Positions 1 through 64,000 of a stretch of DNA of 64,000 bases are shown piece by piece (position 1 is the stretch's first letter; each line of letters starts with the position of its first letter). This DNA is from Sipunculus nudus. Lineage: Eukaryota > Annelida > Sipuncula > Golfingiida > Sipunculidae. A program made the position numbers and the translations under genes. The stretch spans positions 6,017,464-6,081,463 of the forward strand of contig CM049320.1 in NCBI GenBank assembly GCA_026874595.1. The letters run 5' to 3'. Under the pieces are notes generated by a model. The model was not told the origin of the DNA, did no database searches, and was given only the letters and a program-made list of their open reading frames with translations.

Positions 1-259
1 CAAAGTTTTGCGAGATTGCTTGGCATATCTGCGTATCCTGGTTGGCAATTAGAGGCCCCACCTTCGCCAGCAGATCTCCAAACAACTCTGGGTCCATCCA
101 TTGGAAGGCAATGTAATCCTCCGTTGATTCATTGGCCAGCTCTACCATCAAGCCATCGTATGCTCCAAGCTGATGTCGACGGTTGAGCCAGGGCTTGACC
201 AAGCAGGTCCGGGGACGACGTTTGACTCCCACCTTGCGCTTCCTGAAGCACCTCAGCAT
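1..259 (-). CDS. PIF/Harbinger transposase (HARBI1-like), N-terminal part, runs off left edge
   Basis: The minus strand is open from an ATG at 257-259 to the window edge, about 86 codons. The product has a basic stretch (KRKVGVKRRPRT) followed by a WLNRRHQLGAYDGLM segment and a WMDPELFGDLL segment. This order matches the N-terminus of Harbinger/HARBI1-type transposases (basic region, W-x-R-R, G-A-Y, then M-x-x-x-x-F-x-x-L). The DDE nuclease core would lie left of the window, so activity cannot be judged. Host position: it lies beyond exon 4 of TPI on the same strand, so it probably sits in TPI intron 4 or just downstream. It could be a domesticated HARBI1 gene, but the inverted-repeat-like end at about 730 favours a transposon. 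Confidence 0.72.
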   Translation of the reverse strand, partial: MLRCFRKRKVGVKRRPRTCLVKPWLNRRHQLGAYDGLMVELANESTEDYIAFQWMDPELFGDLLAKVGPLIANQDTQICQAISQNF

Positions 260-730
260 GACTAAAATAGCTAAATCCTCCAACGGGTCATCGTCCAACG
301 TGTCCAAGGACTCCTCCTACCCAACAGGCAAAACAGATGACATTGCAAGCAATAGGAAACAGCCAAACAGACACTATGTATTATAAGTGCCAGATGCCGA
401 CGTGAACTCGCGCATGTGCGAGCGCTAATATTAACCCCTTCAAACGCCTATAAATGGGAGTCATAGCCTGTCATCTTATGGTATGCATTGACAGGCGTGG
501 GCTGGCGTTAAAAGTCAAAGCGAGTCAACGTGGATCAACGCCATATTATGCCATGACTGGCGCAAATTTTGGCTTTGACCCACCTTGACTCACGTAAATT
601 AGCGCCAGTCATCCCCAACCAACACCATCATTACTTTGCATTGCGTAAAAAACAACGGTTATTGTGAGATAACAGGCGTTAAAGTTAGCCCAACTAGGCG
701 CGCATCACTTCAGGCCAGTGTGAGAAGGGC
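1..730 (-). mobile_element. Right end of a PIF/Harbinger DNA transposon
   Basis: Read on the minus strand, the end at about 700-730 begins GCCCTTCTCACACTGGCC, the style of terminal sequence seen in many Harbinger elements. It is followed outward by ATTA, compatible with a 3-bp target duplication. Between 470 and 620 lie several subterminal inverted motifs: GACTGGCG, CGCCAGTC, and repeated AGTCAA/TTGACT. The transposase N-terminus reads leftward from 259. The other end is outside the window, so the terminal inverted repeat and target duplication cannot be confirmed. Confidence 0.6.
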
Positions 731-1011
731 ATTAGACGAGATATTAATTGGATTTATACTTCTTGTGTGTACCATCAAAATTCATATTTCTGGTACATTA
801 TAGCAGTGAAACCAGGCAGAATCATGGTGAACTCTGATATCAGTGGATTTTGCCTACAATCAAACTTAAGCCAGATAGCCTATTGGTATATAGTTACATT
901 GAGTGTGAAATCCATTAAATCCATGGTTACCTAAGTTATCTAAAAGTAAATAGATGGACATACAGATGGATGCTGCTGATACCATAATATGACCAATCTT
1001 AGATGCTGTTA

Positions 1012-8656
<7,645 letters not shown>

Positions 8657-8892
8657 GATCTCTGCCGTTTCTCGCTGGCCTTATTTGACGGATCCTGCTA
8701 CCTCACTTTCCGCTGCCGCCGGGACGTCCTTGAAGTAAATGTCAAGGCCGACTCACCGGCTACATTCTTCTCGGTTACCCAAGCGCACCTGCGATTTGGC
8801 TCCCTGTTAATTATATTTGTTGCGCGTTTGTACTGAGTTTGCTGCATGTTCGCTCATTGTTTTGTGGAACATATAATAAAGGCTTGTAAATC

Positions 8893-8925
8893 ACACACAC
8901 ACACACACATACACACACACACACA
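8893..8925. repeat. (CA)n microsatellite at the left edge of the palindrome-array element
   Basis: A run of CA dinucleotides interrupted once by ATAC. It directly abuts the left inverted array starting at 8927. Confidence 0.9.
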
Positions 8926-8926
8926 T

Positions 8927-9096
8927 AAGAATGAGAATCTGGGAAGATCCGGAATCCTCCCGGAAAAAATCAGAATTCTCATTTTTCCCGGGAAAAAATG
9001 AGAATCATTTCATACTATGATTTGATTCTCATTTTTCCCGGGAAGCATGAGAATTCCCATTATTCCTTGGAAAAAAACCAGAATTCTTATTTTCCC
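8927..9096 (+). repeat. Left palindrome array (ATTCTC-ATTTTTCCCGGG units)
   Basis: Three or four degenerate ~30-bp units, each near-palindromic around CCCGGG with arms GAGAAT/ATTCTC. The outermost ~35 bp, containing GGGAAGATCCGG, is not palindromic and fixes the orientation relative to the right array. Confidence 0.8.
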
Positions 9097-9629
9097 AGCC
9101 AGCTCCAATTTGTTAAATGATATCCTTTTAATAGTTATGGTGGGTTAAGTTTGCATATTTTACTACGATATTATAACCAAACTTTAATGTTATTAACTGA
9201 CCATTGCTGAAAGAACAGTAACATTTTTGTCATGAAAAAAAGGAGAAAACACATTTCTGTTAAAATCAGTTTTATTCACACATGATAGGAATAAACCCAT
9301 CGCATACATGTAAGTTGAAAACAAGCACACCTGTTATTTACATATTAGTTCTTAGCACACATATGATTCAATTATAAAGATTTCTAGATGCGAATATTTT
9401 TAATCTACAATTCTGTGAAGATAAACATCTATGTTAGACTGACTAACACATCTTTTTTATTCTCTGGGAACCTTATCTCAGAAACCTGACCGATCTAAAA
9501 TTAATATATATTATAACAAAAAAAAATGAAGGAACTTGTTTTATATATATATATATATTTTAAGGAGAAATGATCTGCGGGTATGCAGTCTTTCCTCCGT
9601 GGTCACACAGCGCTCTATGTTTTGCAACA

Positions 9630-9802
9630 GAGTGTAAGATTTGGCATGATAGGTTGTATATGCTTGGTATTTCATGTCACACTAAATGAGTTCAACGGGC
9701 TTCTCTCTCTCATTTGCAGCTGTTCTCAATAATATGAATATTTTAATTATTATTATAACTTTACTGATTTTGTTTATTTAATATTTCATATGCATTAAAA
9801 CC
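9630..9802 (+). repeat. ~175-bp direct repeat, copy 1
   Basis: Starts GAGTGTAAGATTTGGCATGA and ends CATATGCATTAAAACC. It is nearly identical to 12916-13090, with a handful of substitutions and a small indel in the T/A-rich tail. The sequence on either side differs between copies, so these are the true ends. Confidence 0.85.
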
Positions 9803-10762
9803 TCTGCGTTACCCTGTGACATATCACACATATATAACAAGCCTTTGTTCCATGATGCCTGGGTACTGATTGCATAATCCCCTTATCTTGGTCACTGGGT
9901 CCCTTATTTGTACAGGCCAAGTCCTAATCTGTAAATCTCATGAGGGTAAAGGTGTTTATCTCATCGGGGTGACCTCTAAAATGGGGGTCCCGTGATGTTT
10001 AGTCAGCTAGGAGCACACACAGATAGATGATATCACGATAACATATAATTACACTGTATATGTAGACCTTGTATATGTCAGGGTATAATCAACCGACATT
10101 TCATTTCATTGGCCAGTATAGTGGGTGGAGTTCACCTTACCCGTCTGACCAATGGAGTGAATGGGGTGATGTTATTGGTTATATTCCAATGAGAGAGAGA
10201 GAACAAAAGCCAGGGTATAATCATGTGTGGACAGATTCCTTTTTGGCCACTCTGCACTGAGGACGCTTTTTATGTATTGACATTTATATATATATATTTG
10301 GATGCCACTGAAAAATAGAAATGGTAACCTAAGTTTGCGAATTCACCTGTTGTGGCTGTGTGCCACAAGTGCCACAAACTTGCTTGATTGAGAACGTGAA
10401 TGGGAGAAAGACGAAGTTTCAGTTTAGTAAAGTAACATAAGTTTACATTGGCGTCGCGTGCCAGGTCGAACTCAAATGTCCGATCACACGCCTGGAGATG
10501 GAAATTCCTGCATCAACGGAGAAAACCGAGTTCAAGGAAAAGAAAAACAACAAAACATCGAATACGCTGTCGAAACTGACGCCGCTACAACCACTGTTGT
10601 CCTGATGTGTCAAAAACGCTAGCAGTCTTATAAGCTGTGGACAGGCCATGCAGAAACGCTCAGGATGACAGTAAGAAGTTAAACATCGAAGAATTTCTAT
10701 TGTATATTAATATATATATTTCTATAAAAAAAGTAAAACGTCTTTTATTTTATGATTAGTAA

Positions 10763-10763
<1 letters not shown>

Positions 10764-10791
<28 letters not shown>
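10764..10791. repeat. (AAT)n microsatellite
   Basis: Nine or so uninterrupted AAT/ATA triplets. Confidence 0.9.
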
Positions 10792-10793
<2 letters not shown>

Positions 10794-10919
10794 GCAGAAT
10801 ATGTATTCTTTTTTGTGTGACATTTCGATGTATATTGCATGTAAATAAGAATTCTGTGAGTTTTCCAGTTCTCACTTTATCGAGATGTAATTTGATTTAG
10901 ATCTTCTTGCTGTGTGTTG

Positions 10920-12320
10920 CAAATTTTAAATATGGTTCTGGGTGACAGTCTCACTGCATATGCCATCATGTGAGGCATAGGCTTAAAGTTTAAACATTAT
11001 GTATACATATTCTTGAGGCAATTATTTATAGATGCACTTTAGATAAACCAAGTTATCACTTCAGAAATTAAAACGGAAATGTCTTATAAATGTATCTAGA
11101 AACATCATGTTTTGAGCTGAATGTTGTACACTGTTTATTGATTGTCCCCTGAATATTAGATCTGACTGTATGGGTGGAACAGATAAGACTAATTTCATGT
11201 TGTTAGAGTCTAAATGCTACGGGGTCCAGCATAGACTTGGGCAGTCAATACAGTGCATTGTCATAAAGTGTAACTCTAGATATTAGAACATTGGCCATAG
11301 ATACTTATTAATATAACGAATAACTCTTTTTTTTATTAAATCACTTTTGTTTTACATTAAGCTGAATGCTATACTCTGTTTATTGATTGTCACCTGAATA
11401 TTAGATCAGACTGTATGGGCGGAACAGATATGACTAATTTTCATGTTGATACAGTCATAGGGAGTCAAGCATAGACTTTGGCAGTCAATACAGTACAAAG
11501 TCATAAAGCGAAATGTTAAATATTAGAACATCAGCCATAGCTACTTGTATAACAATCACTGTTTTTAATTATATCACTTTTACTCTACATTAAGCTGAAT
11601 GTTGTGAACTGTTTTGTTAGTCTCCTGAATATTAGGTCTGACTGTATGGGCGGGACGGGTAAGACTAATTTCATGGTGATAGGGTCACAGTGCTGTGCAG
11701 TCAAGCATAGACTCAGTCTTTCCAAACAGAACATTTCATTAGGCAAGATGAACATTAAAAGGAGCTAAACGAAATATTTTATTCAAAATGCTTAACCTTT
11801 GAAATTACGTTAATTATTTTGTGTACATTCCGAAAGGAAGGATAATAATTTTACATATGGGCTAGCTGTTTTGCACTGAATTTTGTGTACTGTTAACTGA
11901 TAGCTTAATTGTGAAAAATAGATCTCACTGCTGTGGGGGGCAGGTATGACTAAGTTCTTTGTACAGTCTCACTGTTTAAGGGCGAAACAAAGACTGTTGC
12001 TTTCAGTGCAGTGCATTTTCACGCTGCAGGATGCAAATTCTTCCAATGTAAACATGGTTCTTCAATATGTATAACTATTAAATATACTTTGTTTCTGATC
12101 AAATTAAAACTTGAATTCCACTTTTTGTATATAAACTGTATTGATGCTGTTTTGTACTAGGCTTTATGTATTGTATATTGATGTTTTCATGAACATCAGA
12201 TCTTACTGTTGAAAGGTACAGATGAGACTAACTTCATGTATGAGTCTGATTGCTGATGTATACAAAAAAAAACTGGCTTTCAATATAAATCATAAGATTT
12301 GGCAAGATGCATGTAAGCAA
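10920..12320 (+). repeat. Degenerate ~240-bp tandem array
   Basis: The anchors GCTGAATGTTGTACACTG (11115), GCTGAATGCTATACTCTG (11361) and GCTGAATGTTGTGAACTG (11594) give periods of 246 and 233 bp. Two older copies follow near 11877 and 12163, and a possible partial one precedes near 10930. Each unit repeats the order ...CCTGAATATTAGATC, GACTGTATGGG, GACTAATTTCATG, AGCATAGACT, CAGTCAATACAGT. No reading frame is preserved between units. Confidence 0.8.
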
Positions 12321-12553
12321 GCTGGAAATAAGTTTGACAATAGTTTTCTTTATTTACAGTTGTGTTTAACCATGTCATTGATGTAAATATATTGAGTTGT
12401 GGTGTATTATATTGTGTTGTGTATCAGCACCGCTAAAATGGACTTACGAAGGAGGAAATTTTTTCTGGAAATATTTAATTACGATGCCCATACCAAGGGC
12501 AAGGGTATACTGCACTGTGGGGGAATGCAGGCAGGGAAATGAAAGCGAGGGAA

Positions 12554-12604
12554 GCACCTCTGGGGGCTAAGACCACAATAATGTCTCCCCAGAGGGTGAG
12601 GTGC
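12554..12604 (+). other. GC-rich hairpin of unknown origin
   Basis: CCTCTGGGG (12557-12565) pairs perfectly with CCCCAGAGG (12587-12595). A second, alternative pairing joins GCACCTC (12554-12560) and GAGGTGC (12598-12604). It lies in an unusually GC-rich 150-bp island within AT-rich repeats. It may be a structured RNA fossil or simply an inverted repeat. Confidence 0.4.
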
Positions 12605-12915
12605 TCGGGCATCCACATGCTATACAGTCAATGAACTGATGCAATGAATATTTGAGAAATGTGTACTATTTTTTAATTTTGATATATATATATATTTTTA
12701 TAAAAAAAAACGTTCACATAATTTGTCTTCTAGATTATTAATTCATGTACTTGTATTTTATCATGCCAAATCTTGTTCTTCTGGGATAAATGGATCAATA
12801 TAAATTAGGCATTGGTATACACACATTTATATAGGTTCATATTAAGGACTTTATATATGTATTTAAAAAAAAGAAAATCATTCTAATTTTCTTTTTTTTA
12901 TCATGGGTGGTGTGG

Positions 12916-13090
12916 GAGTGTAAGATTTGGCATGATAGGTTGTATATTCTTGGTATTTCATGTCACACTAAATGAGTTCAACGGGCTTCTCTCTCTCATT
13001 AGCAGCTGTTCTCAATAATATGAATATTTTAATTATTATTATAACTTTACTGATTTTGTTAATTAAATATATTTCATATGCATTCAAACC
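12916..13090 (+). repeat. ~175-bp direct repeat, copy 2
   Basis: Second copy of the repeat at 9630-9802. It abuts the Penelope-like coding remnant directly. A short inverted match (ATCATGCCAAATCTTG) lies just upstream at about 12762-12777. Confidence 0.85.
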
Positions 13091-13557
13091 ATTCAAAGGC
13101 GACAAGGAGAACCCACACAACAAAGGCTATGCAACTGCCGTGACAAATCTGACTGCCCTCTCAATGGAAAGTACCTAACCCCGTCTATTGTTTACCAAGC
13201 CGACGTACACAGCAACGGTACAGTTAACTCATCCATCGGCATGACCGGAGGCCCCTTCAAACAAAGATATTACAACCCCAAGAAATCATTCACGCACAGG
13301 ACCCAGTCAAACGAAACCGAGCTTGCAAAACACATTTGGACCCTGAAAGACAAACAACAAAGCTTCACTATCACCTGGTCTATAATCCAGCAGTCAAACA
13401 CATTTATGACCTCACCACGTCAGTGCAATATGTGCTTGGCAGAGAAACTAGCAATTATAAGCTCAAAACAAAAAAACTTTTGAACAAACGTTCGGAAATT
13501 GTTTCCACCTGCCGCCATGGTCCAAGGGCACCCAACCGTGCTAAAAAGAAATTATAA
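13091..13557 (+). pseudogene. Penelope-like element: C-terminal zinc-finger/GIY-YIG endonuclease remnant
   Basis: The plus-strand frame reads CNCRDKSDCPLNGK (the Cys cluster that precedes the nuclease), then IVYQADVH, SSIGMTGGPFKQRYYN, NETELAKHIW, CNMCLAEKL. This is the GIY-YIG endonuclease order of Penelope-like retroelements; the GIY and YIG motifs appear as IVY and SIG, and the conserved Arg (QRYYN) and Glu (NETEL) are present. A frameshift at the A-run near 13466-13477 moves the final block (LLNKRSEIVSTCRH) to another frame, where it ends at 13557. The reverse transcriptase is missing: the sequence upstream is the 175-bp repeat, so the copy is 5'-truncated. It is dead as a gene. Confidence 0.85.
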
Positions 13558-13578
13558 AAACCAATATCGCAACTAGTT

Positions 13579-13635
13579 GAATTCCAGTCACCTGACGAGC
13601 CGACGAGGCGAAACCGACGGTCGTGACCCAGATTC
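13579..13635 (+). ncRNA. Hammerhead ribozyme motif of the Penelope-like element
   Basis: The core CTGACGA (13592-13598) is followed by a stem II of GCC/GGC with loop GACGA (13599-13609), then GAAA (13610-13613). A minimal stem III follows (CC/GG around GAC), ending in the cleavage triplet GTC (13620-13622). Stem I pairs GTCAC (13587-13591) with GTGAC (13623-13627), and after an internal loop GAAT (13579-13582) with ATTC (13632-13635). All nucleotides required in the catalytic core are present (CUGANGA, GAAA, NUH). Very short stem III and open stem I are typical of hammerheads in Penelope-like elements. Cleavage would fall after 13622. Activity is inferred, not shown. Confidence 0.82.
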
Positions 13636-13647
13636 ATCACATACCTT

Positions 13648-13650
<3 letters not shown>

Positions 13651-13687
<37 letters not shown>
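13651..13687. repeat. (TA)n microsatellite next to the hammerhead
   Basis: About 18 TA units directly 3' of the Penelope-like remnant. Confidence 0.95.
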
Positions 13688-13688
<1 letters not shown>

Positions 13689-13870
13689 CTTTTTGTCAGC
13701 TTCATATTTTATTCACATATTTCTATTTTGTGTGAGTGTACTATTTATTTCTTTTTTAACACTTGCATGAACAGTTCAGAATTAATGTGAAAGAAAGATT
13801 ATCAAAGTTTCTTTCTGAAAAAGAGAAATAAGTATGAAAAAAATTAAAAGTGTTAGGTTGGCATCAATAA

Positions 13871-14148
13871 TTCCCATTCTTCCCGGAAAAAAATGAGAAT
13901 TCTCATTTTTCCCAGGTTTGAATTTCAAAAATGAATTCCAATCTCTCCCGGGAAAAATGAGAATTCTCAATTTTCCCGGGAAAGACTGGTATTCTCATTT
14001 GTCCCAGGAAGAATGTTAATTCTCATTCTTCCCGGGAGGAATTGGAATCCCTAATTCGTACCATCTCTGGATTCTCACTTTTCCCGGGAAAAATCAGAAT
14101 TCTAATTTTTCCCGGGAGGAATCCGGATCTTCCCAGATTCTCATTCTT
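13871..14148 (-). repeat. Right palindrome array (inverted relative to the left array)
   Basis: Eight or so degenerate ~30-bp units of the form ATTCTCATTTTTCCCGGGAA. The outer edge (CCGGATCTTCCCAGATTCTC) is the reverse complement of the outer edge of the left array. Confidence 0.8.
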
Positions 14149-14153
14149 CCCTC

Positions 14154-14155
<2 letters not shown>

Positions 14156-14212
<57 letters not shown>
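14156..14212. repeat. (TA)n microsatellite at the right edge of the element
   Basis: Uninterrupted TA run with one ACATA break. Open frames reading YIYIYI across it are artefacts. Confidence 0.95.
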
Positions 14213-14919
14213 TTGGTGTGTTCTCTTTTTACCACTGCGTACGTAACATACTCTTTGAATTAACAGAAAAACAATCTTAATGTTTGATACGACAGGGTGT
14301 ATATCTATGGTGTATCTAAAAACCGAAGATCTCCGGCAGGAGATCAAAATAAAACCCGGAGATCGTAATATCTTAATTAATAAGGCAGCGATGCATATTA
14401 AACCTTCCCTATACAATACTTTATGACATCCGCATCGAATATGACACTGAATTTGCAATTGCACAAGGTATTAATTGAGTTATCCAAGGAAACCTCATCC
14501 GGAGACGACCCGGAGATCATCCGGAGACCGCCATTTGCCCGGTGATCCGCTTCCCACTGATTCCCACTCGCCACAACAGATGCCGCCACCTACATGTCTG
14601 CCGTTCCTGCTCTGATATGTTATATCGTTTACGAGTCTGATTTTCCTGCTGTTTTTTTATTTGTGGTCTGTTTTGGTGTAGAGGATGCACTTATTTCAAA
14701 AGAATGTGTATCTATAATGCTTTCCGGCATCCCTACTGGACTACAATTTGAGGCTGGAAGCGAGGATGAACTGTCGTCTTTATTTTTTTTTCTTTACTGT
14801 AACAATTACTCTCTCCAAAATCAAGTTTAATTCTCACTCGTTTCCTTGCTGAATTTTTCAAAATTGATTTCGGTGTTTTTTAACTCTAACATTATGTAAT
14901 GGCGTTTTGACCGGGGTAG

Positions 14920-14922
<3 letters not shown>

Positions 14923-14984
<62 letters not shown>
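14923..14984. repeat. (TA)n microsatellite
   Basis: About 31 TA units. Confidence 0.95.
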
Positions 14985-14986
<2 letters not shown>

Positions 14987-15482
14987 TTCAGTTGCCTTTG
15001 CCAAATATTTCGGCCCCCTCCCTTAATCAATCAATCAACCAAACAAAAATGAAAGTTTTACTTTACCTTTACTGCACGCTTATTTGGACAAAAAATTAAT
15101 GAGCATGATTTGAATCATCAATCAGTTCATATGATAATTAGCTTCCGATTAAATATGAACAATACACAATTTCTACAAAAACATCAAACTTACCGGAAAA
15201 AAATGATACAAGAATCAATTGAGAAAATATTAACAGTGACGATTGTCAAATTTTTCTTAGGCTAGTCCTGTTTATAAAAGCTGTTAAGACTAAGTTTTTT
15301 TATTAAAAGCAACTGCCCCGAAATCTGTCCACATGAATACAAGCATTGATCGTGCTGGTTACTGGATGCATTCAACTTGTGTGCAATACAGTAAATGACA
15401 TGCCATAGAGGCAGAGTTTCAATTTGGGTTGTGAGTTGACATGTATTATTTTATGTTAATGCATCATTTGTAGCCTTATGTT

Positions 15483-15610
15483 AAGATTATGGGCTGTTTA
15501 CCACGATATGAATGTAACATGATGGAAGATCATTGTGATGCATTCCTCGACATTGCTTGTATCACGACTCACGTTAGCCCAACATAAATGCCTACTGAGT
15601 CGTATTGTCA
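15483..15610 (-). repeat. Dispersed repeat, copy 2 (inverted copy of 5247-5392)
   Basis: On the minus strand it reads TGACAATACGACTCAGTAGG ... GAGTCGTGATAC ... GAGGAATGCATCAC ... CAGCCCATAATC, in the same order as copy 1. Both copies also translate to a similar peptide (SRDTSNxEECI), but each is interrupted, so a coding role is unlikely. Confidence 0.6.
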
Positions 15611-15679
15611 AGGCTAGACATATAAACGCAATGTGAAACTTGCATGTACATATTTTCATTTTTATAATGTCTGTTATAT

Positions 15680-15950
15680 ATTTGCCTCCGCCAGGAAGGT
15701 ATGCGTTCTTCCTCATTCATGTGTGTGTTTGTGTGATGGTGTTTGTGTGTTTTTGTGTGTGTGTGTTTGCGTGTGTTTATTCAAACATAACCCGTGCTGT
15801 CATGAACGGAGTCTCATGAAATTTTGAGCATTTCAGGAAAAGGCCAGGGAAGAACCGATTCGATTTTGTGATGGATCCGAAACATGAACCAGATTCAGGT
15901 ATTTCCCGACATTACTATTATTTCCTCCCGGAATACGAGGACCTTTCAGA
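15680..15950 (+). repeat. CCTCCGCC-GGAAGG / (GT)n repeat widespread in marine animals
   Basis: Starts GCCTCCGCCAGGAAGG, passes a (GT)n-like stretch, then CATGAACGGAGTCTCATGAA, then GAAGAACCGATTCGATTTTG and GATCCG. From memory this order (GGAGG palindrome, GT-rich stretch, GACGGAxTTTxATGAAATTT, GATTAGATTTTGGTGGTGATCCG) is a repeat found across many marine invertebrates and fishes. This copy is degenerate. Confidence 0.45.
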
Positions 15951-16322
15951 AACTGAAAGGAATATAACAGGCTTTAAGTTTAGACATTTTGTATCAAATT
16001 TACTACATATCTGTTAGCTTCAAGAGTGTCGACCACTGAAGCGAATATTTTGTGAAGATTCATTTTATTGCATTTAGTTAGAATTATCAAAAGATCACTT
16101 AAGCACTTGCACTTCTGGCCTTATTTTCTAAGTATCTTTGAATGCAGTTATATTGAATTGGAACCAGACAAATGGTACTGACAAAGCTATAGAATGTAGC
16201 CATCAATCAACATGTAATTTGGATTCTGGGACAATGTCCAAATCAATAAATAAAAATCCCATTTGTCGACTGGGCGCAGGAAGTTTATATCACTTGAGTC
16301 CCTTTAAATTCATCTTAACCCT

Positions 16323-17684
16323 GGAAATGGGAAAACACGTTGTTCTTGCATATGTTCTGTTGCGGTTTGCCGGGTACGGGTAGATATTTTTTTTTCTTTA
16401 GAAAGATATTTTCTTCCTGTAGTATTAATACTTAGCTCTTTAAAAGTTGTCTGATCTCTTTGCAAATAAGTTACTATTAAGTTCAAGGAAATTGATATTT
16501 ATTACATTTATTTTTATTAAAGAAAAAAAATTGATTATAGGCCTCTTATATATATGGAATGTAAGACAAGCCATCATCGTTGCAGGCTGTTTTTGCTGTA
16601 ACCAAACTCGAAAGGCTTCATCAATTACTTGAAAATCGGTGTGCCAAGCCGGATCTTGTCAAACATGTCAGACTAGTGGAAGAAGACCTTCAAAGGGATG
16701 AACTTTGCATGAGATGCGCCATGAATTACAACGAAAAAGGTTTCCTGCTGAGCTGTCAATGTCATCCGAAATGGCACTTGTGAACTTATCCTGACAAGGA
16801 CAGGGAATTATGATGCACATACTACTGACAGATGTTCCCTCTTTGTTGATGAAAATGGTGAGAAACTATTAGACACAAGATATATTGTATTAATTGACAC
16901 GATATACGTGAAATGATTTCATTAACTGAAAAGAAAATAACACAATTCGTACATCAGACATATCATAGCGCCTGTTTTTTTTTTTTTTTTGTTTGTTTTT
17001 TTTGGGGTTTTTTTTTTCTTTATCCCTTAAATACTCATATATGTATATATGTGTGTGTGTGTGTTATGCTATCAGCTTGTCCAGAGGGCTTTGGAAATGT
17101 CTTTCGCCAGGATACAGGTACTGGCGCAGCAACCTGTTATCAAATTACAGAAGAAATATCGGAGTGGCACGCGGCCCGAGAATTCTGTCCATTAATAAAC
17201 GCTGATCCTTCCAATGTGGAGACCCAGGAAGAAGCTGACCACATCAAACATTTGCTGAAAGGAAATGATGGTAGGCACAACATGTGCAAGGTATATGTTC
17301 CAAAACAGTTTATGAAAATAAAAAAGTTTTATTCTGAAGTATTCCTCATAGATATGTTAAGTCCGTGTAATTGTTGTCCAGAACGATTAATAATAGGGCA
17401 TTATTGTATAAAGTAAGAAGAAATAATGAAAGAAATATATTACAATGTTTAATAAATTGGGCTCGAGCCTCTGGTTCGGATGAGGAAAGGGAAGGGACAT
17501 GGAAATGGATAACCACGGAAACTCATGTTTCTTTCCACGACTGGATTTTAGGTGAACCAAACAATAAAGGTCTTGTGCATGACTGTACGGAGCTACGCTT
17601 TGCTTGCTGGAATGATAAGCTTTGTGATTAGGAAAGACCAGCACATTGTGAGAATAATGCAGTGTATCTAATCGTTTTGTCGCT
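16323..17684 (+). pseudogene. Broken paralogue of the secreted PAN-like/C-type lectin gene
   Basis: Recognisable parts: a signal-peptide-like ATG segment at 16323-16370 (MGKHVVLAYVLLRFA); a PAN/apple-like exon at 16586-16857; first half of the C-type lectin domain at 17076-17270; second half from about 17453. Against the intact neighbour (20295-21433) it carries lesions. A one-base insertion at the A-run near 16733-16738 shifts the frame within the PAN-like exon. A TAG at 17629-17631 (after LCD) removes the last lectin cysteine. No good AG acceptor is visible where the last exon should begin, and the signal exon does not splice in phase with exon 2. The EPN and WND sugar-site motifs survive. 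Several independent lesions argue for a pseudogene rather than sequencing error, though long T-runs near 16977-17020 show the region is hard to sequence. Confidence 0.78.
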
Positions 17685-19424
17685 GTCGAATGGAGGAAGA
17701 AAAGGCTAAATATACGGGGGACAACAAAAGGTCTTTCACCTGTAACGCCTTAATCTCTTGTTATTTCACATGATATCAAACAGACTGTCTACCTGTAATC
17801 CGCAATGTTCTTTAGATTTAACCAACCTGGTTTGCCATTAATACGTAATGTAAAATATAATCATAATGTACGCATAAATAATGTTAACAATTTGTATGTC
17901 AATATCATGAGTAATTTTGAGATATTGGATAAAACATGTCTGTATAAACTGTATTTGTCTTCTACATTCAGAAAGCCAAATATTCACTGCCTTTGCCACA
18001 ATTTAGTTCAATGTTAAGTTTACCTTCTTTCACATGCATGTCTCTAGGCTATTGCACTTATACGTCGTGTAATATTGTCATAATAATCATCAAACTATAG
18101 ACCAATGTATGTGTCTGAAATAACCAAAAGTCAAGTTCGTACATTAGTCATACCGAGGTTCTATAGACAGCTTTTATTGATTACCATCGACATGTATTCT
18201 TAATTTAACTTCTTTTTCTCTGATTCTGTAGTTGTAGATGTTGAATGGTTTATATATTTGCGGCAGAGGAAACCTTAATTTTTTTTATGTTAAAAAAAAT
18301 CCTTCTGTTACTTATTCCAGCACTTTCAGAAGAATAAAGAATGCAAAGCCGGCGTGCGGTGGTGACAGAAACCTGACTGCACAAAGCATGGCAATCAGTG
18401 TTAGCAAAAACTGGAAAACGATTCCACAATGGGCATTATGACAGCAGAATGCGATTCTTTTTCTTTCTAGCTTTATATATAACAATGGAACAGGGAATAT
18501 AATGGACTATCTGCAGTCAAACGTGGACAAACTACCATCGAAGGCACTGCATGTCGTGGACAAACTACCATCGAAGGCACTGCATGTCTGTGGACAGGTG
18601 TATAGAGAAGGGCGTGTATTTACATATATAAGGTTAAATCTGCATAGACAGCAATGTCATCAAGTTCACGATAACATACAAAACTTATTTAAATTTTACA
18701 TTGGCAGGTCATTTGTGCAAAATATAAAATGATAATATCTAGAATTATGCTCATGTGAACTATAAGTGGATATAAAATGCAATTAGTCTGTTTAAAAACG
18801 GTCATCTACTTGTTAAACTACTTTAAATATAGATATGGCAATGCTGCTAACAAAACTAAAGGACAAAGGGGACTTTTTCTTTTTTCACGTTTTAAACTTA
18901 AATCGGTTAAATGCAATATGAGAAAATTATTATCAACATATGGACGTGTAAGGTTAACTCCCAATTTTACAAGAAAGAATGGTGACCAAATGATTCCAAT
19001 TGAATGTGTCAATGGACTTATCCTGACAGTTAAGGGATTCTTTTCTATGACATTGATCTTATAATGGTAGCTGCAGATGATCGATTGGTCCTTTTGACCC
19101 ACCTTACAGGGTCGCCTCTCACGGCGCAGAACATCAAAAGAACCGTGGACAAAAATACAATGATAAAGAGAGAATCGACAATCAATTTTAATTTTCTTTT
19201 CAGGACATTTTTGTCTTCCTGTGACTCTCACCCTGATGTTAGCGATTGCACAAGCCCTTAAAGCTGAGAAGCGGCATTAATGACCATTAATTATGCTTAT
19301 ACATGTACTTGGTAACGGTAATTATTTAATTTTGATGCATCCCATTCTCGGCACTTTGATAACGTGCTTCATCAGTCAATTGTTTGACTAGTCTTATCCA
19401 TTCATGTATATTATAACTATTATA

Positions 19425-19455
<31 letters not shown>

Positions 19456-20294
19456 GTAATGTTGTAAGTTAACTGGTTTTCCTCAAGGCTTTTTATATAT
19501 TATTATTTCATATGATAAAATATTGATAATGTATATATATATATATATATAAATGTGTATGATAAAATAATTATTTTATGAACATGTTAATGTATGTAGA
19601 TTGAAGGATTACAAGGGGTAAGGTCTGTACATTAAAGCAATCAATGTAGCAAGGAGAAATATTAAATTTAGGTATTCATACACGTTCTGTAAAGACTAGC
19701 TGTTTAAGCGTTTCATATCAACTGCATTGCTGGTTGTCATGCATGAAATAAATAATAGTTGCCTATATTTAAATTAAAAAGATATTTTACACACCAATTT
19801 AAAATTTAAAATATAATGAATACATCGAGTCCTTTAAAAAAGTGTATCTCTGTTCATATGTTTGATTGGCGCATATCATCATTGTTATTGTTCAGACCAT
19901 TTTTCATCCGGACGAATACTGTGACGGGTTAACATTAATAGGTTTAAGCGGAAACAGTTGTTCCATATTTTGCACAATGACATACCTTTTATGTGTCGCA
20001 CATTGAAGCGAATATACAATACGAACCATGTTTTAATTAGTGAAGCACCACCAATGTTGGCATTCTAAGCAGAAAAATATAAAATCATCTTTCTGGGAAA
20101 AAAAATTACGATAAGGTAATGCTAAGGGTATATTGAGGGACAAATGCATTTGATTTAAAAGAAATGTACATATGTACATTTTATCTGACTTGCAGGCCCA
20201 ATTCGGTATAAATTAAGAAAACCAAGCTCCATAGAGAGGCTGACAACGCATATGTCGTAAGTGGATCATCTGGGGTTGTCTAAGTTCATTCAAC
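17685..20294. other. Spacer between lectin paralogues
   Basis: AT-rich, no gene seen. Contains a 33-bp tandem duplication (GTGGACAAACTACCATCGAA..., twice, about 18523-18590), an (ATT)n run at 19435-19456 and a (TA)n run near 19531-19550. Confidence 0.6.
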
Positions 20295-21433
20295 ATGAGG
20301 AACCGTGTCTTCATGTGTATTTCCTGTTGCTGTTTATCAAGTAGGTACTATTCTCCAAGGAGAGACATAATTGGTTTTGGCTGATGCATTACAAGCGTTA
20401 TGGTTACGATAGTGAAATTCCGATCAGATATCCCCCCCCCCCCAAGAAAAAGAAAATATTGTAGCTAACAGTTGGTTTCATTTGAGTGTGAGCTTTATGT
20501 CAAACCGTAATCTTTACAGCTGCCCTTGCTACAATCAAACGAATAAGATTTTATCGACTGGAAGAAAATCGCTGTGCGCAGTCGGATCTGTCAGAAGGTG
20601 TTGGAGATCACCTTCGGAGGAACGAACTCTACTTGAGATATGCTCTTAAATGCAGTGAAAAGGCTTCATGCGTAGCTGTCAATGCCTTCATAAATGGTAC
20701 TTGTGAACTTGTCCTCACATGGAGCTACGAGGGACATGCCGGAGATGGATGTTCTCTCATTATTGAGGAACATTGTGAGAAATTGCTATATTTAATTATG
20801 ACAATGTCAAAACAGAAAACAGGAAGAGTAAACGAAATAATATAATTTATCATAATTTATTAATTGCACTCTCCGCCGCTTAATCATTGATACATGTAAT
20901 ACTTTATTATGTCTTCAGTTTGCCCAGAAGGATTTGGGAATGCCTTTGCCCCGGAAACGGGGTTTGGTGTGGCCTCATGCTATCAGATTGAGGAAGAATC
21001 AAGGGAATGGCAGGCGGCCCGTGGATACTGTCGTTCCATAAATGCTGACCTAGCCAGTGTCAAAATGCCTGGTGAAGCAAGTCACGTCATGTTTGTATTC
21101 GACGGAAAGGAAGGTATGCGCTGTTTGAAACAGATATAAACCAAATAAGTTTTATGAAAGTGTTTGGATGAATGTTGTGCTAAACGAAACACAATATGAT
21201 GTGTTATAGAGAAGGGCATTTGGGTGTCTGGTTCGGATGACGAAACTGAAGGAACGTGGAAATGGGCCGCTACAGGAGATGACGTTGCCTTTGACGGTTG
21301 GAAGATTGGCGAACCAAATGACAGAAATGGTGGAGAAGACTGCATGGAGTTAAGTGTTCTTGGCTGGAATGATGCACCTTGCGGTACGAAACACAAAGCG
21401 TTATGTGAGACAAATGCAGTGTATAATGGATAG
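20295..21433 (+). CDS. Secreted PAN/apple-like plus C-type lectin protein, four exons, intact
   Basis: Exons: 20295-20340 (ATG, signal peptide with hydrophobic/Cys-rich core), 20520-20774, 20919-21113 and 21210-21433 (TAG stop). All have GT/AG borders and in-phase joins, giving 720 nt and 239 residues. Exon 2 encodes a ~75-residue domain with cysteines spaced like PAN/apple folds (NRC, LKCSEKASC, GTCEL, DGCSL). Exons 3-4 encode one C-type lectin domain: CPEGFGN, ASCYQIEEES, W-x-x-ARGYC, then EPNDRNGGEDC, LGWNDAPC and ALCE. EPN plus WND is the calcium/mannose-type sugar-binding signature. No membrane segment follows, so it should be a soluble extracellular lectin, plausibly in recognition or immunity. 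An AATAAA lies 49 nt after the stop. The PAN assignment is by cysteine pattern only. Confidence 0.87.
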
Positions 21434-21481
21434 TATATAGAACCATCTAACAACCATCTGATGTAAAATCTTGTTAATGAT

Positions 21482-21487
21482 AATAAA
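21482..21487 (+). terminator. Polyadenylation signal AATAAA of the lectin gene
   Basis: Canonical AATAAA 49 nt downstream of the lectin stop codon, on the same strand. Confidence 0.6.
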
Positions 21488-21499
21488 TGCAGAAGAACA

Positions 21500-24400
21500 T
21501 TCCATTTATTTAACCTTTCTACAAACAATAATAATGGCGTTGTCGAAAGACAAAAGGTTATTAAATTATGATTTCATTCGTATTTCGTACAACGGTTCTC
21601 TTTTGGGATATCTTTGATGGGATTGCCTTAGATTATGCAACATACCTTGAGCAATTCTTGCGACCAAAAATTTTTTGCCCATCACACTTACGCTACCGGA
21701 CAATGATGTTCCTTAAACTCATTCGATTTCACTAAATTTATGTAGAGTGATTTGTTAGCTTTGGCGGAACTGCTCAGCTTGCTTGGCGCCGTGCATGTTG
21801 ACTGATTTTCTGCGAGCCACATGTATTGCTCAATTTATGCCCGGATAGAACAGAAATTATATAAACATTAAAATAATCCTGGAAGCAAAAGAAAACAAAT
21901 AAGTATAAACTGAGTTCAATTATATTTTATATGATTCTGTCGCCTTTTACCTGCTTTTCTCTGCAAGCCCTACGAACATTTGGTGTCACTGCCAACATTT
22001 TTGTGTATTTTTAACCTTTTAAAATATGCTCTTCGCTGTTATCGCCCTGATTTTAATAACCTGAAAATATATGCATTATCTCCACAAATGCGAAGCAATC
22101 AGAAAGTTTACAACGGCAGGCTTGTAGTCATTACTCACTCATTGAGAGCAAGACATCAAAATAAATTTAATGATCAAGCTGTCACCATAGTCACAATTTA
22201 TTTTGTATCTAGGCATCTTTATAATAGTTGATGAGACACGGCAAGAGATGTCGGGTGTGAATTTTTATCTGTAGAAGCTTCAGCTAAAATGTAGCTCCTG
22301 ATAATGTATTGATTTAGTTTCGTAGTTTGATCTGTTGCAATATAAGAACATAATTTGAAAGCAGTCAGAGACCGCATATATACCGATAGTTTTGGTCAGT
22401 TTGCGTTACGTAAGCAGAGGAAATATATTAATGTAGAGTTATGTATCACTGTCTCTAAATTTGATCGTGACCTAATTATCAGTAAATATCTCACAACGGT
22501 GAACAGTCATTTAAACATGAACATTTTTCTTTTAAAATATTTTTTGTTTCTTTTTATTTTATTCCTAACCCTCTACAAACGTTCACCAAAATGTGATCCT
22601 ACAGTTTTCAGTGAAGGGAATTGGACACAAAACAACCATCACATATTTAACCAAGCAATCAATTAATGATTCAACCTAAACTTAAAGCATACTTTTGTGG
22701 TCCAAATGTGTCGTCTTTGTAATGAGAAAACTTAGCTTTTTTGTGCAATTTATGGTGGTCTTAACTGTTATTCAAGTTTATCTTTATTTGTATTGTGATG
22801 AAGTGAAAAATATCTGTCAGGATATGGTTAATTTAAATGTGTGCTTCTGTACAGTAATAAACATAATTTTTTATATGTAGTTCTTATCTTTCTTGGTTCC
22901 AGGTTTCAATATACAGTCTTCGGTCACATTCAGTGCTGTGTCACGTTACATTTTTTAATATAAAAAATTAAGTTTGTTACTCGAGGTTAATTTTATTTTA
23001 TTTTTTTAATTTTTACAAGAATATCCTACCCATGTCTTAAAATATATAGATATTTCAAACAAGGGTTATTAAATTTAAATAGCTATAATTTATGTCCACA
23101 GCCCAATACCACATAAATACAAGATTCAATGAAATCTTTAGTCAGTTCCTCAGTCCACACTGACATCAGTTGTATTGGACGGAGACTTTCTACTGTTGAA
23201 TGTTGACTTTCCCAGCTTTACACTCCATAAGCCGTGAAAGTGGATGATGATCGTCTCAACGGTATTAGCTTTGGCGATCCGTGCAGCAGAAATAGCAACG
23301 ATATAATTGGGAGATTATTATCGCGCTAGAACCAGATAAAAATAAAATTCCCTGTGTCCTGTACGAGCCACCGTAAGATATATATAATCTAATTCTTATA
23401 AAAGTTGGTCCACTTTTGTCCTCAAAGCACTCTGAAAACTGCGTTTGGGATGACAGTGCTATACCTTATTTTAAAGGCTATTGTTCCTGCAGTGACCTCG
23501 CCAATAGAAGAATAATAATGTTAAATTTACACATCATTTCGAGTGATTTTTTGGTTGGAGGTTACCACAAAAAACAGCCGAACTGCCTTCGGCAAAGACC
23601 GGAATTCCACCGTCGTCTGGTTATTTACAATTAAGATCTATTGTGCATATGAACAACTCTTGCAGTGTGTTAAAAGCCTCTCTCTCCCTCTCTCGTGCTT
23701 GAATGACCGAGACGTGGGCCTGCCTTTAGGCCCATGTCTGGTTGGCACTTGGTTAAGTCATTTTGACTAGATGAGGGGCTTAACGTTAATCGACATAAGG
23801 TGAAGTTCAGCAGCCTGCCGCGATTGTTCTAGCTTCCCTGTTTATCAAGTTTAACTAGTAAACTGGCACTGTATGTTTTGGACAGACCTTTTGGCCATTT
23901 TGTGATTTAAAATATCCCTGTGTTGTATTCTATTATCTGTGGGGAAAAAGTCAAACAAAGTGTCGCTGCACTATCATGCACCTTGTATTTACATCTCCAA
24001 CAATTCTGGAAAAGTTGTATAGCAAAAACGAAACAAGGAAGCACGTACATAAGTTTCTGTTTATATTTACAATATAACCTTGCAAAATAGATGTATATAA
24101 AATATGTTTCACTGGCAAACAATTTCTGTTAGTTATATTTCGCATGAATGTTGTCGATGCATATTCTTTAACTGCTCTATTTACTAGGTTTTTTTTTAAT
24201 TAACGTTTATCGTGGCTTGATATTGGCGTAAAAGCGTGTTGTGTGAATGAATATTGGAGCATGTTAATCCTTGACATTCATAGAAGGACCGTCTGTGTGA
24301 AGAGTGTGACATAATGTCAACAAAGGACATTACCCAGCCGATAACCAGGGAGGAAACAGGGCTCATAAACGCAGACCTTCTTTTAAGATTTCATCAATTG

Positions 24401-24600
24401 AACTCTGTTTCCTTACTATTAGTGGATTTCCACTTTAAATACATAATTTATAGTCATTACAAAACATTATTCCTTACTTTGAGTGGTGTCCCATCTTAAA
24501 TACACCATATAATCCCTATAAAACACATTATTTAGAATTTTCAATCTCTTTTACATCTTCCATCTATCTACTGGCAATAAGTGAAAATTTATGTGTCATA
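21500..24600. other. Intergenic, nothing recognised
   Basis: AT-rich sequence without recognisable coding homology or RNA genes. Short open frames are not supported by any domain or codon pattern. Confidence 0.55.
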
Positions 24601-24632
24601 TCACCGCACACTTTAAGGAGGATGGGTCCACT

Positions 24633-24831
24633 CAGGGGCGGATCTAGGAATAAGGAAAAGGATTGATCCAACCCAGGAGGACTAATGACCAAACCTAACA
24701 AAAAGTCCAAGAGTCCGGAAAATGGGGATCCAGACCGCAAAAACTGGTCTGAAACCCTTAAAAGAGGTTGCAGTGGCAAATAAAGGCAGGTCCGGACCCC
24801 CTGGACCGTCCTTAGATCCGCTTCTGCCCCT
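24633..24831. mobile_element. Short hAT-like MITE
   Basis: The left end CAGGGGCGGATCTAGGA and the right end (read on the minus strand AGGGGCAGAAGCGGATCTAA) form imperfect terminal inverted repeats of the CAGGGGCGGATC type, common in hAT-derived MITEs. The ~200-bp body is non-coding. No clear 8-bp target duplication remains. Confidence 0.6.
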
Positions 24832-25350
24832 AACAAGGTGTGCATATTCCCGTTTCTTTCGTTAGGAACAGCTTCCTTGCCTGAATACATACGTTCAATT
24901 CATCTTTCACATTTTCAAAACATCAGTCTAACAGTTGATCCTCTAACATTAATATTATATGCAACCAGTCAAAGAATCTCAAACATCAGAATGCCCCCGG
25001 AAAAGGATTGATCCCTTTCCGGTAAACATCATTACGAGCAGGTCGTAAAGGAAAACATACCGATGTATAAATTTCTTGCAACGAGCACAGTGCCGCAAAA
25101 TAAATGTAGAAATAGTTGTACTTATCTTTTTGTGACAGTATCCGAGTTGTTCGTACGAAGGTCACTGAAGTGTCATTTGGTATATTTTTGCATACTCATG
25201 AAGGAAAAACATAATGCATGTACATATATTGATTTACTAAAATAGCGTTGGTGTGATATAGGTTCATTAAATCATAAAGAAATGTATGTATCAACTTTCA
25301 CTGTTCTTTCGCCCACTGCCCTCGTAAGAGCAGGTATCACTTTATCGCTT

Positions 25351-26523
25351 TCAAGCATGCCCTTTAAAGAATTTTTCTGGGGAAACACAATCTTGGGTTC
25401 TGTTCCACCATTTATCCAAGTGTTCATAGGTTTTATGAAATTCTGGGTGTGTATGAAGAAATTCACAAAGGTTACAAAGGAAATGGTATTGTGGAAATGA
25501 TACAGCTTTGTAATATTTCTTCCATTCAAAGTACTGGTTATACAAAGTAGCGTTTGCATCCAGTTCTCTTAAATATGCTGCTAATGCAGAGGGTGATTTA
25601 TATTCCCTGATATCGATGAACGAGTGGTCAGGTAAATACTTCTTGTAGTCAACCAAACCTAAAACTATAGGCACTACGTTTAATTTCAGTATTTTCCACA
25701 ATTTCTCTGTTGCATAATCTCTACAGAGACTGTTCTCAAAGGAAAGGTAAAATTTATACGTTTTGCTCAACATAGAATAGCACGCTGGCCTGTTCCAACA
25801 TTTCGATGGACCACATGCCCCATATATATCCACGTGTATGTATTTCTGAAGTTTCGCTACATAGTGTTTTCTGTGACTTTGTGTCGAGCAGTGACTGACA
25901 AACCATGCAATCAGTTTTGATTTACCTTTAGAGTAATCAAATGGCACATGATGGATTTCCTTCGGTCCTTTCTTTACTATGGTCCCATACTGCGCATGAA
26001 TATCCGAATCATAACGGTAAGTTTGGGTAAGATTAAACAAACCGTTAAATGCTTCCATTCCGCCGGTGTACATTGGTGATTCCATGAGAAAAAATACGAA
26101 ATACTGCCAGGGAAACCGGAACTTTGGCATTCCAGACGGGGTTTTTATGTTCCTTATGTGTACAATCACAGCATGGCTTGTATTGAACTCAGAACGATTG
26201 TTTGTCGTTTCACATTCAGTGATGGTACAGTTATGTTCGATAAAGGGGCTTCGTCCAAGTCCGAATTCATAATAACGCTGAGAAAAGAAAGTGGTCCAGA
26301 ACATTATTTTCTTAATCTGTCTTTTTGCAATGTTTGTGTCTTTGGAATTATTTGGCAACAATGCCCCATACGACCAACTTAGGTTTTTTAATCTATGGGG
26401 TATTATGTTCAAGGATAAGACATGAACAGATAGATCTTGCCGATATTTATAAAATGTTACTGTCATCACTGAAAGTCCAAACACAGTTAAAAGAATAAAC
26501 CCGCTTTTTTTCGTAGTTTCCAT
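25351..26523 (-). CDS. Alpha-1,3-fucosyltransferase (GT10), FucT-1
   Basis: Single-exon gene, 390 residues. The ATG at 26521-26523 aligns with the start of the three other copies; an in-frame GTG further upstream is not a plausible eukaryotic start. It is a predicted type II Golgi enzyme transferring fucose from GDP-fucose to GlcNAc-containing glycans. A short cytosolic tail is followed by a hydrophobic anchor (FILLTVFGLSVMTVTFY). The GT10 core includes LIAWFVSHC, YKFYLSFENSLCRDYATEKL, NVVPIVLGLVDYKKYLPDH and a C-terminal LCNLCEFLHTHPEF segment. Several N-glycosylation sequons are present. It is the most diverged of the four copies and stands alone, about 13 kb from the array. No lesion seen. 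Confidence 0.93.
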   Translation of the reverse strand: METTKKSGFILLTVFGLSVMTVTFYKYRQDLSVHVLSLNIIPHRLKNLSWSYGALLPNNSKDTNIAKRQIKKIMFWTTFFSQRYYEFGLGRSPFIEHNCTITECETTNNRSEFNTSHAVIVHIRNIKTPSGMPKFRFPWQYFVFFLMESPMYTGGMEAFNGLFNLTQTYRYDSDIHAQYGTIVKKGPKEIHHVPFDYSKGKSKLIAWFVSHCSTQSHRKHYVAKLQKYIHVDIYGACGPSKCWNRPACYSMLSKTYKFYLSFENSLCRDYATEKLWKILKLNVVPIVLGLVDYKKYLPDHSFIDIREYKSPSALAAYLRELDANATLYNQYFEWKKYYKAVSFPQYHFLCNLCEFLHTHPEFHKTYEHLDKWWNRTQDCVSPEKFFKGHA

Positions 26524-27114
26524 GTCAATGATTGATTCCGTCACGATAAACCTATATCCAAGAACGTCTGAAATATGAAAAGTAATCTATGTCAATGTAA
26601 TATTCTCCCCAACATATCTCTTTTGTAGACTCAATCAGAGCAATATATTCTACATAACTCTAGTGCAGTATAATAAGATAAGATAGATCCTATGACCTAG
26701 TTTTGTATCAATGCACAATATATCAGTTATTGTCATTATGGTGAAATGTGAAAATATCTAACATTTTAAAACATGATTTCTTCATAAAAAAAATTATTCG
26801 TGCAAAAAAAAAGAGATGACACACAACATAATGGCGGTATATCTGGATATAAGAAGTACATGGTCACCCGTAGACAGTTTAACTCGTTTTCTGTAAATAA
26901 TTTTGTTAAACAGTTCATATTTGATCTGTTGGTATTTTAAATAGCAGAATGGTTCATGTGAGAGCAAATATCCAAATAGCTCAGGCTGATGCAAACAGTA
27001 CATAACTCCGATCAAAGTGATATATCTTTTTACGTAAATCGTCGTTTTTATTTCTATGGCATCAAATATTGAGCACTGATTATATTCACGAATATTACAA
27101 GTTTTCATTTGCTT

Positions 27115-27420
27115 AATGCGTGACGGGCTGGTGTACATCACCGTCTCTGGTCTTTATCAACTCAAACACAGTCGGACTGAGGCTTCTCATGATCACGGTA
27201 TCAGCATCTGTTGCGATTTGTCTGTAGAATCCATGTGTAAAATAGGAAATACAGTTCATCGCCGAAACCAGCTCGCGCATACATATACTCTCACAGCCAG
27301 ACTCACAGATATATGAGAGAGAGGGTGAGAGAAAGGTTCCTAGAAACAGATCGGCCGACGTCACTGATGGTCACAAACTGTAATGCCAACAAACGGCGCC
27401 TCAAACGTGTCGTTTTGTGA
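27115..27420 (-). promoter_or_regulatory. Upstream segment conserved between FucT-1 and FucT-2
   Basis: About 0.6-0.9 kb upstream of FucT-1. Blocks such as GGGCTGGTGTAC, ACCGTCTCT, TTATCAAC, ATATGAGA and ACGGCGCCTC recur in the same order at 41270-41560 upstream of FucT-2. This could be a promoter, an untranslated first exon or simply duplicated flank. Confidence 0.4.
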
Positions 27421-28044
27421 AGATTAGAGTGAAGTAATTCTGTAGAACACTTCTGTTGTTGTGATTTGTTTAACTTAATTTCACGTAACCGAATAAACGA
27501 TAATTGAGTCACACGATTCCAAAACCGGGAATATCTTTATAGACCATTAAATATCAGAGGGTCGAAATTGGTCGCTATATTATTCCTCCCGAACCCTGTC
27601 CAGAATAGCTACACATATTACTACGTGTAGTGTCTGCAGAGGTCATGCACACTTTCGGAGGACTTTGACTTCTCGAACATTGAATAATTTTGATTTCATT
27701 ATAAGTTATGATTTTTTATTGTTAAAAATGTGTACAAAACAATTAAAACAGTCCATTTAATTTTTTAGTTGTATGGTGCTTTATACCAGGTTGATTTTGT
27801 TTCCTCAATGGAGGTTTAAAATCTCCATGTGTTGTTCAAATGTTAAAGGTTTATTATGTTCACAGAAAACCCCAACAAACAGCTGTACATACTCTAACGC
27901 AAGATTCTATGTAATTATCTATACAGGTATCGGCGTTGTGCTCTTCGAGGGGCAAGTTTTGCGGGATAATGTCCTATTTAGCTCCATAATTAATATTTTT
28001 GATATTAAACTTTATTTATTTTAATTCATTAAACCCCGCAGTCG

Positions 28045-28130
28045 AAACATCCGGTTTCTACAAAGCTTCTTTAAAGAACCCTTTAGGACCATTTAGGTTC
28101 TCTAAAGATCTTTCAAGAACCCTTTTTACT
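28045..28130. repeat. AAGAACC/GGTTCTT repeat fragment
   Basis: Clustered AAAGAACC, AGGTTCT and AAGAACCC motifs in both orientations. Similar motif clusters occur at about 40800-40935, 42880-42960, 50200-50290 and 56630-56700, suggesting one dispersed MITE-like family. Confidence 0.4.
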
Positions 28131-28140
28131 TAGAGTGGAC

Positions 28141-28168
28141 ACATACACACACACACATATATATATAT

Positions 28169-28216
<48 letters not shown>
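28141..28216. repeat. (CA)n-(TA)n microsatellite
   Basis: CA run followed by a long TA run. Confidence 0.9.
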
Positions 28217-28219
<3 letters not shown>

Positions 28220-29579
28220 AGCTACGAGTTAGTTATGACAAGTTTGCTCGTTTAAGACCATGGGTAAAAGAAAGACAAAAGCAAATGCTATGGTTTAATT
28301 GTCCTCATTATTATATGTAAATTTAACAAGTTCTGATGACTGACCTGCTAGGCCGACACGGCTCACTTCGCTGACAAACTATTTGCGAATCCCTCGCCCA
28401 GTATATCGTAAGATTGCAGTACAGAATACTTATATTACAATTCACCGAGATCTAATTGATAAATAAAGCTGCCTTAAAATGATCAAACGTGTGCAACCAT
28501 TTCGTCACTACTGAGTTGTATCACAAAACGAGATCGGTTATTCTGTAAAGGCAGGCTTTGTAATCAGTGTTATGGGCATTGTGATCTTTTGTGCGATTAT
28601 TTCAGTATATTGATTTCATCTCCGCCGCGACATTATGGTAAAAGAAAGTACTTGTTGCTCGGATATATTGCATGGTTAAATACATATTGAAAACAATGAA
28701 GCTTTTGTCATCAACGTAATAATTAAATTTTAGATACCAATTTAAGTAAATATTTTATTGACGCCTACGTCTGCCCTCTCAATGTCAATGCCTCAACCAC
28801 ACCCTCGTAACTTTAAATAATTAAAGTTAAATATATAAACCTGCATGTTTAAATACTTAAATTGTCGACACATTATCTAAAAGGTTCTTAATGGATTTTG
28901 CAGGAGAATAGGCCGTTCAGGAAAGAAGTGATTAAATTTTCGGACAGGTCGATATATTTTTTAGATATGCTGTTTGAATACAACATAACTTAGGAATAAA
29001 GGAACCGGATTTGGATGGTTTCTGATTTAATTCTCCGATCCGTTCACAGTGAGAAGTTTTTGTTCATGTCCCATTGTTCCAATTTGTTTATTGCAATTAA
29101 TATGAAAAGTCCAGTGGTGCTAGGACATACACCAAAGAAACCACGCGGTTCACTTCAAAGTTAGATGGGACCCAGTCAGCTCCGTCTTCGAAAAATTTTA
29201 GAATCCAGAGATCATAACAGCTATTAAAGATATATGGCATAACGTTATCAGATCATCTGTGATTTAGTAATGATGTGAGGGTGTTGCATTGAACCAGCTT
29301 CAGTTCCACAGGAAATGGTTAAGCTCCAGCGAGCTTCTCAGTAAACATAAGAGGTTGGTAACACAAGTTTGTTTAAGATTATCTTAAAATGCCACCAGAA
29401 CTTGACTGTTTGGTGATATTTTCCCCTTGTTTATCCTCATATGGCCAGACATTATCAACTGCAAGTAAAAATAGCAAATAATATCACATTTTCTGGGTCC
29501 ATAACATGTCATTATATAATACGTCTATTAATCTTACTCTAAATTTATAAATGTGACTGGTACTGAGGGCATACTATAT

Positions 29580-29639
<60 letters not shown>

Positions 29640-30360
29640 ATTCAATGCAGCTGGTATCATCTTTATATATAAAATCATGTAAATTAAGCAGGTGTTTCAT
29701 GTCGCAGTTTCAATTATGTACATGTAGGCAAGACCAACTAATATAAGACTGAGACTAACACCATGGGACCAGAGAACAAGACTGAGATCAAGGGGCCTTG
29801 AGACCAATTGCCATCGGTTTCCTTACATAAGAGTGAGTATCCCCTCAAAATATCAATGAGCCCTCCAAGAGCAGCAGGTGTTATATAAACACCAAACCAT
29901 CGTACTTTCAAGGAAGCAGCGTTGACATAAACTTACCTGATGAGGACTAGACAATTAAACAGAGCGTAAACCACCATGTTTGTATACATTGTATGATGAA
30001 TATTGTATTATGCCTGAATTTTTCTTTTTTGGTTCAAATTCAAGAGCATTACTCGGACAAATGATTAATTATAACTAGAATATGGGCAGTCGAAAAGCGT
30101 CTACAGGTATCCGCCGATCCACAGAGGCATAGATAAAGTGAAGCATGGGAACTCTCTCTTGAAGTGACAGGCCTCCAAAATATGTTTCATCAGATATGCT
30201 CAAGTATCCCAATATTCAGAAAGAGACGAAATTAAAACAAAATATTGTACGTGGTGCCAAAAGTCTTGTGTAAGATATATAGACACCCCAGATCTATAGA
30301 AACGCAAAATTTTAGATCGATACGTCACTCGAGGGATAAATGTATTAAGTGTTTAACAAA
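28220..30360. other. Intergenic, nothing recognised
   Basis: AT-rich; holds only a long (AT)n run at about 29577-29634. No coding homology seen. Confidence 0.55.
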
Positions 30361-30362
30361 TA

Positions 30363-31184
30363 CAGTGAAACTCTTACTTGCGGACAACTCAGTAAGGCGG
30401 ACAACTCACTAATGCGGACACTAAATCTCAGTTCCTTCAAATTTGCCTCTATATTATGTTTAACGTAAACTCAGTCAAGCGGACAACTCACTCTCCCGGA
30501 CAACGGACAAAATTTCCCGTTACGCCAGCGTATCCAGTACATATTACAACCCTCTAAAGCGGACAGACATCGCGAGTTCTATTTTGTTCATATATCTGCC
30601 GGGAGATGGCGCTCCGAGGTCGTGACCTCGTATGAACTGTTTGGGTCAAAGCGGCAGCAACAAAGACAAGCGTAATTTGGTGTAACATCGTGATGTTACA
30701 TGTGAATATACAGTCGAAATTGTTGTTTACTTCTATAAATGTGTATGAATCACAATCATTACTTTATTAATATTGGCCGGTCAATCAGAAAAAAAACTGT
30801 CAATAATCAACCTGTTATATACCTAGTGCAACCATCCATGAACTAAGCTTACTTAGAAGAGGAAAAATGGTACGTCGAAGTGTAACTGCGGCCTAGAAAA
30901 GTATGTGAGGCCTAGCTGATGAAGTTAAAGGAGAGAAAGAGTTTGTCTTTCCTTTTTTATGATTTAATTTATAAATATTAAACCAATATTTTAGCTATTT
31001 TGAAAATGATTTAAATAAAATTTATGTATTTCAAATAAAGCGTAAACATAATCAAAACAGAGAATATCAGTAACATTCAATGAAGAACAGACGCAATATG
31101 CCAAACTCTTCTAAACAGGACAACTCACATATACGGACAAAATCCTCCAGTCCCTTGAGCGTCCGGCTTACAGGAGTTTCACTG
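30363..31184. mobile_element. Tigger/pogo-type non-autonomous DNA transposon
   Basis: The ends are CAGTGAAACTCTTACTTGCG and, on the opposite strand, CAGTGAAACTCCTGTAAGCC. They form terminal inverted repeats and are flanked by TA on both sides (30361-30362 and 31185-31186), the Tc1/mariner-superfamily target. Just inside are repeated GCGGACAACTCA motifs, typical of Tigger-like subterminal sequence. The 822-bp element has no transposase frame. Confidence 0.85.
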
Positions 31185-31189
31185 TACAT

Positions 31190-32240
31190 GATTGTCGGTG
31201 GCGCCACCTGTCTTGTGTATTAGAAAGCCGTCCAAAATGGATGAACAAGCAAAATTTAATTCCGTTACATTAAACGTCTCCTGAGATTTGTTTAATTTTG
31301 ATCTAATCACATGCACAAATAAAAATCACGCAAAAGCATTTGCAGATGGTCTTATATAAGACCACTGGTCTTATATCTATGGTCTATGAACAGGCATCAT
31401 TTCAAACATTCATGCCAGAGAAAAGTGCATAAATGTTTTCTACAGATACTTGACTGTAGGTGGCGCAATCAGGCTCGGTTAGAGAAATCGACCCCAGATG
31501 CATTAGCATACATAATTTCAGGCCGACACTCGAAACCTTTCCTGGGGCTTTATACGAAAATGAAAGGTAGGTGGCGCCACCTGTCTAGTCTACGATAAAA
31601 CTATGCAATACGAATAAACGTGCAAATTTCAAGTTGATAAATCAATGCACTCCTGATATCTGCGCAGTTATCCCAGTAAAACATCAGAACCAAACCAAAT
31701 AAGTTATGGATGGATACTACACAGAAATGATTGTATGAGAGTGCGGTTCCAAAAATCAATGGACATGCCAAATTTCAGGCGGATTCGTCAAAACACTCCT
31801 TGAAAGATGTAGCTAATTTGAGCCCAAAACATTGAAGCATTCCTGAGGTATGGGTGATTTTGGCCAGAGCAAACGCCACACGGAAAACGATTGCAAGTCT
31901 TAGGTAGAAGATGGAGGTATGCAAGATCTATTGACATGCATAATTTCAGCCATATAGAGTGAATCGCTCCTTAGATATTGGTAATTATCACTGTTAAAAT
32001 CCCCACAGATGGCCCCTTCGAAAAAGGAGTGTAGGTGGCGCGCCCAATTTTTGTTAAGCAGCAATTCACATTTGTTCCGATTATTATGCCGGGTTTCAAA
32101 ACGATCAGTACAGTGGTCTCAAAGGACTTCCCCAGGAACGGACTAGGCGTAGGCGGCGGCAGAACGCGGCTTTTACATAATATCCGCAAATGTCTGTCCA
32201 GGACCAGATATTTCAAAGGATATGCTTTTATATATTATAT
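31190..32240 (+). repeat. Degenerate repeat region with GGTGGCGCCACC cores
   Basis: GGTGGCGCCACCTGTCT occurs at about 31198 and 31570; AGGTGGCGCAATCAGG at 31459 and AGGTGGCGCGCCC at 32033 are variants. Between cores a recurring block reads roughly CATGCATAATTTCAGGCCGA followed by CACTCCTTGAAAGAT (about 31505, 31617, 31765, 31938). This indicates about six worn copies of a 100-250 bp unit. Short open frames here are incidental. Confidence 0.6.
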
Positions 32241-32449
32241 CCCTCAGTTAATCATTATTAAACACTACCAACCATGTATCCTATTACATGTCTTCAGGGG
32301 CCCGCATGTGCATATATCTGTTGCAGCCATTTACCCTGTAATAAAAATAACTGGATTATTACCGGTTCTAGCATTTGGACGCCTACCTCTGTCCTTGAAG
32401 GATTTTAAATATGCAGACACATTTGAAAAAAAATCAGACAGATAGTGCT

Positions 32450-33155
32450 GTGATAGCCACTTCATCAAATAATGTGAAATACATTTGGTGAATTGGTACA
32501 TTTAAAAATACCCCTTCAGGACACACTTTGCATCGCTCCTAACACGTTCCTAACAGTTGTGGCCATAGATGTGTTGCTTGACAATGTTTGAGAACCACCT
32601 CTTTATTAGTTAATTAATCAATTAATTAATAAGCCGTTTCAAGTGTTTTGAAGATATTAATAAGCAAAGTCTGAAATAACAAAGACTCAGCGGCAGTCCT
32701 TTAGTAACAAACTTTGATTTCTTGGGCCGAATAAAGGCTAAGATAATTAAGCCTCAGAGCTAGACCTTTAATATGAGGAATATATGTTTCATTCCAGACA
32801 CATATATTGGTCTATACACTCATAATTTTTTTAAAATTTAGACATCGAATAATAGTGCGATAGTCAGGAGAAATGAACGTTAATGACAGTATCCACTAAT
32901 ACGTGAAGATAGCAGTGAATGTGTATTTAAGTGAATGGAGATGACACGTTTTTATAGATTTCATTTACTTAATATTTATAAATTAAACATGTGCTGAAAT
33001 TCAAATAAGTAAAGTTATTTATGCGTGAATTACAACGAATATCGTGATTTTCTTCATAGGGACTCAAAGTAGCTCTCCTGGTTACAAACAATTCAATGCA
33101 CTACACCAGTTAGGCATGAACATTACAATCCTTAATGCATTAATGTATGCTACTC
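32450..33155. other. Intergenic, nothing recognised
   Basis: AT-rich spacer between the GGTGGCGCC repeat region and the retrotransposon remnant. Confidence 0.5.
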
Positions 33156-33159
33156 TAAG

Positions 33160-35060
33160 CTTGTCACATATACTGTTCGAAAAGCGACAGCACAGGCTGA
33201 AACCAAACATGGTGCAACAGTAGCTTTGAAATAAATACCGTCATATGACAATATGAAAATCGTATTTGATTCTTCATGTCAATATCACCAGATATAACAT
33301 GACCCAGATAGGTAATGTGTCTGACAGAAAAAAAATAGTTTTTTTCTGGACTTAACTTGATACTCGGAGTACATCTCCGCATATGATTTTGTGTGAAAGA
33401 ACATGCATAGATACTGGTATAGATTTGTTAAATTCTGCATTATTTAAGTTTGCTATTTTCATAACAGACATCTATCAAGACCTGAAGCCCCTTAACAGAG
33501 GATGAAAACAGCACCAAATCAACCGCGTACGTTAGGTGAAGCTTGTTAACCAGAGTGGTATATGAGAATCTGTCAAATGCCGCTGTAGCGTTAGGATATC
33601 TTCTCCAAGTAGGTTATCTAAAGCTGAACCCCGGCCAATTGAAAGCTTCGTAATTAATGCGACAATAGCATCCTCAAGTTGCCTCCAGTTCCTTGGAATG
33701 ACATTATTTAGCAGATACTCCGTTTGTGTCGTCCTGATTATACTCTCTTTTGCCAAATTCAAATTTATAGTCTTCTTCCCACATTATTACAACACTTGCT
33801 TCCCCCTCACTCTGTTGTTTCTCAAAGCTTATAAAAATGTGTGTGTTTTCTTTACACTGTTCAAAATAATATAGTTGACTGCATTAATGCTTGCGGCCAG
33901 GTTATAAGCCTTGATTCTAGATTTGAAACGTTAACACTGCCGTAAAGAATATTAAAAGATATTTCTTGATCGCTTATTTATGTCAAATGTGGCACAATGC
34001 ACTGGTTTGCGGACTTTGCGCCAACGAAGAAAGACTTCCTTTGCAGTAGCATCTCCATTTTTACATACTCATTCCAACCGGGAATGATAATAGTTTTCCC
34101 ATTTTTTCGGTCCTTTACCGGAAGAGCATCAGCACTAATCAAACTTGATAAAATTAAATTATTTACAATTTTCCAACCTAAGCATGATGCTGCATTGCCT
34201 GACACATTAATACGGAATTTTGGCGATCCTTCCACAGATAGTAGCAACAGAGCTTCCGATATCTACCGAGTTGTTATGAGTTTAGAGTGGTCCAGTTGAC
34301 ATTGAACGTCCCATTTACCTTTCGACATTAATTGAACTAGATAATATCAATACATACAGATGTTCGGAAGACACATATTCATAATCAATGCCAATGTTGT
34401 TTACAATTTTGAACGCGTGTTCTGAACATATGCAATGGTCTAACCAGGAGTTTGATTCCCAGGCTTCACTAACATTGGCGTTAAGTCGATCGTTTGAAAT
34501 TTTGAAGCCCATGTCATTCACAAAGTTACAATATTCACAGACGAACAATCATATTCATTAATTATAGCAATTTGTGTTCCAAGAAAACATATATATTTAT
34601 CAACATTGTCTTTACATTCATAAGTCAAATATACACATAATATAACAAATGTTCTACCACCAAGGGTTACGCTGATTGCACACATGCAATCGTCGCTCAG
34701 GGTGCGCGTGATTTCAGCCGAGTCCAAACCGTGGTGGTAGGACAGCGATCACACCGTATGGACGTCCATTCAGAACCCCCGCTCCGGCATCTAGCGGCGA
34801 TGCACCAATGTGTTTAAAATCTGTATGCACACCAGTAAGCATAGTCGTTTGATGTTTCGACAGTCAATGTTCTTGTAAAAGAATTATTTGAGATTCTTTA
34901 CAAAATTCTTGTACCTGCTTCACAGAGGTACTAATACCTCGGCAATTGAATGAAAACAGCTTAAATTTGAATGTCTTCTCACTGTGTTTCTTTGGGGTTA
35001 TTCCCGAACTGGTGTACCTGAATACATTCAGGCCAAATGTTTCCATCAAACAGAGCATCT
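33160..35060 (-). pseudogene. Decayed non-LTR retrotransposon (endonuclease and RT fragments)
   Basis: Read leftward. Near 34920-34990 is FKLFSFNCRGI...QIILLQEHW, the start of an apurinic-type endonuclease domain. Near 34650-34550 is ISVTLGGRTFVILCVYL...SSVNIV, and near 34430-34320 SNSWLDHCICSEHAF...SEHLYVL, the end of that domain. Near 34070 is WNEYVKMEMLLQRKSFF. At 33550-33490 a reverse-transcriptase motif C reads TYAVDLVLFSSSVKGLQ, where the usual YADD has become YAVD. Most of the RT core is deleted and frames are interrupted throughout. The clade is not assigned; the same family probably supplies the RT piece at 62.3-63.5 kb. Confidence 0.75.
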
Positions 35061-35439
35061 GGGTTCTTAGAGATATTTCATAGGGTTATTTCATATATAT
35101 TTTGAATTTTTGTTCAAAATTATATTTGTCCATTTGGGCGAAGTCACTTGTCTCACAGGTACCAAAAACGTTTACATGGTTTTGCCATCTAATCCCGAAT
35201 GATTTATTTCTTATATTCTTGAATTTTCAACAATTAAATAGCTTCTGAATTTTTTTTTTATTTCCAAACCAGAGTATTTTGCAATTTATTAAATAAGTCA
35301 AGTATATTTTCACTTTGTATACTTTGTATCTTTAACAAAGGCATTAGTATCATCTTCATAAAGCACTTATTTCAAATCATTATTTTTATTCTGTATACCG
35401 TTTATATCTAGATTACTACGGATTGATATCCCTAATATC

Positions 35440-35740
35440 TCAAAGCACAAACCAGAAAGGCTAGGTGAAAGAGGATCACTCATTTTTCAGTAACCTTTTC
35501 CCCTTCTCTTTCATACATTTCTTTTAAAGAATGTGTTACTCCAGAATGATCCGATATGGAAGCTGAATATATTTGAAAATTTGAAACTCTGTCTTGTTAT
35601 TCTGAAGATGTAAGAAAATAATCAATTCTTGTATAAATTTAATGTTTGATGTTTGACCCCATGTGTATTTATTTAAATAAGGGTGTTTTATTCTCCAAAT
35701 ATCCTGTAATTCTAATCTTCCTTTTATATTAATTAAGTAG
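35440..35740 (-). pseudogene. L1-like retrotransposon endonuclease fragment
   Basis: The minus-strand peptide ELQDIWRIKHPYLNKYTWG, followed by a degraded LQNNKTEFQIFKYIQ segment and an out-of-frame H-S-G-V-T-like tail, resembles the C-terminal endonuclease region of L1-type elements (DIWR-x-x-x-P...YTW...R-x-D). It is 5' and 3' truncated. The open frame continues to 36027 into unrelated sequence, so the 163-codon frame is a chance fusion. Confidence 0.5.
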
Positions 35741-35749
35741 GTCTTGTGT

Positions 35750-35860
35750 GTTTGCCCAAGTGGGCCGAGCGCTGTGTTCACTGAAGACCTGCTCGAGTAA
35801 TAACCGTGGCCGAACCCGGTTTGACCTTGAAGTAGTGCAGCCTGAAACCTCGAATCCGAT
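35750..35860 (+). repeat. Possible tRNA-related SINE head
   Basis: AAGTGGGCCGAGCGCTG resembles a tRNA A-box region and ACCTCGAATCC resembles a B-box, about 92 bp apart on the plus strand. The spacing is too long for a normal tRNA and no cloverleaf folds by eye. Confidence 0.25.
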
Positions 35861-36029
35861 GGGACTCTTTGGGTTGATAGCCACGAGTCCCAGACCATTA
35901 CCATGCGTTTCTGACGTTCCTGAAAGGCCTGATCTATGGATGTTATAATAAAAGGCACCAATGTTTCATTTTGTTTCTCCTTTTGCAATCCTTGGATATG
36001 AAATCTTATCATCGATCTGTAGACCACTT

Positions 36030-37600
36030 TCCCTTGCTTGATGACTTTAATTGAATAACAATAATTGTCTCGAGTTTTAATTATATATATATATATTCTT
36101 ATTATGAAAAAGGAGATTTAGAGAAGTTTACCCTTTTTGTCACTTTGTTCTAGCATTAATTCCCTGTGAAAATATAATCTTATTTTTTTACACAATGTCT
36201 GACTATAAATTATAAAGTGTTATAAATGTTTCTTATTTTATTACCATACATGCACACTATATCGCACCACCTTTCTAGAGTAAGCTCTTATCAAATTAAA
36301 AATGGTATATATAATACGGATTTCCAGCTAATCTTACAAGCTGTTCAAAGATTATATATCTCACGACAACCAGTTTATGTCGCGCTTCCTGCTCAAAAGG
36401 TTTGTGCTAGTTTTGACATGGTTTTAAGTAGTCCTCGGCTTCAGTTGTCCTTTTCAATTTCGCCACCTTTCTTTCCACAACCAGTTTTCCCTATGTAGAA
36501 CTTAACCGTCAGCCAACCGCTATGCGCCCTTTCATGTGTGGGAGAGCTCTTTTTCTCAGTTTTCAATCTTTTTTTGTGAAATTCTACACACTGTCATATT
36601 TCGGCCTTCGCGTCATCTCCTCTTAGTTATCTTTAGTATTTCCCGTCTGTCCATCCTGCTGTTTAACATGACAATGCTATGCCTGTCCCTGTTGTCTTTC
36701 CATTATCCAGTTCTTGTGTGTCACCTCTATCTTTTCATCCAGTGACTCGGCTATTCCAGTACCTTGTTGTTCTAATATTTTTATCACAGTTTGACGTGTA
36801 TATTCTCCCTTCATTGGAAGCATCAGAATGCATTTTTTTCCCAGAAATCTTTTTTTGTGTCAATGAGTTTGTAAAAGGCCGGTTCCGAAGAATGTTAAAC
36901 AGCTGAGTTTTTTTCCGGGGGATTTACCAGATTTTAAGTCCTTACTTCACACTTACAGACGCTTAATATGCGATGTTTCAACATTGCACAGCCATTGTGC
37001 GAGATAATCCAAAAAGGTTCCCACAGTTCATATGGAGGATCTAATAAACTGGCAATAAATTGGTGATTTTCCCGCGCCTTGTGTTTAGTTAGTGTTTAAT
37101 TTAACCATGATACGCATCGGAATGTGTTACAATGGTACAGTGTACAAAGATTCTGGGTTATGTGAGGTCATATGAATCTCATCATAGGCCATTCAGATGC
37201 ATAATTACCGTATTTAATGAAATGTGATTTCACTTTTATGTGATTGAATATAGAAATAGGGATGTCCGTTTATTCAAATTGCTTATTATAACATCATCAA
37301 AATATATACCTTGCGGCGATATTTAGATGTTTTATTTTATCAAAAGTGTGTAACCCCACGTACATGGTTCCTGAATGTTGTTGTAAGGTCATAAAAAACG
37401 TGAATTTCATTGTTTTTTTTATCCACAGATATGTTAACCATCGTCCTTGAAATATTTTGGCATAACATGTATTTATACAGCTGAAGTACTTGCTGCACTC
37501 TCTAATTTTATCCACTTTTAATTTAAAAAAAATGATGAATATCCAATATGCGCTAGTTATATGAAGTTATTAATGAAATTCAAATTAAAGTCATAGCCTT
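36030..37600. other. Intergenic, nothing recognised
   Basis: AT- and T-rich stretch without supported gene. Several T-rich open frames (36226-36906) show no domain. Confidence 0.5.
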
Positions 37601-37609
37601 TAAAAATAT

Positions 37610-39397
37610 CAGTTTTGATAACCAAAATACAATTATACCTTTCCAACACACCAAACACAAGAAGACAATACCCTCGCCCCGGATTAAAAATGGCTCAAAA
37701 GACTGTTTCTTTGAATTTTTTTATTTAGGCTTACCTCTTGGTTACCAACCTGGACCTATTGCAGTTGGCTCCACCTGTCTGACACAATCTATATTCAAGC
37801 TCAGCCTATGTAGCAAATAATAAAGTAAACCATGCATTAATCATTGAAGATTTATATGAATTTTACTTGATATCCACTCTCTTTTTTACCTGATTTTATT
37901 CAACTTTAAGTGATGGCTAGGATGGCTAGGGAATAGGTATGACGGATGAACTCTGTATTTTATCCACAGTCCCGCATATGCAGGGCCGAACATGTCACTT
38001 GAATGTAAACTTTAAATCCCTAAATATACCTTAACTAACAAGTTTTATCTTACACAAAACTTATTAGTCATACGTGTCATACGTTACACAAAACTTATTA
38101 GTCATACGTGTTTATATACATAAGTAAAAACTATTTAAGATGAATAAGCTAAGCAAATTTAAGACTCATGGGTAGCCTTATTACTGAAAAAAAGAAACTT
38201 TCTTTTAAACTTAAAATTGAAAGATTTTGATACATAAAATATGTTAGTGGCATTTTTAATGAGCAAATGGGGAAAGTTTTCTTCAAATTATCGATGGTGA
38301 CAGTTGTCTAAACGAGATCTATTATTTTCGTTCGTATAGTATTTGTTTAGGCTGACTGTCAAGGTGTTTACCATCATGTTTTTTTTTCATATAGGTTATA
38401 GAATACAAGCTATTTTACAAGCTAATTTAAAGTTTCAAACACGATTATTAGGGACCTGTTTGCATATGAGGCCTGAATCTACATTTTATGCCCTTTTTTC
38501 TCCCATAAGAATCACCTGTTGGCTAAGTGGCCCATTGGTCTAGTGTCTGGAGCTATCATATTTCTTTGTCTTATTTGATTAATATTATTAAAGAAACAAA
38601 TTGTTAATCTATTGGTATCTATCGATATACAGACCTTTACACATTTACATGCTGTATTGGATCAGGTGATGGAAAAATAGTCTCTTGATGGTATGTATAT
38701 TTATACCCTGAAGACTTGTTAACAATGTATTGGCTTCACCCCTTAGTTTGGCGTCTGGTTCTCTAGCACATTTTAAATGCTAGGCTATAGTTGACTTTAT
38801 TGTTAACTGACTAAACCATACCTGCATAACCAACCTTAGAAAAGCAGACTGTAATCGCAATATGTTAGACATATGTAGTTTTGGTAGCACATGGTCGCAA
38901 ATACAACTTTCTCACAATAATTCTGTCACAACACAGTAAAAAAAAATGTTTAATAGTGGTATCTTGTACATCATTTCAATCTCAGAAAATAGATTAGTTA
39001 TATCTAAATAAACAGCAGTATATACCAGCTTGGATACTATCACAATCGTTAATTTAGTTCTTTTACACTTTTTGCGCTTTATTCACGTTTTTAAACAAAG
39101 TTAAGGTCCTGTATTACTAACATCAGTGAACTATGTCTATAATACATCAATGGTCAATAGGTCAGTATGATCATCGTTTTATATATATTATATATAAATT
39201 TTATATTTAGGATAACTTCAAATCCCTGTTTTTAAAACAGTTGAACAATCTATGAAAAATAATTTAAAGAAAATGGGTAATTTGAAAAAGAAAATGGGGA
39301 AAAAATTATGGATTTTACATGTAGGTCCATACATCAAACAAAAAACAATACATGTAGTAACTTTCACTTTCACTCTCTTTAGAGTAAAATTCATCCT
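37610..39397 (-). repeat. 3' flank of FucT-2, older copy of the duplicated flank
   Basis: Matches the 3' flanks of FucT-3 (about 45870-47417) and FucT-4 (about 53720-55263) in the same order, for example ACACCAAACACA, CCTCGCCCC, ACCTATTGCAGTTGGCT and AGTGGCCCATTGG. It carries many substitutions and indels, so it is more diverged than those two are from each other. Confidence 0.75.
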
Positions 39398-40576
39398 TTA
39401 TCCCATTGTGGCATGCCCTTTAAAATATTCTTCTGGAGTAACACAGTCTTTTGTCCTGTTCCACCATTTATCCAAGTTTTCATACGTTTTATGGAAGTCT
39501 GGCTGCGTATGAAGAAATTCACAAAGGTTACATAGGGAATGGTATTGTGGAAATAATACAGCTTTGTAATATTGTTTCCAATCAAAGTACTGGTTATACA
39601 AAGTTGAATTCGTATCCAGTTCTCTTAAATATGCTGCTAATTCAGAAGGTGATTTATAATCCCTGATGTCGATAAACGAGTGTTCAGGCAAGTATTTCTT
39701 GTAATCAAACCCGCCTAAAACTATGGGTACTATGTTTAGATCCAGTATTTTCCACAATTTCTCTGTTGCATAATCGCTACATAGACTGTTCTCAAATGAA
39801 AGGTAAAATTTATACGTGTTATTTAACATAGAATAGCAGGCAGTTCTGTCCGAACATTTTGACGGGCTACATCCTCCATAAATATCCACGTTTATGTATT
39901 TCTGAAGTTCCATTACGTATTTTCTTCTGTTGCTTTGTGTATGACAGTGACTGACAAACCATGCAATCAGTTTCGTTTTACCCTTCGAGTAATCAAACGG
40001 CACATGATGGATTTCCTCCAACCGTTTCTTTACTAAAGTACCAAATTCAGCTTTAATATCCGAATCATAGCGGTAGGTTTGGGTTAAATTAAACAAACCG
40101 TTAAATTTTTCCATTCTGTCGCTGTGAATTGGTGATTCCATCAGAAAAAATACGAAATACTGCCAGGGAAACCGAAACTTTGGCATTCCAGACGGAGTTT
40201 TCATGTCCCTCATGTGTACAATCACAGCGTGGCTTGTATTGAACTCGGATCGATTATTTGTCGTTTCACATTTAGTGAAAGTGCAGTTATGTTCGAGAAA
40301 GGGTTTTCGTCCAAATCCAAATCCATAATCAGTTTGCGAATAGAAGGAGGTCCAGAAGAGTATTTTTCTTATCTGTTTTTCTGCAACGATTTTGTTTTTG
40401 TATTTATTTGGCATAAACGATCCAAACAACCCATCTACTTTCAATCTTTCGGGTATCAGGTTCAACGATAATTCCTTAATATTTAGTTCTTGCCGAAATA
40501 TATAAAATGTAACTGTCATCATTAAACATCCAAAAACAGCTAAAAGAATAAAACCTCGTTTTGTCGTAGTATCCAT
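39398..40576 (-). CDS. Alpha-1,3-fucosyltransferase (GT10), FucT-2
   Basis: Single exon, 392 residues, ATG at 40574-40576 with A at -3. Type II membrane anchor at about residues 8-27 (FILLAVFGCLMMTVTFYIF). GT10 core motifs: LIAWFVSHC at about 203-211, YKFYLSFENSLCSDYATEKL at about 255-274, and IVPIVLGGFDYKKYLPEH after it. Sequons (NCT, NRS, NTS, NLT, NNT, NST, NRT) fit a Golgi glycoprotein. It is the left-most member of the array and keeps the conserved upstream segment at 41270-41560. It differs from FucT-3/4 at many scattered residues and from FucT-1 more strongly. No lesion seen. Confidence 0.94.
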   Translation of the reverse strand: MDTTTKRGFILLAVFGCLMMTVTFYIFRQELNIKELSLNLIPERLKVDGLFGSFMPNKYKNKIVAEKQIRKILFWTSFYSQTDYGFGFGRKPFLEHNCTFTKCETTNNRSEFNTSHAVIVHMRDMKTPSGMPKFRFPWQYFVFFLMESPIHSDRMEKFNGLFNLTQTYRYDSDIKAEFGTLVKKRLEEIHHVPFDYSKGKTKLIAWFVSHCHTQSNRRKYVMELQKYINVDIYGGCSPSKCSDRTACYSMLNNTYKFYLSFENSLCSDYATEKLWKILDLNIVPIVLGGFDYKKYLPEHSFIDIRDYKSPSELAAYLRELDTNSTLYNQYFDWKQYYKAVLFPQYHSLCNLCEFLHTQPDFHKTYENLDKWWNRTKDCVTPEEYFKGHATMG

Positions 40577-41269
40577 ACTAATGATTTATTCCGCCACGAT
40601 TATCTTGTATTCTGGGACGTCTGAAATATGAAAGTAACGCATATCAGTTTAATAAACTAACCAACATATGTCAGTTGCAGAATTTTTAATATCATATATA
40701 GTTCTTCTACAATATAATAAGACATCGTCCTGGTGTATTTTTTTTCTTTTATTGTACGGGGGAATGGGAAAGTATTATTAAAAAGAGGCACCTCCCTCGA
40801 ACCCATAAAGGTTCTTCAGATTGAACTAAGTGAGGAACCTTTTAAGTTGCCATCTGGAATCTTAAAAGCAAAGTTCTTTCTGAGACCTCAAGTAGGTTCT
40901 TCTTTGTAACCTTCAAGTTTCCAAATGGACTCCTAAAGGTGTATAATACTTAAATACCTGTTCCTATAGATATTTATTCGTGCAAAATAAAGTGATTATT
41001 TGCCTGAAAACATAACATTATCGTAAATAGTTAATATTTGATCAGTTGTATTTAAAATAACTGAAGGATTCATGTGAATTGAATAAAAAATGAAAATGCT
41101 CAGTGTGATGCAAAGAGTACTTCCAATGTAGTTTTATGTCTGATCCAAATGATACATATGTTTGTGAAAATCGTCTGTTTTCTTCTTTAATATTAGAATA
41201 CTGAACTGAATCCAATAGGTCCCCCAGTAGCAATTATAATATTCACGATTACCACAGATCTTGATTTCC

Positions 41270-41560
41270 AAAATGGGCTGGTGTACGTTACCGTCTCTTG
41301 GCGTTATCAACGCACCGTAGCCGAGGCCGAGGATTTTGCACCTTTATTCCTCAGAAAATGAAGTGACTTTATGACTCTCAGAATCCGTCTGTTAAAGAAG
41401 AAATATAACTCATTATGTAACAGTTTATGTCGTATGCTTACCTTCACATCCTTGCACTTATATGAGAAAAGTTACCAGAAAAAGATCGGATGCCAAAAAT
41501 AATTATACTGGGTCAGTCCTAAAACAACATACGGCGCCTCTAAAGATAATAGTTGATTAA
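41270..41560 (-). promoter_or_regulatory. Upstream segment of FucT-2 conserved with FucT-1
   Basis: Counterpart of 27115-27420. It falls inside the 735-bp stretch (40862-41596) that is missing upstream of FucT-3, and is also missing upstream of FucT-4, where the flank jumps from the counterpart of about 41035 to that of about 41815. A regulatory role is inferred from conservation only. Confidence 0.4.
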
Positions 41561-41708
41561 TCCATCTGAACACTGAAATGGCCAAACAAATTTTTAAAGC
41601 ATTGTATTTTTTTGATAACTTGAGCAAAACATAATGGTAGGTTAAAAAATCTTGATGTATGAAAAGTTTTTACTGTAAATGTAACTTTAACTTTTAAGTT
41701 ACCGAATA

Positions 41709-41712
<4 letters not shown>

Positions 41713-41765
<53 letters not shown>

Positions 41766-41776
41766 ATATATATATA
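41713..41776. repeat. (TA)n microsatellite in unit X1
   Basis: Long TA run; its counterpart in X2 is at about 49000-49040. Confidence 0.95.
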
Positions 41777-44389
41777 AAACCGGGAATGTCTGTATTTGGC
41801 CACTACAAAATAAATTAAATGGCTCATCATTTTATATTCCAAAAACACATCCACATGAATGGTCCACTTTTCATGCATGGGTTGTTCACAATCAGACCAG
41901 GTGGCTGAAAAATAGAGAAAGGAAGCAAAATTCTACAGTGCAAAGCTTGTATTCTCAGTCATTAACACTGATAAATCAGATTGTTCTGTGTCTAATGGGT
42001 TATCAGCAGATTGTTGCTCACTGTACACATCTTTGTTGCACGCGCTTCTTTGTACTGACACAAGAAGGCCCCGCGTTATTTATTGTACACCAGAGCAAAC
42101 CAAACTGTATGTGCTTTGAGTGAGCAGTGGTCGGGCGGTTTGATAACTTATGCCGCCTACATGTGAGGCCCTTCTGTCGTTCCCCATTGGGCACTCTATA
42201 TTTTCTTGCTACATAAACCATTACATTTAGTGTCTGTAATGATCTTGCAGATATTTAGTTGAATTTAACTGATTGCAGTATACTTTTTTAAACGCTGCAC
42301 ATGACACAATGAGAAGAGGCCATTCAGTTATATAGTGATATGATGTTTAATGCAAGTATAGTCCTGTTTCAATAAAGCGGAGTTTATATCCTGCATCTGT
42401 TTTCATATATATTTTTCATGTGTAATTGTCTAATACTATGTAATTGTTGCTTCACGTTTCCAGTAAATTGTCATTTATTTGAAATATGAAAAATATATTG
42501 CTTGTTTTCCAACATCAAACCCTGAGATGAATATTAAATACAAATAAAGAATATTTTGTAACTTATATTTCAGTGTGCCATTTCTTTTCCTACTCTGCAT
42601 TTGTTTCATTTTACCTGCCATTATACCTGTGTAATTTTTAATGTGTACCTCATGGTCATACCGATATTCTGTGGTGTCACCAGTCTTGCAGACTAAATTG
42701 ACTGAAAAAGACACAGGCTATTCAACCGTATAAAAGACACTGGATAGTTAAACTTGACGACCATTGCCAAAGGGATTTTAGAAAATAATCATGTTTCTTA
42801 CCTTAAAGTTATTGGATATGCTAAGTGACAACACATGCCGAAGGGCCTCTTCAACTGTACCATCATGCGCAGTCGCAACGTCCGGTTTCCACATAGTTTA
42901 TTTAAAGAAACCTTTTTCATAAAAGGAACTTCGGTGGTGACAATACCGCTAAGACCCCCGAAAAATGGTACAACCCATGGTTGTAATTGGAAACATTCAG
43001 GTTTTGGAAAGAACTTTCAGGAAGTATACACAGCAATCCAACGAAATGTCGGGAAACGTTACAATGACATCTGAATATGCATTTGCTTTTAGCTAACTTC
43101 TGTTACACATTATGACCTATATCTATATATATATGTGTGTGTGTGTATGTGTTTGTAAGTTTATTAAATTAAATAAATTCAAAATTTTCCGTTCGCCCAA
43201 GTATCATACTTTAACAGGCATCAACCAATACAACCCACTCACCTGAAGAGTGCTTTCCAGTGTGCACAAACCCTTTTGCTGGTAGTTAAAATAAAATATT
43301 GATGCTTTATAAATTTGAATCGGCTCTATTACTGTGTAGGTGGGATGTTGCAATACATAATATAAAGCTAAGCCATCACGGTTCGTTCAGGCTTTCGAAC
43401 GAATCCATCTTAAACGGGATGCCATGGCAGAAAACAATTTGAGAGATTTCATGTTCTGCTTTATGTCAGCCCATTTATAATCTCCGACAATGAAGGTAAC
43501 TTTGATATATTTGTGTCTACCTGTCTACAGCTGTTTGTCAATACTTCGTAAAGTTTTCAATGATTGATGACAAACTGTTGATGATATTTTCTTAAATAAT
43601 TGACCAGATGCTAATTTTAATGAAATTAAAACATGGATTAATATTTTAATATAGCTAAATTTCACCTGTGTTTGTGCTGTCCTGTAGTCGTGGCGACTGA
43701 GGACCCGTCTATACACGCTGCTTGAGGAAATGAAAGTATCGCGTGGCCGTGAATGCTTTCGATGGCATTTGCATTTTGATCAATAAAATACATTACTGTT
43801 AACTTCTCGGTATGCATAATAAAAGTAACATAAGAATAAATTACAGCTATATTGCTACTTCTCGCAGAATACTATAAAAATTCCAATCGTTTGGCTATAT
43901 TCGTCCAGAACAATCAAGTATTCATTAATATTTTGTTTTCCAATGGTGCCTAAAACATTTCGATATTTTTCATTTGCCTCGCTTAACGGCAGTTATTCTT
44001 AGGGTCAATGATATATTGTACTTGATGCATGCGCTTTTAAAATATTACCATGCACCGATTGCCAAATAACACTCTTTAACTCTATAACTGTATTTTACTG
44101 ACTGACAAGTCAGAACCGAATGATATGTCAGATGTTAACCAGTCTGCTGACTACTTAGCTTTAATTATCCTCAGTTGAACAAGCTTACTTCTCAAACAAC
44201 CCACTTACTCTTTAGATGTTATCTCTAATTCCATTGTGTTTAAAATGTGATAAACTTGTTTGAAAAAGTATATTATCACTGTAATGTATGGCTCCATTTT
44301 TAATAACAGCGGGCAATCACTGTTATGTAGTTTGAAATATGTCTGGCATTCATTTAATAAGGAAGAGTCGAAATATGTAATGTGTCAAA

Positions 44390-44553
44390 GTACTCATGAA
44401 AGTTCTCGTTTTTATAAGTAATTTCAAAGTACTCGAGTACTAGTTCCAGGACTTTGGTCATTATGAAGGGGGTACTCGAGTACGTGTACTGAATACTCTA
44501 AAAAGTACTCATGAGTACAAGTTCTTCGAGTGCGAGTACTTATGGACCCAACT
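44390..44553. mobile_element. 3' remnant of GTACTCGAGTAC palindromic hAT-like MITE (unit X1)
   Basis: Contains AAGTACTCGAGTACTAG, GTACTCGAGTACGTGTAC and ends GGACCCAACTC. The 5' half, including the other end, is missing compared with unit X2 (51431-52374). Confidence 0.65.
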
Positions 44554-45089
44554 CAGTAGGAATGAAATCCTGCGTAGCAGCAAGGGCCCACTACGAACAA
44601 AGACAACATCCTGTTGCAACGATAATACTACCGGTAATTCAAACATTAGGTTACAATTGAAAAATGACCAATTTGTCGGAATTCACAAAAAAAACGAACC
44701 TTACCCCACATTTGTCACAACAGGCATCAGTGCCGTGTCCTTGAATTTGCTGTCAGTCATATAGCACGTGGAAGACATGTTCGTTTGCGGTAAAAAAGCA
44801 ACAATCATTCAAGAAGATTCATTTAATATGCTGGAATAACATTCATTACTAGTCCTTTTTCTGATATCATTACAATGAGAATAAGTATCTGCTTCCTCGC
44901 ACAATTTTCATTTCCTTATGGATATTACAACTTTTTCCACCATGATATTTCGACAGTCTGTTTGCCAAAAGACCCAAATTGACCCTAGCCGTCAAGTTGA
45001 TGCCCTACAGTAGAAATGGACATATGCACCCGCATATTTTGAAGGCGCATACCTTGTATACATACATATGTGTTTTTATAGTTCCATTA

Positions 45090-45493
45090 TGTATTGCATT
45101 TTGTGTTTTTTTCACCTGTGCATGACAGTTACTGACAAACGATGCCATCAGTTTTGTTTTACCCTTAGTGTAATCAAATGATACTTGGTGGATTGACTGC
45201 TTTTCTTTCTCAATTAAAATTTAGTGTGAAGCATGGCGATATATCCGGGTAAAAAAAAGCGACCATTATACTGCTGCGCATTGGTGATTCCATCAGACAA
45301 AATTTTCCTTTTTTTTCTCTGAATGGCTTAGACTCTCTGAACACGCCACCTTTTTAATGAATCTATGGGATATTAAGTTTTAGGTTAAAAGCTGAACGGA
45401 CAGATTTTCCTGCAAAATATAAAAGTTTATATCATCACTAAAAATCCAAGAATAATGAAATAAATGAACCGTCTTTTTTATCGTAGTATCCAT
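45090..45493 (-). pseudogene. GT10 fucosyltransferase relic 1
   Basis: The minus strand begins ATGGATACTACG (45493 leftward; MDTTIKK like MDTTTKR of the intact genes). It keeps a NFYILQENLSVQ anchor segment, then is frameshifted. After an internal deletion, LSDGITNAQQYNGRFFLPGY echoes the FLMESPIHS...FNGLFN region. A block like HQVSFDYIKGKTKLMASFVS matches the start of the catalytic half, and then homology ends. The donor-binding half with YKFYLSFENS is absent. Stops and frameshifts make it non-functional. Confidence 0.8.
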
Positions 45494-47417
45494 GACAATG
45501 AATATTTTATGACAATGATTATCCTGTATTCTTGTTGGCCTGAAGTATTACTGCATATCAATTTAAGAAACTCAACAATATATGGTTGTAACAAAATAAT
45601 ATAAATATCCTGATGTCTTTTCTTTGTTCACTTAGAATTTATAAGGGGGAATATAATTCACATAAGCGTAAGAAAACGACGTTTTAGCTTTAGCTGCGGT
45701 AAGTCGGAGTTGCGGTAAGTCGGGGTTGGATAATTCCACATCTTGTCATCAGTAACAGTGTACTCCTTCGACAGCGCTTTACTATATACCCGATTTTGCT
45801 GCATACGTTACGCATATGCATCTGTATTTATGGAAGTAATGTTAGAATAAAATGTTTAATTAAACAGGTTTAATAAAACAAAATACAAGAACACCTTTCC
45901 AACGCACCAAACACATGAAAACTAAACCCTCGCCCCCGGGTAAAAATTGCTGAAAGGACTGTTTGTTAGAACCTATCATTTAGGCTAATCTGCTGGTTAC
46001 TAATCTGGACCTATTGCAGTTGGCTGCACCTGAATGACACAATCTATAAAGATATTCAAAATCAACATATGCAGCAAATAATAAACCAATCCATGCATTA
46101 ATTGTTCAAGATTTATATAAATTTTACTTGATATAAACTCTCTTTTTACCTGATTTTGTTAAATCTTTCAGGGATGGCAAGGTGATAGGTATGACGGATG
46201 TACTCTGTATCAGGTGTTTCATTTACAGCCTCACAGAAAGGTGCAAGGCCAAACATGTTTCTTGAATATAAACTGGAAATCACTTAATATACTCTTTTAA
46301 CTAGTAAGTTTTATCTCAAATAAAGCTTATTAGTCATATGTGGTTTATATACAAAAGTAAAAATAATCTAAAATGAAGAAGCCAAGCAAATGTAAGACTA
46401 ATGGTTAGTCCTGTTACTGAATAAAAGGAACGCTTCCGTAAACTCAGAATTGAAAGATTTTGATACATGAATGTGCTACTGGTATTTTAAGGAGCAGGTG
46501 GGCGGGGAGGTTCTTTCAAATTTGCTATGGTGACAGTTTTCTAAATGAGATCTATTATTTTTGGTTCATATAGTAAATTTTAGGGCAGAATGTCAAGGTG
46601 TTTACAATATTGTTACTTGTCATATTGCTTATAGAATAGAAGATACTGTGGCACAATTTAAGGTTTCCTACACGATTAATTGGGACGTATTTGGATATGA
46701 GACCTGACTCTAAATTTTATGCCCTGTTTTCTCCCTTAACAATCATCTGTTGGCAAAGTGGCCCATTGGCCTAGTGTCATGAGTTATTAAATTCCTTTGT
46801 GTGAGTTTATTAATTTTATTAAAAAAAAAAACAAATTGCTAATCCATTGGCATCTATCGATATAAAGACCTTCACTTATTAACATGCTGTATGGTATTTG
46901 GTGACGGGAAATAGTCTATTGATAGTATGAGTTTTTATACCCTGAACAATTATAAACAATGCATGGGCTTCACACCTAAGGCGGATGTCTGGCTCTCTAG
47001 CGCTTATTTTAAATGCTGGCATATAGTTGGTACTACATGGTAGCACATGTGACTCTCTCACTGCAATTCTGTCTGAACACAGTCCAAAAATGTTTAAAAG
47101 TAATTCTTGTACATCGTTTCAAACTCAGAAAATATATTTACAAATAAACAGCAGTATATACCAGTTTGTATAATATTAACATGGCATTGTTACTATACTT
47201 ATTTTACACTTGTTTGCGCTTAATTCGCGTTTTCAACTAAAGTTAAGGTCGTTTATTACTTACATCAGTAAACAATGTCTATAATACATCCAATGCAAAT
47301 CCCTCTTTATAAAACAGTTGAACAATCTAAGATAAAGAATAACAAAAGGTCCGTACATCAAACAAACAAAAAAAATGTGGTAACTTTCACTTTCACTCCC
47401 GTTCATCCTTTCATCCT

Positions 47418-48596
47418 TTATTGCATTGCGGCATGCCCTTTAAAATATTGTTTTGGAGTAACACAGTCTCGTTTCCTGTTCCACCATTTATCCAAGTGCT
47501 CATACGTTTTATGGAAGTCTGGCTGCGTATGAAGAAATTCACAGAGGTTACATAGGAAATGGTATTGTTGAGGTGATACAGCTTTGTAATATTGTTTCCA
47601 AACAAAGTACTGGTTATACAAAGTTGCATTCCCATCCAGTTCTCTTAAATATGCTGCTAATTCAGAAGGTGATTTATAATCCCTGATGTCGATGAACGAG
47701 TGGTCAGGCAAGTATTTCTTGTAATCAAACCCGCCTAAAACTATGGGTACTATGTTTAGATCCAGTATTTTCCACAATTTCTCTGTTGCATAATCTCTAC
47801 ATAGACTGTTCTCAAAGGAAAGGTAAAATTTATACGTGTTATTTAACAAGGAATAGCACGCTGATCTGTCTGAACATTTTGATGGGCCACATGCCCCATA
47901 AATATCCACGTTTATATATTTCAGAAGTTTCATTACATATTGTCTTCTATGGCTTTGTGTATTACAGTTACTGACAAACCATGCAATCAGTTTCGTTTTA
48001 CCCTTAGAGTAATCAAATGACATATTATGTATTTCCTCCAACTGTTTCTTTACTAAAGTACCATATTGAGCTTTAACATCCGAATCATAACGGTAAGTTT
48101 GGGTTTAATTAAACAAACCGTTAAATATTCCCATTCTGCCGCTGTGAATTGGTGATTCCATCAGAAAAAATACGAAATACTGCCAAGGAAACCGAAACTT
48201 CGGCATTCCCGACTGAGTTCTTATGTTCCGCATGTGTACAATCACAGCATGGCTTATATTGAACTCGGATCGTTTATTTGTCGTTTCACATTCAGTGAAG
48301 GTGCAGTTATGTCCGAGAAAAGGTTTTCGTCCAAATCCAAATCCATAATCAGTTTGCGAATAGAAAGAGGTCCAGAAGAGTATTTTTCTTATCTGTTTTT
48401 CTGCAACGGTTTTGTTTTTGTATTTATTTGGCATAAACGATCCAAACAACCCATCTACTTTCAATCTTTCGGGTATCAGGTTCAACGATAATGCCTGAAT
48501 ATTTAGTTCTTGCTGAAATATATAAAATGTAACTGTCCTCATTAAACAACCAAAAACAGCTAAAAGAATAAAACCTCGTTTTGTCGTAGTATCCAT
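47418..48596 (-). pseudogene. Alpha-1,3-fucosyltransferase FucT-3 with one nonsense codon
   Basis: Same 393-codon span as its neighbours and open throughout except for one stop. Codon 164, TTA (Leu) in FucT-2 and FucT-4, is TAA here (plus-strand TTA at 48105-48107), just after FNGLFN. The stop leaves only the anchor and stem; the YKFYLSFENS/DYATEKL donor site lies after it. Apart from the 5'-most ~25 codons the sequence is almost the same as FucT-4. Inactivation is therefore recent, or the stop is a polymorphism. Its upstream flank also lacks the conserved segment kept by FucT-1 and FucT-2. Confidence 0.9.
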
Positions 48597-48993
48597 ACTA
48601 ATGATTTATTCCGCCACGATTATCTTGTATTCCTGGACGTCTGAAATATGAAAGTAACGCATATCAGTATAATAAACTAACCAACATATGTCAGTTGCAG
48701 ATTTTTTAATATCATACATAGTTCTTCTACAATATAATAAGACATCGTCCTGGTGTATTTTTTTTCTTTTATTTTACGGGGGAATGGGAAAGTATTATTA
48801 CAACGAGGCACCTCCCTCGAACCCATAAAGGTTCTTCAGATTGAACTAAGAGAGGAACCTTTTAAGTTGCCATCTGGAATCAAGCATTGTATTTTTTTGA
48901 TAACTTGAGCAAAACATAATGGTAAGTTAAAAATTCTTGATGTATGAAAAGTTTTTACTGTAAATGTAACTTTCACATTTAAGTTACCGAACA

Positions 48994-48999
<6 letters not shown>

Positions 49000-49040
<41 letters not shown>
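49000..49040. repeat. (TA)n microsatellite in unit X2
   Basis: Shorter counterpart of the run at 41713-41776. Confidence 0.95.
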
Positions 49041-49043
<3 letters not shown>

Positions 49044-50258
49044 AAACCGGTAATGTCTGTATTCGGCCACTACAAAATAATTTAATTGGCTCATCATTTT
49101 ATATTCCAAAAACACATCCACATGAATGGTCCACTTTTCATGCATGGGTTGTTCACAATCAGACCAGGTGGCTGAAAAATAGAGAAAAAAATTCAACAAA
49201 CAAAAGTCTACAGTGCAAAACTTGTGTTCTCAGTCATTAACACTGATAAATCAGGTTGTTCTGTGCCCGATGGGTTATCAGCAGATTGTTGCTCACTGTA
49301 CACATCTTTGTTGCACGCGCTTCTTTGTACTGACACAAGAGGGCCCCGCGTTATTTATTGTACACCAGAGCAAACCAAACTGTCTGTGCTTTGAGTGAGC
49401 AGTGGTCGGGCGGTTTGATAACTTATGCCGCCTACATGTGAGGCCCTCCTGTCGTTCCCCCTTGGGCACTCTATTTTTGCTTGCTACATAAACTATAACA
49501 TTTAGTGTCTGTAATGATCTTGCAGATATTTAGTTGAATTTAACTGATCGCAGATTACGTTATGATTTTTTTAAACGCTGTACATGACACAATGAGAACA
49601 GGCAATTCAGTTATATAGTGATATGATGTTTAATGCAAGTATAGTCCTGTTTCAATAAAGCGGAGTTTATATCCTGCATCTGTTTTTCATATATTAATGT
49701 TTAATATTGAAAGATGTTCATGTGTAATTGTCTAATACTATGTAACTGTTGCTTCACGTTTCCAGTAAATTGTCATTTATATGAAATATGAAAAATATAT
49801 TGCTTGTTTTCCAACATCAAACCCTGAGATGAATATTAGAAACAAATAAAGAATGTTTTGTAACTTATATTTCAGTGTCCCATTCCTTTTCCTACTCTGC
49901 ATTTGTTTCATTTTACCTGCCATTATACCTGTGTAATTTTTAATGTGTACCTCATGGTCATACCGATATACTGTGGCGTCACCAGTCTTGCAGACTAAAT
50001 TGACTGAAATAGACACAGGTTATTCAACCGTATAAAAGACACTGGATAGCTAAACTTGACGACCATTGCCAAAGGGATTTTAGAAAATAATCATGTTTCT
50101 TACCTTAAAGTTATTGGATATGCTAAGTGACAACACATGCCGAAGGGCCTCTTCAACAGTACCATCATGCGCAGTCGCAACGTCCGGTTTCCACATAGTT
50201 TATTTAAAGAAACCTTTCTCATAAAAGGAACTTTGGTGGTGACAATACCGCTAAGACC

Positions 50259-50280
50259 CCCCCCCCCCCCCAAAAAAAAA
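50259..50280. repeat. C-run/A-run
   Basis: Fourteen or so C followed by nine or so A. The counterpart at about 42954-42966 in X1 is short, so the run expanded in X2. Confidence 0.9.
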
Positions 50281-50431
50281 GGTAAACCCATGGTTGTAAT
50301 TGGAAACATTCAGGTTTTGGAAAGAACTTTCAGGAAGTATACACAGCAATCCCACGAAATGTCGGGAAACGTTACAATGACATCTGAATATGCATTTGCT
50401 CTTAGCTAACTTCTGTTACACATTATGACCA

Positions 50432-50465
<34 letters not shown>

Positions 50466-51430
50466 ATGTGTTTGTAAGTTTATTAAATTAAATCAATTCA
50501 ATAGTTTCCGTTCGCCCAAGTATCATACTTTAACAGGCATCAACCAATACAACCCACTCACCTGAAGAGTGCTTTCTAGTGTGCACAAACCCTTTTGCTG
50601 GTAGTTAAAATAAAATATTGATGCTTTATAAATTTGAATCAGCTCTACAACTGTGTAGGTGGGATGTTGCAATACATAATATAAAGCTAGGCCATCACGG
50701 TTCGTTCAGGCTTTCGAACGAATCCATCATAAACGGGATGACATGGCAGAAAACAATTTGAGAGATGTCATGTTCTGCTTTATGTCAGCCCATTTATTAT
50801 CTCCGACAATGAAGGTAACTTTGATATATTTGTGTCTACCTGTCTACAGCTGTTTGTTAATACTTCTTAAAGTTCTCAATGATTGATGACAGACTGCTAA
50901 TGATATTTTCTTAAATAATTGACCAGATGCTAATTTTAATGAAATTAAAACATGGATTAATATTTTAATCAAGCTAAATTTTACCTGTTTTAGTGCTGTC
51001 CTGTAGTCGTGGCGACTGAGGACCCGTCTATACACGCTGCTTGAGGAAATGAAAGTATCGCGTGGCCGTGAATGCTTTCGATGGCATTTGCATTTTGATC
51101 AACAAAATACATTACTGTTAACATCTCGGTATGCATAATAAAAGTAACAGAATAAATTACAGCTATATTGCTACTTCTCGCATAATACTATCAAAATACC
51201 AATCGTTTGGCTATATTCGTCCAGAGCAATCAAGTATTCATTAACATTTTGTTTTCCAATGGTGCCTAAAACATTTCGATCTTTTTTTATTTGCCTCGCT
51301 TGACGGCGGTTATTGATAGGGTTAATGATATATTGTACTTGATGCATGCGCTTTTAACATATTACCACGCACCGAATGCCAAATAACACTCTTACACATT
51401 CCTTGAAATAGTCGTACATACACAAGACTC

Positions 51431-52374
51431 CAGAGTTGGGTCCGAGTACTTTAAAAGTACTCAAGTATGAGCAATGAGTGATGAGTAATTTAAAGGTACG
51501 AGTATTAGTGCGAATACTTTAGTGTTTCTATAAAAGTACTCGAGTATGAATACAAAGTACACTAAATGCGTTCTTGAACAAGCACTTTTTGGTGTATAGT
51601 ATAGTAGTTGAGTTATATAAGAACATACTTTGGTACCGAAAAGTGTTTATTTCTAAACATTCATTTCAAAATGTGCAATAAATATTTTTTTATAATTAAA
51701 TTAAACAGGCTAAATTCATTATTTAAGGGACATTTGAGACCAAATAAACTTCCCTGAAATACCGAACACCCACTGTACTGTGGCTGGAAATACTATTCTT
51801 AATCAAGCGCATTCTGTCAGGCACACACCCATGAAAAAAAGGGGACACAATTAGGACTGAAGGCACATGTAACAAAGTCTGATGTTTTTCTGAGATGCTA
51901 AAATTGTATTTTACTGACTGACAAGTCAGAACCGAATGATATGTCAGATGTTAACCAGTCACCTGACTACTAAGCTTTAATTATCCTCAGTTGAACAAGC
52001 TTACTTCTCAAACAACCCACTTACCTCTTTAGATGTTATCTCTAATTCCATTGTGTTTAAAATGTGATAAACCTGTTTGGAAAAGTATATCATCACTGTA
52101 ATGTATGGCTCCATTTAATAATAACAGCGAGCAATCACTGTTATGTAGTTTGAAATATGTCTGGCATTCATTTAATAAGGAAGTGTCGAAATATGTAATG
52201 TGTCAAAGTACTCATGAAAGTTCTTGTTTTTATAAGTAATTTCAAAGTACTCGAGTACTAGTTCGAGTACTTTTGTCATTATGAAGGGGGTACTCGAGTA
52301 CGTGTACTGAGTACTCTATAAAGTACTCATGAGTACAAGTTCTTCGAGTGCGAGTACTTATGGACCCAACTCAG
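51431..52374. mobile_element. hAT-like MITE with GTACTCGAGTAC palindromes (unit X2, full length)
   Basis: Starts CAGAGTTGGGTCCGAGTAC and ends AGTACTTATGGACCCAACTC, giving terminal inverted repeats. Inside both ends are many AGTACTC/GAGTACT motifs forming nested palindromes such as AAGTACTCGAGTACTAG. The interior is non-coding. The CAGAGTTGGG-type end is in the style of hAT elements; no 8-bp target duplication is obvious. Confidence 0.6.
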
Positions 52375-52894
52375 TAGGAATGAAATCCTGCGTAGTAGGC
52401 AGGCCCCACTGCAAACAAAGACAACATCCTGTTGCAACGATAATACTACCGGTAATTCAAACATTAGGTTACAATTGAAAAATGACCAATTTGTGGGAAA
52501 TCACAAAACAACCGAACCTTACCCCACATTCGTCACAACAGGCGTCAGACCCGTGTCCTTGAATTAGCTGTCAGTCACATAGCACGTGGAATACATGTTC
52601 GTTTGCGGTAAAAAAGCAACAATCATTCAAGAAGATTCATTTAATATGCTGGAATAACATTCATAACTAGTCCGTTTTCTGATATCATTACAATGAGGAT
52701 AAGTATCTGCTTCCTCGCGCAAGTTTCATTTCCTTATGGATATTACAACTTTTTTTCCACCATGATATTTCGACAGTCCGTTTGCCATAAGAACCAAATT
52801 GACCCTAGCCGTCAGGTTGATGCCCTACAGTAGAACTTGACATATGCACCCACATATTTTGAAGGCGCATACATTGTATACATACATATGTGTT

Positions 52895-53329
52895 TTTATA
52901 GTTTCATTATGTATTGCCTTTTGTGTGTTTTTTTTTTTTTTACCTGTGCATGACAGTTACTGACAAACGATGCCATCAGTTTTGTTTTACCCTTAATGTA
53001 ATCAAATGATACTTGGTGGATTGACTGCTTTTCTTTCTCAATTAAAACCTCATTTAGTCTGCGAAGCATGACCATATATCCGGGTAAAAAAAAGCGACCA
53101 TTATACTGCTGCGCATTGGTGATTCCATCAGACAAAATTTTCCTTTTTTTTTCTCTGAATGGCTTTGACTCTCTGAACACGCCACCTTTGTGTTTAATCT
53201 ATGGGATATTAGGTTCTAGGTTAAAACCCGAACTGACAGATTTTGCTGCAAAATATAAAAGTTAATATCATCACTAAAAATCTAAGAATAATGAAATAAA
53301 TGAACCGTCTTTTTTATCGTAGTATCCAT
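52895..53329 (-). pseudogene. GT10 fucosyltransferase relic 2
   Basis: Counterpart of relic 1 in unit X2, with start at 53327-53329. It keeps a slightly longer open frame (QVSFDYIKGKTKLMASFVSN, then a KKKKTHKRQYIMKL tail), but has the same frameshift after the anchor and the same missing donor-binding half. It was therefore already dead when the unit duplicated. Confidence 0.8.
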
Positions 53330-55263
53330 GACAATGAATATTATATGACAATGATTATCCTGTATGCTTGTTGGCCTGAAATATAAGTATTACCGCATAT
53401 CAATTTAAGAAACTCAACAATATATGGTTGTAACAAAATAATATAAATATCCTGATGTCTTTTCTTTGTTCACTTAGAATTTATAAGGGGGAATATAATT
53501 CACATAAGCGTAAGTAAACGACGATTTAGCTTTAGCTGCGGTAAGTCGGAGTTGCGGTAAGTCGGGGTTGGATAATTCCACATCTTGTCATCAGTAACAG
53601 TGTACTCCTTCGACAGCGCTTTACTATATACCCGATTTTGCTGCATACGTTACGCATATGCATCTGTATTTATGGAAGTAATGTTAGAATAAAATGTTTA
53701 ATTAAACAGGTTTAATAAAACAAAATACAAGAACACCTTTCCAACGCACCAAACACATGAAAACTAAACCCTCGCCCCCGGGTAAAAATTGCTGAAAGGA
53801 CTGTTTGTTAGAACCTATCATTTAGGCTAACCTGCTGGTTACTAATCTGGACCTATTGCAGTTGGCTGCACCTGAATGACACAATCTATAAAGATATTCA
53901 AAATCAACATATGCAGCAAATAATAAACCAATCCATGCATTAATTGTTCAGGATTTATATAAATTTTACTTGATATAAACTCTCTTTTTACCTGATTTTG
54001 TTAAATCTTTCAGGGATGGCAAGGTGATAGGTATGACGGATGTACTCTGTATCAGGTGTTTCATTTACAGCCTCACAGATAGGTTTGAGGCCAAACATGT
54101 TTCTTGAATGTAAACTGGAAATCACTTAATATACTCTTTTAACTAGTAAGTTTTATCTCAAATAAAGCTTATTAGTCATATGTGGTTCATATACAAAAGT
54201 AAAAATAATCTAAAATGAATAAGCCAAGCAAATTTAAGACTAATGGTTAGTCCTGTAACTGAAAAAAAGGAACGCTTCCGTAAACTCTGAATTGAATGAT
54301 TTTGATACATGAATGTGCTAGTGGTATTTTAAGGAACAGGACGGGGAGGAGGTTCCTTCAAATTTGCTATGGTGACAGTTTTCTAAACGAGATCTATTAT
54401 TTTCGGTTCATATAGTAAATTTTAGGGCAGAATGTCAAGGTGTTTACAATATTGTTACTTGTCATATTGCTTATAGAATAGAAGATACTGTGGCACAATT
54501 TAAGGTTTCCTACACGATTAATTGGGACGTATTTGGATATGAGACCTGACTCTAAATTTTATGCCCTGTTTTCTCCCTTAACAATCATCTGTTGGCAAAG
54601 TGGCCCATTGGCCTAGTGTCTGGAGTTATTATATTCCTTTGTGTGAGTTTATTAATTTTATTTAAAAAAAACAACAAATTGCTAATCCATTGGCATCTAT
54701 CGATATAAAGACCTTCACTTATTAACATGCTGTATGGTATTTGGTGACGGGAAATAGTCTATTGATAGTATGAATTTTTATACCCTGAACAATTATAAAC
54801 AATGCATGGGCTTCACACCTAAGGCGGATGTCTGGCTCTCTAGCGCTTATTTTAAATGCTGGCATATAGTTGGTACTACATGGTAGCACATGTGACTCTC
54901 TCACTGCAATTCTGTCTGAACACAGTCCAAAAATGTTTAAAAGTAATTCTTGTACATCGTTTCAAACTCAGAAAATATATTTACAAATAAACAGCAGTAT
55001 ATACCAGTTTGTATAATATTAACATGGCATTGTTACTATACTTATTTTACACTTTTTTGCGCTTAATTCGCGTTTTCAACTAAAGTTAAGGTCGTTTATT
55101 ACTTACATCAGTAAACAATGTCTATAATACATCCAATGCAAATCCCTCTTCATAAAACAGTTGAACAATCTAAGATAAAGAATAACAAAAGGTCCGTACA
55201 TCAAACCAAAAAAAAAAAATATGTGGTAACTTTCACTTTCACTCCCGTTCATCCTTTCATCCT

Positions 55264-56442
55264 TTATTGCATTGCGGCATGCCCTTTAAAGTATTGTTTT
55301 GGAGTAACACAGTCTCGTTTCCTGTTCCACCATTTATCCAAGTGCTCATACGTTTTATGGAAGTCTGGCTGCGTGTGAAGAAATTCACAGAGGTTACATA
55401 GGAAATGGTATTGTTGAGGTGATACAGCTTTGTAATATTGTTTCCAAACAAAGTACTGGTTATACAAAGTTGCATTCCCATCCAGTTCTCTTAAATATGC
55501 TGCTAATTCAGAAGGTGATTTATAATCCCTGATGTCGATGAACGAGTGGTCAGGCAAGTATTTCTTGTAATCAAACCCGCCTAAAACTATGGGTACTATG
55601 TTTAGATCCAGTATTTTCCACAATTTCTCTGTTGCATAATCTCTACATAGACTGTTCTCAAAGGAAAGGTAAAATTTATACGTGTTATTTAACAAGGAAT
55701 AGCACGCTGATCTGTCTGAACATTTTGATGGGCCACATGCCCCATAAATATCCACGTTTATATATTTCTGAAGTTTCATTACATATTGTCTTCTATGGCT
55801 TTGTGTATTACAGTTACTGACAAACCATGCAATCAGTTTCGTTTTACTCTTAGAGTAATCAAATGACATATTATGTATTTCCTCCAACCGTTTCTTTACT
55901 AAAGTACCATATTGAGCTTTAATATCCGAATCAAAACGGTAAGTTTGGGTTAAATTAAACAAACCGTTAAATATTCCCATTCTGCCGCTGTGAATTGGTG
56001 ATTCCATCAGAAAAAATACGAAATACTGCCAAGGAAACCGAAACTTCGGCATTCCCGACTGAGTTCTTATGTTCCGCATGTGTACAATCACAGCATGGCT
56101 TATATTGAACTCGGACCGTTTATTTGTCGTTTCACATTCAGTGAAGGTGCAGTTATGTTCGAGAAAGGGTTTTCGTCCAAATCCAAATCCATAATCAGTT
56201 TGCGAATAGAAGGAAGTCCAGAAGAGTATTTTTCTTATCTGTTTTTCTGCAACGGTCTTGTTTTTGTATTTATTTGGCATAAACGATCCAAACAACCCAT
56301 CTACTTTCAATCTTTCGGGTATCAGGTTCAACGATAATGCCTGAATATTTAGTTCTTGCTGAAATATATAAAATGTAGCTGTCATCATTAAACATCCAAA
56401 AACAGCTAAAAGAATAAAACCTCGTTTTGTCGTAGTATCCAT
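55264..56442 (-). CDS. Alpha-1,3-fucosyltransferase (GT10), FucT-4
   Basis: Single exon, 392 residues, intact. Anchor at about residues 8-27 (FILLAVFGCLMMTATFYIF), then LIAWFVSNC, YKFYLSFENSLCRDYATEKL, IVPIVLGGFDYKKYLPDH and the C-terminal LCNLCEFLHTQPDF with paired cysteines. The stop codon TAA overlaps an AATAAA (CAATAAAGG), a possible polyadenylation signal. The coding sequence is nearly that of FucT-3 with Leu164 restored. The upstream flank (56443 to about 58390) is a more diverged copy of that of FucT-2 and lacks about 0.8 kb including the conserved segment. Predicted to fucosylate N- or O-glycans in the Golgi. Confidence 0.94.
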   Translation of the reverse strand: MDTTTKRGFILLAVFGCLMMTATFYIFQQELNIQALSLNLIPERLKVDGLFGSFMPNKYKNKTVAEKQIRKILFWTSFYSQTDYGFGFGRKPFLEHNCTFTECETTNKRSEFNISHAVIVHMRNIRTQSGMPKFRFPWQYFVFFLMESPIHSGRMGIFNGLFNLTQTYRFDSDIKAQYGTLVKKRLEEIHNMSFDYSKSKTKLIAWFVSNCNTQSHRRQYVMKLQKYINVDIYGACGPSKCSDRSACYSLLNNTYKFYLSFENSLCRDYATEKLWKILDLNIVPIVLGGFDYKKYLPDHSFIDIRDYKSPSELAAYLRELDGNATLYNQYFVWKQYYKAVSPQQYHFLCNLCEFLHTQPDFHKTYEHLDKWWNRKRDCVTPKQYFKGHAAMQ

Positions 56443-58390
56443 ACTAATGATTTATTCCGCAACGATTTTCCTGTTTTCCGGGACGTCTGAAACATGAAAG
56501 TAATGCATATCAGTATAATAAACTCACCAACGTATGTCAGTTGCAAAATGTTCATATTTACATAGTTCTTCTACAATATAATAATATATGTTCCCGGTGT
56601 ATTTTTTTTTCTTTTAAGTTTACCTGGATTCTTTAAAGCAAAGTCCTTTCTAGAACCTTAAGTAGGTTCTTCATTGTTACCTTCAAGTTTCCAAATGCAA
56701 CCTCTTAAAATGGATTACACTTATAACCCTGTATTAATAGACATTTATTCGTGTAATATAAACTGATTATTTGCCTGCAAACATACAGTATGATAAAAAA
56801 TTATTATTTAATAGCTCATCATTTATATTCATAAACACGTCCACATGAATTACCCACTTTTCATGCATGGGTATGTCACATTCAGACCTGGTCGCTGAAA
56901 AAAGGGAAAAAGGAAGCAACATTTTACAGTGTAAACCTGTGTTTTCGGTCATAAACACTGACAAATCAGGTTGTTCTCTGCCTGTTGGGTTTTCAGCAGA
57001 TTGTTGCTGACTGTTCACGTCTTTTTTTTTTTGCGCCCGCTTGTTTTTACTGTTACATGAAGGAAAAACCCCGTGCTAATTATTGTATACCAGAGCAAAC
57101 CAAACTGTATGTGCTTTGATTGAGCCGTGGTCGGTGGTTTAATTACTTTTACCGCTTACATGTCAGACCATTCATTCGTGCCTCGGTGGTACTCTATCAT
57201 TCCTTGCTGGCCCAGCTCTGAAAGCTGATCAATAAACTTTTACATTTGGTGTCTGTAATGATCTTGCAGAATTTTGGTGGAAATTAAGTGTTCGAGCATT
57301 GTCTTAAACTGATTGCAGTATAAGTTATGATTTTTGAAGTTGTACATATCACTATGAGACCAGTCTAATCATTAATTTGGTGATTTGGTGTTAAATGCAT
57401 GGACGGTCCTGTTTCAATAAAGCGGATTTTATAACCTGCATCTGGTTTTCAAATAGTAATGTTTAATTATGTATGCAGGAAACCACCACACACAAAAAGG
57501 GTTCATATTCTAATGTGTCTAATTCTATGTAATTTTCACATTTGCAGTAAAAAGTCTTTTTATATGAAATATGAAACAGTTATCGCTTGTTTTCTAACAG
57601 AAAACCCTAAGATGAATATTAAATACAAATAAAAAATGTTTTTAACATATATATTTCAGCGTGCCATTAAAGAACCCTTATAATAACTGGAACCTCGGTA
57701 GTGACAACACCGCTTACACTTGAAAAGGGTTCCATGGTTGCAATTGGAAAAAAAATTAAGGTTTTGGAAAAACTTTCAGAAAGTGTACACAGCAATGTTC
57801 CTACGAAACGGTGGGAAACGATACTAAGACTTCTGAATTTGCGCTGGCTCTGAGCTATCTTCTGTTTTACATGCTCTAGGTAAAAGATTACGAGACAATG
57901 TACTCTGTCCTATGTCTACCTATATTTACGCCAAGTATTCCTTCATTTGTTTCTGCTCAAAAATCAAATTAGGTCACCGGATCCTAACTGATCTATCTAT
58001 CTCTCTATATTCTGCCTTTCTACCTACCTATTATTTATTTATCTATCTATCTATTTATCTATCTATGATTTAAATATGTATGTGTGTATGCAAGTTCATG
58101 AAATACATCAATGCATTGTTTCTCATCACTCAGGTATTTGTTTGCGCAGTCACTGAAACACACTTAAACGGGCACAAACCAATACAACCCACTCACCTGA
58201 ACAGTGCCATGTAGTGTGCCGTGCCAAAAATCTGTTCCTGGTAGTTAAAATAATATGTCGATATATTATAAATCTGAAGCAGCTCTACTGTAATGTAGAT
58301 TGGATATTACAATACATAATATAAAGCTAGGCCATCACGGTCTATTCAGCCTTTCGTGCAAATCCATCATAAACGCGATGCCTTTGTAAA
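56443..58390 (-). repeat. Diverged upstream flank of FucT-4
   Basis: Homologous in order to 40577-43400 and 48597-50700, for example CAAATCAGGTTGTTCT, CAGCAGATTGTTGCT, CCAATACAACCCACTCACC and AAGCTAGGCCATCACGGT. It has many differences and indels. It marks the right end of the array. Confidence 0.75.
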
Positions 58391-58423
58391 AATAAGTTAT
58401 TTGAGAGATTTTATATTCAGCTT

Positions 58424-58427
58424 TATG

Positions 58428-58475
<48 letters not shown>
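58424..58475. repeat. (TA)n microsatellite
   Basis: TA run with one ATAAATA break, at the right end of array homology. Confidence 0.95.
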
Positions 58476-58476
<1 letters not shown>

Positions 58477-59337
58477 CTATTCCACTATTTGATTAGATGT
58501 TTAGATGTTTCTTTTATAGAAAGGAGTTCACACAGTACAGCTAGGTTATTACAGTTCATTTGGCATATCATGCTAACCTAACATAAACGGTAATCATGAG
58601 GTAGAAAAAATGTCATAATTGAAAGAGGTGCATAAGGTCTGATAATAATCTGCTTTTATGATAGTCCCTCCTTTATTACAAATGACAAAAAAAAGCCGGC
58701 TGGGGTTCTTTGATTTGCCGGGTTTATGTGTGTAATGCCGGAGCATTAGCTCTGAATATTTGCTTGAATAACGATGGAATTAAAGGGGATAGAGAAAGAA
58801 TATCAAGGACTAAAAGATCAGAAAAGATGTACCAAAAACAAAAATATAATATCAAGTATAATATATATATAAAATCAAGCGATATTTATCAGCTCAGCTT
58901 ATTGAAAGTCACCTGAGCTTTAGCGATGGTTCTTTGTTGGTCGGCTGTCTGTCTTTCCGTTAATATATCGGACAATCTATAATCTAGTTATTTTTATGCA
59001 GTTTACTTGTATTTTACTCTTTCATTCATTCAATCTTTCATCCAATCTTTCTTTATTTCTTTCCTTCTTTATCACACACTTACACATAAATACTTTAATA
59101 TACGATCAAATGCACAAAAATTTTGAATTACATTTATATATAAATTATGATAAAGACGATATGTAGCGAATAAGTAATGATGGAGAGAATAATAAAGAGA
59201 GAGAGAGGCAATAGTTATATGTGGAGTAAGCGAGGTTTTTTCTTGTTTTAACAATTAGCTTTTAACATGATTTGAAGACAGAACATATACATTTGAAAAG
59301 GACTCAGAGTCCGTTCGAGGTCAGAACGGGTCGATAT

Positions 59338-59450
59338 AATGGTCCGAGACGGTACGGAATGTGGTCCGCGATCGTCGACACTGTGGTCCGAGATTGTACT
59401 AAGTGGTCCGACTTCGTGTGGGCCGAGATGTAAAAGGTCCGAGATCTCCA
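59338..59450 (+). repeat. GGTCCGAGAT minisatellite
   Basis: Six degenerate copies of a 20-25 bp unit: ATGGTCCGAGACGGTAC, GTGGTCCGCGATCGTCG, GTGGTCCGAGATTGTAC, GTGGTCCGACTTCGTG, GGGCCGAGATGTA, GGTCCGAGATC. Confidence 0.75.
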
Positions 59451-61003
59451 GAAAGCATCAGTTAAAACTTCAGGAATGCTCAAACCTTTTCCGTAAAGCC
59501 CCGACATTCCACATCCTTATTCATAAAAAGGTCACCTTTACCTATATCCTCCGATGTGAGGGACCAATATATATGCTTGAAAACTTTACAAATTACGACT
59601 ACGGTTCCTAAGAATTTCAGGAATAATTGTACAAATTGATCATTAGAAAACGATAGCTGGTTGATCTTGAAACAATGTGATAGAGGGTATCAACTGTAAT
59701 CTTTTTATTAGTACGCAATTTAATTTTTGTTATTCGGGATGGTAGATAGGAGCAAGCGTATAAAATCATGCGGTGTTCATAGATAACACAAATAAGGACA
59801 TGGGAACACCAAAATATAAAAATTTCACATTTTCAGCTGATGATTAAAAACATCAGTATTTCTAAAGTGGTTGACCAAAAATGATTATTGATTGGTAAAA
59901 TAAGACTACTTTGTCATGCGGGCTGCATGTTAATCTATAAAATACCCGGAAGGTTATTTAAACAAAAAATCTTGTCTCTAACTCAAAGTTATCACAACAC
60001 CTCGAAAATATTACTTCTTTGATATCTGAATCTTGTTTAAAGTCAGCGGAAGGAACTGTGTCTTCTGAGTAGGTCCCTTGCCGCCATTCTGCAAGTTTTT
60101 TGTTCTACTTTACCTAAAGATTTAAACTTGTGTCTAGTAAAAAATTAATATAATTCCTGAAATCTCAACTCAACACAAATTCGTGTAAAGGAGTAAAAAA
60201 AATGATATATATAACTTGAAAAAAATAGGCTGATGTCTTGGTGTCCCTTTCCTTATGGTGCAATACCGCAGTGTCATATCCACGTGAAACACCAACAAGT
60301 TCTTTTCAGAAATCATATAAAGATCTAATTTGAATGATTGTTGCGGATCACGTTAGTCATTTGCCCGCAAGATTTTACCAGAGACCGCTGTGAGCTTTAT
60401 AATGTTGATTTTTTTCTTCGTAAATAACTCCAAAGACAGGTTTATTATATTTTATATACCAATGAAATCTATCGCGAATTGCTCATAGCCATTATCCGAG
60501 ATCGCAGTATTGGTTTCCCAAATCAGGACATAGAAATAATTATGTTGAAAGGCCTGTGTGGAATGTCCCTTCCGGGGCCATGAAACTTATTCATGCGTGA
60601 ATCGAAAGGATGCTGTTGATAAGACTGGTTGAACGTGACATTTCTTTCTATTTACTGCTTTGTCAAAAAAAAACGTACGAATATGCTAAACGCTTGTATA
60701 ATTAGTAACTTAAATCATGGACATGTCATTAGTTCTATTATCTATTTCTAATAGCCTGTGTTACTGAATGTGTCGTTTCAGATTTGTCCATTGATTTTGG
60801 GCTGTCATGTGATCATCATGTTAACCGAAGGTAAATAAGGTAAAGGGTAGTTTCTCTGTCTTTCTCTGCTTACCCCCCCCCCCCCCCCCCCGATATCCTT
60901 CAGGTCTTATTGGATAATGTTTTCAAGGGCTGAGAGTAGGCGTTGGCTCGGTTCAGTAACCTATATATACTTATATATGAATGGCATGTTCATACTAGTT
61001 GTA

Positions 61004-61208
61004 TAAAAACCGTAATGATCTGTCGTAAGCGCAACAAGGTAACCAGTAACTAGGTACTAGGTAACAACTCAGATAACTGTCAAAACACTCGTTGAGCTCT
61101 AGATAAAAAACCGTAATGACCTATCTCGCGCGTAACAAGGTAACTTGTACCTTGATAATAGGAAACAACTCAGGTAACTGTGGAGACCCTCATTGAACTC
61201 TAGTATAA
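61004..61208. repeat. Two-copy ~100-bp tandem duplication
   Basis: Each copy runs from AAAAACCGTAATGA through CGTAACAAGGTAAC-like, GGTAAC/GGAAACAACTCA and GAACTCTAGTATAAA-like motifs. The copies differ at roughly one base in six. Confidence 0.75.
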
Positions 61209-62319
61209 ATTACTAGTAAAGGTGAAGCATACACACCCGTTATGTTTTCATTCTCTTTATAAAAACATATTTAGCATTTGCCGAGTCTGTATGACGTTTG
61301 TGCGTACTCTCGTTGTCATGGCCTTAACACAGGCCTTGGTTTCATTTTTTCTAGGTATAACACCTAAGTCAATATCACTAAAACTAAACACATATAATCC
61401 GTTAAGATATGCAATGCAGATTAAAATACCTTAAAAATTGTTTATTTATCTTCAGAAGCATACGAAACCGTGGATCAAATCAGCTCCAGTTCTTGTGACC
61501 TGTGGGCCAGAAAGGACGTGCAGGGGCTGGGCAGGATTGATTAAGCCGGAGCTGGGGTGGGGTACTGCTTGTGCCTAATTGGCTGAAGTATTATCCAATC
61601 AGAGATGGGTTTGTGGTGGTAGTGAGTAGGGCTGTTGCACACAATTACGTGTGAACATATTAAATAAGCATATATCTCTATTCGTTCGAGGGAGTACAGT
61701 CAAACATGAAATAAATGGAATTATGAAATATAGAGAAAGGGAAAAACATGCAAGTTTAGTCTATATTTATTACAAAGTCAGTAGATAATAAATCAATCAG
61801 CGTTTAAACCTCATCTCAGGTCAAATATGAGGTACATATTCCATCATTGCAGTCAATCGACAATAAATTGTCAAAGAAAATCTATATTTATGGATGTTGT
61901 TACCATCATCAGATGTCTCTTTAGGATCGTTATTTTTCATATGTCGCGCTTTATACCATGGTCCCGAGACTGACTTTCCAGATATCGTAATATTTAATTG
62001 CCTCCAAGAACACTTATTGGAGTATAATCAGCTTATTTGTCATTTGAAACATTCTGCATGGCCAGAAATAAGTGTATAAACCGTGAGCTGATTATATCTG
62101 ACAGAGCCTGAGAGTCCACCGATCCATGTACAATATTCTTGTGCGAGTTATACGGTATGCTATAGGTAACGCAAAGCCTTCTTACATGATGTACTTATTC
62201 GCTCAATGGACTTATGCTTTAACAGCAAGGGTTGACAACCGTAAAAGAAATAACAATAAAGTTCAAATAGTTTGTTCATAATCTTGCCAGACAGAAATTT
62301 GCCATTAAGATGTTGAAGC

Positions 62320-63480
62320 TTGCAATTATTTTGACTCTTTTACCGAAGACGCCTTTGTTTCTGACAAGTTCCAAGTTATTGTGTTCTTCAAGTATTTGAT
62401 AGAGTCCTGCCATTCTAGATAAACACCATTTATCTTATTCGGTCTAGCTGGATACACACAGTAAAATATAAGACGTTCTTTTCCTGGGTTATATAACGTC
62501 ATATTTTTCAGTAAAAGTTTCAAATTCTTTAACCATAGTTTGTAGCCCAGTCCGAGCTTTAAAATCAAGTAAAATTGTTTCGCGTCGCCAACAGCACCAG
62601 CAAAATAATTTCCAATTTAACATCCTATACCCTTATTTGTGAGACGTTTTAAAGCTCGTCCAGATAAATATCAAATAGAAGGGGGATTAATACACTCCAT
62701 TGGCTTTCACCGTTATGAGCTCCAACCTGTTCAGATCCAACATCATTCCATTTGTCTTAATAACAGGTCTCTGGTAGATATCTGCTAGTAATTCTAATGA
62801 AAGTAAGCGAAACATTGCGTTTCACGAGTAAATAGAAAAACTTATGAATATTAATTCTGCCAAAAGCATGTGACGCATCAACAAACCAACTGTACACTGA
62901 TGACCCATTCCATACGTTATCTACAATAACCTCCTCCAGCACTACTGTGCACACAAGTTAGTCGAATGCCCTTTGCAGTTGAGACGTGCCAAGTTTATCT
63001 ACATTTTTCTGAATAAAAACACTATCAAGTAATTTATTGAAACAACTTGACAATGAAATACCCCTATAATTATAACTACAGCTGAGGTCCCCTCTTGGGT
63101 CTTTTGGTACAGGAATAATTACGTAAGTATTCATGTCAACTGGGATAAAAAATTGATAATGAAAAATTTACAAAAAAATGTTGCGTTCCTCTTAGGATAT
63201 GGACAGACTGTAGAAATGACCTTCCGTCAGATTTAACCCCTTTTTTAAATAATGTACAGCCATCTTAACGCTGGATACACTAATGTTAAGAGTATCCTTT
63301 GGTGATATATTTTGATTGCCTGAATATCATTAAGTTTATCCGCATTATCTGGAAGCATATTATATAAGTGTCCCAAAGTGATTCGCACTTTCTGTACTAG
63401 TAACTTTATTTACAATAACGCCACCTGAATTCATCTTCTTTACTTCGCGCCATAGGTCTCAGTCACGACTAATATTTGTC
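62320..63480 (-). pseudogene. Non-LTR retrotransposon reverse-transcriptase fragment
   Basis: Read leftward: VIIPVPKDPRG, then YNYRGISLSSCFNKLLD (RT motif 1-2 region), then a frame break. VYSWFVDASHAFGRIN follows (motif A; the usual AFDRIN has lost an Asp to Gly). Then a degraded QWSVLIPLLFDIYLDEL (normally QGSVLSPLLFNIY), and near 62450 YNPGKERLIFYCVYPARPN and NGVYLEWQDSIKYLKNTITW. Stops and frameshifts interrupt it. Confidence 0.75.
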
Positions 63481-63489
63481 ATTTCTGCC

Positions 63490-64000
63490 ATACGTTGCTA
63501 ACGTAGGTTTGACTCATGTATTTGGAAGTTTCTTACTATTATGTTATATATTGCACTGGAACCGGATAACCCATAAACAGTCTATAAGAATTTTAAAATT
63601 TAATATTAATAACTATAAAGTAAATGTATAATCTACAAACATTTATCCCAATTTTCTATTACAATTTAATGGATTTTAGATACAAATTATATGAATAAAA
63701 AATTGTTGTCTGAAGTTAGTGCTATGTCTGTTAAAACTTTAAACGATAACAAATTAGAATTAAGTCGCACATCTATTAGTTGATGAAATACATAACTTTT
63801 AATAAGTCATTATAAGAATTAACCACAGTCTCATTAAATATATTAAAAATACTGGTATATGTACTTTATATTGTGACGGCTCTAATTTGGTAAATCGGAC
63901 GTGTTTACGACACAGGCGGCCACGTGTACTTTAGTGCAGTGGGTCAGGCACCACAGCCCCTATTGAATGACAAATACAAGGTTTTGCACTCCCTTGAAAG
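63490..64000. other. Right-edge sequence, nothing recognised
   Basis: AT-rich, turning GC-richer after 63870. No coding or RNA feature could be assigned. Confidence 0.5.

Follow-up and report, generated by a model that had tools for sequence, protein, structure and literature searches.

The window (the whole 64 kb stretch of Sipunculus nudus DNA analysed here) contains the remnant of a Penelope-like element (PLE) with a hammerhead ribozyme (HHR) close behind its coding part. The motif at 13578-13636 on the plus strand is a minimal type I HHR. It exceeds the 13579..13635 of the initial annotation by one pair at its ends, U13578 pairing with A13636. That it lies at the 3′ end of what remains of a PLE, as already proposed there, was supported by Rfam, a structural descriptor, tblastn and the copies of the element elsewhere in the genome. 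Upstream lies the 5′-truncated endonuclease of the element. The homology of the remnant to other copies begins at 13095, the stop codon occupies 13555-13557, and 20 nt separate this stop from the start of the HHR. The RT domain is missing in the truncated copy. The reading frames upstream of the ribozyme run from 13067 to 13483 and then, shifted, from 13228 to 13557. The frames and the copy alignment thus agree with the earlier description of a shifted endonuclease frame and place the slip near 13475. The alignment shows a gap there in a single other copy (C5:90542970) and in none of the further copies that span the position. The features are collected in Table 1. Elsewhere in the window, single-frame genes resembling GT10 fucosyltransferases are clustered at 25351-26586, 39398-40585, 47418-48605 and 55264-56451 (minus strand), and one gene of the cluster is split into two frames. 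The gene at 55264-56451, the only one of them run against Pfam, matches PF00852 with E 4e-61.

Table 1. Features of the Penelope-like insertion and of its hammerhead ribozyme in the window.
Feature	Position	Strand	Description and basis
(TA)n, far end of what is probably the same insertion	9542..9558	.	repeat scan
Inverted pseudo-LTR (pLTR) piece, 'long end'	9559..9632	-	9601-9632 identical at 32/32 positions; rest by eye
5′-truncated PLE endonuclease (GIY-YIG type)	13095..13557	+	tblastn, genome copies, frames
Minimal type I HHR	13578..13636	+	descriptor scan; explicit pairs and energies; RF00163 24.0 bits (below gathering)
Stem I, 5′ strand	13578..13591	+	outer 13578-13583, inner 13587-13591; partner 13623-13636
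Stem I, outer block	13578-13583 with 13631-13636		6 bp: 5 Watson-Crick and one U-G
Stem I, internal loop			CCA/CCA, separates outer and inner blocks
Stem I, inner block	13587-13591 with 13623-13627		5 bp
Core CUGACGA	13592..13598	+	sequence
Stem II	13599..13609	+	3 bp and 5-nt loop (GCC-GACGA-GGC); 13599-13601 with 13607-13609
Core GAA, A13613 and stem III	13610..13621	+	GAA is 13610-13612
Stem III			A13613-U13621 and two C-G pairs, 3-nt loop; very weak helix
C17	13622..13622	+	predicted cleavage 3′ of this base; position in the HHR scheme
pLTR stretch after the HHR, to the short-end junction	13637..13650	+	common to copies, with variants
(AT)n at the 3′ junction	13651..13687	+	starts 29 nt past the cleavage site

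The pairs and the descriptor contain all that characterizes a type I HHR: the core elements CUGANGA, GAAA and UH, three helices, and an opening through stem I. Every core base named in the initial annotation is present in the sequence and in the explicit pairs, and the stem layout given there was likewise borne out, with stem I in two blocks, a stem II of 3 bp, and a stem III made of one A-U and two C-G pairs. The descriptor, which combined the core with the three stems, was run over both strands of the 64 kb window and found a single site, namely this HHR. In 400 dinucleotide shuffles, it gave 2 matches with a stem I of at least 5 bp and 0 once the outer block of stem I was also required to have at least 5 bp. 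The bare core pattern, by comparison, is not significant, with 2 matches in the window versus 0.66 expected and two or more matches in 14 of 100 shuffles. The second of these matches, at 30916-30947, was discarded, as its stems do not form and the descriptor found only one site. A string with two differences from it occurs at G000:C1:7351773, and this stretch may belong to another repeat.

A covariance search, which the initial annotation had proposed, gave no hit above threshold. The motif reaches 24.0 bits with RF00163 (E = 5e-4 on 141 nt) against a gathering score of 34, and this match was listed neither in a 1.5-kb scan nor in the whole-window scan at the gathering cut-off, which is a curated threshold and not a biochemical feature. 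The family's own model (R1) scores 91.5 bits on the window motif, the window sequence being itself included in R1. For second genomic copies with compensatory stem changes, the outcome was mixed: many copies exist, but within the family none of 17 pairs had changed on both sides, in a set of 29 copies (L058 left out) that were picked by the motif and in which stem II could hardly vary.

Folding predictions give a less favorable picture of the single molecule. The MFE of the monomer (-14.9 kcal/mol) belongs to another fold, the HHR structure lying at -13.0. Among the pairs looked at, the probabilities are about 0.01-0.02 for stem III, 0.56 for stem II, and 0.77-0.99 for inner stem I, and the fold z-score is only -0.83. 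By these models, the single-molecule HHR is a poor folder and thermodynamically weak. For two copies, RNAcofold predicts a double hammerhead at -36.7 versus 2 x -14.9 kcal/mol, in which stem III would become a 9-nt helix of two 4-bp blocks flanking an A-A mismatch (predicted self duplex -9.9 kcal/mol). In self-pairing, the stem III loop takes rank 16 among the 64 possible loops, so its duplex is not exceptional.

The endonuclease of the window copy is broken, because its frame has slipped and because it departs from the motif at the Y of YIG and at H. In sister copies, the Y, YIG, R, H and E positions, as judged by eye, are mostly those expected for GIY-YIG. In alignments with host loci, some of which overlap, the expected residue stands at the Y of YIG in 17 of 25, at H in 24 of 27, and at E in 30 of 31. 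Pfam and NCBIfam did not recognise the endonuclease as a nuclease, the single-sequence structure prediction of the window endonuclease was poor (pLDDT 36), and a PDB search with it returned three matches with E 0.39-0.81, none of them GIY-YIG. Relatives of the endonuclease were sought in viral_contigs (6 pattern matches, none confirmed), phages and plasmids, with no result, and the HHR pattern had no match in viral_contigs. In genome_contigs, a partial endonuclease DNA pattern hit three stretches, and a relative is encoded in only one of them, L002 (JAAEPJ010000379.1); the best tblastn E values of the other two, L001 and L003, are 0.21 and 2.9.

L002 is a short contig with two PLE copies in opposite orientation. 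The window endonuclease matches their RT and endonuclease frames with 41-42% identity (tblastn, E 3e-32 and 2e-31). By eye, a sequence resembling an RT, with YRDD, precedes the endonuclease in these frames; neither Pfam nor the PDB gave a match for it. Behind one of the two endonucleases, at the contig end, the first half of an HHR can be read by eye; in its stem II, both sides are changed at two pairs and the pairing is kept, again by eye. The model R1 found no match on L002 at E up to 1. The contig is filed under the bacterial MAG 'Cli_8', though it consists largely of the two PLE copies and the HHR half, and it is probably a eukaryotic contamination in the prokaryote genome set.

In the host assembly (1.43 Gb, 153 contigs), the family is abundant. 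A 24-mer of the core and stem II was found at 277 places with up to 3 mismatches, the window included, and the reversed pattern, searched in the same way as a control, at 0. These numbers establish the other copies with a shared core that the initial annotation had suggested looking for. Among 100 places listed, 43 had the exact 24-mer. A genome search with the whole remnant gave at least 48 matches, based on 40 scored candidates out of 565; apart from the window copy, the closest of the matches listed has 97% identity over positions 13-566 of the query, and the matches of the copies start at various points of the remnant. The earlier suggestion of a recently active family finds support in this nearest copy at 97% and in a mean divergence of 4.3% from the local majority over 13440-13577.

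For a closer reading, the window and 66 of 70 loci supplied 84 copies that are distinct in a 130-nt stretch, identical stretches and overlapping loci having been collapsed. This sample was drawn from the 277 places by the HHR motif and consists mostly of the best-kept copies (no mismatch in 42, one in 36, two to four in 6). Soon after the HHR, 52 of them enter a repeat, 28 continue into the pLTR, and 4 do neither. An endonuclease on the same strand and at most 150 nt upstream accompanies 49 of the 84, the window counted (34/52 in the repeat class, 14/28 in the pLTR class, and 1/4 in neither). In eight copies (L021, L060, L079, L089, L090, L091, L093, L094), A replaces C at the cleavage position, mostly giving GUA; these possibly represent an older or sister subfamily.

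The ends of the copies read accumulate at two points, both inside (AT)n or (AC)n repeats; counted from the cleavage site, most lie at +27 to +29 or at +106/107 nt. In the repeat class, 24 of the 52 copies enter the repeat exactly at +29; the range +27 to +29 takes in 36, and 16 are scattered between +16 and +45. In the pLTR class, an AT run is reached in 23 of 28 copies and lies at +106 or +107 in 15. The remaining five are L020 and L058, which seem to enter the next tandem unit, L042 with an interrupted AT run, L060 with none, and L039, which exits the pLTR within a few bases. A repeat of at least 10 nt lies within 150 nt in 73 of the 84 copies; the same holds for 72 of 2000 stretches taken at random from the window. 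In the single pLTR stretch on which the tract comparison rests (160 nt of L020), the only two (AT)2+ tracts are at +28 and at +106 to +109, the two end points themselves. At short ends, the copies most often overlap the repeat by 4 nt (27/51); the overlap is negative in 16/51, in part because the overlap script ignores indels and one tail subgroup. These observations suggest that the element inserts into AT repeats, with the qualification that the AT runs may partly have grown after insertion instead of being the target.

More than one copy was found at 17 loci. The opposite-strand copies form 15 pairs, all head to head and mostly with one short and one long end. At 13 of these 15 loci, a repeat-class copy faces a pLTR-class copy (that of L039 being doubtful), and the L021 pair combines a long end with a copy outside the classes. 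At L027, the minus copy counts among the repeat ends; its sequence looks like a long end with a deletion and lacks the part that usually follows the cleavage site. An inverted long-end piece stands upstream of the body in 27 of the 84 copies. Same-strand pairs about 2.36 kb apart were found twice (C4:62182436/62184795 and C4:1471337/1473700), and a third same-strand pair within 5 kb is spaced 1.73 kb (C14:33291418/33293147). The tandem or inverted pLTR arrangement of PLEs, with its optional tail, is thus present in the 15 opposite-strand pairs with short and long ends and in two tandem pairs.

The window copy can be read in the same terms. The plus-strand body, the HHR and the short end together span 13095-13650 and adjoin the (AT)n at 13651-13687. 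From its sequence, the minus-strand piece at 9559-9632 is probably the other arm of this head-to-head insertion, and in the window the head-to-head design of the family is interrupted by 9633-13090. A direct repeat of 175 bp, 96% identical between its copies at 9630-9802 and 12916-13090, marks both ends of this 3.46-kb interval. It is likely that 9542-13687 represents one PLE insertion into an AT repeat, which was later split by another insertion or a duplication. The repeat TATAACTTT (at about 13039 and 13683) was considered as a target duplication and rejected, as its first copy lies inside the 175-bp repeat that also occurs at 9630-9802. At 13863-14130, and also at about 8927-9098, diverged direct and inverted repeats are built on a palindrome resembling CCCGGGAAAAATGAGAATTCTCATTTTTCCCGGG.

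In the initial annotation, the full core beside a shifted frame had been taken for a survivor, which the decay of the family does not bear out. An unbiased set was drawn from the 39 non-window rows among the first 40 matches, whose selection rested for the most part on the endonuclease (about 500 of 568 nt); 38 rows were read and, with the window, make 39 copies, C11:63819496 being left out as its match stops before the HHR. The core is intact in 24 of the 39, compared to 25.5 expected from the decay of each copy's own coding stretch (11 core sites), or in 24 of 40 if C11:63819496 is counted as lost. Core and stems are both intact in 21 of 39. Non-CpG differences amount to 0.029 per site in the core versus 0.043 in the background (P = 0.23), and, taken over its full length, the HHR shows no higher conservation than spacer and coding stretch together (0.056 vs 0.039 at non-CpG sites). 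An intact core is to be expected of a young copy, because neutral decay predicts it and the nearest relative is 97% identical. By this comparison of sequences, the intact core of the window copy is a matter of youth, not of selection, and its HHR is most likely without function and drifting.

Similar ribozymes and elements have been described. Minimal type I HHRs in PLEs were reported by Cervera and De la Pena in 2014 and by Lunse et al. in 2017 (cited via PMC6155905, PMC7229834 and PMC7761336). As far as the available text of these articles describes them, they share with the present case the type I core, an almost absent helix III, the location in the pLTR, dispersed copies in animal genomes, and tandems. 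Nothing essential differs within that text, stem III consisting here of two G-C pairs and one A-U. In the same limited text, the role of the HHR in PLEs is described as unknown (PMC7761336). The HHR is an ordinary, well-preserved case; both its own class and that of the retroelement around it are already known.

The Poseidon PLE PAc of Anolis carolinensis resembles the family in several respects set out in the accessible part of PMC11167929: a C-terminal GIY-YIG endonuclease, an HHR near the junction of pLTR and ORF, two internal RT starts that define an optional 'tail', AT-rich targets, and the cutting and extension of both strands. The RT starts of PAc lie at an AC-rich stem loop which is stated to be non-homologous to the cut DNA (PMC11167929), whereas here both end points fall on AU tracts that match (AT)n, and the 160-nt pLTR stretch of L020 has no others. 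The stretch between the two ends is also longer, about 78 nt compared to the 30-40 bp given for PAc in that text. Penelope elements of Adineta vaga show head-to-head inverted pLTRs, an optional tail, 5′ truncations and partial tandems as well (PMC3846280, available portion). The examples given there have a 31-bp tail and target duplications of 9-10 bp; in the present family, about 78 nt separate the ends, AT repeats stand at the ends, and duplications are indistinguishable from the repeats. Metazoan retrozymes, as portrayed in the accessible text of PMC7229834, likewise combine a type I HHR with tandem copies in animal hosts. They are non-coding and 170-400 nt long, whereas here an endonuclease frame precedes the HHR and the unit measures about 2.36 kb.

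Several other explanations of the motif were considered. A hammerhead-like string without ribozyme ancestry would account for the Rfam score below the gathering cut-off, and the loose core pattern alone does match by chance. However, the full two-block structure appears in none of the 400 shuffles, in the independent PLE of L002, half an HHR stands in the corresponding position (by eye), and HHRs in PLEs are already on record in the available literature. A chance match was rejected on account of the shuffles and is considered extremely improbable. The motif could also derive from a non-autonomous retrozyme (short tandem repeats with a type I HHR) instead of an autonomous PLE, given that retrozymes and PLEs co-occur in animals according to the accessible text of PMC7229834. 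Such an origin is very unlikely, since endonuclease coding sequence lies upstream in the window and in the 49 of 84 copies mentioned above, and the short non-coding tandem unit of 170-400 nt that is typical of retrozymes was not found: the endonuclease adjoins the HHR, and the same-strand spacings are 2.36 kb twice and 1.73 kb once, with none of 170-400 bp.

The window copy, with its core and all stems intact, would also be explained by selection after insertion, the HHR being either a co-opted ribozyme or a survivor that cuts a host transcript. The 39-copy decay test does not support this: the core is kept as often as neutral decay predicts, its conservation is not above background, and an identity of 97% to the nearest relative leaves little time for decay, so that selection is hardly probable here. 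A further explanation is that the HHR is one by descent but never cuts alone here and serves only to give the RNA its shape, for instance as a fold to which a protein binds close to the RT start. Stem III is nearly missing from the monomer ensemble, and in the available part of PMC11167929 the HHR of the anole PLE cuts only with protein and PAc is inserted in vitro without need of HHR cleavage. Against these points stand the catalytic bases, which are those of the family majority, and the title of Lunse et al. (2017), according to which PLE HHRs cleave as dimers. On balance, a purely structural role is unlikely.

The preferred reading, held to be very likely as a whole, including the scheme of insertion and ribozyme role proposed below, is that of a minimal type I HHR in a PLE pLTR, right behind the endonuclease, in a window copy that is dead and 5′-truncated. 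The element would nick AT repeats, and an AU tract of its RNA would anneal to the (AT)n primer, so that RT would start at one of two internal AU tracts, about +29 and +107 past the cleavage site. From there, it would proceed through the HHR into the endonuclease region, often stopping early. Extension of both cut strands would then yield two head-to-head arms, one short and one long. The likely role of the HHR would be the cutting of tandem transcripts into 2.36-kb units. Because its stem III is so short, two HHRs may have to join for activity, or a protein may assist.

With the minus copy of L027 set aside, the copies run through the HHR and past the cleavage site, in a sample in which copies beginning at that site could not appear, all 84 having been selected by the HHR core. 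The anatomy of the copies thus suggests that the template RNA was uncut at the HHR when it was copied, or had been rejoined there. For the endonuclease body to precede both AU start sites, the RNA must be a circle or an uncut tandem. The PLE might even be copied from a circular unit-length RNA, the HHR cutting tandem transcripts and the 2.36-kb unit being re-ligated at the junction, as in retrozymes. This extension of the scheme is quite doubtful, and the data fit circular RNA and uncut tandem transcripts alike. If the template were circular, repeated rounds from the AU tract would explain the unit-spaced tandems, the read-through of the HHR and the two AT-repeat ends.

What sets the family apart from the single PLE studied in vitro, as far as the available text of PMC11167929 shows, is that its insertion ends lie at AU tracts matching the AT-repeat flanks. 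With 277 near matches, two preferred ends, and both tandem and head-to-head forms, it offers a natural data set. As the copies read through the ribozyme, whether the template is uncut tandem RNA or a re-ligated circle becomes directly testable. In this way, the family makes the question of the ribozyme's role in PLEs accessible to testing.
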